Translations under genes and position numbers: made by a program
Notes under the pieces: generated by a model
Told to the model about the DNA's origin: nothing
The model's database searches: none
Seen by the model: only the letters and a program-made list of their open reading frames with translations
Shown here: positions 1 through 64,000 of the stretch, piece after piece
Position numbering within the stretch: the stretch's first letter is position 1
How the letters are laid out: every line of letters starts with the position of its first letter
NCBI GenBank assembly: GCA_001630475.1
Contig: KV419414.1
Span: 187,664-251,663 of the forward strand
Source: Sistotremastrum niveocremeum HHB9708
Lineage: Eukaryota; Basidiomycota; Agaricomycetes; Sistotremastrales; Sistotremastraceae
Reading direction: 5' to 3'
DNA length: 64,000 bases

Positions 1-218
1 ATCAATTATATATTACTTTTAGGTCTTATTAGTGGTCATATAGTGTCTAGTAACACATAGGAACACTATATAATACAATATATGATGAATATATGGCCAT
101 AAATACCCACTTGACACCCAAAATACCCAGGGTATGCCCTTTCCCAGGACCCTTAAGGGTCCTCAGTCACAACCACAGTTGCGACTGGTCATGACTGCAG
201 TTGCCAGTTGCCTAATTT

Positions 219-1814
219 TCAGAAATACAGATGACCAGCAACTGCAGTCCAGTCACGACCCCACCACGACCTTCGGTTGCCTGCAGTCACGTGGACTGGA
301 CCTTCGAACTCTACATATTTCTCATACCAACTGGCGACATTTTCTGCTGTGGCTACTTTCACCGTCATCCCTGTTATCAATGCACACGTTATAGCATCTG
401 GGTTCCCCGCGTCAAACGCTTCTTTGATATCCTCAGAGTTGCGTCGAGCCCATCTTCGGATCAAACTAAGGCTTCCAACGAATATGTACCTGTGGTACTC
501 AGGTACCTGCGTGCAGGTACCTGCCTGTTTTTTTGGGCCAAAATCTCATACCCATACTTGCCAAGTATGGGTACCCATGCAGGTATACCCATGTAAAGTG
601 TCTTGTTTTGTGGTTAAATAGTGAAATTGAAACACTTTGTTGGAGGCAGGTACCCACCAAAAAGTTTAATGGCCAACCTCATACCCACCCACGCTAATTT
701 TGGCAGGTACCTGCGCGAGTACACCCACGGGTATACCCATTTGGCTGATACTCGTTGGAAGCCTTAGATCAAACGACTGGAGTTTCTTAAAGGACTCAAA
801 TCGAAACAGGTCTGAGGAATGTATTCGAGTTTGACGGATCTGAGGAAGCAAAAGTGCCTTGGTGTCTGGGACAGCGAAAAAAGAAATAGCGCTCACCTTT
901 CTTGACATTGACGTCGAGTAGAAAAATCATTGAAGGGGGCAGTATCTTCTAAAACGAGTGCCGATGAAGTGGGAATCTCACGAACCACCGAGGGAATAGC
1001 CTCTTCGTACTTTTCGTAGGTCAAGGTCCCTTCTCTGACGTGCATGTTGACAACGCCCGTCGCACTAGACACGGCAACGAATAACCAGTATCTTGTATCT
1101 TAGCTCAGTATCTGATTTACTTGCTGAGTCGTATAAATCGCATACCTCGTTTCACGCTCTGATAGTGATTGAGGCATGCTTTTCTTAGATTTCCCATCAG
1201 TGAGACACTCGGAAAGGTCAATGGTAAAGCCCCCGGCGAAGATGAGTTGATCTCTTCTATATTTGGCGTTCATATGTATCATGTATTCGGCGCGGGAGAG
1301 AGGATCGCGGCTGTATATCTCCTTTCTCCCGCGGCCAAACTCCTATTCACCATCAGTCAGTCAAATCAATCACCGAGCATAACGTGAATACGCACCTTCT
1401 TTTGATCCAGTTGAAGGGCTTTCAATGATCGCCACGTCAAAGAGAGAGAGATAATAGCCCGGGTCATATCCGCAATCTCTTCTTCCATTTTATCAAGTGA
1501 TTGGTCGTTCTAGACATAGTCAGTTCCGGAGGTACTACATCTTTCAAGATAAAGCGAGAAATCACCTCCTTTTCCTCTTCTGAAAGAGAGCCTGACTGGG
1601 ACGACCTGGACCGTGGCTTGCTCTTCTTCTTCTTCTTCTTGGATATAGCATTGCGGATTTCGGTAGTCCCAGTATCATCGTCTGAATCCTGGATGAGCCT
1701 CCGGAAGGCGGTCTCGCAGATGGCAAGCGTAGCAGCGCTTTGCGTTAGCTTTATGTAAGAATCAAGGGTAGTCGTTCCATGAGTTGAGCTCCTTTTGCCG
1801 CGGTGAGCAGGCAT
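219..1814 (-). pseudogene. Unknown nuclear gene interrupted by a hAT MITE
   Basis: I do not recognise the family. A consistent five-exon model can be read on the minus strand: exons 1814-1566, 1509-1396, 1342-1146, 1091-897 and 839 downward. All introns are GT...AG, 53-57 nt long, and phases match at every junction. The start at 1814 (MPAHRGKRSS) is followed by a Ser/Lys-rich stretch with a KKKKKK run, suggesting a nuclear protein. The last exon is split by the 300-bp element at 467-766. If the element and one 8-bp target copy are ignored, the frame runs on through LIRRWARRNSEDIKEAF to a stop near 219. As it stands, the first bases of the element supply a TAA right after the insertion point, so the product loses about its last 80 residues. 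The gene may be a recent null allele or may still make a shortened protein. Confidence 0.6.
467..766. mobile_element. hAT-type MITE, 300 bp
   Basis: The element is bounded by a perfect 15-bp terminal inverted repeat, TAAGGCTTCCAACGA at 467-481 and its complement at 752-766. It is flanked by an exact 8-bp duplication, GATCAAAC, at 459-466 and 767-774. An 8-bp target duplication and a terminus fitting YARNG (TAAGG) are hallmarks of the hAT superfamily. It has no coding capacity, so it is a non-autonomous MITE. Inside are several copies of GGTACCTGC/GCAGGTACC-like and GGGTATACCC-like palindromic words near both ends (about 500-560 and 640-740), as expected for subterminal transposase-binding motifs. 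The perfect TIRs and TSDs suggest a young insertion. It sits in a coding exon. Confidence 0.88.
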
Positions 1815-2436
1815 AGTGAGAGATATGGTTATGAACAGAGGGTTTCTAGACGAACACCATGGGACTCTGTGCACGAGTCAGCTTGACGTGAAGGTGCAGG
1901 TCGCAGGGAATTGTTACGTGTAAAGCTAAAAACTTGGGAACTCCGCATATCACATGTTCATGTTCCAGGCGCGTCCGGGATTAGGGTAACGATAGCAGCC
2001 TGTTCGTGTAAAGATCCGTGGACGATTGTAAGTGGCGGAAGCTATCATTTTTGGGCTGATCACCGTTTCCGTCAATAGGACTCAAATTTATAATGGAACT
2101 TGGACAACTCCAGCAGAAGCATCTTTGAAGCAATGTTGCAGAACTAGCGGTGTCCTATTGAACTATCCTCGGTCAATCATACTTTGAGACAGAGAGTATG
2201 GGATTGTAAGTTGATCTAGTAAGTATCGCGTCAAAAGTCGTGGATGAAGTCCGATTGATTGCATGGAGGTGTGACAACGCGCCGTGACAAACGCGGATGC
2301 GCTCACATTCTAGCTCTGTGCAACGTTCAAAAACTAGCTATTGCTCTCGTCCATGCCTGTTCACGGTAGATAAATGAAGCGACTTCAAAAAGAATTCCAA
2401 GCTCCAGGCCGACTTGGGCCCCTGGTCAATTCCACG
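1815..2436. other. Intergenic, no gene seen
   Basis: This stretch separates the 5' end of the interrupted unknown gene from the 3' end of the first DUF6535 gene. I see no credible reading frame, RNA gene or repeat in it. It presumably holds the promoter of the minus-strand gene starting at 1814. Confidence 0.5.
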
Positions 2437-5400
2437 CTATGTCATATGTAAATGTAACGCTGTGTTACCGCGTTCTTGCTCTGAAATACGAGGAATCGAT
2501 TGTGATCTTGGATGACGATCACCTCTCCATCCAACAATCGATCTCCAACTTTGAGGAGATACTCGTTGGATAACCCGAGCGCGAAGTGACATGGGCTGGG
2601 ATGGCTCTATTGATGGGAGGACGTTATTGGCACCTGAAGCCACGAGGGTATCTGTGAAATCCGTCAAATGGTCATCGATTCTATCAGCGCAGGTGACGTA
2701 CTAAGCTCCGGAGCATCTCGAGCACTTAGCCTCTCCAGATATCGCCGAGCATCAATCTTCGTCTGCTCGCTGACACGTTCGTTTTCCGGCCATCGCGCCA
2801 TTCGTTCGGGTTCCTTGGCGCAGTATCTGAAGAACTTCAAAGGCATGCTGCCATGAACCCCTTGCCAATCAAGCCTTTCGAAAGCCCCGTGATTGAGATA
2901 GAACATTATCGTGTCACTGTGCTTGCGCCAGGTCTGCCGATATGGTCCGTACTGGTCGAAAAGATCAAGTATGTGAAACATATCAAAGGAGTGAGAGACG
3001 GTAAAATTGAGGGGGAGTAATGGGATGAGTTGGGCGAAGAAGTCCAAAACCCGGAGATAGCACGCATGATCGCGGACCGCAGACGGATTGCCGATAAAAT
3101 CCGACATATCATTCAGGAGCTCCGTCTCGCGTCCTCGTACAACGAGGGACACCAAGCTTTCCAATCGGGACCACTTCAAATTCGACTTTTGAATGAGGAA
3201 GCTGATGAAATCTTGCAAATGGGTCTTTGAGAGGATCTGCCTCACGACATCCTCTCTATGCTGCTCCGGAAGCTCTATGAGTTCCAAAATGGGGCCTTTG
3301 AAGTGCTTGGTTGAGTGATTAAGAGGACGATCTTCAAGCAAAGCGCAAATGTTGAGGCTGAGATCGTTGAGCTCTTCATCGGAAAGTCTCGGAAGTGCTA
3401 CTTGTCCATGAGAAGAGTATAGAGATCGTTAAGCTGTTCACTCACGAACGAAACACTCATGGTAGAATTGAAACCTGCTTCGTTGAATACCGGGACCGCT
3501 ACGATACCTGCGGAAGCGGGGAGCCGGTGAGGTATTCTGCCAGAACTCCCAAGCCGGCTGTAAGTCGGATAGGCGCTCAAAGCCGCCGTGATGCAAATAG
3601 TAGAAAACGGTCTCACTGGTCTCCTGGACAACGTCTGCTTCAACGAGTATCGTAAGGAGAGCAGAGAGATCAAGGTCATCAGGAACCGTAAAATCGAAAG
3701 GGAGAGAAGCTCGTAGAAGCTCGAGGAAATTGATGATAGGTACATCCACATCGAAAAACCTGTGAACCACTTGCACATTGGACAGGTTTGACAGGAAACG
3801 AGACAGTTCATTGAGGATGTCGATTTCGTTTCCTTCTGTGATGAAAGAGACAAGCGCTTTGACGTCATCCCATGCTTGATGTGGGCCCTTCAACAAGGAT
3901 CGAAGCAGAAAGGAGCGACGAATGCCGGACAGAATTGTTGTGATGTCATGTAATCTTCCGTCCCTGACGAGCGAGTCGCATTCGCGAAATGCCGAGTAAA
4001 AGACATCCGCTTGCTCTCCCAACTCGATGTCACGATCATGCATGCATAGAATGCGAGAAAGAGATTCTTCGTACGACTCCGGCATCTGGCCTCGAAGAGT
4101 TCGGTTGCCTTCTTCCAAAGATGTAAAGAAGACGAAAGAAGGAAAGAACTTTCGGTGGTGATCGTGTGATTGGTTCACCAATGCACCAAACTGGGCTTTA
4201 CACCAGCTTGTCAATTCAGTTGGATGAATTGTGCTGTTCCACCACGTTCGTCCATCGGAACCATTAGTCCACCCACTCCATTTCCTGAAGTAGATCAACT
4301 GCATGTGCGTTGTCTCCTTCACTCGAAATGATGTATCGGTCGCAAGAAATCGTGCATGAATCGCCTTGAAGATCGGGAATAAGGATTCTCCCGCCTGTGA
4401 CCATTTCGCAAAATCGAAGGAAGGCGATATCCGGTCCAAGAGTTCAGCATCGCCGGTATTGATCGCAAGCCGAGCATAGGTCTTCAGCTCTCTTTCGACC
4501 TCGCTGTCCTTGTCGTTCCATTTTATCAGAGCCTCCAATCTATCAGGATCTTGTCCGCTTTCGGACCCTTCAGAATCGTACTTCTGTCCTCCTTTCTCAT
4601 CCGCCTCGCCCATACGCATACCCTCCATCATAGATCGGCCGAAATGCTGACTAATCCATCTCAAAGTCGGTTTCATGGCGTTGCTTAATGGGCTCTCGAA
4701 AGGAGAGTTGACATGCAAGGCGGCATGTATAGTTGTGGCAATGACGATACCCAGAATGAGGAGGGACAGGCCTGTCGCTAGGACTCCGCCTACGATCAAG
4801 ATAGGCGCCGGTCGGCCGAATGAGAATGCCAATTGCCACAACTGGATCAGGAAGCCGACCACGAAGAGACCAATGGAGAGGAGGAGCGTCCAGAAGAGAA
4901 GTCCCATCAGCGGCAGCATATAGCCATCCGCCAAGACTTTACGCCTCTCACGTGCTAAAGTTCGTTCTAGGTTCGTTTTGCCGAGCGGGACTGCGATCAA
5001 TCGCCCAGCCCATTGCATGCCTAGGACACACAATGCTGAGTTGAAGATCTGTTCCATGGTGGAAGGGGAGATTGGGTAGGAGAAGCGGTGTCATCATCGC
5101 TGGAGGGAGATGTGAACAGTTGGATAATGGGAGATATGAAAGCCGTGACGACCGTCAGGAAGAGTGCGATCTGGGACACAGATCAGCAGACCACGGATAG
5201 ATGGGACACAGCGCTCACGAAGACGAGAGATATCTGCATCAAATCTCTCCACTCGTCTACAACAATCTTGATCTTCGCTAGAGCTTCCTTATCAAGTGCT
5301 CCCCACGTCTGTTCATCTTCCAATGTTCTCCCGTCGTGTGCTCGATCGTCTACCAAGCAATGAGCAGTCCATATCATCTACTACGTAATTTCACAACCTA

Positions 5401-5654
5401 CCTTTCGTAGCATTGACATCAAGGATGTCTAACATCTCCGTGTGTTTCTTCATCGTTGAATGTTGCTCCTCGAGTTTTTCAGTTTGTGGTTGCAGAGTTT
5501 CGCCCTGCTTCTCGATAGCCTGGCCTTGCTTCTCCAGGAGTGAATTCTGCCTTTCGGTCAAGGCTAGTAGTCTCTCGAATTGTGAAAGCAGGGCCTCTGC
5601 TACATTCGATGACGGAATGCCGGCAGACACTTGCTCTGCGTTGTGCACTGGCAT
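2437..5654 (-). pseudogene. DUF6535 membrane protein, copy A, with a deletion
   Basis: This is a paralog of the genes at 6678 and 10513. Exons are 5654-5402 (coiled coil with repeated EKQG units), 5349-5219 (conserved DEQTWGALDKEALAKIK and WRDLMQISLVF), about 5170-5060 (first helix, LTVVTAFISPIIQLF), 5048-3446, 3397-2702 and 2651-2437. In the other copies the third exon continues through a second helix (LQLVALFYYLALIVS) and a short intron. Here both are missing: Pro-rich codons run straight into ATGGAACAGATC near 5048, and the frames do not match across the join. From the ATG at 5057 a long frame (NSALCVLGMQWAGRL, two helices, long soluble C-terminus) stays open. The copy is therefore either a pseudogene or makes only a shortened protein. 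Function of the family is unknown. An alternative start is 5678. Confidence 0.7.
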
Positions 5655-6677
5655 ATTGAGCAGCAACTTGAGCTTCACACGAACTTCTGGTGAGGATGGG
5701 CGAAGACAGGAGTTGAGATCGGAGCTTGAGAAAACATGTTCATGTTTCCTTAGACGGCTTCTTCACTTCTGAGAATGGAAACAGGTTCAGGATTGACCAA
5801 TGAGAAAATTGAACAGGCACAAACGCACATAAATTAAAGATACCTGTTCAACGGGGCACATTGAGACGGATTAAAGGTTCTCGTATGATCTCATGTTGAT
5901 AGTATGCCGATGCTTTTGATAATCGACTTGGGCTAGCATTTGATTTCGAGTTAGCCAACGAAGTGTCCGGGGCAAAAATATTGACACATACAAGGTCAAC
6001 TGGGGCGGTTTCTTCGTCTTCACCGTACTTGGGGATTGAATCTGAGATTCCAGAATATTGAATCCGACTATTGGCTCGTCCACTATATGTAACTTGGACT
6101 GGAAAGCTTGAAGGTCACTGAAAGAGCGGGACGAAAGTCGGAAATCGGATCCGTCGCATTTATCGTGGCAGGCTATCTACTGCAATCTACTGTACAATGC
6201 CAGGATTCTAAGCATGGCATTGGTTCTCATAATAACTCAGCCTGAACCACGACTTAGTTATTGGTATCAGGTTACCAACACCCCCGAACATTGCCATGAA
6301 TGTCCTGGGTCGCCCGAACTTAAAACCTATGATCCTTCCCAGTTCATCTGGGTTCTATAGTTGGACGGCGCAATGCGTACATCTACAATATCCAAGGTCA
6401 TTATTCGCTGTCTTATGCGTGTTCTAGCTCAGACTGTTCAGTCACGACACCGCCGGGGCCAGGGCGGCTCGGTGTCGCCACGACGACGTTCACACGTCCA
6501 GCCTCGGTGAGGCCACCAAGCAGCAGTCAAGCCCCTATCAGTGTATATCAAGTTCATCGCGCTCAAGTACGTCTTTCATCCCCCAGTAAGAGTTCACTGT
6601 TCTGATCCCCTTACAAAAGTCACTGAGACCTACGAGCGCCGTGTATAAAGACTTCAGGTGACCTGAAGACCACGAAG
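5655..6677. promoter_or_regulatory. Divergent intergenic region between DUF6535 copies A and B
   Basis: About 1 kb separates two head-to-head paralogs. A TATA-like TATAAAG lies at 6644-6650, 28 bp before the ATG of copy B, which places it close for a core promoter. No credible gene is present. Confidence 0.4.
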
Positions 6678-9600
6678 ATGCAGCCGAACAACGGGCTCGA
6701 ATCAAAGTTCGACAAGCTTATCGCCCTGATCGAGACTCAAAATGGATTGATCGGAGCTCAGTCGCAAACGCTGAAGGAGCAGAAAGACGAACTTTCACAG
6801 CAACACAAGACGATGAAAAAGCATAGCGTGATGTTAGAAGCATTAGAGAAAGATGCGACAAAAGGTGTGTATCATCTAAGGCTCCTTTATTTACAAGATT
6901 CCTCATGCTCTCGTGATGCAGATGACAGAGCTCACGATGCAAGGACTTTACAAGATGAACAGACGTGGGGGGCCATAGACAAGGAATCTCTCGCGAAAAT
7001 TAAAGTGATTGCCGACGGATGGAGGGATTTGATGCAGATTTCATTGGTTTTCGTAAGTGATTTGCGTCGTAAAGAAAGGCGAAGATAATGACTCGAATGC
7101 AGATTGCGCTCTTCCTCACAGTTGTCACGGCCTTCATCTCCCCCATAATTCAACTCTTCACCTCATCCCCCAACGATGCGAACTCGACCTCTTCGTCGAC
7201 CTCTTCGACCACCAAGAATCCGTTGCCATCAGTCACACTGCAACTCGTAGCACTCTTCTACTATCTTGCGCTCATCGTCAGCGTAAGCAGCCATTCCTAT
7301 CGCGGAACGTCAGCTGACGCTTTCTGTCCAGATCTGTAACTCTGTCCTCTGTGTCCTGGGTATGCAATGGGCCGCGCGGTTAATTGCTGTGCCCCTCGGC
7401 AAAACGAACCTCGAGCGAACACTCGCCCGTGAGAGACGAAACGCCATCGCAGATGGCTACATGGTGCCCCTCATGGGGGTTCTAGTGTGGACCCTTCTGT
7501 TGTCCATCGGCTTCTTCGTCATCGGGTTCCTCATCCAATTGTGGGATCTCGCAGTCTCTTTCATCGGCCGGGCACCTATTTTACTTTTCGGCGGAGCTTT
7601 CGCGACTGCTTTGTCGCTTGTCATTCTGGGAATCATCATCGTCACAACCGTACATGCATCTCTGCATGATAACTCTCCATTCGAGAGTCCCCTTAGCAAC
7701 GCCATGCGGCCGTTCCTTATGTGGATTCGCAGACTTAAGAAGCCTACTTCAAAGGGAGCTGTGGCCACGGAGTCACCCCAAGTAGTCGATGAAGCGAACA
7801 CAGAGCAAGGAGCTGCAGATGCAGAGGATGGTTATGATCCAAATGAGGTCAAAGCTCCTATCAAATGGGAAGACGCTGACGACGAAGACATACTGGCGCT
7901 TAAAACCTACGCGCGTCTCGTCATCGACACCACCGATCCCGACATTCTCGAGCGTGCAGTACCATCATTCGAGTTCTCAAAGTGGTACAGCGCCGGAGAC
8001 AAGCTCTTCCCTCTCTTCAAAGCCGTATACGAGCGATATATGGCAACCGATGCTTCCTTCCGAGTCAAGGAGACTGCGTACAGGCAGTTGATCCAATTCA
8101 AGGATTGGCATGGTTGGTCCGGCCACGACTTCGCTAAGCGATGGCAGTGGAAGTCAGACCTCAAGCCCGACGAATGGATAAGATGGTGCCAAAGCAGATG
8201 CGAGGAGATGTTCCGAAGATCACGGGAATCCCGACGCGCATTTTATTCTACCTATGTCTTCTTCGTCTCGTTCGAGGAAGACAATCAAGATCTTCGGGGA
8301 TCGCATCCTGAGTCATACGAACAATGCATGCTCCGCGTCCTCAGCTCGTATACTCAGCTGCAGGAGATCGGAGATCGGGAAGATTTATTCCGAGCGACGG
8401 TCAGCGAATGCAAATCTCTTATCGAAGACGGGAACGCCGACGATGTGATCACGATATTCGGAAAGCAGGGTCCAGGCACTGTCCTTCGCTCTTTGCTTGA
8501 AAACCGGGTTTTACTATGGGATGAAATATACGATGTCATATCATTGATCACCAAAGGGAAAGAGGTCAAAGTATTGAATGAGCTGTCTCATTTCCTCTCG
8601 AATCTTCCGGAGATGGAAACCGTCCATTCACCTTTTGATCAACAACTATTGGTCGTTGAATTCCTTACCTATATCGGTAACAGTCTTACTTGGAACTTCG
8701 CCGTACCCTCCAGTCTCGATCTTTCTTCCGTTTTTGCACTTGTGGCGAGAGAGTCTCGAATCCCGCAATATGCCCTCCCCTTGCTGCTTTGTCTTGAGAA
8801 GGGAGGACTCGAATCCCTCTCCGATCTCGGGTCGACTCTCCCGCTTTGGGCCTTCTACCGTGACGCATCTTCGGACCGGATAGAAGTCCCAGGATCCCAG
8901 AACGATATCGCTCGATATCCAGAGTTCTATCTTCGCCACAACGGATGCTTCACACGTGCGTGTGTCAATATATTCTCTGTGATGCGATCCTCACATATCT
9001 CTTAGCTCTTCCTGCGCTTGCCGACGAAGAATGCGATGACCTTGGCAATGCGATCTGTACGCAAGTCGGAACGTTTAGAACATTCGACCTCACCAGTCAT
9101 CGGGCTTCCAAACGACTCATCCTGGAGTTGATCACTCTTCATGAGGAGCAAAGGAACATTGTCACTAACCTTGTTCTCGCGCGTGTTCAAAGGAGTCGTT
9201 TTATCTCCGTCATCCGAGCTTCTCACTGGGATTGGGAACGAATCGAGCCCTTGATGGCATTAATCACTCGTGGACATGAAATTGAGCTCCTGGAGACCAT
9301 GTCAACTCACATCGGTAACCCACTGAACATGCGGGATCATCTCAATTGGATGCCGGCTCTTGACTTCCTCGTCCATCTCGTCCCCTCTCTTCCACCAAAC
9401 TTCGTCATTCCTCAGGGATTCGGACTCTTCGGTCCGCTCTACATGTTTACGCAACACAAGCGTAGTCGCAAGACGTGGCGTAAATACAGCGACGCTCTCA
9501 TCTTCTACCTGGATCATGGAGGTTTTGATCGACTTGCCAGGCCCGATAAGATCATTGCGAAATTCTTCAAGCTTTGTGTCGACGAGTCATCGAAGATGAA

Positions 9601-9944
9601 ACGGTGGAGCGACGAAGAACGCACTAGCGAATCAACACGAAGTCGTTCTCTGTATTATTTGAGAGAGTTAGATACTCATACAGCACGCTTGGCTGCCAAT
9701 GGTACATTTCCTACGTTTCTTCGTGCTGAGCCGTTCCCTGACATATGTTGTAGCGAGCGAGACTCCTCCGGTATCATTACCAGCAAATAACGGCTCCCCT
9801 AGATTGGCACTGTCATCGCGGATTGCGTCGTTTGCCAGTGAAGTTGCTCATATGTTGTCTTTTCGCCGGAGGCCGCAGGACGAAACGCAGGAGGTGGATA
9901 CGTTCCGTCTACAGACATCTGTTTCAGATAGAAATATGGCTTGA
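6678..9944 (+). CDS. DUF6535 membrane protein, copy B (intact)
   Basis: Six exons: 6678-6864, 6922-7052, 7103-7282, 7332-8955, 9006-9701 and 9754-9944. Phases match throughout and the product is 1002 aa. Order of parts: an N-terminal coiled coil of about 60 residues (LIALIETQNGLIGAQSQTLK); the conserved DEQTWGAIDKESLAKIKVI and WRDLMQISLVF block; a first pair of helices (LTVVTAFISPIIQLF and LQLVALFYYLALIVS); CNSVLCVLGMQWAARLI; a second pair of helices near residues 190-260 (LMGVLVWTLLLSIGFFVIGF and ILLFGGAFATALSLVILGII); then about 740 soluble, mostly helical residues. This N-terminal half is the DUF6535 signature of Agaricomycetes. The role is unknown; a membrane anchor with a large cytosolic C-terminus is inferred. 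It is the only copy of the three without an obvious lesion. Confidence 0.88.
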
Positions 9945-10512
9945 TATTTTTGCTGTGCTGACTTTGTATCTTCGCGTGCTGAAAAACTTGCGACCTTATG
10001 TTGCTTCCTATATCGACGAAAATTCCAATTATGAGTTATGCTGGAAACTTGTGAATCATGCCCACTTCGGCTGAGCGCGGATTCCGATTCGTCACCTGTA
10101 CTTGCACATACGTGGCACACTGACGAGAACCTTCTCCGAGTCACCGCACTATTTCGTCCCTGCTCAAGAACTACTCTTGTTTAAGGTTCGCCATGATTTG
10201 AAGGTTGCAGATCGTATCGACGGTTCAGATGCCACCACGGTTCACCACCGCAACGCCCACAGCTTTCAAAGTCCAAGTTATCTTCGCACCTACCATGGAC
10301 TGGAAAGAGTTGCCATTTCGTGTAGCTTTATTGGCGGTGGGCAGCTTCTGTCTTATCAGTTCTATAATTGGCTGATAATCCCCTCCCTAATGCCAGAGAA
10401 GCTCAGACAACTGATACATTGATGGCACGCGCCTACATCCTCAAAGCTTTCCCATCGGCCCACTTATCTTCTCAGTCACTCCCTTGTCACCTGCCACTGT
10501 CATCGCACCGCA

Positions 10513-13500
10513 ATGGCTGATCTAAGCCATAGAGTCGAGCCAAAGGAGGAGGTGCTTACTACAAGATTCGATACGCTCATCGAATTGATGGGTACACAAA
10601 ACCGATTAATCGAGAAGCAAAGTCAGACCTTGGAAGAGCAAAAAGAGAGGCTCCAGGAGCATCATGATACTATGAAGATGCATACGGTAATGTTGGGAGC
10701 GGCCGAGGACAATTCTACGAAAGGTTTGAGAACTTGTGGATGTCGATGTCCCAAGGTGACTGAAACCAACACAGATAATCGAGCCCACGAATGCCGAGCA
10801 CTGGAAGATGAGCAAACGTGGGGAGCTTTGGATAGGGAGTCGCGAGAGAAGATCAAAGTCATCGTGGATGGATGGAGGGATCTGATGCAGGTCTCCCTAG
10901 TTTTCGTAAGGGATGCAATTTATCAGTGATCCCTATGCTCATACTACGCCCAGATCGCGCTTTTCTTGACAGTCGTTACGGCATTCATATCACCCATTAT
11001 CCAACTCTTTACTTCCCGCCCCCAACACATGGGTTCTTCGAAGTCGACAAAAACTCCTCTGCCTCCAATCTCGACGCAACTAGTAGCTCTTTTCTAGTAT
11101 CTAGCAATCATCACGAGCGTGAGTATCTTTCGAAATCACTTCATTATTTGCGCCTGACGTTTGTCTAACAGATACTTAATTCCGTGTTGTGTGTCCTGGG
11201 AATGCAATGGGCGGCACGGCTGGTTGCAACGCCCCAAGGAAAGACGAACCTCCAACGAACTTTAGCTCGCGAGCGTCGCAGGGTTATCGCCAATAGCTAC
11301 ATGTTCCCCTTGATCGGTCTCCTCTTCTGGACACTTCTTCTTTCCATCGGCCTCTTCGTCGCAGGCTTTTTGATCCAATTATGGGCCTTGGCCTCATCTT
11401 TTGTCGAACCGGCGCCTATTTTGATAGCTGGCGCAGTGTTCGCCACGGCTCTGGCACTTGTGATTGTGGGACTCATCGTCTCGACCACTGTCCATGCATC
11501 TCTGCACATCAATTCGCCCTTCGAGAGCCCGCTGAGCACGGCCTTGAAACCGGTTCTACGGTGTATCCACGAATACTCCCGATCACGGGGAGCTAATCAA
11601 AGAAGGATCGAGGGCGAAGAGGACGTCGAAAGCGTGGGGTTTTTGATCAAATGGGATGATAATGACGACGAGACTCTCAAAGCTCTGAAGACGTATGCGC
11701 GGCTGGTCATCGACACCAGTGATGCCGAACTTCTGCAGCAAGTTGCTCCTTCGTTCAATTTCAGGAGTTGGTACCTTGCAGGAGATGCGCTGTTCCCAGT
11801 CTTCCTGGCCGTACGCGAGCGATTCCTTGCGACAGATACGTCGTCGAGCGTGAAGGAGACCATTCTTGAGCAGCTGCGAAGCTTCGCGGACCGGGATGGG
11901 TGGATGAAGATTCAGTCCCCCGACAAACCGATGTGGAAGGACGACCTCGGAGCGAATGAGTTAACGCAGTGGTGCAAATCCCATTGTCAGATGCTGGTCG
12001 AGACATCTCGCGAATCGCGCCGTCTTATTTTCCCCCTCTGGGTCTTCTTCGCCTCGTTAGAAGACGGCAATGCCGATCTCCGAGGCAGAGGTCCAGATTC
12101 GTACGACAAGTGCATCGCTCGTGTCATCTGCTCATACTTCGGCGCAAGAGAATTGGGCCCTCGGGGCGTTATCTTCCGAGCCGCCGTGAAAGAATGCGAA
12201 CTTGCCATCCGAGGTGGCAGGTCGAATGATATCAGGGCAATTCTCTCTCATTACCCTCCAGTCGTCTTTCTTCGCTCCTTGATCCAAAATCCTTCCGTGT
12301 CCTGGCATCAAATGTCGGATCTGTTATCGTTGATCACCAACGGGGTCGAAGCGGATATTTTGAAGGAGATGTCAGGATTTCTGTCCAACCTCCCGGAGAT
12401 GCATACTATTCGATCTGGCCGCTCTCTTAAATTGCTTCCTTTCGATCTTTTACGCCATCTGATAGTCGGTCTCCCGGTTGATTTCAAAGTCCCACCTAGT
12501 CTGGATCTCTCTCCTCTTCTTGCCCTTGTGATCAGGCACTCTTGCGTCGAAGAATATTTCTTCGCCCTGATTTATTACCTTGATCACGGCGGCATCGACA
12601 ATCTTACAGATCTGCGGCCTGCGCGGAAATTATGGGAGTATTGTCGTAGTGCATCCGATGGCACGCGATCTCCAAAAGATCGATCTCGGCTGCTTGCTTT
12701 TCACTCTCAGTATCATGCGTGCTTTGTTCGTGAGTCCTCTGATTATCTCTCCAGTCATTATCTCAATCCATCTTTAGCGCTACCGACGCTTTCCGAGGAA
12801 GAGTGCGGAAATCTATATGAGGACCTATCTGCGATGATCATGCACGATCATGGTCCTGGTTATTACAAAGACTTCCGAGGTTCACTCTTCCACTGGATTG
12901 ATCTCCCCAAGAAACAGAGGCTTGACATCGCTCGCCGTCTATCATCGCGCGGGCATGCCCCAGCACTGCTCAACTTGCTGATCGAGCGATCCCATGCTAC
13001 GTGGGATCAGATTGAAGGCTCGGTGACCTTGCTCATACGCGAAAACGAGATCGATTGCGGCACGCTTATAAGCGGCCTAACCCCCTTCGTGAATCAACAA
13101 TCTCCTTTCCCGTATCATGGAGATCTACAACTCTTCCTCGACTTCCTTACGCATCTCGTACAGGTCTTCCCGTCGACGTTCTGCATTACCCGCGATAGCA
13201 GGTTCGATCTGTCTTCGACTTTGAGCCTATTCTCCATATACGGTCAAGATCGGTCGCATTGGCGCAGACACAGTGATACGATAATATTTTACCTCGATCA
13301 CGGAGCGTTCGAGATGCTTAATAATCTACGAGCCGCCGCCACTTTCTTCAACCTTTGTATCGGGGAGTCTGAAGAAATGAACGGGTGGCACAATGACGAA
13401 AAGACTAGCGATCGTACACGAGCTCGCGCAGAATTTTATCTGAAGGAAATCCGAGCTCGATGCGCTCGGGATGCCCGCAGCTTAAGTGTGTTTTTCGTAA

Positions 13501-13772
13501 TCTTTGCACCATTAATCCATACTCATGACATGACAGCTGCCGCGGATACGCGTACATCCGAGATTAGAGAAGATCACTATCTCGCGAAACCCGTTGTTTC
13601 TCTCGATAGAATTGTTCGTCATAATTCTCTGCGCAAATGGTTCGGGATATCGACACCTACCACGGCTGCCAGAAAGCGGCGAACGGCCTCCGCGGCTATC
13701 AAGGAAATAGATGGGACGGTCGATTCGAACATATATCTTGATATGCACGAGAATGGGCGGCTTTCGACTTAA
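10513..13772 (+). pseudogene. DUF6535 membrane protein, copy C, with an in-frame stop
   Basis: Exons are 10513-10723, 10775-10905, 10954-11118, 11172-12729, 12778-13485 and 13537-13772, the same architecture as copy B. The total of 1003 codons equals that of copy B. The second transmembrane helix reads QLVALF then TAG at 11095-11097, then YLAIITS; copy B has Tyr at that place. Everything downstream is preserved, so the lesion is young, allelic, or a sequence error. A product could also start at ATG 11208 (MQWAARL) within exon 4. Two introns (12730-12777, 48 nt; 13486-13536, 51 nt) are multiples of three and contain no stop, so 11184-13772 reads as one long frame although paralogs show they are introns. 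The C-terminal tail differs strongly from that of copy B. Confidence 0.75.
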
Positions 13773-14084
13773 GCGGACTCCCGAGGTCGGTAGATCTCCT
13801 AGCCGTTTCCTTCAGTCGTAATCACCGACGCATTCGATAGGTCAGCCAAGATCATTGCTATACGTCCTCGTCGGAATGCGTCTGCTCTATCGGTGGCCTC
13901 ATCCTGTTCATTCGCCCAGAGGAATGTAGCAAATATTTGAGCTTTCTCTAGGGTGAACAGCGGTACGCTTGCCGGAAGGCAGACGGAGAATGCAATGAAG
14001 TTGATTAGGAAGAAATACAATGATGCAGAACCAGGCGCTATTGCTACAATATCCAAAATTACAATTTTGTGATCCACAGACGGA

Positions 14085-15550
14085 TTACTTTCCGACATCA
14101 AGGACAATACGTCCCGCAACTTTTCCTTGCTCCAACCCATGGTATACACTAAAGGATATGTCCGATGAGTGACAAGTAAGAAGCGGGCGAGAAGAAGCAC
14201 TAACTCTGCGAGATCACTGAGATCCTTCGTTTCGAATATCACTTTGACTTTTCCTGCAGCGGCGATTGCTAGTGCTTCCACAGCATCTTGTCGGTTGCCG
14301 ACGTAAGAGCCCTTGAAGTTCAAGCACTGGATGAAGGTCGGTATGAGCGATACATAACGAGGAGATGCGGCATGACGTACCTTCAGGACGGAGAAGAAGA
14401 CGTTAGCGTTGAGGTCAGCAGCTGCGGGCAGTCCGACGAGCATCATTGTACCCGTCGGTCTAAGGTAGTCGACCGCTTGGGAGTAAGCTTCGCTCTGCGA
14501 GTCAAACATCAGAATGAATATCACAAGATCGATCCCAAGAGAAGCTCACGTTAGCAGCGGTGACTATCGATGCATGAGGTCCGAGACCGTCTGTTGCGTC
14601 CTTGATGTCTTGTACAAGGTCTAACGAGAGGATGATCAGCAAGGTGCATCGCAGGCGTGACATATGCGAATGTTCGTACCTTTCGTTGTCTTGAAATCAA
14701 TCCATTTCTCTGCGCCGAGGCTCAACACCAGCTTTCGCTTCTCCTCGCCGGTATCGATGGCAACGACACGCAGTCCCATAGCGGAAGCGTATTGAACCGC
14801 AAGATGGCCCAAACCACCGCCAGCGCCAGGAATCACAATCCAATCGCCGATATGTGTATCGGAATACTTGAGCGCTCGGTATGAAGTGACACCCTAAATA
14901 GATCATGAGGTTAGGAAAGACGGAGAGAACAAGGAATATGCTAAACGTACAGCACACAGGATACTGGCCGCGGCTTTAGAATCGAGTTGTTCAGGTATCG
15001 GGGTGACATGGTTGACATAGCTGACGACGTATTCGCTGAAGGTGCCGTCGACAGTGAAACCAGAGAGTTTGGCGCTCTGGCAAGCTACACTCGAATGAGT
15101 ACGTCACATGTGAAGATAAAACTAGCACTCCGTACCTTGTTCGAGTCCTTTGCGGCAGAATTCGCATTGGAGGCAAGAATACGCCAGCCATTTGATCCCA
15201 ACGCGATCGCCAACCTTGACGGAGTTCTCGGCTACAGGGGTATTTCGTCCGATGGCGACGATGGTACCAACTCCTTCGTGACCACCGACGAGAGGATGCT
15301 TTGAGGCGATGGGCCAGTCTCCTTTCTTCACATGAAGATCGGTGTGGCAGACACCGGTCGCGATGATCTTCACCAGACATTCGCCTGGAGCAAGCTCGTC
15401 GGCCTGTTTGACTACGAAATAATCAATCCAACGCAATCCATGTCATCACCACGATGAAGCCGTACCAGGGTAGTCCTTGAGAACTTCTAGCTCAGCACCG
15501 ATAGCTGGGACGACAGCGGCGATCTGAGTCTTGGGAATCTTGTAAGACAT
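14085..15550 (-). CDS. Zinc-dependent alcohol dehydrogenase
   Basis: Eight exons (15550-15466, 15411-15136, 15084-14951, 14893-14680, 14620-14550, 14494-14381, 14326-14205, 14148-14085) give 359 aa with all phases consistent, the usual length of fungal ADH1-type enzymes. It interconverts alcohols and aldehydes with NAD(H), presumably in the cytosol. Start MSYKIPKTQIAAVV is typical. Visible residues: catalytic zinc ligands Cys50 (VCHTDLH), His73-Glu74 (GGHEGVG) and Cys164 (ILCAGVTSY); structural zinc cysteines 108, 111, 114 and 122; nucleotide fold GAGGGLG at 188-194; SYVGNRQDAVEAL near the C-terminus. It ends GKVAGRIVLDVGK. A longer frame reading on to 13799 is intron read-through. The small seventh intron was placed by restoring this conserved C-terminus. 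It appears intact. Confidence 0.92.
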
Positions 15551-15616
15551 GTTGTATGAGGTTCGATGTAGATGAGTCTGAGGGCTCGAATACTCCAGTG
15601 GCTCCAAAACGCCACC

Positions 15617-15623
15617 TTATATA
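15617..15623 (-). promoter_or_regulatory. TATA box of the alcohol dehydrogenase gene
   Basis: On the minus strand TATATAA lies 67 bp upstream of the ATG at 15550, a usual core-promoter distance for a fungal gene with a short 5' leader. Confidence 0.5.
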
Positions 15624-18047
15624 AACGAATGACCGGCTGCTATCAGTCGACCTCATTTGGAGCATTGTGCTTCATGGAACCGCGAAGCCGGCAGGATAAC
15701 GCATCAGCTACGTCTCCTGACTGGAGCGGACGGAAAGGAGGTCTGGATTCGGCGTGAAAGAGGTGAGATAATCGTTAAGGATCTGTGATTGAAGTCCAGG
15801 CTGATGGTCATCCCGAGCGAGCCAACGTAGCTGCGCTCAACTTGCAGCGAACGAACCCCTGGTCGACGCCTGGACCATTGGAGGCGCCTTTCGGCATTCG
15901 CCGTCGACTCCTCGATTCTCACTCACTCAAGGCTCAGTTCCATTGGTAAAGAACGAAAGTATTAGTTCTCAAGGTGAACACAATGAATCCAGAGTTCTTG
16001 GGTTTCTACTCAAATTTAATTTTGAATTTTGTCAACAGATCTCTTCCTCGCACAATATTTATTCGACGGCGAACCCAGATGCCCCGACGGCCTCCCTCGG
16101 AATGCCCAGAATCACGCTTTCGAGCTTCCACGAAATGCGAGATAGATCAAGAGCAGGAAGTCATGATCAATTAGATAATATTTCTCGAGAACCGACCCCA
16201 TTCTCCGATTTCTACCGCATGCTAGAAGTCATAGGCACCAGAGAAGATTGGCGAACTATTGCACCCCATCTCGAGGCTGCTTCTCATTCAGTATCCCTGA
16301 GAGAACTTAGCAGGGTCTTTCGCGGTTCCGTTCTTCCGCGGCCTTGAGTTGAACTTGCGTACGACGAGCAAACTGAATAGGATTGATATTCAAGATATTG
16401 ACGGCGAGCTTCTAGTTGTCGGAATGAGTTGTCAAGGCAGATGACGATGCGCTCCTTTCGATTCATGAATTTCCTAGCCAACATAATGTTGATAGAGCAC
16501 ATCGTGTTCGATGGTCAAATCCCCCGAGTTCGATCGACGAATATGAGTTACTGACCTCGATCGTGGGGATTGCGGGGTCAATGGAGTCTTCTCATGGAGC
16601 CGCCTGAAATTTTCGATCGACTCTCGCGATGTGGGGAACCGTTCAAGAATCAAGTGCCCAAAGATTCAATACGGCGCCAGGGAATTGGCAAGCACGCGAC
16701 ATTCCGTGATGTTCCGTTAGCAGCTCATGTATAGCACGTATAGCAGACTGAGACTTGAGCTAGGAGCCAGGAGTTCCGTTGGAAAGTCTGATAAACGTAT
16801 AAAAGTCTGTGATATTCCATGAAATAGCGAGGGTACTTAGTAATAGTCAGATGAGCTGGTACTTCTTTCACATAGCCAAGACTCGGATTCAGATGCTAGC
16901 TCTCGTGCAGTAGTCATGTGCTCGCATAATGAACAGAGAACCGTAGAGGAATCCTCGTTCAAGGGAATGGAGAAAGATTCTGTCCTTGAACCGAGCAAAT
17001 CATCCATTTCGAAGAGTCCGACCGAAGAACTTGGATAAGGTTGAGGTGAGTCCGAGCGTCATCATAGGGATGCGGGGGATTGCGGAAGAAGTGACCCTCG
17101 AAGCCACTGAATTTCGCAAAAAGGCACCTGAAATTTCTCGATCGACTCTCATCGACAGGGACGCCGTATAAGAATCATATGCATCGATGATGTATATCAC
17201 ATCATGGTTTGATCGCTCCCACAAGGAATATGAGAATGAAAGACGGGAGACTCAAGTGGGTCCGTTTCGAAACCGAAGTACTGCGAATGCCTGTTTGAAT
17301 GTGTGCTGATCTGAGTGTGATGGAAATTCGCTTCGTAGACGGAAAATTCCTCCCTCGAGCCTAGTGATTCTGGGAATTCATGCAGAGAGCCCCGTAATGA
17401 TTATAATGAAGGACAAACGAAGTTCCCGTCGAGGCGCAACGAAAACCAGTTCAGAGGGCAGAGAAGTCCAAGATTCCCGACAGCAAGTCCACCGAGTATC
17501 AATCGCTAGGAATATGTGAAATTCCGTCTGATGAAGGCAAGATGTAGTGGATGGTTGCGGGCTTGACTCGTGGGCGATTGAAGGCGTTATCCGCTGGAAC
17601 CGACCCCGCACCCCGTGCAGGTTGTAAATTTTGTCTACTGGGTTGCAGTATGGTTAGAGTCAGGACCCAAGAAGATCCAAGGGAGGGGTCCCGTATCTGG
17701 GGTTAAAACTGGCCAGGCAAATATTTGAGACGATGTCAAGGTGTTCCCAACTTGAAGACGAGAAATGTGCTGCCAGCACAGTGTGGAACAAATGTTCCGA
17801 AGGTGTCGCCGTGCTATGCGGATATGCTATGATGCAGATTTCCAAGGACTTGAAAGGATAAATGCCATCAAGGTAGCGAAGAAAAGACGAAAGAAAGTCC
17901 CTGCGTCGACGGGAAGTGCACGGGCCAAACAAGTGCCGCTGAATGGATGCCATGGCCAGAAGCAAGCGCCGCGACTTTCGGCAGTTGGGCCTGGCATCCG
18001 GCTCTCAGATCAGATTACCAAGCATTAGAAGCAAGCGCCTTCATCAA
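15624..18047. other. Gene-poor stretch, no confident gene
   Basis: Short frames occur (for example 15943-16347 on the plus strand) but none shows a recognisable domain or good splice structure. A diffuse duplicated patch lies at about 16565-16645 and 17070-17165, sharing GGGGATTGCGG and a CCTGAAATTT...CGATCGACTCTC core, and looks like decayed repeat DNA. Confidence 0.4.
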
Positions 18048-18129
18048 GGCGATCTGGCCGAGCGGTCTAAGGCGTCAGACTAAGGATCTGATCTCTTCGG
18101 GGGCCTGGGTTCGAATCCCAGGGTCGTCA
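18048..18129 (+). tRNA. tRNA-Leu (anticodon AAG)
   Basis: A complete 82-nt cloverleaf without intron. The acceptor stem GGCGATC pairs with GGTCGTC (allowing G-U pairs), followed by discriminator A. The D arm is GCC...GGC, the anticodon stem TCAGA/TCTGA with loop CTAAGGA (anticodon AAG, Leu CUU codons), then a long class II variable arm CTCTTCGGGG and T arm CTGGG TTCGAAT CCCAG. The long variable arm fits leucine. A TTTT run at 18134-18137 is the likely Pol III terminator. Box A (TGGCCGAGCGG) and box B (GGTTCGAATCC) are intact. Confidence 0.95.
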
Positions 18130-18137
18130 CTTCTTTT

Positions 18138-19872
18138 GTTGGATCACCAAGCTACGTTGCTATAGCATCTTATCTTCTGTACTTAAACTCGCTGTGCCTA
18201 TTCCGTCCCATTCTCTTGTCGCCGTGAGGTTCCTGTACCACCACCATCGTGTGCACGTTTGAGCTTATTTTTCTGAGTCCTGGATGGTCGATGATCTCAT
18301 CCGATCGTGTTACCCCTTTGTTGATCAGTTCGAGATTTCTGGTTTCGAGGAGCGGAAACCATTTCGGCAAGCAACAATATGTTACCAAGCATCCTATGAA
18401 TGAATGGTAAATGGATCCTCGTTCTGGCAATGTAGAAATGCACAGGCTCAGGCTGGGACTGTAAAGAATTTGAGCCGAACGCCATGGTTCGCCCGGGTAA
18501 TAGATATTACAATGCTGCTATGAGTGAGGTCGGGCTTCTGGCAGTGAGATCCGGGGATGCGTAAATCATTCTGTGGCACTTGTACGGACAGAACCAAGGC
18601 ACAGAGTATTCGAATGAGTCGAATGAGCAACGCTGTGATCAACTTCACTGATATTTATTGAAAAGAATCCGAAACGATCGATGTTATCTAGAATTGGGAT
18701 TTTGCTATCTACTTCCGCCGACGCGCAACATGACTCAGCAGGAGCGTGTGCAGGACAGGACAGCCTTGGCTCAGCTCCGTATAGCGAACGAAGATAAGCG
18801 CGGATGGGACGTAGAGAGACGAAATGACGTTTGAAGTCGCTGGCTCCAGTTTCTACATCCAGTGGGCACGGGATGCCCGGGAATATGAGCTCAGTAGGGG
18901 TCAGGATGCCCCGAGTCCCAGAATCTGAAGGTCAATGCGTTCCGAGCTGACCCTGACTGATTGCAGTGAAATAGACCAAGACGTGCCGGAGGAAAACGTC
19001 AGCTCAGAAAATCGGAAGACCGGATAGCATCCAGTGTGTTCATGATGAATAAAGAGATGGCGCTGCGATGCGTTTTAGCAGTACAGATGCGAACGTGACG
19101 CTGCCCATGAAAGAATCAATCAAGGGGGATATCCGATTATCCAATGTGGGACGTGCGATATCCTGTAGGATATTTGTCTCTTCGGAGCATTTTCCGGAAA
19201 AATGCAGAGTCGGAAAACTTGTGCTTTGGTGCACTGTCCACATCTTCCAATTTGCCTTAACTAGCTAAGTCGGTGAACAAAAAATTCATTGACGCCCGAA
19301 ATGACGAGCTCCGGGGGATAAACGACCTTGCATATGACAGTTTCAAAGACTGGGACCAGCTGGGGATATCTTGAATTCACCGGAGTGACATCGGCATGGA
19401 TCCAGTACTGGATTCACTCAGGGTCGATTTTCGTTAAAAACACTGGTAGATGGGAATTCGACGCAGACATCCAATTCTGTATACGGTCGGTTACCAAATA
19501 CCAGGTCGCCTAGAAATCGCAGCCATAGGAGACGAGACGATGACTTGAGATATCCAAGGACCCTTTGATTTCAAGATGCCATTGAGTCACTGTTGATGTA
19601 CGATGAGAAATATCTTAGAAACCACCGACGACGGATCTCGTCTCTGGGCGAAACGCTTTGATCAATTCGATGGGCCCAAGTAACGATAGCAGATGGTACC
19701 AGAGAAAATACAGACTGATAATATATCCTCTGGCGAATATATATATCAATGTCTAAACCGCTATCCAGCATCAAACTCAACACTCAGTCAAATCCCAGCT
19801 CACCGTCCAAAGCTCTTCCAAACTCAAAAGCTCTTTCACCACTTAACACCACTTAACACCACGGGATATAAA
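18138..19872. other. Intergenic, no gene seen
   Basis: No convincing gene. Just upstream of the gene at 19873 there is an AT-rich TATATATAT run near 19738-19746 and a short direct repeat (CACTTAACAC, twice around 19840-19860), both within the presumed promoter and leader of that gene. Confidence 0.35.
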
Positions 19873-20261
19873 ATGGTCGATATCAAAGCTAGCCTGAAGT
19901 CTTGGAACTTCCGACCAGTAACAAATCCCCAGCAAGGATACCTATGGCAGGTTCAACGTTGGGCAGAGACCAACAACCTCAAGTTAGACTTCGAGACGGA
20001 GCAAGTTCCCGGAAGATCCTCAAACAGCCCTGTCTGGCAAGCCACACCCACAGGTGAGTAGATATCCAACAGGATTCAAGAAGCATCGGGTGAGGCTGAG
20101 ATGGGTATAGTCGACGGCAAGGTGCTTGCCCAGTATGTCATGGCTGCGGCGACAGTGGCAGAAGCCAAAGAAGCGGCTGCCCAGAAGCTTGCAGAGTCTG
20201 GTCGTCGCGTAAGCAGTTGCACAGACGTGAAACGATCATCGAACTGACTTTCTTACAGTGA
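19873..20261 (+). CDS. Small dsRBD-like protein, family member D1
   Basis: Exons 19873-20053 and 20111-20208 encode 93 aa; the third exon begins with the stop codon TGA at 20259-20261, directly after an intron (20209-20258) with a good CTGAC branch site and TTACAG end. The product MVDIKASLKS... holds LWQVQRWAETNNLKLDFE, then PVWQATPTVDGK and a helix AEAKEAAAQKLAESG. The order helix, three strands with PVW in the middle, and an Ala/Lys-rich C-terminal helix is that of a double-stranded-RNA-binding domain, and the protein contains nothing else. Similarity is by pattern only; the lysine triad of the second helix is partly degenerate. It is the first of four paralogs at 19.9-27.5 kb, all in the same orientation. 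Confidence 0.72.
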
Positions 20262-21079
20262 ACACGAGGATGACGTCACAGACATCGTCCAAACCAAGAG
20301 CATACGCGATAGATTTTATTGAGAAAGATATTCATGTTCTGATCATTCCATTCAATCATTATTCTGCGCAGGATATTGAAATTGTTTGACACGTACCCGT
20401 TTAAGCTTGTGAATGTGTTTGCGGACAACAGAAGGCTATTAGCTGTATCGGCAGAACAGCATGTATCGTCAAGCCGAGATGCAACACTTCGATCGCGTGG
20501 CGCTAATTGGCAGAGCACAGCTATGCCGCACGAAGCGCATTTATTTAAGCCACGTTCAGGCTTTGATGAATTTTCGAGACGCAACAAAGAGGGATCAACG
20601 AGGCGATGACGTCATGGTCTTATGCGCTAGGAGACAACGGAGACCAGGCAGCGCGAAAGAAGGCCGCACTGGACGAGCAAACGTCGAGTCTAAATTCGCG
20701 TTATCGGAAATATTTATTGGCAGCAGTTTGGCTACTCACTCGTAAATTCGCGGTTTGAATATAATATTTGTTTAGTGCAAGAACTATGGTGCCGAATTAG
20801 GTCGATTTGGCTGACGGTCAAGCTTCTCAAGTGCAAAGATTCTGCAGATGCAGAGATTTGACGGTGCTCCGGCAGCGTAGAGGATTGGTGGACGCTATGG
20901 AATGCGACGCGGTTCGACAGGGAGTGGTATTACACAGAGTTGCTGATTCTACACAGCTACTCGTCAGAGTAGTATTAGTATCAGAGAAAGCAGACGAACC
21001 CGCTATCTCCATCCCTTCAAAGCATTCCCTTGCAATCAAACCGATAACAATCCGTCTACATCTTCATTCTTCACGAGAA
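20262..21079. other. Spacer between D1 and D2
   Basis: Short frames only. A patch at about 20609-20760 on the plus strand (MTSWSYALGDNGDQAARKKAAL) faintly recalls the last helix of the neighbouring dsRBD-like genes and could be a decayed copy, but I cannot support it as a gene. Confidence 0.25.
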
Positions 21080-21471
21080 ATGGAATCTTTCAAATCTGCA
21101 GTCGGCACTCAGAAATTTCACGAGCCAAGGGGAGCTCAGACATACCTCTACCAAGTCAACCTCTGGGGAGGAAACGACCTCCGATGGCACGAAAGCACAA
21201 TCGACGGTCGCGAGGAACATGATCCCGTCTGGCAAGTCGTTCCAATCTGTAAGACCCCCCCCCATCCACACCACTTCGCGAGAGACACTCACTCGTGAGG
21301 TAACGCATCACAGATAAAGACGAGTTCCTAGCCGATTACGCCGCATGTGCTCCTACCAAGAAAGGTGCCCTCGAAGCTTCGGCGAAAGCATTGGCGTTAT
21401 CTGGCCATTGCGTAAGTAACACTTCAACGAATAATCTATCATATCCTCACCGTCGAATGTCCACACAGTAA
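21080..21471 (+). CDS. Small dsRBD-like protein, family member D2
   Basis: Exons 21080-21248 and 21314-21411 (98 nt, exactly as in D1) encode 89 aa, MESFKSAVGTQKFHEP... . The stop TAA (21469-21471) again stands immediately after the second intron (21412-21468, CACACAG end). Core features: YLYQVNLWGGNDLRWHES, DPVWQVVPI, and the final helix TKKGALEASAKALALSG, whose KK and spaced Lys best match the dsRNA-binding lysines of the canonical domain among the four copies. First intron 21249-21313 carries a poly-C run. A longer frame starting at 20807 is fortuitous: the M at 21080 matches the start in the paralogs. Confidence 0.7.
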
Positions 21472-22176
21472 GTCTAGCTCCATCCGTTTGTGGAAGTTGG
21501 GGTTGCATGGAAGCTGACCGGTGGGGTAGACGGAAATACCGACGGTTGGATTCGGTGCAACAATGACTCGCACTTGGGTGTTAGAGAGTTGGACATATCT
21601 ATCTTAGATTGAACATTGGACTTCGGACTTCGTAGTTGTGTCTCTTGCGTTAGTTGATAATACAGTTGTTGGACTTTGTTCAAAATGAGTGAATGCCACG
21701 ACAGTGCAAGAGTGAAGCAGGCTCACGATTTGCAACGCCATTTGGACTGCCATTCCACCTCGCCCCGTAGACTTGCTTTGAGACTGATTCCTGCGCATGC
21801 ATGCGATCGACGCGATGAATATTTGGTGGCTTGCTGGATGGACAGCCAGCAAGCACTTTTCCGCTTACGCCAGGTTCGCCTGGCGTGCACCCAGGATGGC
21901 GTACAATCTTCATGAAGGAGTAGTAGTAGTGTCGATAGGCACGACCAGTGACTCAGAGTCTGAAGTCTTGGAGTCAAGTTGGTTGCAGCCGTTGTCGTGG
22001 TGCGCTGCGAAGAGGGTTCGGCGATTACCTTTTTGCCCGCGTCACGGCCAGCTCGGCCTGGCATGATTTTCTGAACAGAAATGTAGTTGCAGACACTTCT
22101 GAAACTATTATAGAGTTCACAAGAACAGCAAATCCGGGTACTATATCTAAGGCCTAAAACTGATACGGGCAACAAT

Positions 22177-23527
22177 CTAGAGCCCGAGCTGAGATCGAGC
22201 AAGGCCGATCAGCAACCACCGGCTTTTAAACAATGAAGCGAGCCAATCGCCGAATCTGCGTTGATGATATTGAGTCAAAGCTTCAATAGAATTGGGAAAG
22301 ACCCTCACAGAATTCCCCACAATACGCCCAGATATCCGGAGCCACCATACTGTTGAAAGCGTCAGGAGAGGACAACAATAAATGGTTCACGCTGAAACTG
22401 ACCTTTCCGTTGGTGATCACGATAGCTTCGAACGTTCCCTGATATTCTTTCAGGTGCGCTGCCTGTCCTATTTCAATCTCTTTGAGCAGAGCTACGACGT
22501 TTGGGACGATGACTGCTTGATGCGCCCCGGCTTTACCGACTTGCTTCTGTTCAGGAAAATCGATGACATCACCCGCTGCTAGGATATGAGGGAAGGCGGG
22601 CAGTTGCATTGTTGGTAAGATTTTGACGTGACCAGAAGCAGTGAGAGACGCTCCGGGGAGGGACGATAAGAAGGATGTGTCCGGTTTACCTCCTCGAGTG
22701 GGCACCTATATTGAAAGAATCAGCCTGGGCCAAAGAAGGAATGATGAGCAAACTGACGATGAGATCAGCGACTAAGGAGTTTCCTTCCCGCGTTACGTAT
22801 GTCCCTTCGACTCCCGAAGATATGACCGGCGATAACTGATCGAGGTGGTTCTGAAGAAGGAGCTCTATATTCCGCTTCCTAACTTTGAGCTCAATATCCT
22901 TTCGAAATTTCAAGGGATAGGCCTCGTTGAGAAGGTATGGCCCTCCATGGACAATCGTGATCTTCTTATTCTGCAGCTATCGATCAGATACGAGCGTCAA
23001 GAAATTGAGAGAACGATGCGCACTGGATATAAATCCCTCAATTCTCCAGCAAGCTCGATGCCCACCGAACCCCCACCCGCCAATACGATCTTCTCGGCAT
23101 GAGCGAACTGTGATCGCCATGCTTCGACGTGAGACAAGGCGTGATTCTTCGTTCCGACGGGAAGATTGAGTCCTGCTTCCCATGAAGAGCCGGGCGCAAG
23201 GACCAATATATCCCAGTATATCTGATCACCGCTCTCCAACACAACCCAGCCTCTCCGACCATCCTTATCGGAACGGACTTCAGTAACGGTTCCGAGAACA
23301 AAGTTGCCATTCCCTTTGACGAAGAGCTTATCGAGAGGCATCAAGACTCTCTTCTCTAGCTCGCCTTCAGGAGTGACAATCATTCGCAGTGTGCCAGGAA
23401 GGTGGGTAAAGAAGTCTCTTGAGGAGATAAGAGTGATGGTATGTTGCTTAGGATCCAGTTTCGAAGACAGTGCGCGAGCGATAGGTGCACCAAAACCGCC
23501 AGCACCGATGATGACAATGCTCGGCAT
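22177..23527 (-). CDS. AIFM2/AMID-like FAD-dependent oxidoreductase
   Basis: Five exons (23527-23024, 22970-22758, 22705-22403, 22349-22309, 22255-22177) encode 379 aa. It is a pyridine-nucleotide-disulphide-type flavoprotein of the AMID/AIF2 group, which moves electrons from NAD(P)H to quinone-like acceptors. Visible: N-terminal FAD fold VIIGAGGFG (residues 5-13), second dinucleotide fold LAGGGSVG (149-156) with IELAGEL, FAD contact AAGDVID (282-288), and the family C-terminus YGGSGYLGVLWGI...FGDWLASLFKSRWL. The last two short exons were placed by restoring that C-terminus. Length and motif spacing are normal, so it looks intact. It lies between members D2 and D3 of the dsRBD-like cluster but points the other way; a functional link is not implied. 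Confidence 0.9.
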
Positions 23528-25499
23528 CGTTGCACTAGTATACGAGAACCTGATAAAGTGTGGATAAGCTACTATCCATGACCTGGATGGAATGAAGCTG
23601 CGTACTTATATCGACTAGGAGCTCAGATTCTTGTCCGATTAGCAGATTCGGAACGATGACGAGGCCATCAAGAAGCTGCCTGGAACGTGCAGACGCGGCC
23701 GCCGACTCTTATCACAGCTCAAACGATTAAGCTAAGCGAAATGCATGCCCAATCGGTAGAATAATTGGGTCGTCCATTGACTGATCATTCATGTCTGAAC
23801 GTCGTACTGCGCGTCGGCGAATGGATGATTGTCGCCAGCAACGTCCTGCTGGGAAAGGCACGAAAAAATGAGTTCGGCAGATGCCGATCTCGCTTGCTGT
23901 TGCCCACATTGGCACAGCACGCTAAAGCACGCTCTCTCTATTTCTCATAGTATCTCAGCGGTCCCGATGGCTATGGCACTCAGTTATCAACAGATTTCTT
24001 TACGCGTTGTTCTGCTCTATTCAAGTATATAGCTGCGGCCGACATGCAACAGAGCCTTATCTCATCACAAGTGTCATCGTATCTTCATCAGGTCACACGA
24101 TAATGAACATCACTTCATTTCAATCGAGTTTGAGAGGAAAACATGCTGTATCGCATGTATTCCTGTCTAACTCACTGCTCGATCCCTTCAAAACGTACTG
24201 CCTGTGTCGTTTTGCAGTACTGCAGCTATTCTCGATCTGTGCTTTTCTCGCCGAATCAAAGGGACAATGAGACTCCAGAGCCCTTCTTCAAGAGGGATAG
24301 ATCATCAGCCTATTGAAATGCTCTGTTCCGTGTCGCCATGATATCCGTTATTCTCGCACGGTGCGAGCACCTCAAGGGATACACTCTTCAGCACGCTCTA
24401 GTCACAGCTCATGATCGGCATGAGCATCAACACATGTTCGATCGATCAAACTACTGCTGTCGCGTACCGACTCTTGCTCCAATATCGCTCGTCCAATATT
24501 TCTGCATCGACTCCCTGGACGACATAACACAAAGCATCAAAGACCTCGGGCACTCTCGATTTAGTCAATGTGCAGTCAACGTTCAAAGTCACTCTGAACA
24601 TTAATTCAAATCTTACAAATGAACGAACAGTTGATCCACTGGAAGATGGATTAGCACAATCATTTCGGCGTTCCCGGCTGTCCATCAAGCTATCGATCGC
24701 CGATAATCTACGTCGCTAAACTCGAATTTCGTTGAACAACTGCTGATATATTTTCCGCCGCTGTTGGAAGAAACCCAGCGCAGGCACGAGACCTTCGATG
24801 CAGCAATGCTCTGCGTGGATCCTTGGATCTATGATCGCAGGCTGAAGTCCAGTCTGGACAGCACCAGCGTCTGTTGTGGACGGTGTCACTGTATGCCCAT
24901 TCATCCGTCTTGACCCAATCAAATCATGAAATCACATCGGGAGCCCTGGATTCTTGGCGGATTGATTACTATGTCTCTGTCAGGCTCGTCTATTCTCCCG
25001 GATTTTGCTTTCTGAGCCATCCATGTTCTGGACCTATTGCTGAATGCATGAAATAAAATACTAATCGCTGTATCATGGCTTTGCAGAATGCACTCATCAC
25101 TCTGCCTCGCTTCGTCCCGTTTCTACCCTAAAAGTCAGTCATTGATTTCTGAGGTTCCAATGATCGCAAGGCAATCCCAGATCGCGCTGTCTATTACCCT
25201 AGATCAAGCACGAATTGCTCCACTAAGAACCCCTCGTGTAGGCTGAAGTCACTACAACAACTGAGTTCCGCGCGTTATTTGGCTGACGCTTATAGACTCG
25301 CAGTCGAATTCCAACCCTCATTTTATCACTTGTACTCTGACTAGTCACTCGGACATCCAATGCATCATACACTGGCGACTTTTGCAAGCACTGTTCTAGG
25401 TTATAAAAGCCCTTCCCGAGGTTCAATACCGCACGCCGCCGCCACCGACTGGACAACCCTCTCCTACGAATTTCTCAAATACTCAGACTCTCCAGAACA
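23528..25499. other. Intergenic with the D3 promoter
   Basis: No credible gene. TATAAAAG at 25402-25409 lies about 90 bp before the ATG of D3 and is its likely TATA box. On the minus strand a TATAAG near 23606-23612 may serve the oxidoreductase gene. Confidence 0.4.
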
Positions 25500-26033
25500 A
25501 TGCCCTCATTCAGATCTCGCCGTGGAACCGGTTACTTCAAAAATAAGAATCCCAATTCCAATACCCCTCAGAACTATCAATATTACATTAGCCTTTGGGC
25601 CACAAGCGAGGGCCATAAGTTCGATTGGCACTCGGTAGTCCAGACCGGTGGCCGACCAGCACATATTCCTGTGTGGCAAGCGATTCCGAAAAGTCAGTAA
25701 CACACTTTGATTTTTTGATCATTTGCTGATGACTGTTGGCTGTATAACAGTCACATGGTCCGATGGCACCGTAGAGATTCTATACCACTACACGGAGTGT
25801 GCAGCTGAGCAGAAGCTAGCCAAAGAAGCCGCGGCAAAAGCTATGGCTGAATCCGGACATTGTGTACGTCTCCTTCCTTCTTCATATTCTCCCTTCCCTC
25901 ATCAAATAATCTAGTGAACTCGCAATCTCCACAGACTTACTCGTGGAAGCTGATTGGTTTCATCGAGGCCCACCAGAAGCAGTCGATCCATCCGCTCAAT
26001 CGTAATTTCCTTCATCTCGCCTCCCCTCTCTAG
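25500..26033 (+). CDS. Small dsRBD-like protein, family member D3
   Basis: Exons 25500-25692, 25751-25863 and 25935-26033 give 134 aa. Start MPSFRSRRGTGYFKNKNP is followed by NYQYYISLWATSEGHKFDW, IPVWQAIPKITWSDGTVEI and AAEQKLAKEAAAKAMAESG: helix, beta strands and Ala/Lys helix in dsRBD order. Unlike D1, D2 and D4, the third exon is coding (TYSWKLIGFIEAHQK, then 17 more residues) before TAG at 26031. The same sequence exists downstream of the stop in D4 as non-coding DNA, so D3 differs from its sister mainly by the splice acceptor used. A TATA box stands at 25402-25409. Confidence 0.72.
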
Positions 26034-26160
26034 TCAAGGAGAGACGAATGAAGGATCCTGCTCAAGGTTGTCTTCTTTGCAACCACAACTCGCACGTAGT
26101 AGTATTATCCTACATTTGTCGGCATCTCATCATACGTGGTGGAGTGCCAACGATGTTTTA
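25936..26160 (+). repeat. 3' duplication shared by D3 and D4
   Basis: The D3 last exon plus 3' flank (25936-26160) matches 27496-27688 behind D4. Shared words include GTGGAAGCTG, CAGTCGATC/CAGTCGATT, CGTAATTTCCTT, AAGGATCCTGCT, GCAACCACAACTCGCAC and CGTGGTGGA. The two genes therefore arose by a duplication that included the 3' flank. Confidence 0.75.
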
Positions 26161-26909
26161 GATTTCATTTCTTGGACTTGTTTCGTAGTTTCCTTGTTGT
26201 CCGTCTTCTGAGTCTTCGTTCGATTTTCTCCATAGATGATTCACCCCTCTTCCTACTCCGTACTCGCTGCTATGTTTTTCAGTTCAGAATATACTTGCCA
26301 ATCGAAAAAACCAACCTCGATTGAATCGGATTGATACGGGAGGAAAATCCGAAAGAGAATCTTATCTTTCTCAGGCTGTGGGTAGAGACTGAATGCCTCA
26401 AGACATTATTGATTAGGTAATTAACACTACGAAAGCTCGAATACGTTCGCTAATACACAAGCCACGGAAATGCAAATAACTATTCCAGAAGCTTCAGTGA
26501 CAACAACGCGAACAAACAATAAATCTGACACCGCTATAAGCTCACGGCACCGCCTTGTTAATATAGAGGGGGTACCATGGCCTCGGGTTAGTTACCCTAC
26601 TTCCGCTACGCGGTGTAGTAGCTGGAGTGATTAGAAAGCTTTTAGGGTCGCTAAAAGAGCCTCTCATGCCACTCGGGCCCTGTCGGGAGATCCCGCAATC
26701 GCTTTTTGTGCGTGTATTATCATGTTACCGATCCCGACGCAAGATGAGAATAGGGTACTTCTGGGTAAAAATTGACCAACCAAGTCTTTACACTCTCGTC
26801 CGACCCTCCTTCAACAATCATTCCCCAAATTTGTGGTGTAACGCCTCATAGGCTACTCTTGGAGGCGCACTGGGAGCGTTGCGACAACCATGCGCAGTCT
26901 GACCTCCAC

Positions 26910-26917
26910 TATAAAAA
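26910..26917 (+). promoter_or_regulatory. TATA box of D4
   Basis: TATAAAAA stands 131 bp before the ATG at 27048, in the same context as the TATAAAAG of D3. The spacing implies a leader of roughly 100 nt. Confidence 0.45.
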
Positions 26918-27047
26918 CCCCTGGATATTGTCAGATACTTCACTACCCATCTCTTCGCCTCCCCTTTGCGCCTTCACCTTCACCTACCAATATCCAAGCC
27001 ATCAGTCCTCTAGCCCGGTGACTACCCATAGTTGCTCTCACATCCCG

Positions 27048-27474
27048 ATGCCTTCCTTCTACGATAAACGTGTCAAAGGATACATGAAGGACAAAACCAT
27101 CGACTCAGTACAGAACTACAAATACTGGGTCGGCAAATGGCTCGAAACGCAAGGCGCCAAACTCGATTGGGCAATGAGTGAAGTGGACAAACAACCGGCT
27201 CATAGGAGGATTCCTCAGGCAATTCCCATGAGTAATCGTGTTTCTGCTTCCATCATTTCTCAGTATTTCACTAAACGCTTTCTTGTGACTAGTTCGATGG
27301 AATTACGGAACTCCGGGGGAGTTCACTGAGAAGCTACCGAAATTCGTACAAGCTGATGCGCGCGTCAAAGACGCGCAAGAAGCTGCTGCGAAACTGATGG
27401 CCGAATCTGGTTATTTCGTAAGTGCAGCCCCGCCCCCTATACGCTATCCTTTTCAAAGAGTCTCCATCTAGTAA
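27048..27474 (+). CDS. Small dsRBD-like protein, family member D4
   Basis: Exons 27048-27231 and 27293-27417 give 103 aa; splicing to the CTAG at 27468-27471 puts TAA (27472-27474) directly after the junction, as in D1 and D2. The product MPSFYDKRVKGYMKDK... keeps NYKYWVGKWLETQGAKLDW and the last helix VKDAQEAAAKLMAESG. The conserved PVWQA core has changed to RRIPQA, losing the tryptophan found in the other three copies. The acceptor used by the sister gene D3 (CACAG before ACTTAC) is mutated here (GTCGAC before ACATTT), which explains the shorter end. It may be a decaying copy. Confidence 0.62.
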
Positions 27475-28033
27475 GCCTACCCGGCTAATTGTCGACACAT
27501 TTGTGGAAGCTGGCGGTTTCATAGAAGCCGAACCAACGCAGTCGATTTTCCTCTCCTGATCGTAATTTCCTTGCCTCAACAAAGGATCCTGCTGAAGTTT
27601 GTCTTCCGTGCAACCACAACTCGCACAATTTTTTCAGTTCATTGGTTGACATTCCATCTTTCGTGGTGGATGTTTGCCATGTGCTTTAGAGATGTAGTTA
27701 TGGACTCTGATTGTCTCCCGTTTTAAATTGTTATTCCTTCTGTGTCTGATTAATCCGCTTAGACTACTTGCTGCTATTGCTTCGATTTGTCCACAATATA
27801 CGTTTTACTTTCAGTTCAAGAATCCCAGATGTCATTCGGCCCATTCTGGTGGACACCTTCGATTTACTGCAAGGATTTCTACACTCAGAGTCGACGCTTA
27901 GATACCTCACTTGTCGTGCGTATTTTATTATTGTGACAATTGTGAAACATTTCTCAGACATACATTGCTTAAAGTACAATTTGCACTCGCTCTTCTTCGT
28001 TTTCTATCCTTTCCCAACGCCGTTCCCGCTGGC

Positions 28034-29177
28034 TTACTGTTCCGCCTTCCCCGCCACCACCTCAGATTTACCAGCCCCTTGATCCAAGCCCGAATCCAAA
28101 GTCTTCCTCTTCTTGATCTGTTCCTCCTGCTTCCTTCTCTCCTCAACACTGATATTCACATTCCAACTCATCCCACTAATGTGCTTATAGAGATCACCCG
28201 CCGTCTTGATTCGGTCTGGGAATTTGATTTGACCTGTGACGGGTGTGGAATATAATTGCGGATAAAGAGGTGTAGGAAGATGGGCGCGGAGTGTGAATAC
28301 GAGAGAATAGCGATGACTGGGTGAGAACATGGAGGCAAGTTCGTCGGCTGCTGACGATGATGCCGAGGCTGATGATGTAGTGGGAGGAAGAATGGAGGGA
28401 TGCAGGCGAACGCGATGGCGGCAAGCAACGAATCGACCATTGGTAAGAGCTTGCAGAGTTTGTCCAATGACTAGAGTAGCCGTCATAGCGCCCATCACCG
28501 ATTCATCCTGACGATCAGCAGGAGATTGACCACGATCTTCGACAGAGAACCACGAATCCGTATCCGGATTCCAAACTTCGAGACCTGGAGAATGTCCAAT
28601 GACAAGACTCATCAGTCCAAGATCCTTATGCGTCTCCGATACGACTCCTCGGTCTTCATCAGCACCAGGAGGGGGGCGTTCATATCTGAACATCCGCAGC
28701 AGTGATGCGACGGATTCGGAAGCTGGCATCTCGACGCAGGGCAAGATGAGTTCGTCGAATACTCCTTCTGGTAGACCCAGTGCAGGTTCGACAACGTCCC
28801 TTACGACACTATGTATCCACCACCCAGCCTCCTTCCACGCATCGCGCGCAGCTTCTCTGATCTCGCTCTCCGGTTCTTTCGGCGTGTAAGGACTTTCATA
28901 CGTCCTCAGCGTCAAGAGCTGCTTCTCAGTAGGCACTTCAGACCATCCTTCTTCAGATGCCTGATATTCCGTATTGGTGGGCAATGCGAATTGTTTCTTA
29001 TACGCAGTATCTTCAGCGAAGAATTTCGCAGCGTGATAGAAGAGAATTTCGCATGCGTCGTGGAGGGCGTCGGGCGGCTGGATGACGTCCCATCCTCGCG
29101 CTGGAAATTTTGGCGATGGGAACGGCGCGAACGACGTCCCAGGAGGTGGACCTGGCGGAAGCGCGTACGAGGTCGTC
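28034..29177 (-). CDS. 2OG-Fe(II) oxygenase, isopenicillin N synthase-like
   Basis: A single exon of 381 aa from ATG 29177. The enzyme class uses iron and 2-oxoglutarate to oxidise a substrate, which I cannot name. The iron triad is visible: His184 and Asp186 in SETHKDLGLMSLVIG, and His255 in NGRFVACRHRVRLH; the 2-oxoglutarate-binding Arg290 sits in RYSLVF. The N-terminal block PARGWDVIQPPDALHDACEI resembles the DIOX_N region. A Ser/Ala-rich loop (270-282) separates His255 from Arg290, and the C-terminus ends in a basic RRKQEEQIKKRK helix. The frame stays open to 29470, but the Met at 29177 is preferred because upstream codons overlap the first exon and promoter of the opposing gene at 29276. 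Confidence 0.85.
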
Positions 29178-29275
29178 ATTGGCAGCGGGATCAAGAGAAT
29201 TGTGGCTGTGACGTCAGAGCCGCTGGATGATATGAGTCGGATTTCGGAAAGTCTCACTCTCAAAGTCAAACCGCC
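29178..29275. promoter_or_regulatory. 98-bp divergent promoter region
   Basis: Only 98 bp separate the start codons of the 2OG oxygenase (minus) and the mitochondrial protein (plus), so the two genes probably share a bidirectional promoter. The plus-strand start has a strong CCGCCATGA context. Confidence 0.5.
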
Positions 29276-29989
29276 ATGATCTCTCGTACCATTTCCGTAA
29301 GTCGGTCTGAAGCCTCTGTGAACTGTTAAGACAACTTTAAATATGCTTAGGCTCGCAGATTCACCGTCGCCGCTCGCGCGTTGGCCAGTGGAACGACTGG
29401 CACTGCTCCGCCGTCGTCGTGTCATCCAGCGGATCCAAATATCCCCAAGTCGTCCGAGCAAAACGCTCATTTAAAACACACATCCAATCCTGGTAACCAA
29501 AAGGCTCACTCTTCACAATCATCTCCCCCATCCGGCGGAAACGCGTCGGCGAATCCCTCCTTGCCATCCCACAAAACCTCGCCCAACGCACCCACCCAAA
29601 CACCCAAACGCACCTTCCACACCTCTTCTATCTTCTCATATCCATCCGAAAAGCAAGATACATCTCCTTCCTCAGAGAAAACCGAACATACACCCGATAC
29701 CTACAACAAAGCGTCTTCCGACGTCCCGCCCTCCACGAGCGAAAAAACGAACGTGGTCGAGGATTCACCCGATAATGATAAGGTCTCGCATGCGCATGAT
29801 GCACCTGGAAAAGGAGCTTATACGACTGTGAGCTCGGAGAGTCCGTATCAGCCTAAGAGTGGGGATCAGAAGGAGGAAAATTTGAGGTATGGAAATACGT
29901 CGAAGCATAATGGTGGACCGGAAGACGGTGTCGCAAAGGAACACGAAGGGCCCGAAGGTAGTGAGAGCGGCGGTAGGAAGCCTGAGTAA
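29276..29989 (+). CDS. Mitochondrially targeted conserved fungal protein
   Basis: Exon 1 is only 21 nt (29276-29296, MISRTIS), joined across a 54-nt intron to 29351-29989. The product has 219 aa. Its N-terminus MISRTISARRFTVAARALAS is rich in Arg, Ser and Ala without acids, a classic mitochondrial presequence, and FHTSSIFS further on resembles a processing region. The rest is low-complexity, polar and probably disordered, ending in LRYGNTSKHNGGPEDG and SGGRKPE. I recall comparable uncharacterised fungal proteins with LRYGG and GGRKPE tails; their function is unknown. An internal Met at 29381 would lack the presequence and is a poorer start. Confidence 0.65.
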
Positions 29990-30326
29990 TGCCCTCAACG
30001 GCGAGTTTCTTGGTGCGTCGTGGTGAGAAGAAATTATAATCGATGTATTCATAACGGTCATTTGCCGATAAATTCAATGTAATTCTAGAGGAATCTTCAT
30101 TCACTTTGACTAAAAGCATCTCCTCCTTTGTAGAAGGTGCTATGGTTGAAAACCGTGGACGTAAAAAAGCGTTGTGGCTACAGTAGCATCGAATGCGACT
30201 TCATGACGTCATCAGACATGAGAAGGAGATCGCAAAGCCCCAATGAAAGAAATAGATGCTCGCCCGCTGATCTGGAAGGCAATCAAATCCGGCAAAAATC
30301 CTTCGATATATACAATCAGCTCCCCA

Positions 30327-32297
30327 TCACTGTCCCCACATGATCAAATCAATAGCCGCATCCGACCTCGGCACGATCTTGCATACAAAAACCTCCGGAC
30401 GACTGACAATTCCAGGCGTGAAATCCAGCTGCGGGGTAATCTCGACACCGTCCGCATCTTTCTCCTTCAAAATGTTGAAGGTGGCAAGGATCGACGATAT
30501 TTGAAGAAATAATGTTACTTCGGCAAAGTACATTCCTATTGCAAGACATCAGGAATATCCCAGATTTCCTGAGGATGCAAATTACCTGCGCAGACGCGTC
30601 GACCGAAGCCGAAAACGAAATTCCGGGGGTCGGGTTGGATACCTTTAGCATCCTTTTCGCTTTTCCCTAGATAGCGCGCAGGATCAAATTGCATCGGGTC
30701 AGGATACATTGATTCGTCGTGCGTCACCGCCCTAAACTGATATGAACATCGGACGATCATCATATCCATCGCATTAAACTGACCAAATATTTGGGACTAT
30801 TATGGAACCTTTCTGGATGTACATTCCTTCATAGTAATCGTCTTGCGTCACAGAGTGAGGTACACCTATCAGCAAATAAGTCAAGAATAAATAATGTGAT
30901 GACAATTCGAGACTGCACGAACCGAGTGGTCCTCCGGGATGAAACCTGAATACTTCTTGGATTAACGCGTCCACGTAGGGAAGCCTTTCTCTGTCTGATA
31001 GTTGAGGGAGACGATCTGAGCCGACGACAGAGCTGATTTCGTCCTGGGCGCGTTTTTGAGCATCGGGATTGAGGGTCATCAGAAGGAAGAATATGAGCAT
31101 AGTGGAGACCACCTGATGAGAGTTCTGTCAATCTCACATTTAACATAGCAGTTAAATCTGCAGTCACCGTATCCACGCCGGCCATATACATAGTCCCCGC
31201 AACGTTTTTGACGATTTCTTCGTGTTCAGGGATTATATTCTCTCGACTCATTTGGTTCAGAACGAAAGAGGGATATGATTTCCCAGATTTGATCTCCAAT
31301 TTGGCCCATTCGAAAGGCAGGTTCCTGACCTCTTCAGTGCTCGCTCTCCTTTTCGCCATAAATGTTTGAAAGCCGCCTCCTGGTAACCAGCCAGGATAAT
31401 ATTTAACTAGTGATGGATGGAACATAAACGGGGGAATATGTATTATAAGGAAGCGGACGTACGGATTGGATAAGAATCGACCAACCATGTACCAGGGTGC
31501 ATGGTTGAATTGTATACTTTCATCCAATCCTCAATCTTAGTGACTAGATAGTCATCGTTTGATTCCACCGTATAGCCATAGATTGTCTTCAATACTGATC
31601 TGCTTTGACAACTACAATAAAGCCGAATATTCGATGTCAGCTGGGAGATTTTGGGGACTAAATTAGTATGTACAGTCGCAAATGCTGCTCAAAATGCTTC
31701 GGATCCGATAACAAGTTTTTCAAGAGTAACTTTACATCACCCTCGATCGATGGTAAGTGGCGCGCCGTTCCCTTCGCACTCAGTTCCTCGTGGGCTATTC
31801 TTCGGGTCGTGTGAAAATGAGGACTTTGAGAACTCATCCTAACAAGGGATTTGGCCAGAGTGGTGAGGTCATTCGTGGCAGAAGATGGTCGATCCGAGTA
31901 TATTTTGGACCGAGTACCCAAAAGATCGTGAATAGCCTTGGCGCTATTTAAGACGACGATATTGAGTCGATGACTCCTAAATGAGAATACAGGACCTGGA
32001 AGAAGTGGCATCGTACTCAAGCTTTATTTTAAGAGGCGTTCAATCGTGATGCGACGTACCGTACATCCTGCTCCATTCTGCGTATTGTCTCCAGATATCT
32101 TTTCTTCGGCCGACGATCGAACGACTGGTAGGAGATTGTCTGAATCCATGCGGTCCTGGGGGTGGGAGTTTCGAGTTACCCTGGAGCGAAGGTGCAACGA
32201 AGGAAGCCACGAGGACGAGCAGAAGAAATGCGATAGCGAGCGTAGCTTTATCGGCGGCAAGGCCGCTGACTGGGATCCATAGGGGAGCGAGGACCAT
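30327..32297 (-). CDS. Cytochrome P450, tandem copy 1
   Basis: Eight exons (32297-32060, 31995-31674, 31611-31463, 31406-31168, 31112-30923, 30865-30784, 30731-30586, 30535-30327) give 524 aa with perfect phasing. It is a membrane-anchored haem monooxygenase of the microsomal fungal type, substrate unknown. Visible: anchor helix at about residues 16-36, proline hinge PPPGP (45-49), I-helix AGVDT (312-316), ExxR EVFR (369-372), FDPARYL, and haem loop [10 protein letters not shown] with Cys454. It ends DLIMWGQ. The intron pattern is shared with the two following P450 genes, so the three arose by tandem duplication. Such clusters often serve secondary metabolism or detoxification, but no backbone synthase is present here. 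Confidence 0.93.
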
Positions 32298-32964
32298 CTT
32301 GATGAACAGAGGCAGAGGGACTTGAGAGGCATCATGTAGTATTATATACAATGGATGCTCGTCAGCGGGACGTGCGATAACGCTGCGCTAAGGCACCTCC
32401 ATCTTCGGTTCTGAACAAAAGTACACGTTATGATAGCAGCACTGAATTCATGAACGGATGTAAAACTCACTGAAAGGAATATGCATCAGTCCTCCAAATT
32501 AGTCTTTAGGAGTGGGCTTTTGATTCCTAATTCATCGTAGATCGAGTTGACATCTGTGCTGCAGGCGTCATATGTTGATGGCAGACCAAGTGGCAGACGA
32601 GCTGAGATGAAGTGTAGCTCACATGCCCTGACCGTCTACTATTTGAACGGTGACGGGAGAATAATTCAATCGTAATCTAGTCGTCAAAGACAACTCCTTG
32701 TTCAACTCAGTCGGCGAGTAAATTACTGGAATTTTAGTGAAATTACATCTAATGGCGTTGAGGGCAAGGTCGAGGCGAAGAGCAGATGGCGGAGTTTCAA
32801 AAAATAGCATGAACCAGATATTTCGGTTTGTGCTCCCAATTTCAGTGAGAAATTCGGAAATAACGAAACTGGGAAAATGGCGCAAAATTCACGAGTCCTC
32901 TATGAGCGAATGTAAAAATTCTGGTCTACCGAGCATCATTCCACCTCGTTCTCCCACCTCGAGA

Positions 32965-34942
32965 TCAAGGATCCCACATAATCAAATCAACAGCAGCATC
33001 CGACCTCGGAACGATCCTACAGACAAAATCCTCCGGCTGACTTATATGTCCACCCGTAAAATCCACGTTCGGGATAATCTCAACACCGTCCGTATTTATC
33101 TCCTTCGAGATGTTGAAAGTCGCGAGGATTGAACAGACTTGGAGGAATAATGTGACTTCGGCGAAGTACATCCCTGCAGTGAGACCCTTGAGAACCTTAA
33201 TTTTAGGGAAGAATGAGATTATGAATTACCGGCGCAGACGCGTCGCCCGAATCCGAATACGAAATTCCGCGGATCAGGTTGGGCGCTCTTAACATCTTGA
33301 TCACTCTTGTCCAAATATCTCATGGGGTCGAATTTCATTGGTTCAGGATATGTCGATTCGTCATGTGTAACCGCCCTAGAATCAAATACATATTAGATTA
33401 GCGTTCATCTCATCGAAGTAGCCTTACCAAACATTCGGAACAATGGTCGAGCCCTTCTGAATGAACATGTCTTCGTAGTAATCGTCTTGAGTGACAGCGT
33501 GCGTCACAGCTACCAAAAATCATGACACTGTCACATAATGAACCGGCTGTGATAAATATGAAGACCAACCTAGTGGAGCAGGCGGATGAAACCTGAGTAC
33601 TTCTTGAATCAAGGCACCAACATAAGGAAGCTTCCCCCTATCTGGTAGCTGAGGAAGACGATCGGACCCCACGACAGAATCTACTTCCTCCTGAGCGCGT
33701 TTCTGGATTTCGGGGTTCAGCATCATCATGAGCAAAAACGTCAACATGGCGGACAGAACCTAACCGACAAATTATGAGACTCAGAGAATAACCGAAAACG
33801 TAATCAGGCTTACGGTATCCACTCCAGACATGTGCATAGCGCCTACGACGTATTTAATGCTTTCTTCGTGATCTGGGTTCACGTTGTCTTGACTGAGTTG
33901 ATTTGCCACGAAAGAGGGATAGGATCTTCCCGCTCGGATCTCCGATTTTGTCCACTCGAAAGGGACGTTCATCATCTGTCCATTACTAGCTCTCCTCTCA
34001 GTGATGAAGTTGTGAGATTCAGCCCCGAGCATCCATGTAGGAAGATACCTCACTGATCAGCAAATCAATTCAAACATTATCGGAACAATCTGCGACAGAG
34101 GGACGAACGGATAGGATAGGAGTCTATGAACCAGGCACCTGTCCTCAGGAAGGGGGAGTTGAGGGCCTTGAACCAGTTCCCATGAATAGTGATGTAAGGA
34201 TCATCATCGGACTCTACAGGGTATCCATAGATGGCCATCATTATTGATTTGCTCTGGCAGCTACCATAAAGGATCAATCATGAGTAAATAATATCACCAG
34301 ATACGAATGTAGACATACAGTCGCAAATGTTGCCTGAAATGTTTCGGATCCGACATCAGACTCTTCAGGAGTAGCTTGACGTGGCGTTCAAGCGCTGGCA
34401 AATGACGCAAGGTTCCCTTCTGCCCCAATTCCTCGTGAGCCATTCTTCTGGAGGTGGCAAACCGAGCATCCTGAGAGCTTATCCTACCAATAGGCTTATT
34501 TTGATTCGTAAGCTCAATAATGGCAGAGTATGGTCGATCCGAATATATTTTCGCCCGGATATCCAAAAGATCGTGTACGGCCTTGGCGCTGTTCAAGACG
34601 ACGATATTGAGTCGATGACTCCTAAATGAGAATACAGGACCTGGAAGACGAGGCATCCTTATCAAACCCTATTCTGACAGGCGTTCATTCGAAATGCGAC
34701 GTACCGTATATCTTGCTCCATTCCGCGTATTGTCTCCAGATATCTTTTCTTCCACGGAAGATTGAACGACTGGTTGGAGATTGTTTGAATCCGCGTGGTC
34801 CTGGAGGTGGGAATTTTGAAAGCCGCTGTAGCCGAATTGCAACAAAGGAGGCAACGATGCCAACCACAAGAAATCCGACAGCGAGCATAGCTCCATCGAG
34901 AGAAAAGTCGTTGACTGGCGTCCAAGGAGGTGCGAGGACCAT
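32965..34942 (-). CDS. Cytochrome P450, tandem copy 2
   Basis: The closest relative of copy 1: starts [13 protein letters not shown], has [37 protein letters not shown]-helix SGVDT, ExxR EVLR, haem loop [10 protein letters not shown] near 33230-33260, and ends DLIMWDP. Splice sites occur at the same places as in copy 1 and every checked junction is canonical, so the gene appears intact at about 520 aa. The alanine/glycine before GVDT is Ser here. Promoter DNA is also duplicated between copies 1 and 2 (see findings). Confidence 0.9.
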
Positions 34943-35600
34943 CTTCAGGCCGAGCACCAGGACAAGGCCTGACAGAGATCATGTATCATATACGAAGGAG
35001 GTCCAGCGGCACGAAGTAGGTTGTCTGAAGGCGATTCCCCGGTACAATTCTGGGAATAGTACACATGTGATGATGGCAACACTGAGCTACTGGCAAACTC
35101 ACGGAACGGAATGCAAATCGATCTGGCCGGATCGTCGAAACGGGTGTGATTTTGTTTACCAAAGCATTGTAACTGAGCCGACACCTGCAAGAATGTTGAT
35201 GGCATCTCGAACGCGGTGAGGTGAGATGACTGAGATGAGGCGTAGCTCACGTGGATTGAATATCTGCTATCTGACCGATAGCGGATGATTAGTTCAATCG
35301 TATCTAGGGGTCAAAGTTAAGTCCTTGCTCAACTTAGTGGGCGAGCAGTGAACTAACTGGTACTTGAAGCTACTGAAATGACGATGAACATCCGTCAAAG
35401 CTTTAAAGGTAGTTGGCGGAGTATCAATAGCAAAATCAACCCGATATGTCCGCTCGTGCTCCTCACTCCAGTGGAAAATCACGAAAATAATAATAAAAAA
35501 GTCGCATGAAACTCCCGACTGTTCAAGTTTTAACTCTTTATGAGCTAATCCACCCAAAAAATCTTCCTCTATTCTACTGACCACTATGTATTCCACCCCT

Positions 35601-37676
35601 TCAATGATCCCACATAATCAAGTCAATAGCAGCGTCCGACCGCGGAGAGATCTTGCATAGAAAATCCTCAGGCAAGCTGATAATCCCACCAGTGAAATCG
35701 ACCACAGGAGCAATCTCGGAATCCATTCCGTCTCTTTCTTTCGATATAGTCAACGTAGCCAAAATGGAAGATATTTGAAGGAACACTGATGTTTCGGCAA
35801 AATGCATTCCTGAGGGGTCGATCTAACAATTAGACACGGTTTAAAAACGTCCAGAGAGAATCTTGCCTGCACAAATCCGTCGACCGAATCCAAATACAAA
35901 CTTCCGAGGATCGGTCTGAACGCATTCCAGCTCACTGGATTGTTTCCGAATCAAGTATCGGGTGGGATCAAACCTCGTGGGCTCTGGGTATATAGAATCA
36001 TCGCGTGTGACGGCCCTAGGAGGAGAGAAGATCAGAAGGAGATCATTGTATTATTAGCATGCTCACCAGATATTTGGAACGACGGTAGAGTTCTTTCGAA
36101 TGAACATCCCGTCATATTCATCGTCTTGAGTCACCGCATGATTCAGACCTAGAAATAAAGATAGTCATGGATACTATCATAATCTCAACGATTGCGAATG
36201 AATGTACCGAGTGGTGCTGGTGGATGAAATCTGAGTACTTCTTTAATGAGAGCGTCCACATAAGGAAGCTTGTCCCTATCGGATAATCGAGGTAGGCGGT
36301 CGGATCCGACGACAGAATCTATTTCCTTCTGAGCTCGTATCTGACATTCGGGGTTCAGAGTCATGACGAGCAGGAATGTCAGCAAGGTAGAAAGAACCTA
36401 AGTGAAACTCCCGTTATGGCCCAAACTGAAAGAAAAAAGGATTGCAACTTACGGTATCAACGCCAGCCACATACATAGTCACGGCAACATGTTTTATCAC
36501 TTCTTCGTGTTCTGCGCTCAGCTTCTCCCGATTGACTTGGTTGGCAACAAGAGATGGATATGCTGCCCCGGCTTTGACTTGTGATTTTGTCCATTCGTAA
36601 GGCAAGTTTACGACTTCTTCATTTCTAGCCCTTTTCTCTGAGACGAACTTCTGGAAGCCTCCTCCCGGCATCCATTGTGGAATATGTCTTACTGATCATG
36701 ACAACGAATGAATCGCCATAGTGGAAAGGGGATAAGGGAAAACGTACATATTGGATACGAGTCTACTAGCCAAGCGCCTGTTCGCATGAAAGAGTTCAAG
36801 ACTTTCATCCGCTGCTCGATAAGATTAACGAAATAATCATCTCGTGATTCTACTGTATGTCCATAAATGGTCTTCAGGATATTCCTACTTTGACATCTGA
36901 ACCCAGACGAAAGTAATCAAACCGAATCAATGAAATCTTCAGCCATTCAATGGTGAGTCACACCTACATTCGTAAATGACTTTTGAAGTGCTCCGGGTGT
37001 GATAATAGATCTTTCAAGAGTAGTTTGACGTGATTTTCAAGTGCCGGTAGATGACGCGACATTTTCTGGATACCAAGTTCTTCATGAGCCGTCCGTCGAT
37101 ACAATGGGAACTGAGAGCTCCGAGAAGTTAATCGAATAAGAAATTTGTCTTGTTTGAGAAGCTCATTCATTATCAATGTTGGTCGATCGGAATATATCTT
37201 TGAGCGGCCATCCAAGAGATCATGTAACGCTTTGGCGCTGTTGAGGACGATGATGTTTAATTGATTGGCTTTGAGCGAGAAAACGGGCCCTTCGAGGACA
37301 ATTTAGGCATTAAAACAAGGGATTGTTTAGGAGACGACAGCACACCATATATTCTTGCCCATTCCGCGTATTGAGCCCATATATCCTTTCTCCCGATGAT
37401 AACAGAGCGGTTACCGGAAATGATCGATCCGCGTGGACCAGGGGGTGAGGCATTCGAATGTCGTCTCGTCCGGAATAAAATCAGAAAGAGAAATCCTATT
37501 CCTAAAATCTCGTAGACTAGGACATCGCGATCAGCGAGGATGCCGGACACCCATGGAATCGAAGGCAAGTCAAGAGTTTTCTTAAACAACGGTTTTAGGG
37601 CGCAAATGACGACCAAATATGAAGAAGTTGCGACACGACTTACCATACGAGACCTTCGAATGCGGTCCCAAGACAA
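35601..37676 (-). CDS. Cytochrome P450, tandem copy 3
   Basis: The most divergent of the three. The first exon includes [15 protein letters not shown] (anchor), SPPGPRGS and [17 protein letters not shown]. Further on are [16 protein letters not shown]-helix AGVDT, ExxR EVLR in [38 protein letters not shown] and haem loop [10 protein letters not shown] near 35870-35900; it ends DLIMWDH. The start is uncertain: Met codons at 37676 and 37646 both lie upstream of the region that aligns with copies 1 and 2, and GTAAGT right after the second could be a donor of an extra 5' intron. No lesion was seen in the exons examined. Confidence 0.86.
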
Positions 37677-40600
37677 AGTCTCTCTCCTGCCTTCAAAAAC
37701 TTTGGAAGTGATGGTGGCAACGGGATGATAGCAACTGAGCGCCTAAAGAACTCACGGTGATCTGGTCCGGAGAATAATAATAGAAATGACGCAACATCTT
37801 CATCAGCTAAGATTCAGCTTACAAGACATATCAAAGAGGTATCATAGAGAAAATAGTGGAATTAGTCTGGCCGCGTCCTACATGTAGCCAGTGTGTTTTA
37901 CTTGCATCGTATCACAGCCTGTCTGGCAGCCCGGCAGAACTGCCAAGTCATTGCGACTGCGCACGCTGGACGTGACGTATCTGAATCGACCGCATACCAT
38001 TGGACAAGCAAACAGTCTCAATAGCACCTCTTCCCACAATAGTGTTGGATGGTTCGAACACAGACGAGGTGTCAACGCGTCAACATTGACACCCCTGAAC
38101 TCAGTTTGAAGATCGAATCCCCGGCCCGGGAATCGACGAAGCTAGCCGGGCTCAAGGTGACAATACCGAGCTGAGTTAGAAATAAAATCCGGTGAAGCCG
38201 TTTCCTCTCCTGACTCATTTCGATGATCTCAGTTTATTTCAAGGAAGCTCAGATGATAAGAAAATATACATAACTGCGTCTGGATGACCTAAAGATTGGA
38301 TGCCGCGGTTCGTATTCGGTGAATATAGATAGGAGAATATCGGCTGACAAATGTTGAAACTCCGACCCGATTTCGCCGGGTATGGTCAACGGGATGTGTC
38401 GGAACCGGGACCTCCGCTTCTGCTTCTGCTCAAACTTCTGCTCGTGCCTTCTTATCAATCCAACTATTCTGATCCAGCGCGATGAAATCTCGATAAATTG
38501 AATACTGATCTTGCCGTACACTCTTCAAGAACAGAATTCCATGCGTCATTTGATTTTTTGAATTGAAGTGTGAGAAGTAGAAGTCATACCCGTCATCTTC
38601 GAGCGCTTCATATTCGGCGTTGAAGTCGTTCACTCCAGATGATTGATGTCGCTTTCCTCAAGTCTCCGAAATTGCGTCTGATGGTAAATTACGATTCTCG
38701 ATGCCCTCCCTGCTCGATCTTGAGTGAACGAAGAAGCCTACACTTACACACAGATCGCTGCCTTCCAGGCTCGACTAGCCCACTCGTCGAATCCAGCCCG
38801 GCGAGTGCAAGTTCCGTAAATCTAGTAATTCAGCGTAGTCGTATATGCGTACGCAGAATCCAGATGCTGAGAATGAAGTTTCAGCGTCGCTCTAGATGAC
38901 TCCAGCTCTCCAAGCGACGTCGCAGTCGAAATGCATATTCCATCCCCGGGCCGAATGATCGTGATCATCCCATCCGCACGAGTTTCAGTCGGCATTTCAG
39001 CCACCAACATCCAGCTCCCGTCGTGGGAGTCGTACTGTGCTTTGGCGCTCGGTGTCAGATGATAGCTTCCGTATCGGTGCTATGGTATTCATCTATCCAA
39101 ATCTTTGAGATAGGTCCAAAATTTTAAATCATCAGCCGGATTCAGGACATAATAATGGGTTCGGCATGTTGCTAACAGGGAGTAGGCCCTCGAGCTCGAC
39201 ATGACAACAAGAAATATTCTAGCGAATAGCACAACAAAAGGACTCGTTCGACACTCTGAAACATCGCCGAGCGAGAGCGGGCGCGATGAATTTCGGGACA
39301 CCTCGATACACAAGAGTACACAAACCCACATCTTCGAGGCCGTCACTATCAAGGTGGAGTCACTCAGTCAGGAGCTCGAAGGATCCAGGAACCAAAACCA
39401 AGGCCCATCACTTGACGGCGGGTGGCGATCGGAGAAGAGCCAGTGTTTGTCCCTGCTCGGCGCTTCTTCTGCTGACTATGGCGGTGGCTGTGGAACCATT
39501 GCGTTGGGTTCCGAAAGTAAATAGGAATGGCACGTGCCGAAAGGTCGGTGGATCGACTCTGCAGCGAATAGACCCTAGTCCAAACTGAAATGCCATTAGG
39601 ACACCGAACGTGCTCAAGCACTCAAGACTCACGACATCTACTGAATATAATTGCAGCTTTTCAATGACAGCTTTCTCTAACTCAAAAGATCCCATATTTG
39701 TGTAGGTTGAGGCGCTCGATGGATTCATACAATCGAAAAAAACTCACTCCATGGTCCATCAAACTTAATCACAAATGCAATATAACATACGATTGTTCGA
39801 CCTCGTCATTCTCTCGGAAGAACCCTTGATGCCATACCTCTCCCGCCGCCTGATCAATGATCACACATTGGCACTCTCTCGGAAACCCTCGCATCAAAAT
39901 CCAATTTCTGCTATACATTTGGTCTCCGACTCTTTTGACGATTTCCGTTCTGGGGTTAAGCTCGGGCGTCTATGTTCTCCGACGACGGGTCCTCAGCGTA
40001 TGGAAATTACCGCCGGGTCATCACCAGCCTCCCCAAAACTCGTTCACGAGTCATCAGGCCATAACGGGAGTTTGAGCACTCGGATGCTCCATCCCGTATC
40101 TATCGAGTGCCTGGATGATGATGCATGATCGTTTCATTGTGGAAGACTGTAACTTTGGTCGGTGCCAGTAACTCGGATCTCCCGTTTACCGTCTGAAGTT
40201 AAAGTCGACCGGAAAGACCGTTGTGGGAAAAAGCGAGCAGCAAGGTTGCGATGTCAAGGCAACAAGCAATAAATTTCTACAAAAGAGCTGGGCATGACGC
40301 AGTCAATGAAGTGGACAAGGCATCCCAATTCGACGACTCGGACTCGCACACAGACATCGTTCGGAGCTCACAACGACAAACAATAGACTCGTGAATGAAT
40401 AAGGAAAGCTCCGAAGCACCGTTACCCTGGCGTTAGACCCGATTAGGAGACAACGATTGGTAAGGCAGGGGTGGGAACATCTATAGGCCCTGAGATTAGC
40501 CTAATATGGAGCGTGTGCCATGAAACAGGGATCGCTGCCAGGGTTCCCGAATAGAAGCGCTGAACCGTTTCGGCCCCTCTGCTGAACCAAGCCTAGAAGA

Positions 40601-41588
40601 TATCGATAGCAATGACCAAGGTGTGGAGACATTCGACCGATGGAGAGAGCCATAATTTTCCGAGGATGCTACGACAAGAATGGTGCACGGTATTTCAGGC
40701 TCTTTCTACTCAGAAGGAAAGGAATTTCTTCTGATAGGCCTACAGGCTCGATGCTCGTTCCGGGCTCTCAAATCGGCATTCTTGTTTTTGATTTCTCTGA
40801 TTGGCCGCCACAGAACTTGCAAGTCTGGTGCCTGGACCACAATAGCCAGGCTCGTAAGCGACGATCAGGTGTCAAAAGAGGCAACGATCGGGCCGTCAAC
40901 TGGAGCCTTTTAGTTTGACTGTTGCTGACATCCTGGTTTCCTAAAATGTGGAAGATGTAGAGATTGCGGAGATTGCGCACAATGGAACAGGTCTCGGCTT
41001 TCCGGCACGTACGTCGGATATCGGAAAGAGCCAAGTTTCGGATGTATCGGTGTTTCATTCCTTGCTCCTCTCCTCCCGAAGTTCGTCTGCCATCGCCGAC
41101 CCTGCTACACCAACTCTGCTAACGACCACGAATATTGAACTATGGTCTACTCGTATCTTCATTTATCCTTTTTTCCAGCCAATTTGGGATATGCACGGCT
41201 GACTTTGGCCTCAAAAGGAAATGCTCAACGAAGTCTCATTTGAAGAGAAATATGATCGGCGGGCCTTCAGTCGAACGGTGTTGACCCGACGGCGGTCAGA
41301 ATGCAGCTCCGAGGCATATGATTTTCCCCAATCCCCTCTCCACGTTCTTTGTCCTAGTATCCAAGCCCTGATCCTCTCCCTCTCAACGTCGGCGGTGGAC
41401 GCTTCTTCCCCTAAGCATAACAAACTTTCTCCGTGCCCGTCCGTTGGGTTATCACCCCTGCTTCTTTTTCCCGATCTGTTATCGCCTTACGTGTTCTGCA
41501 GCTCCACGCGAGCGATGCACCAAGAAGGAAGGAGCCAAACAATCGAAAAGAGACCCCGGTGTCTTCAATCAGCCCAAATCCTGGACCG
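37677..41588. other. Gene-poor stretch with fragments
   Basis: Nearly 4 kb without a confident gene. On the minus strand about 38430-39010 contains coding-looking patches (GSWMLVAEMPTETRADGMIT; YEALEDDGYDFYFSHFNSK) separated by possible introns, but I could not join them in one frame. On the plus strand 39857-40075 encodes a hydrophobic segment (LLTISVLGLSSGVYVLRRR) followed by frame loss. I read these as decayed genes or poorly conserved orphans. Confidence 0.35.
39408..39691 (-). CDS. Possible small two-exon gene, unknown
   Basis: ATG 39691 (MGSFELEKAVIEKLQLYSVD) leads to an intron of about 48 nt with GTGAGT donor and TTTCAG acceptor, then FGLGSIRCRVDPPTFRHVPF continuing to a stop at 39408. 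The splice signals are good, but the product (about 78 aa) matches nothing I know and the region is otherwise decayed. The intron-containing frame also stays open unspliced. Low confidence. Confidence 0.25.
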
Positions 41589-41596
41589 TATAAAAT
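41589..41596 (+). promoter_or_regulatory. TATA box of the HMG-box gene
   Basis: TATAAAAT lies 62 bp before the ATG at 41658, after a CT-rich stretch, a usual fungal core promoter layout. Confidence 0.5.
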
Positions 41597-41657
41597 AAAA
41601 TCGCAATGCTCCCTTGTCAGCTCCAGATCACTCCTTCCTTCTTCCCGTTACGCTACG

Positions 41658-43606
41658 ATGCCCCCCGCTAATTCTGCTTTCCCTCCTGCTTCCCGCTCGT
41701 CTGCTCTCGTAGCCCACAACGTCCCCACCATCATAGCAGCTAAGACTTCGCCCGCACCCATCCAGATACTGAGCTACCAGGAGTTCTCTAGTAAGTTACT
41801 CATCTTCGAGCATCCCCCTTCGGACCACCTCTTCCCTCCTTCCCCCCATCCTCACACCCCCCTCGACGACTCCACAAACACTATATCCCAACAAGTACTA
41901 ACTGTATCGCTATAGAAATCAAAATTCCCTCTTCCCTTCTGAAGACTCCTGATTCACTCCGTCATGTCGAACACCTACCCCCGCCTCCACTCCTTACTCG
42001 CCGCGTCCGCAAAGACAAACCCCTCGATTATGTTCCTCGACCCGCCAATGCGTTCATGCAGTTCAGACGACGCTGGGTCCCCGCCAACAAGGATCGTTTC
42101 CCCTCCTCGATATCTCTCTCCAAAGTAGCCGGCGACGCTTGGCGATCTCAGAGCAAGGAGCAGGTCCGCTACTACGAGTGGTTGGCCGACTGCGAGAAGC
42201 AGATCCACAAGCTAATCTATCCCGACTACCACTTCCAACCCGTTCGAAAGCATGGTCGTCGTCGAGAAGATAAGGGACCCAAGCCTCTCTCTGAGCGCAA
42301 AGAGAGGTTGGTGAAGCGGAAGGTCGCCTCGGATGTTCCTGCGATGACCCCTTCCGAAATCATGGACGCTTATCCGGAGCACTTCGACGATATCAGGGCA
42401 TCCTCCATTTCTCCTCCACTTCACTTCGAGTCATCTCTTCCCTCTCCACCTTCCTCTGGCTCTACCTGTGGCCCCCAAACTCCCGAAGCCCACATCATGT
42501 GCAACGGTGATTTGAGACGCCCCCTCAAAAATCGCTCTCCTGAGTTCATTCCTTCCGTATTCGAGCCAGTCAAATCTTTCACTTCCCCTCCCTTCTACGT
42601 CCCTTCCCAACCTTCTATCATCGCCAACTCCAGTCCGTCTCCTAGCTTGTCGTACCGCGACCCATCGCCTTCGCCTTCCAGTGTCAGCTCAGACTGGTCT
42701 CAAAGCGTGAGTCATTGTTGTGTATTCCAACAATTGAGTTCGCTAATCCATTATTTCCAGGATTTCGAGAGCGACTATAGCACGGATACCGACACCGAGT
42801 CTGTCACGGCAGACGTTTTCAGTTCGAAAGACCCTGCCGAGTCTCGGATAACGCTTTCCGACTTGACTTCGGTCGTTGCCGCCATCGGACCCGAGCGGAA
42901 TCCGGAGCTGTTGATGGTTGTCCAGAACGCTTTGTTTCGCAATGCGGACCCCGACCCCACTCCTACTCAGAATTATTCTTTCGCCGACGTGAGTCTCATC
43001 AATCTGCTCAATCATTCTAGTGCTTATCTCATATTATAGAAAATGGCTGCTGAGCCTGTTTATCCCCCCTATTATTATTCCCCTCCTTCGCATTCTCTCG
43101 ATGTCCCTATGGACGCTGAACCCGTTCCATGGCTCGACAAGCAAGAATTTACAACATCACCACTCCAAATTCCCGGTACCATCAATCCATCCCGCCTCTC
43201 TATCGAATATACTCAATCGCTGGACGAAACGACCTCGCACTCCTATTCTCTACCCCTTACTCCTACCGCATTTTCGCGTTCATACGACTCTGCGCCTGTA
43301 GTGCCTATAGCGCATATAGATCAAGACAAAGCTCACTCTCAATACTGGCACGAGGAGCCACGTGTCAGACAGTCGAGCTGGAACGAATATCCTTCGGTGC
43401 AGGGCGGATCTCCGACCAATGCTATCCATTACCCAGTCGACGTATACGACTTCCATGGATACTATCAGGCGACTCCTGACGTTCCCGTCGATAGCATGGG
43501 ATTCGACGACTTGAACATCTACGATGCACCCATGTCGTACGGACCGCCGCCTTTGGGCGATTACGCCCTCGATCGCTCATACACTCCTGCAGTTGGCGCA
43601 TATTGA
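41658..43606 (+). CDS. HMG-box (MATA_HMG-type) transcription factor
   Basis: Exons 41658-41790, 41916-42706, 42761-42988 and 43040-43606 give 571 aa with consistent phases; the first intron has a textbook TACTAAC branch site. The HMG box spans roughly residues 85-155: YVPRPANAFMQFRRRWV, then ISLSKVAGDAWRSQSKEQVR and KLIYPDYHFQP. The form RPxNAFMxFR with a terminal YPDYxFxP is that of fungal sequence-specific HMG regulators (mating-type and pheromone-response kind). The rest is Ser/Pro/Tyr-rich and disordered, typical of an activation region. It acts in the nucleus; target genes are unknown. There is no pheromone, receptor or homeodomain gene beside it, so I do not call it a mating locus. Confidence 0.85.
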
Positions 43607-44090
43607 GTTACCGTTCTTCTTGCCTTCATTATTCGTATTTAACACCACTATTTTACATGCTCCTATTTTGCACTTCTGCTGCCAACCATATCACTTATCT
43701 TCTTTTTATGGCTGCCTGTATTTATTCTCCAGGCCTGTTGTATCTATCGTAGTGTATGTACCTTTTAGTTCTTCGTTTCGCTCGTCTGTTGGGTGCCTTT
43801 GCACGCCTTGTACTTCCTGTACGTAAAATTAGCTTATAGTTCGTCCTAAAATGATCGATATTTATTGTTCATTATCGGCCGTATGCGATGGCTCTATTTG
43901 TGTGTGAATAAAAGAGAAGATTGTACAAGGGAGCTTGAAACGTGGCTGGAAGTCTTATAGCCCGAGCGTGGAAGAGACTTCACTACACTATTATGAATTG
44001 GCAGGGTCGTATTAGTGATAATTACGCCTTCAAAGTCAATATAGCCCCCGTAGTGCAATGGAACAAGCACCTTGCTCGTGAAACCATGCC

Positions 44091-44135
44091 CTCAGGGCTC
44101 ATAACCTGTTGGCACTTCAGATTATGAGCCCTGAG
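44091..44135. repeat. Perfect 14-bp inverted repeat (hairpin)
   Basis: CTCAGGGCTCATAA (44091-44104) and TTATGAGCCCTGAG (44122-44135) form a perfect 14-bp stem with a 17-nt loop, between the HMG-box gene and uL1m. No T-run follows and no flanking duplication was found, so it is neither an obvious terminator nor a transposon. A partial copy of the stem (AGGGCTCATA) recurs near 44275. Confidence 0.6.
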
Positions 44136-44527
44136 AGCAATGAAGGATTCAGTCATTCAGAGCAGATTGTTGTTACCGGAGTATTATGTTCTTGAACACT
44201 TTAGGCTGAACAATGCATTTTGAGAAGAAATATATCAGAGGTAATTTGAATACCAGTGTCGAAGTTGTAGATAAGGGCTCATACAGCCCCTCGAAGAGCA
44301 CGCATCGTTTGGACGCGCATTGATCAATTGATTACTATGTAGGCGCAAATTTAAAGTATGCTATCGTTTCCTTTTTTACGCAAAATTATACCATCAAAAT
44401 CAAAGTCTCATGTATCCCCCCAAAAAACTATACACAAGTAACTTGACCTGCTGATTGAACGTCAATCCTATGTTACTGTGTCATGAGTAGGCGCCCGGAA
44501 ACATCCGAAGCGCTCTCTTGCAGCTCG

Positions 44528-45640
44528 ATGCTACCTCTTGCTTACGCATTGCGTCCAAGCAGGACTGTCTTGTGTAGAGGTACATCGAGTATTATCGGCT
44601 CTCAATCTTGCCTCTTTTCGACTACTTCCCCGTCCTCTTATAAAGCCAAAAACAATGCGGCTCTCACGAAGAAAAAGTTAGCTGCCAAGGCGCGAAAAAA
44701 AGCCAGCACCACGCCAACCAAGGCCCCGACCAGCGTTTATGATGCGGAACGGATGACCTTGTTGGATGCGATGCATGTACTTCGGGTAAGCTATTATTTA
44801 ATCGAGCACCTCATAATGGCTAATGAACATGTCAGTGTGTCGAGGTGGCATCACCCTCGTCGACCTACGAACTGACAGTGAAGACTGAGATGAAGAAGGG
44901 TACCGCGGTACCAAAAGGAAGAGTAGCCCTACCATACGAGCCCAAGAAGAAAGAGAAGGACACGGTGCTGGTTTTCGCAGATGGCCAGCAAGCAATAGAT
45001 GCGAAAGCAGCGGGCGCAGATATAGTCGGAGGCGCGGAGATTATTGAAGCTGTACGTGTGATCTATAGTGATGGCCACACGACTCTTCATATCTCGACAT
45101 CAATCTTGGATGCTGACTGACAATTTTCCACAGGTTGCGTCTGGGCGCTTAAACGCAACCACAATTCTTTGTACGCCGGGTCTCATCCGGGCAATCACTC
45201 CTCGACTTGGAAGAATACTCGGTCCTCGTGGCATGATGCCGTCTGAACGACGCGGCACCGTGACTGAAGACATAGCCGGATATATAAGAAGGCTGTCAGG
45301 ATCCAACGAATGGAGAGGCGATAAGAAGGGCACCATCAGAATACCTATCGGAAAGGTATTGATCTTGATTCAACCTCGCCCCTAATACCTCAACTTCGTT
45401 CCTAGATTACCTTCCCTGTGGAGAACGTGATTGAGAACGTGAACCATTTCATGGACTCAGTGAAGAAGGCGACCGGGAATATTCCACAGGCGTCAGGGAA
45501 GGACTCGAATGCACCCAGTACGACTTTCATGGCACCATCATCGATGGGAAAGCGCTAACTCGTATTCAGAAAATCCGATCGTGAAAGTCGTGCTGAGTTC
45601 GACCCAGGGACCGGGCATTTCGGTGTCTGATCTATTATAA
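44528..45640 (+). CDS. Mitochondrial ribosomal protein uL1
   Basis: Exons 44528-44785, 44836-45051, 45134-45355, 45406-45517 and 45570-45640. It is a large-subunit protein of the mitochondrial ribosome, binding rRNA at the L1 stalk. The N-terminus MLPLAYALRPSRTV and LFSTTSPSSYKAK is a mitochondrial presequence, followed by a Lys/Ala-rich segment. The L1 signature is clear: KGRVALPYEPKKKEKDTVLV, DIVGGAEIIEAVASGRLN, and TPRLGRILGPRGMMPSERRG, then GTIRIPIGKITFPVENVIEN. It ends VVLSSTQGPGISVSDLL. An in-frame Met at 44483 would add 15 residues; 44528 is preferred because it puts the presequence at the very N-terminus. It converges with the NLR gene, 138 bp away. Confidence 0.93.
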
Positions 45641-45778
45641 CCCCTATCCTCTCCCGACTCATGGAGCGAAGCTGTTGCACCTCTCTCACTCCAGATCATC
45701 GATCAACGCATGCCCTCCGCCACACAATGCTATTTAACTGTTTCGCATTACATCCAACCGACGCCGAATATAATTACA

Positions 45779-48700
45779 TCACATATCGGACCCTCTGATC
45801 ACATCTGCTTCAATCCCGGCTCGCAGAATTGCCAGCTTATCACGGCACTTCTTTTGTCCCACCAAGTTCTCAGCCCTTTCGTACCAACGCAACGAATGCT
45901 CGTAGTACGCGTGAGCTGATGCGACATCTCGTTCCGCCAAGCCAACGTCTCCAAGCCCAATCAGACAGTCAGCAATGTGACGTCTGAGACCAAGATATTT
46001 GACAAGATCCAGTGCGGCCTGATAGCAAGCCTTTGCTTCGGATACTTCGTGGTGATAAAGAAATACGTCTCCCAAGCCAGTCAGACATTCGCCGACACCC
46101 ATTTGATTAGCAAGCTGTCGATAGATTACGGCTGCAGTGATGTAAAGCTGGTTGGCCGCGGTTGTATCACCTCGTTGAAGGGCATTTTTACCCATCATCA
46201 TGATTACTTCCGCTTCAAGGACGGTGTTCATTCTCTTCTGCGAACAATAGAGTTGCCGACCCTCACAAAGATGAGTCCAAGCAGTGCTATGGTTCCCCCT
46301 GAGCCCCTCCACGTTTCCGATACAAATGATTGCCCAGGCTTGGGCTCCGGGCCACTTTAGCTCTACGTATCTCCTAAGAGAGACGTGATAACGCGTTAAA
46401 GCCTCGTCGTAGTTGTGCCGCTCGACAGCAAGATGCGCCAGAAGAACAGACGTGTCGATGATGAGGTCCTCTCGGCTAAGCTTCGCGAATACTTTGTAGG
46501 CTTTATTAGCGAACTCTTCGGCCTCCGTTATCCGTGATTGCATCGTGTACATCTCCGCGAGATGAAAGAGGTTGTAGGTGTATCGCCAGGTCTCTCCGAC
46601 AACAGAGAGCTGTAAATCCGCTGCCTTGCGAAAAGCATCGGCAGCCAAAGGGAATGCGCAGAGTTCGAGATAAATCCTTCCTAATTGAGTGTAATTATCT
46701 GCGCTCACAAGAGGAAGATTGTGTCGTTCTGCCAAAGCTAGGCTCTTCAGAACAACAGCCTTCGCTTCCGAGATCTTCCCGGCCTCTTCAAGTGTGCGAG
46801 CAATATTGCGCATGGCGTTTCCTTGAGCTTCCCAATTTTGACACTGAGCGAATAAGTCGACCGCTTCCCACTGAAGTTCGACCGCTTTGCCAAATTCGCC
46901 CATTCGCCGATAACAATCTCCTAGACTTCGTACGCAGCGTGCAATTGATGGCTTCAGCTCCGGGTTATCCAGGTCACGGTATATTCGGAGCGCCGTCTCG
47001 GTTCTCTCCTTACTGCTCTCTATGTCGGTGGCAAAGACTGTATAGCTGAGACAGATGCAATCAGCTTCCAGTTTCCGAGCACCGATTCTTTGCGCAGCGG
47101 AAAGAGCCAGACGAAGTAATTCACTGGAATTGAGCGAATAATCTATGAAGTCTCCGAGCCGTAAAGTGGCTTCGATGGCGGCTGTGGATGAAGCTTCCGA
47201 GCGGAGCGCCGCTGCTAGAATGCAGGAGATATTCGATATCTGAGCTTGAATTTGGGACAGTTGCTCTTTGTCCTCGAATGTTCCCTTCGCATCAACCAGC
47301 CTGGTGAGCTCGAAGTAATAGTTCTGGACGGCGGCTAGCTCAATCGAAGGGAGGGGCAAATGAGCTTGAATGAACTCGCGGATAGGAGAGAGGACTCTCA
47401 GACGATGTAGACTATCCTCATATACTAATGCCACCTGTCGCAGAGCCGTGATACCGCCAGCGATTGCACTGGGGTCGACGACCATTTTAGAGATTTCCGA
47501 GCTTGGAACCCCATCCGGTAATAAGGAGAGGATCTGGAGGATGGACAGGGCTCGGGGATTTTGCATCATACGCTCGCTGGCCAATGAAACTTGGATAGAA
47601 ACATCCACACTACAGAGGCGATAGTCGACGAAGCCTCTGGTCAACATCGCCGTTTTCTCCGCCTTCCACTGGGAGAGGAGCGTTGCACAAGATGTGTGCT
47701 GAGCAAGGTTGCTCATCAAAGTAACCGCTAGTGGGACGTTATCCAAAGCTTCCAGAAGCTCTGAAAGATCTGGATCGTCCTCCGAGGTGTCAGAAATGGC
47801 AATGAACGTCTGGCGTGCAGACTTCGAATCGAGGGGTGGGAGGACTGGAATGAATGGTCGAGTCCAAGCAACACCTTGTGGTCTCTCTGCTCCGCGCAGA
47901 GTGATTAGCAGTGTTAACATGGGGTTTCTCGACAACGTCGTTAAGATATTCTCTACGTCTAACCTATTTGCGGAAGGCTCCCAAGTCGTTTCGAAGTTAT
48001 CAAGAAGGATAAGGAAGGGATCTTTCAGGCGGGAAAGAGTATGCGTGAGTGCTGGGAGTATATTCTTGTCGGATATACTGAATGGCTTTCCGAGAGCCCC
48101 GAGGAGAGAGGGAGCATCGTGTAAGCCTTCGCAGGATATGAAATGTATGTTCTTTCGATATTTTAATCGCGTCATGGGATGATGGGCGGTAGCGAGAGCA
48201 ACGCTCGTTTTGCCGATACCGCCCGGTCCCAATATCGCGACGTGCGAGGACTCGGAACCGGACACTTGTGCCACGAGGGTATCTAAAGTATCCGATCGTC
48301 CGAAGAAGATTTGAGGGGCGGGTGGTAATGTGCAGTTGACGTTTGAGCTACCAATATTTTCAGCCACTTGCGAGAGAATCTCAAATTTCGAGCGTACCTC
48401 TCCGAACTCTCTGTGCTCTGTTTTAAGTTATGTCAGCGATCCCGAAAGGCCTGATAGGAAGCATCTGACGACGTACCGAATGGGAATGAACGAGTTGAAG
48501 TTGCGTCTGATATGCTTGCGAAATGGCCTCACTAAATCGATCGCCTTGCTCCTTTATAGAGTTTGTCAACCGGACGTTTGCAAGTCGAGTATGAAGCTTT
48601 GCACACGACATGAGCTCATTAAAGGTCGAAAATGCCTAAAACGTTACTCACGGAGAATAAGTGGACACATCTTTCAAGATCTTCTTCAAGACTGGAGATT

Positions 48701-49250
48701 ACAGAAGTGTCTCCAGAGGAGTTTAGTAGCTTCGAGAGTATCGTTCGACGCGATCGCTTCTTGACGTGATTCCCGATTTCTTCAAGAGTTCTATTGAGAA
48801 TAGCGCCATGTTATCGTCTAGGGTAGGACACATCGCATTGCATAAGTACCTTAGCAGTTGCCCGACATTCCGCACTAAGTCTTCGGATAATTGAATATTC
48901 GAAGCTTCCAGCGCACTCGCTACTGTCCATGCAATTTCGACGACTCGGGCGGCAAGACTTTCGATTTCTTCCTTCCTAACTTTGAAACCCTGTTCGATCA
49001 AAAGTCATTAAGGAGAGCCACCCATCACAGCTGGACTTGACTGACGAAGGAAGTCTGTGAGGGAGGTATCCGGTCAGCTCACCGCGTTGATGTGGGAGAC
49101 ATGGCGAACCTCGTATATCAAAAGAGCTTGACTAGCGATGCCTTGCGGATATGGAAAAGGACAAGTTCCAGAGATAGCTTTTAGTGCGCCGAGCGCGGAA
49201 CTCAAGTCGTATCCACCGTTGATAACACTCGTCCCATTTTTTGCCTTCAT
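45779..49250 (-). CDS. NLR-type receptor: helical N-domain, NB-ARC, TPR (copy 1)
   Basis: Seven exons (49250-49110, 49054-49046, 48989-48850, 48790-48652, 48596-48477, 48417-48398, 48347-45779) encode 1045 aa; the second exon is only 9 nt. Residues 1-180 form a helical bundle (LSSALGALKAISGTCPFPYP; ESLAARVVEIAWTVASALEA; LRTLEEIGNHVKKR) of the kind annotated as MLKL N-terminal-like in mushroom NLRs, a possible membrane-attacking death effector. The NB-ARC ATPase follows: Walker A GPGGIGKTS (230-238), Walker B LILLDNFETTWEP, sensor TLRGAERP, NVPLAV as the GLPL motif, then a winged-helix. The last 500 residues are tetratricopeptide repeats. Known relatives are cytosolic STAND proteins thought to act in non-self recognition and programmed cell death; the trigger is unknown. 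Confidence 0.85.
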
Positions 49251-51089
49251 CCTCACGACGCGTCGAAGAAGAGTTGAATCAAAAATCAGAAGCGAGACTT
49301 GCGTCTGCCTCGTTCATGTCGACGACCGGACGCGTAATAGTAGCGTAGGATCCTGCCCAAGGATACGGTTGAGCCTTCATGTTGCAATTGCTTGCGCCCT
49401 TCAGTTCGCTTAGCGGAGAATCAATGACTTGATCGAGGCCCACAACTTGTAAACAAAGAAAGCTTGATGGAGCGGAAACCTTCCGTTATACCGACTACAG
49501 ATCTCATCTTGAGATTCTGCAATCTATGATGCTACGGATTTATGGTAGAATATACAGATAATATTGAAGTTTCGTACTACGATGAAATAGTGCCTGACTA
49601 TTGAACTCTTGATTGAACTCGAAGACTCGAAGAGGACCCAATGATAGACCGCACCGCTGCATGGGTACGCTAAAATTGAACCCCGTATTACCATTTTGCG
49701 CCCGTACTCCAATTCAAGGCCAGTAAAGCCGTGTCTTGCGCGAGAAATCCTAATAAAAATTCCGGAGAGTTCAAACAGCGAGTCCAAAAGCTGCGCCAAG
49801 GTCGTAGCGAAGATCGCCGCTCGCCGAGACATGCCGAATTGGAGCGCTTTAGCGTCAGCTGCGGAATTGATGGTATCAATGGACGTCAATACATACTAGC
49901 GAAGGCAGCTAGAAACGGTAAAAGCAGACATGATCAAAGCCGGACTCGCTCAGGTCGCGCGAGACTGGCAGAAGCCGATTCAAGAACCATCAGGCACAAT
50001 ATTGTGTTCGGAAACGGCTCGTAGGCTAGGGAGTCAACCTGTCCGTTGGTGGAGTCAATCGTTGAACCAAGCTGAGCCCTTCAAGCAGCAGTGCGTCGAA
50101 ATGGAGACCCTTTGGTAATACTGGTTTCCCATGGTTTGTTCATCCTGATCACATTTGCTTGGTAGTGCGGAGGGTATGAGTCCAAAGGTTCAAGAGGAAG
50201 GTCCAATCGGTAAAAATATGCATCATAGAGCTCAGCATTGGTGCGTATGAGACAAGTCGAGATTGAGCATGCCATCCATGGTGTTCACAGACTAGAGATC
50301 CACAGGTCTCAGGCACCCAATGCCTAAGATGGATGGAGAACCTCGATAAGCCCTTTAGGTCAAGTCCAGGAGACCGTGATCAGTCTAAAGCTAGTCGCCA
50401 TAGATCGCCGAATTCAAGGCACAAGCAAGTCGTCTGATAATGACTGGGGTCAGAAGCCGAGCACTGAGATCAGATCATGGAGGTCACCATCCAGCGACTG
50501 GGACATGTTCCAATGATGCGAGCACTATGAGGCAACGTCAAAGCACCGAGAGAGTCCTTTTGTGTCAATCGGCAGGTTCATCGAAATGACCATCGTTTGC
50601 CAATGAGCTTGGTTGTTTACCCTTATTTGGGTTTCTTAGATCGTGCCGTTTTGCCGACGCCGAAAACTTTGCCCAGGAACTTCGGCCGATTTTTTCCGAT
50701 GACACGGGTACGACGTAGGCATGCCCAAGAGGTCTACATTTCTACATTTCATTACAATTTTGTGAACGCTTCAGAGCGCACGTAGGAGCAACTAGTAAAT
50801 GATACACCAGAGTATGCAAATTATAACGACGAGCTAATCTTGACGCTAAGCAAGGGCGGAGAAAGAACTGAACTAGAGGCGGAAGACGGCGGTTTGAGAA
50901 GTGTAAGGAAGGTGTGGTGGGTAAACGGTCGAATTGATGTTTTCAACGAAGACGAGGGGTTTAAAAATCCATCGAGGATGATGCAGGGACGATCTACAGA
51001 ATGATGCGTGATTATGAAAGGGGGAGGGGTGGAATTAATGTTGATTTTGGAAGGGCATGCGAAGAGACATCGTGTTGTAAGAGAAGGAA
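49251..51089. other. Intergenic, no confident gene
   Basis: The stretch holds the promoter of the NLR gene at its left end. A minus-strand frame at 49524-49889 (MTSIDTINSAADAKALQFGM) looks partly coding but lacks a recognisable domain or splice signals. Nothing else was seen. Confidence 0.35.
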
Positions 51090-52004
51090 TTATTGGTTCA
51101 CGAGACAGGCAGCATCTGCGAGAGCGAGAAGCGCGTCGAAACGTTCCGGAGAAGGCCTTGTGGCAGGGACGTCTCGCATCGAAGACTGGAGGAATTGTCG
51201 AGGATATTGGGCGGTATTTTGAGGGAAAGAGTCGCAGACTGTGGTTGGGGTCGTTGGATATCGCAGTGTATAAGGGCGTCCATCATTATGGGGCGATGGG
51301 AAATATGAGGGAGGGTGCGCGCGAGGAGAAGAGGTGGTTTCGACGCTCGTTTCGAAGGATGTAAGGCTCGGTATCAAGGAATGTATGGGAGTTGGGGCGT
51401 AGATGACTGGAGGTCGAACGGATGAAATGGGCAATAGCGTTGTGTCCCGTCTGGGGGGCAGTGGACGGTAGCTTATGACGAATGCCATGTCTTCGTCATC
51501 GGTATCGTCTCCTGGGGCATCATCATAACGTCCTGCAGCAGGTGGCGGGATGTTCTCCTTATCACTTTCGCTCGAAGGAGATCCAAAGACCCTCGGGACT
51601 TCGATACGAGGAGGCGATTTCCCAAGCGCGCCCGCCAATTCCGAGTAAGAGGAGATCTGGGACGGATGTATCGCTTCGGAAGGACGAGATAGCGAGGAGA
51701 GACAGATAACGCAATCGTCTGGTCCGGGAGAAGTTTGTATCTCTCCTAGACTAACGTCTAATATGCTAGGGAGGTCGGGAAAGTCGTGCGCAAAACGTGG
51801 AGAACCGAGAGCTTCGGACGATGCGGAAGTATTTGGAGATTCAAGAGGGTCGTATTGGTCTAGTTCGGGAGTCGTGATACGAGGATAAACTGCTTGGAAG
51901 TCATGCTCGCCCTTGGGGCTCGTACCGACACCTCCTGAGGCTCGATAGGGGTCGAAAATAGATGGTTCGAGAAAGGGAGCATCTTCGTATTGATAATAGG
52001 ACAT
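51090..52004 (-). CDS. Pro/Ser-rich protein of unknown function
   Basis: One exon, 304 aa from ATG 52004 (MSYYQYEDAPFLEPSIFDPY). The composition is dominated by Pro, Ser, Asp and Tyr, with acidic DDAPGDDTDDEDMAF in the middle and short hydrophobic pieces; it looks intrinsically disordered, as in regulatory or adaptor proteins. A frame to the left of this Met is open to 52283 but its composition (Arg/Leu-rich, start MNAHYVSH) is unlike the rest, and an A/T-rich leader stands directly before 52004, so I chose the internal start. No domain was recognised. It ends ALADAACLVNQ. Confidence 0.6.
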   Translation of the reverse strand: MSYYQYEDAPFLEPSIFDPYRASGGVGTSPKGEHDFQAVYPRITTPELDQYDPLESPNTSASSEALGSPRFAHDFPDLPSILDVSLGEIQTSPGPDDCVICLSSLSRPSEAIHPSQISSYSELAGALGKSPPRIEVPRVFGSPSSESDKENIPPPAAGRYDDAPGDDTDDEDMAFVISYRPLPPRRDTTLLPISSVRPPVIYAPTPIHSLIPSLTSFETSVETTSSPRAHPPSYFPSPHNDGRPYTLRYPTTPTTVCDSFPQNTAQYPRQFLQSSMRDVPATRPSPERFDALLALADAACLVNQ

Positions 52005-52610
52005 AATTAAGGCGTGTCGGTGGCAGCCTGTGCGTGAAGAAAGAGCGAGATAATAATCGGTAAAGACGGTGGCCAGTAAAGAGTGGTAAAAGATTATCGC
52101 AAGTTTTTTCAGGCTCTTCCGTGGCCGTCGTTTGTAGAGAATCGTACCCCGATTCGGACAAAGAGGATATCGTGAACGGCTACGCGTCCCTTCAAAGATA
52201 TTCAGAGGCAAGAAACAAGACAGGCGACGAAGTGAATGGTGGCGAAAGGAAAGGGGTAAATGGCTGACGTAATGGGCATTCATCAGCCATCTCTCGAAAA
52301 GCTTCAGCAGCTGGTCGCATTTTAACTCTACAACACGGGCTCAGAATGATACGGTTCTTAATATTGGGCCAACGCAAGTAATACACAGTTTATGAAAACC
52401 CCTCGTGGAAAAAGTGACAATGAAGATTACATGCAGACCCCTAGTGTACCTCAACGCCAGGACACCCGAGTAATTAAATGAAAACGGCAAGGAGCAAGAC
52501 CAAAATAAATCAATGCGATGAGAGATGGGGAAAGGAGAATGGAACGGCCCCGGGATGTGTGAGTGGATGAGTGGATGGTATACATACATAATTTTGAGTT
52601 GATGAAACAG

Positions 52611-54607
52611 TTAATTTATTTCTTCTCGACTTGACCCTCGAGAGCCGTCTTTGGATTCTAACCGCGGAGGCGAACCCGGAACAAACACAGGAGATTCCTG
52701 GAACGAGACCATTTCACCAATTAGTCCCAAGGAACAACGGCGAACGTCGAGGAGGTCGACTTACCAATGTCGTTATTGACTCTCCTATACTCGACGACCT
52801 CATCACAGTCAATCTAATCCCGCAATCTCCACCTTCCTCCATAACAGTCTCCTCGCTCCTTTCCGTCCTCTCACTAATCGTGCTCACGTCTCCCGAGGTT
52901 CTCCGGACTTTCAGTCGAGGTCGAGGAGGATGTACCCGCTTCAAGAAGTCCATACCCCCTATCTGCCCGGCGGGGATTCCCGTAATAGGGAAAGCACCGT
53001 ATTCATAGTCGGTAGATGCGAATTCCATCGGATCGTCTGAGTCGTCCGTAGGTTCTGTAGGTTCAAAGAAACGACAAGTGTCTTCGCGGAGGTGTAGAAG
53101 GAGGCGGGTACCGATGATGGAGAAGAGAGCGGAGTCGATGCCACCCGCGTAGCCTTGTCCGGCGTTGACGCTGAGGAATAGTAAGATAGCAACGATGCTG
53201 ATGACCAGTACTCTACAGATGTGGCGCCTCGAGTTAGATACGACATAATAAGATCGAAGAGGAGACAGCGTACGATAGGTAACACCAAAAAGATTCGCGG
53301 AATAGCGATATGAGGAATCTCTCGCATAAACATTGTGTCTTGAGGCTTGGATCATCCTCCATGTCGAAAGAAGAACCTTTTCTTGAGGTTTCGGTTTTGA
53401 CTTTCTCGACACATTTATACAAAGATAAGCAGAATAGTAAGACTTCAAAGAGCAGCGTCGGTATCCTGAAGAATGGTCAAATAGAGTATAATACGGAAGT
53501 CAACACAAACAAACCAGAATGTCCACCAAATGCCAAGAGTTTGGACACTCGACGAGCAAAACCGGAAGTCAGTGATGGGATTCAAGGGAAACATTGTTCC
53601 TATGGATCACGGAAGTTAGCATCAGTGATCGGCGGCAAAGAATTGGAAGCAAAAGAGTAATCCGATTACTATGATCTAACTTCCAGCATCGGGTCACATA
53701 CCTGGTGTTGTACTCGTCGAGACCGACATGATACATATCTGAGCAGCAGCTTGAAAGAAGAGACATGTAGAAATGACGAAGAGGATTTTGCGATTATGGT
53801 ACAGGGTGTGTATTCGATAAATTAGTATTGACTGTGATAGGGGGGTGAGAACATCAGTTGATCGAGGACAATCAGGAACGAGATGACTCGGCGACTCACC
53901 TCAATTGCCCACAGCTGAATGACGACGATCCAGTCCTGGAACCAAATCCAGCCTATGCCTGGGGAGAAGTGAGTCAATAGGCTGAGTCTCAGATCACACT
54001 TAAACGTACATCTTTGAAAAGAGGACCCATGTCAGAACGCGATCAGCGCGCAAGATATGATATTGAGCACTTACAGCTGCATATCAAATCAGAATGATGT
54101 ACCAGTAATGGTTTGAAATGTCAGACTCACTTTTGGAGATCTCGGATTGAAGAAGACTGAGCAGCAGCGCATTAATCAAAGCTTTCAACATCAGTGAGCG
54201 CCTATGGTGAGCTCACCGAACACTTGGAAGATTTGGGTAAGAAATCCCCAATACCGATTCTACCAACTTCAGTCAGGCAAGCCACCCTAGTCCAATGATA
54301 ACGCTCTAGCTCACCAAGAAATATAATCCGGTTGCTATTGACCATTCTTCCGCCCAAAAATATTTGATCTGGAAACAAGACCACAGTCACTCTCTCTATC
54401 TCTGCCACCCAATTTCGCGTACATACCTCCCTCGACGCTGTCAGACCTGTTGGATTTAATATGCAAAATTAAGTGACTGCCACCAGCACCACGAGGGAGA
54501 AAACCCGGAACGAACTGACAGATATCATATGCCATAAGGGTCAGGGCCGAAGCACCGCACGCCCGAATAGTGTAAAATGTATGTAAGGCATCGTCAAGCC
54601 TCTCCAT
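52611..54607 (-). CDS. DUF6533 seven-helix membrane protein, copy 1
   Basis: A multi-exon gene starting MERLDDALHTFYTIRACGAS. Spliced, it reads ALTLMAYDICLTASREIKYF then WAEEWSIATGLYFLNRYW, which is the DUF6533 signature (YDxxLTxxxEIxxxW...WSxxxxLYFLxRY). Further helices: WIWFQDWIVVIQLWAIES, ILIYRIHTLYHNRKILFVIS, WWTFWIPTLLFEVLLFCLSL, ISLFRESFWCYLSYAVSSSI, and LLVISIVAILLFLSVNAG, so about seven membrane spans in receptor-like order. The acidic/basic tail with TERSEETVMEEGG ends in a short last exon (SREEIN) at 52611. One intron near 53205-53235 would be only about 31 nt. The function of this large mushroom family is unknown; it resembles GPCR topology but is not a proven receptor. Confidence 0.75.
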
Positions 54608-57600
54608 GGCCGTTATGGAGTCCGTTGAGGGCGTTCGACTCTCCCTCCTTCCAAACGGTCAGTGAGTAGTAGCGGGGCACTGGTGGCTCAGAAGGAGAGG
54701 GGAGAAAAGAGATTTGATGGGATCAAGGAATAGCTTTGCGAGGGCGGTCATGATTTGGGTTTGATATGCCATAATCAGACGCCGGAGAACAAGCACAGCA
54801 TTTTCGGAAGAAGGCGACGTTCGGCATCTTCCGATGCCCGGCGACAGCGTCAATGCAGCCGTTTGCAGCTGCACTCATTTGATGGCGGACTTGCTCATCC
54901 TCTGATCTTTGTTTCAGCACGGCGATGAAGCAATTCTCAGGACATTGTTATTCCGCGGTTTTTCCGAGCGTTGTCGCTGAGTCCATACGTTGAACGGCTA
55001 TGACGCTAGCTGAAACCATCTGAAACACGTTCGACCGGAAGCAAAAGGCTCTTGTTCCTAGCATACTAATTTGGTATGGTACGTAGAAGCCATACTGAAC
55101 CCAGCCCGATATCTCCCGGATTAGCCACGAGCACATTATGATCTGCTCAACCGCTTGTCGTCTCAATCATTGATCAATCCATGGCCACACGAGCTACCAG
55201 GATGGCTCCACCGAATATCCCCTGCTGATCTGAACCAGCGTCACATTGCAGTGTGCACGATTGAGCCATGATGGTACATCCGGCTTGAAGCTCATGCCGC
55301 ATTGGCGCCGCCTGAGCCGGGTGCTACACTCTGACAATAAACAATTTATCAGATGGCGTCTATTGACGGGCGAAAGACTATTAACGAATCGCAAGCGGAT
55401 TTTATCAGGTATTGGTGTTCGCCGTTGATAAAGAGACAAAAGACGACTGACCATGGTGATAGTGATAATGATGAGTTGACGCTTAACCTCATCCCTACAT
55501 CGAAGATGATAATGGTACCATTGTGGAAGTATCCTGGTGAGTGATAGGTCAGAGTATGCGGTAGACAGAGCCGTTGGCTACATCTACACATACACTAACC
55601 TTGTAGTCGTGTTACTAGTAACATTCGCAATCCGGGCCGCGAATGTGCGATAGGAATGCATGATAATCGATAACAAATCACGTCGCACGAAAGGTTGGTG
55701 TCGTATCGGGTAACTGATATAGAACGAGGACATGTCAGCTGGAGTTTCGTCGAGAGGAATGCAATCGAACGAACTTGAAAACCCTACGACGACTCCAACG
55801 AATCACCTAAGTCATAGGTGTAGTAAACCGACATCTCGTAGCACAAGCTAGTCAACAAGTCGAGCTCGACAGCTCAAACGCCGAAGAGCAGAAGACAACG
55901 ATGTGGTTAGGAAGAAGGGCATGCCAAGATCCGTCGACTTGGACACAGCTTTTATACACTGGCATGCACCCTGCGAGCCAGGTTTCTCACCGATTCGCCA
56001 GGCATGATAACAAATCAACTTTCACACCACCCACCCACACAGGCACTGGCAGGCAGAGAGAATTGCCTAACGGTCCTAACTAACCCCTCTCCTTATCCTC
56101 GCTCGACTACGTAACGGACCCCCGTCGGGAGAAATGTACTGTATGGTGTCTGTTGAAAGCGAAGACTCCCCAATGGCACCAGTCGACGTCGAGCTTCTTC
56201 GATGAATCGTCGAGAAGAGAGAAATGGCGTGAAGAGAGGAAAGGGGACCAGTGCTCGAGGACGTAGGCGTGTCGGCAGACCGAAAGGTGGTATAGGGTAT
56301 CTGAACCAAGCCTCGCGGATATGGAAGCAATCAGCGATTCAGCGCTCGCTGCGTCTTTCCGACAAGGAATCCAAGATCTCGGTGCTATTTCAGGGATAGC
56401 ACGGAAGTCCTTGGGCTTCTCGATGTGAGGTAAAAACTGTTCAATGAGTGCGGTGAGATTGCGCCTTGAGCTATGGGAGTGGATCTGGTGGTGTTGGACT
56501 TTGTGTTGGGGCGGGTGGAGGTGGGATTAGAAATTGAGAGATGGTATTTGCCGGGGTCTTGTTTCGCATATGGGTAGGCGAAAATAGGCTTCTCGGAATT
56601 TCACGAAAAATACTTATGCGACGATCGGAAACTCGTCAAATATTATTCTAACTTATTCTTCGTAAATCCAAGATACACCAGAGACGAACGTGCCATCTAT
56701 CGCTGATGTAGATCAGATTAGAGTAATAGGAACCGCGGTTATTATGTATGGATGTCATGAACTCGATCTTGATGCCAGCTATTCAACGAAGCACGGTAAT
56801 TCAGCCTGCGCATGCGCTCCCGATTTATTCTAGTACTGTAGACGTACTTCTTTGACGCCGGTATTTGTGAGTCAGATGGGTGAGAAAGGGGTCCACGAGA
56901 TCAAGATCTCTGGTCGTTCGGTGCGAAGGTTTCATCGCGTGATTTGATACCAACTATCTAATAATGGCAATATTTGTATTCTCGCATGGTCATGAATGGT
57001 AGTACGTACTTCAGGGTGTTGGCTATACTTGTACGAACTTTATCTTTCTGTCAGACGGTCAGAGCGGCAATATTTGTAGCTTTCTCAGTGAAGCCTGGTT
57101 TAGTGCGATGATGGTGCAACGTCAGCTGGATGAGATCGATCCCTATGATACAGGCGAGCGGTAAGAAAAAGAATCCGATCTGTCTTCTATAACATTATCC
57201 GACCTTCGTCCCTTGTTTGACATTTACTCCACGTCTTACGTTACTTGGCTTTGTGCGGTAATAATAATGTACCGAGACAAGAGCCAAAGTGAGACACAGG
57301 AGAGTCTCAGTCAGACTTGCGCCAGAAAAATGCATAGACTTTGTAATGCGTCATACTAGGTTGAGATGAACAACACGGATGGATAATCATGAATTCGCCC
57401 CGACCTATTTCTCGAGACCCTGATGCGCTAGAACTTCCCAGGAAATTGGCTATTTCCAATTATCCGAAAAGCAAGCTTCCTACGGTATATATCGGAGGCT
57501 GGACCTCCCGAAAACTTGGTTGCTACTGAGAGGCCTCCAAGAGCATGCAATGCTATGCCAAAGACAATATATCGAAAACTGACGGCACGCGACATGTTTC

Positions 57601-58006
57601 AAACCAAGCAAGTCCGCTAAAGTGTTTCGCGGAAGCTGCCTTCTTGGAAATTGCCGCCCGTTCGATCGCCGGAGCTAACGGCGGATGGAAGCAAAACCGA
57701 CCCTAATAAGGAAATCACTGAATTGAAAATTTACAGTTGAACTTGGTCCCTGGTTTCCTGGACTTCGGGGTCAGGAACCGTTCGAAAGAGAACACCAAGA
57801 AGAACTTTATTACTTTCGCACCGTCACACAAAGCGAAAAATGTCAGCGGGCGGCGATGGTCATATTGGCCCCTCTTGAGCTCCTTCCCTTCCGCCTCCTT
57901 TCTTGTCTCCTATTTTCTCCTATTCTTTCTAAAACATCCACATTGATAGAGGGTAAAAGAGGATAAACGAAGGACCGACTGTGTCGCTCTCCTCCAGTCC
58001 CTATTT
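54608..58006. other. 3.4-kb intergenic region between divergent DUF6533 genes
   Basis: Both DUF6533 paralogs point away from this region. Small frames exist (55353-55544, MASIDGRKTINESQADF; 56076-56330 minus, Ser/Thr-rich) but none has a domain or supporting splice structure. I found no transposon ends. Confidence 0.4.
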
Positions 58007-59899
58007 ATGACCAACTCGTCCTCTGTGACGGCCGCAGTCATGACTTCTGTTGGTGTGCCTGCGTACGTAGTAGCGGAAGTCTTTTACATCCAATTCACAC
58101 AACGCGCATGCGGGCTATCTGCCTTGGTGTTAATGGGGCACGACATTGGTGAGTAATCGAGTTATGCGACGAACGAAGCCATACTTATATATCCGACAGT
58201 TGTTACCTCTGAGAGAGAGGTTAGCTCTTCGCGCTCATGCTTTGAACATTTCGTTGAACCAAATGTAGATCAAGTACTTTTGGAAGCGAGGGTGGTCGAT
58301 CCATAAGGTCCTTTATTTCTTGGTGCGTTTTATCCTATGTGCCGTATGCGACTCGTTACTCACATTTGATACAGATGAGGTATTTCAGCGTCGTCGCCCA
58401 ACTCGTTTCTGTATATAGTGAGCTCTATCTCGCGCTCCCTGTATTTCTCGTCGCTGACACGCCCAGTCTTCTTCAACCCTACTTCTCATCATGTGAGTCA
58501 CTCGTTATTCCCCGTGGTTGCCATCTTGTAACTCATATATCTTACAATAGATGTACGCCCACACTCCCCGACGCAGAAACGACGAATCTGATTAGTCATT
58601 CTAGTTGCGACTTTTGGCTTCGATGGCAAGTTGCGACGTCCATGCTGCAGCTCTGGTTCACCCAGGTACATTTCTTCTTATGTGTCGCTCGTTGACTCAT
58701 CTTACCTTTCTTTCAGGCCGTGCTATGTCAAATCGTCAGAGCGCTGTATCTCAACAGCCGAATACTGCTTTTAATATGGTTCTTCTTCGCCGTCGAGATG
58801 GGAACTCAGATTTACTTCACTGTGGTTGCGATCCCTGAAAGTAAGTTGTGTATCACATATTATCGATCCACACTCTGATCTTTCACCGCAGCTGCCGTTT
58901 ATCCATTTTATCCCAATAAATCGGTAAAGCAGTGTGGTCCGCGGCAAGGTGCTCCTCAAGTTCATCTTTTGTGGAGATATTGGCACGTATATGATTTCGC
59001 TCCTCAGCTCAGCTTCTAACGTATGAATAGGTTGCCCGCTTTGGTCTTCGAGCTCGTTATATTCGGCTTCGCTTTCGTTCGCCTTTGGTCCACTGTTGCC
59101 GACTTCGGCACGGGTTCCTTCAACCTCTTCAAGGTTCGACGGAAGAAAGCTACCTTAATGGAACTCATCTTGCGAGACGCTATGTTATACTTTGTTTCGT
59201 GAGTTACCCCACATCCTCCTCTCGCCGATATACTGACATTACGGTAGGGTACTTGTCGTAGACACGGCCTCACTCCTCGTTTTCCGATTTTCCAACACTA
59301 CCGAAAGCTTCACGTCCGGATACCTCGCTGCTTTCTTCTCCATCGTCGGCACCCGTATCGTTCTTCGGCTACGCGAAGCGGACGACCAGAAGCTTCGCGG
59401 GACACTGGGTGGCTCGACAGCAACCGCTCTCGGCCCTTCCAATCCTCTGAATAAAGACGCGCAAGATGGGACGAAGAGACGACGATTCGGGCGATATAGG
59501 CGTCGCGATTTCAGTACTCAGGAAATCAGCCACGACATGGCTTTCCGAACAGTGACTACGGTTGCTACTGGTGCGGGAGAACTCGAGCCCGTTTCGTCAG
59601 ATTTAGGCATGTGGGAACTTGATGTCGAAGGGGCGGATATGATCGTTGAAGAGAATGAGGGTGAAACCGAGGCCGAGAACGGAAACGAAAATGTGGACCA
59701 CAGCGACGATTCCGAAATTAAGCTGGACGACGAGCAATACGAGGATCCCCAGGTCATTGAGCTGCAATGCGTGGGGAGGTCGATGTCGTCGCATCCATTC
59801 CTCTCCAGATCAGATACCGCCGATTTAGTGGATCCTCGAGAACCTTCACCGGCCCGAACGTTAGTTGGCGATGGACGCTTTCCTGACTCTCCAGTCTAA
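58007..59899 (+). CDS. DUF6533 seven-helix membrane protein, copy 2
   Basis: Starts MTNSSSVTAAVMTSVG at 58007. Early exons join to ALVLMGHDIVVTSEREIKYF and WKRGWSIHKVLYFLMRYF, the DUF6533 signature. Later spans: SMLQLWFTQAVLCQIVRALY, LLLIWFFFAVEMGTQIYFTV, LPALVFELVIFGFAFVRLW, MELILRDAMLYFVSVLVVD and AAFFSIVGTRIVLRLREAD. A 180-residue cytosolic tail is very acidic (ADMIVEENEGETEAENGNEN). Roughly ten exons; those around 58400-58650 are short and their borders tentative. It is a divergent paralog of the gene at 52611-54607 and is transcribed away from it. The role is unknown. Confidence 0.74.
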
Positions 59900-60545
59900 T
59901 GCGCCGCTTACTTTCATTTCTCCCGTTGTGCATTTGCGGCTTCTTTTGTTCCTCGCAAAGCTTTTGCGTCGCTCTCAATTCGCTGTCCCGCTGTGGTAGT
60001 TATTCCTTGTTAGTTTCTCTTGTAGCATAGTTCTTTCGGCAAATTTTGCATCGGATCCAAGCACCAAAAATCATGTATCAAATATAATACAGCGCCCTAG
60101 ACTAACAGACGGAAGCTTGCAAAACGACTCCTGCCCATGAAAGTAAACACCCACCCACTATTTCGGGCCTTCGAAGAATCGAGACGCGCACTTTATCGGA
60201 AAGCACTGTAAATCGTTGCCTTGGCCTTCAATTCTTCGTTGCCACCAGTCAAATCCGAACATGGATATATTGATATTAATCGAACTCGACCTCCCGATGC
60301 AGATGACATGACACGAGTGTCAATCCTCGGCAGACTCGGCAGAGCCTGAACGGGCTTCTCCCGTCGACTCCCGGCCACGTTTTGCCCTTAACTTCTTCAA
60401 AACCTCTATCGTACCTTGGAAGCTCTACATGCATAGCACGGCGATGATAGCTTAATTTTCAAAGTCTGATTTTCGATCCAAATATATTAATATTGCTGTC
60501 CTGCTTGAATCGGGCACTCTTGACTACCAGAGTCTCTGTGCACCG
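59900..60545. other. Convergent 3' region
   Basis: About 0.65 kb between the stop codons of the DUF6533 gene (plus) and the second NLR gene (minus). It must hold both 3' UTRs. No gene or repeat was seen. Confidence 0.5.
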
Positions 60546-63500
60546 TCAGACAAGCTTGCAGACAAGAGAATCTAGACGTTCTCGAGAGCTCTCTTGTCCC
60601 CAGAAATGCTCAGCCCGATTATACCAGGCCAAACTCCTCTCGTAATAATCTCTCGCTAAACTGACTTTTTCTTCAAGCGCAGCTACATCACCTAGCTTCA
60701 TCAGGCATTCAGCCACATATCGCCTGATACCTATGTATCGAATCATATCCAGTGCAGCCTGGAAGAGAGCCTTGGAGGTGACCAGATCTCCATATTCCAG
60801 CAAAATATCGCCGAGACCGACCAAGGATTCCATGATCCCGCCTCGGCTACACGCTTTGCGGTGTATTACGCCTGAAAGAACGAAGAAAGTGGTAGCATCT
60901 GCGTATCTCCCCAGCGCGATACCATCGCGTCCAAGTCCTAGCATGGCCCTTGCTTCCCAGATAAGATTTGTCCGATTGTCTAGTCGAGCAAGACGTCTAG
61001 CTTCCGCATGGTGGGTCCACGCGGTGGAATAATTTCCGCGTCGGTACTCCGCTTCTCCGATAGGGATCAAAGCGATTGCTTTCCAATTTCTCCAGTTCAG
61101 ATCTTCGTAGCATCGCAGGCTGACGTGGAATTTCGTCAAAGCCTCCTGTACATCTCCTCTGTCTAAAGCAATCTGACCCAAACTCCGCACCACATTGACG
61201 GTGAAATCAATCGACCCTAATCTCGTCAGGATGCGATAAGCTTTATCGAGACATTCCTTGGCTTCCGTGAGACGGCCCATGTTCTGAAGTACGTCTCCAA
61301 GTAAAAGAAGCTGTAGCCCGTAAGGACCGGAATTCTCTCCTAGAACGGCCAGCTGGATCTCTAATGCCTTTTTGAAATAGGAAGGAGCCAGAACGTAAAG
61401 AAAGCGTTCGGTGTATACTCGTCCCAAATGGGCGTAACAGGCAGCAGTCTCGAGACTGCCATGGGACGCAGTGGTTGATGGAGGGAACTCATGTCTTCGC
61501 GCCATTGACAGAGCGTCAATCATAACGCGTTGTGCCTCGTTCAATCTTCCACTTTCCTGAAGAATGCCAACAAGATAACTCAACGCATCCAGCTGCCTTT
61601 TGAATGATCGAGTTCGAGCATAAACTGCAATTGACCTTTGAAGACAGTCAACTGCAGGGTCCCATTCTGCGAGGCGTCGATGGCAATCTGCCAACATTCC
61701 TAGAGCTCTGGCGACTTTCAGCTCCACCTGCACTGAACTCTCCAGGCCCTCGTATATCGATAACGCATACAGAACTTCTTTCTTGTCTTCACTAGGATGC
61801 TTGGGAAAGACGGAACTCACTCGGTGACAGCGAGCAACCAGACAGTCTGCTTCCAACGTTCGGTTCCCAATTCGTTGTGCCGCACTAATAGCGAGTGGGA
61901 TTAATTGAACTGCAATAGAAGATGCGAAGGTGAAAGACCCCAGATTGACGACGGCTTGTATTGCGGGTTCTGAGGGTTGCTCTGATTTCAAAGCATGTTC
62001 GAGGACGGTGGATATGTTGGCTATGCGAGAGAGGATACGGTTTGCTTTATCGAGGTCTTTCGATGCCTCAGCGGCAGGGGCTGCGGTTGTCAAATCCAGA
62101 TGACAGTTTAAGAGCGGAGAAAATTCTTCCGCGTTGATGGGCAAATGTTCTTGAAGATACTCTCGGATCGGGGATAACAGTCGAAGCCGCGTGGTGAGAG
62201 TCTCCTCGTAAATAATTGCCACTTGACGAAGAGCAGTTATGGCTGCGAATATGCCCTTTCTGTCGCGCGCCATTTTATTTAACTCTGACGCTGAAACACC
62301 GTCCGGTAAGCAGGACAGGATCTTCAGGATGAGTGATGCATTGGGATGCGCGGAGAGTCGCTCTGAGTTAAGCGAGACTTGAATGGAGACGTCCAGACTG
62401 GAAAGTCGAGAGTAAAATCCTCGATTGAGCATCGACGTTTTCTCAGCTTTCCATATTCGCAGTAGCTCTGCGCAGCTGTATTGCTGTGCAAGGTTCGCCA
62501 TGAGTGCGACTGCCAAAGGAACATTGTCAAGGACGTCCAGCAAAGTTGAGAGGTCTTCGTCGTCCCATGGAACGTCGGAGATGGCCACGAATGTCCGTCG
62601 AGCTGCATCTGAGTCCAGACTCTGCAGCGGTGGCAGAAAGGGACGATGCCACTTAACTCCGAGGGGTCGCTCTGCACCGCGCATCGTCACAATGACTGAC
62701 ACATGTGTCATCGAGACCAGCCTGGCCAAAAAACTCTCAATCTCGACTCTAGTTGCGTTGGGTTCCCATGGACTCTCGAAATTATCGAGGACCAAGAGCT
62801 TAGGACCACGGACCGATGAAAATGCTTCGCTCAGCTCTGCGATGGTCCGAGTCGGAGCTGTGAGCTCTAAAGTCTTTTGAATTTTACTCAAAAGCATTTC
62901 TCGATTCGTTATTTTGTCACAGGAGACAAAGAATCGATTGCCCCCGAAGCGTTGAACGATGTCGGGATGATGAAGAATGGCAATTGCTACTGTCGTCTTT
63001 CCGATGCCACCCATTCCTAGGATGGCAATGGAAGATTGTTCAGAGTCTGTCAGCTGTTCCACAGCTGACTCCACAAATGAAAGACGACCAAAGAAAATAT
63101 GGGGAGGGGGAGGAAGCGAGAAACTAAAGAATGATTAGCTGTGTATAATTATCTACACAAGTGAGCTGACCAGTCAAAGGCGTTCCTAACGATCTGTGAT
63201 ATCCAAGTCTCAACTGAAGTTCGTAGGAAATCTGTGAGAATTTACCGTTGATTGCTCGCCAACATTATCCCCTATCAATGTCTGCTGCTCCTCATAAGCA
63301 TGCGATATTGCTTGTGCCAATGCATCTTCTCGTTGGCAAACGTTCCGAGTCAATCTTGACGAGAGGCGTATATTAGCGACTTTGGCAGTCAACTTGACGA
63401 CGTAGCACCGTTTAGTTTCAATACAACATAAAGAGAATTATTCACACACCGAGAAAACATCAATGGAGCGTTCAAAATCTTCCTCAAAATTCCTGAGCTC

Positions 63501-64000
63501 TGCATCGTCGCTCGAGGCACGAAGAAACTTCGAAACTGGCCCTCTTCCAGCTCTTTTCTTGAGGTGCGTTGAGATGCTCTCGAGAGCTCTTTGGACGACG
63601 TTCTAGGTATAATATTCCAGCAGTCCAAGAGAGAAACACACCTTAACAACTGACCGACGTTGCGGACTAGTTCTTCTGATACAGCATCTCTGACATCCTC
63701 TAATGCAGTGCATATCGCCCAAGTCGTCTCTGCAACTCTATTGGAGAGAGACTCTGCTGCTTGATCTCGAGCACGAGCATTCTGTAAATATCAAAGTGAC
63801 GATCAATTTCGGTGATATTTTCCGTTAAACCTACTAACAAATGCAGTCTATAGAAGAAAGCTTTAGATATTAGTCGATCGGTGTGCGGGAGAGACGTGAA
63901 CCAACATCATGAATAAGAACTGCAAGACTGGCGATGCCCTGAGGATACGGTAAAGGTGAAGTCGATGCGATTGACTTGAGCCCTTGAAGAACAATCGATG
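60546..64000 (-). CDS. NLR-type receptor: helical N-domain, NB-ARC, TPR (copy 2, start beyond the window)
   Basis: A paralog of the gene at 45779-49250 with the same exon plan: exon 1 up to 63906 (its start lies past 64000), a 9-nt microexon 63847-63839, then 63781-63638, 63602-63450, 63392-63246, 63193-63171 and 63123-60546. The N-domain reads LQGLKSIASTSPLPYPQGIA and SLSNRVAETTWAICTALEDV, then NVVQRALESISTHLKKR. NB-ARC: Walker A GMGGIGKTT, Walker B LLVLDNFESPWEP, sensor MRGAERP, NVPLAVALMANLAQ. The C-terminal half is TPR repeats ending near SRERLDSLVCKLV. Exon 3 must use a weak GTTTCT donor at 63637 and a 35-nt intron to keep frame; with the stronger GTGTGT four bases before, the frame breaks. 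It is either intact with an unusual intron or carries a small lesion there. Confidence 0.78.

Follow-up and report, generated by a model that had tools for sequence, protein, structure and literature searches.

The classical dsRBD contacts RNA through a glutamate in helix 1, a GPxH loop and a KKxAK motif in helix 2. A single dsRBD on its own usually binds weakly, and some dsRBDs, in proteins such as TRBP, Loquacious and Staufen, have changed RNA contacts and serve protein contacts. Four small genes, D1 to D4, which lie in a 64-kb stretch of DNA (the window, meaning the whole stretch analyzed), may carry the same fold with altered contacts, but in TRBP, Loquacious and Staufen such a dsRBD is one of several domains, whereas in D1 to D4 it stands alone. 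Set against the Pfam family of dsRBDs (PF00035, dsrm), the family to which the four belong agrees in the length and order of its elements, as judged by alignment, and in its Ala-rich last helix, and two of ten other members pass the Pfam cut-off. It differs in that D1 falls below the cut-off, D2 to D4 are unmatched and the contact motifs are incomplete, and also in carrying Trp in strands 1 and 2, about 20 extra residues at the front and no other domain. A further point of comparison lies in the same genome: an RNase III-like gene (the C7 gene) has a C-terminal dsRBD that shares with the family the site and phase of an intron and is matched by the family profile at 27.8 bits. It differs from the family in being preceded by an RNase III-like domain, itself weakly matched, and in keeping GPPH and a Lys-rich start of helix 2 (NKQAAK). 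A literature search found no title or abstract describing such a family; most subscription journals lie outside its coverage, so the result does not imply that the family is unpublished.

The four genes were modeled as follows:

19873..20261, + strand: D1, 93 amino acids; exons 19873-20053 and 20111-20208, stop TGA at 20259-20261
21080..21471, + strand: D2, 89 amino acids, pI 5.7; exons 21080-21248 and 21314-21411, stop TAA at 21469-21471
25500..25917, + strand: D3, 102 amino acids; exons 25500-25692 and 25751-25863, stop TGA at 25915-25917
27048..27474, + strand: D4, 103 amino acids, the most diverged of the four; exons 27048-27231 and 27293-27417, stop TAA at 27472-27474

As originally predicted, there are four genes on the same strand, extending from the ATG at 19873 to the stop at 27472-27474, and the first intron is in phase 1 in each of them, just after strand 2 (PVWQATP in D1). 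In all four the frames are open, the introns are GT-AG and the stop is placed alike: the second intron is in phase 0, and the stop is the first codon past its AG. The predicted size range of 89 to 134 amino acids stands except at its upper end, which came from a reading of D3 that uses a later, disfavored acceptor. D3 is best read as 102 amino acids because the intron 25864-25914 (acceptor AG at 25913-25914) sets TGA directly after AG, as in the other three; the extra stretch of the longer reading aligns to D4 DNA only with insertions and deletions. The PVWQA motif ascribed to all four is exact in D1 and D3 but reads PVWQV in D2 and RIPQA in D4, and the Ala-rich segment of the last helix is present throughout. 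D1, D3 and D4 are basic (pI 9.0-9.3) and D2 is acidic. The proteins are mutually related, all six pairs scoring above 500 of 500 shuffles with z from 10.9 to 36.8, the last being the value for D3 and D4; the D3 sequence compared had one additional Val. A six-frame scan of the window found the eight D exons and no further copy of the family, the next match having an E of 0.92. When the scan was made with a profile of members outside D1 to D4, nothing matched at E up to 1 except seven of the eight D exons, of which three passed the inclusion threshold; exon 1 of D4 was missed.

The family comprises at least 16 loci in the genome of 34.7 Mb, in line with the prediction that small single-domain proteins of this kind are multiplied. 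Eleven of the loci are on C21, the contig of the window, two each on C32 and C43, and one on C41. The searches used D1, D3, D5, D2, C21_180k and C21_331k as queries, D1 leading to D5 and D5 to the wider family; the best candidates were scored, and 16 is a lower bound. The loci on C21 are:

C21: D1 to D4, D5 (136 kb), and loci at 137, 142, 145, 180, 331 and 333 kb

Trp in strand 1 and Trp in strand 2 are each found in 15 of the 16 members, and all 16 have Pro after strand 2. Other members may likewise have a terminal second intron: a donor-like site at the stop, seen in four of ten (D5 and C21_145k set aside) against a background of 6.5%, is suggestive of it. Such stand-alone dsRBD genes are easily missed, since 12 of 14 scanned members fall below the Pfam cut-off or go unmatched, and each is split by introns. 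The first exon of the C41 member is without a clear ATG, and a weak match on C61 (E 0.23) was read as an unrelated gene and not counted. At 145 kb of C21, exon 2 enters a short repeated sequence and then a stretch of N, and the last helix is absent. C32 (145-148 kb) and C43 (146-148 kb) carry a two-gene block of the family in identical order, with supports in the tree of 99/98 and 96/95; the collinear block may be paralogous, or the two may be diverged haplotypes.

The kinship of D1 to D4 with dsRBDs appears most clearly through intermediate members. Compared directly with PF00035, D1 scores 21.3 bits (E 4.3e-4), below the cut-off of 23, and D2, D3 and D4 give no dsrm match in the Pfam scan. 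The scan of the other twelve members, with E up to 1, covered ten, all except C41_269k and the broken C21_145k: C21_331k (29.6 bits) and C21_333k (24.9 bits) pass, two lie below the cut-off and six have no match. A profile built from the twelve members outside D1 to D4 scored D1 at 52.8 bits, D2 at 42.3, D3 at 21.0 and D4 at 13.6 (filters off, search space 10,000); the D4 match, with an E of 0.03, is weak by itself, and D4 is strongly tied to D3. The best shuffles reached 10.7, 6.6, 6.7 and 8.6 bits for D1, D2, D3 and D4, from 1000 shuffles per gene of which 996, 931, 952 and 951 were reported. Comparison of profiles with profiles related D1 to D4 to 11 paralogues at 98.8% and the paralogues to a set of four dsRBDs (that of C7, two of PKR and one of DRB2) at 97.7%, and D1 to D4 directly to the same set at a weak 75.5%; these percentages come from single comparisons and are distinct from database E-values. 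Searches of PDB with D1 alone and with D1 to D4 together found no dsRBD. With the whole family (15 rows), dsRBDs were four of the nine matches listed, including the top three, at E-values (0.021, 0.057 and 0.19) that are not significant. It is very probable, judging from this chain of homology, that D1 to D4 descend from a dsRBD.

The original prediction of dsRBD ancestry is therefore supported through the profile chain, weakly for D4 taken by itself, and the profile search proposed for it succeeds by way of the paralogues, not by direct matches of the four to dsrm. D2 had been named the best preserved, a place that belongs to D1, which has the higher score with the outside profile and is the one with a score against dsrm. 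The predicted order of helices and strands fits dsRBDs by alignment. A structure model of D1 lacks a third strand; it is poor (mean pLDDT 54.8), was read through the intron, with 19 intron-coded residues, and speaks neither for nor against the fold.

The contact motifs distinguish D1 to D4 from the classical domain. None of the four has the helix-1 Glu, none the GPxH loop and none the full KKxAK, so the plain sequestration of dsRNA that had been proposed for them is weakened and becomes doubtful. D2 to D4 retain the loop His, and D2 has two Lys at helix 2. Across all 16 members, C21_331k is the only one with all three motifs, and C21_333k is complete except for the loop His. In the 12 members outside D1 to D4, the helix-1 Glu is kept in nine, GPxH is complete in four, and KKxAK is present in two of the 11 that are readable, so that most of these, too, are without at least one motif. 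Erosion of the contacts is family-wide, and the helix-1 Glu alone clearly separates D1 to D4. To judge by their residues, the four form a divergent branch without what normally grips dsRNA. Classical binding would accordingly be expected of C21_331k, and an altered function of D1 to D4. The basic character of D1, D3 and D4 means that some RNA binding may remain; with D2 acidic, net charge does not decide the matter.

Where might the family have come from? In the C7 gene, dsrm matches at 43.5 bits and an RNase III-like domain matches weakly (Ribonucleas_3_3, E 1.9e-5, 25.3 of 35 bits), and the intron of its dsRBD has the same site and phase as the family's phase-1 intron after strand 2. For D1 to D4 that intron is taken from the gene models; for the other 12 it was read by eye, with acceptors chosen with the alignment in mind. 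The dsrm matches of C3 and C11 cross the intron site uncut, without a stop, and the dsRBD of C11 is absent from the matches of the family profile at E up to 100. A search with the dsRBD of C7 recovers, besides itself, C3 (E 7e-4) and C21_331k (E 0.04), the uncut C3 domain outscoring C21_331k. The shared intron site favors descent from a C7-like pair of exons, at a strength short of proof, and dsRBD genes elsewhere may often have an intron there. We judge the chances about even that the family arose from the dsRBD exon pair of an RNase III-like gene. D1 to D4 themselves have no Pfam match to an RNase III catalytic domain at E up to 10.

According to the model that we prefer, the source was an RNase III-like gene: the pair of exons for its C-terminal dsRBD turned into an independent gene, which gained about 20 residues in front of the domain, and tandem and block duplication then built the family. 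C21_331k, and nearly also C21_333k, with their classical contacts kept, would bind dsRNA in the usual way. D1 to D4 would keep the fold and more likely exert their effect by contacting proteins, whether other dsRBD proteins or RNase III or Dicer enzymes, and such pairing would tune the processing of dsRNA. The observations beneath the model are the chain of homology, the shared position and phase of the intron, the concentration on one contig, and amino acid change lower than silent change. Taken as a whole (a divergent, dsRBD-derived branch, an origin in an RNase III exon pair, and a role in protein contacts), it seems to us as apt to be right as wrong. Its protein-contact step, taken separately, is rather improbable, and we rate it slightly lower than we otherwise would because loss of contacts is common across the whole family. 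That such a domain, taken from an RNase III-like gene, grew into a clustered family of free-standing proteins, and that D1 to D4 within it gave up RNA contacts and became small protein-binding regulators of RNase III, Dicer or members of their own family, in-house modulators of RNA interference, is unlikely. Should C21_331k bind dsRNA and D1 to D4 not, a single genome would hold a natural series that runs from RNA binding to the loss of binding, together with a candidate further level at which fungal RNA silencing is controlled.

D1 to D4 might instead bind and shelter dsRNA themselves, damping RNA interference or acting against viruses. Their dsRBD ancestry, the basic charge of three of them, the loop His kept in D2 to D4, the two helix-2 Lys of D2 and the presence of RNA-silencing genes in the genome would all suit such a role, but no complete contact motif of the three is found in any of the four, D2 is acidic, and a lone dsRBD is usually a weak binder. 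We take sheltering to be possible, if somewhat doubtful. The objection might also be raised that D1 to D4 are a different small alpha/beta family, whose likeness to dsRBDs is a coincidence owed to a last helix rich in Ala and Lys. One could cite for this the missing dsrm matches of D2 to D4, the PDB searches with D1 or D1 to D4 and the poor model of D1. Against it, the outside profile scores all four above every reported shuffle, the intron site and phase are shared, and two paralogues pass the dsrm cut-off; a chance likeness is highly improbable.

Perhaps, finally, D1 to D4 are relics drifting toward loss, with no function of their own. Strong divergence, incomplete contact motifs and the paralogue without its last helix (C21_145k) fit this idea, but the open frames, GT-AG introns and uniform placement of the stop do not, nor does the pattern of substitution. 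Between D1 to D4, pS is 0.61-0.87 and pN 0.37-0.51, and in a comparison of eight genes every one of the 28 pairs has pN below pS. We think decay very unlikely; by their sequences, D1 to D4 are old duplicates under constraint. The fast evolution originally envisaged is not supported by these figures as an adaptive process: the highest computable dN/dS is 0.66 (D2 and D4). Many silent distances are saturated, and local positive selection may remain. In a tree rooted at its midpoint, from which C21_145k was left out and to which C7 was added (on a long branch of 2.47), D1 to D4 fall on one side of a branch with support of 89/98, short of the 95/80 mark, and the branch occurs in 88% of 200 bootstrap trees.

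One feature beyond the coding sequence is shared by D3 and D4:

25934..26143, + strand: stretch past the stop of D3, resembling by local alignment the stretch past the stop of D4 (about 27494-27670)

The two stretches are 77% and 76% alike in two pieces, although pS between D3 and D4 is 0.87, and so are more alike than silent sites would suggest. The likeness may stem from conversion between the two or from a conserved untranslated element. A dispersed repeat was rejected, as a genome search finds D3 and two D4 pieces only, and so was an RNA structure, since shuffled stretches fold as well (z -0.09 and 0.41).

RNA-silencing genes are present in the same genome: Argonaute matches at five places and RdRP matches at five, the places grouped by hand, and 15 RNase III matches. 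Neither these genes nor the neighbors of D1 to D4 tie the four to RNA silencing. A single scan for viral relatives, with C21_331k, gave 10 pattern matches, none confirmed. PMC12663654 prompted the idea that Dicers lack a dsRBD and that D1 to D4 supply one in trans. The idea is weakened, since the end of the Dicer-like gene on C6, read by eye, looks like a dsRBD; the one on C1, also by eye, may end in a dsRBD as well. Ten reading frames were scanned for the setting of the locus in the window. Between the D1-D2 and D3-D4 pairs lies a partial pyridine nucleotide-disulphide oxidoreductase gene (23000-23605, - strand). Three DUF6535 frames are found at 3438-5057 (- strand), 7362-9005 (+ strand) and 11184-13772 (+ strand), and two NLR-like frames (nSTAND1 or NB-ARC with TPR) at 45779-48367 and 60546-63074, both on the - strand.
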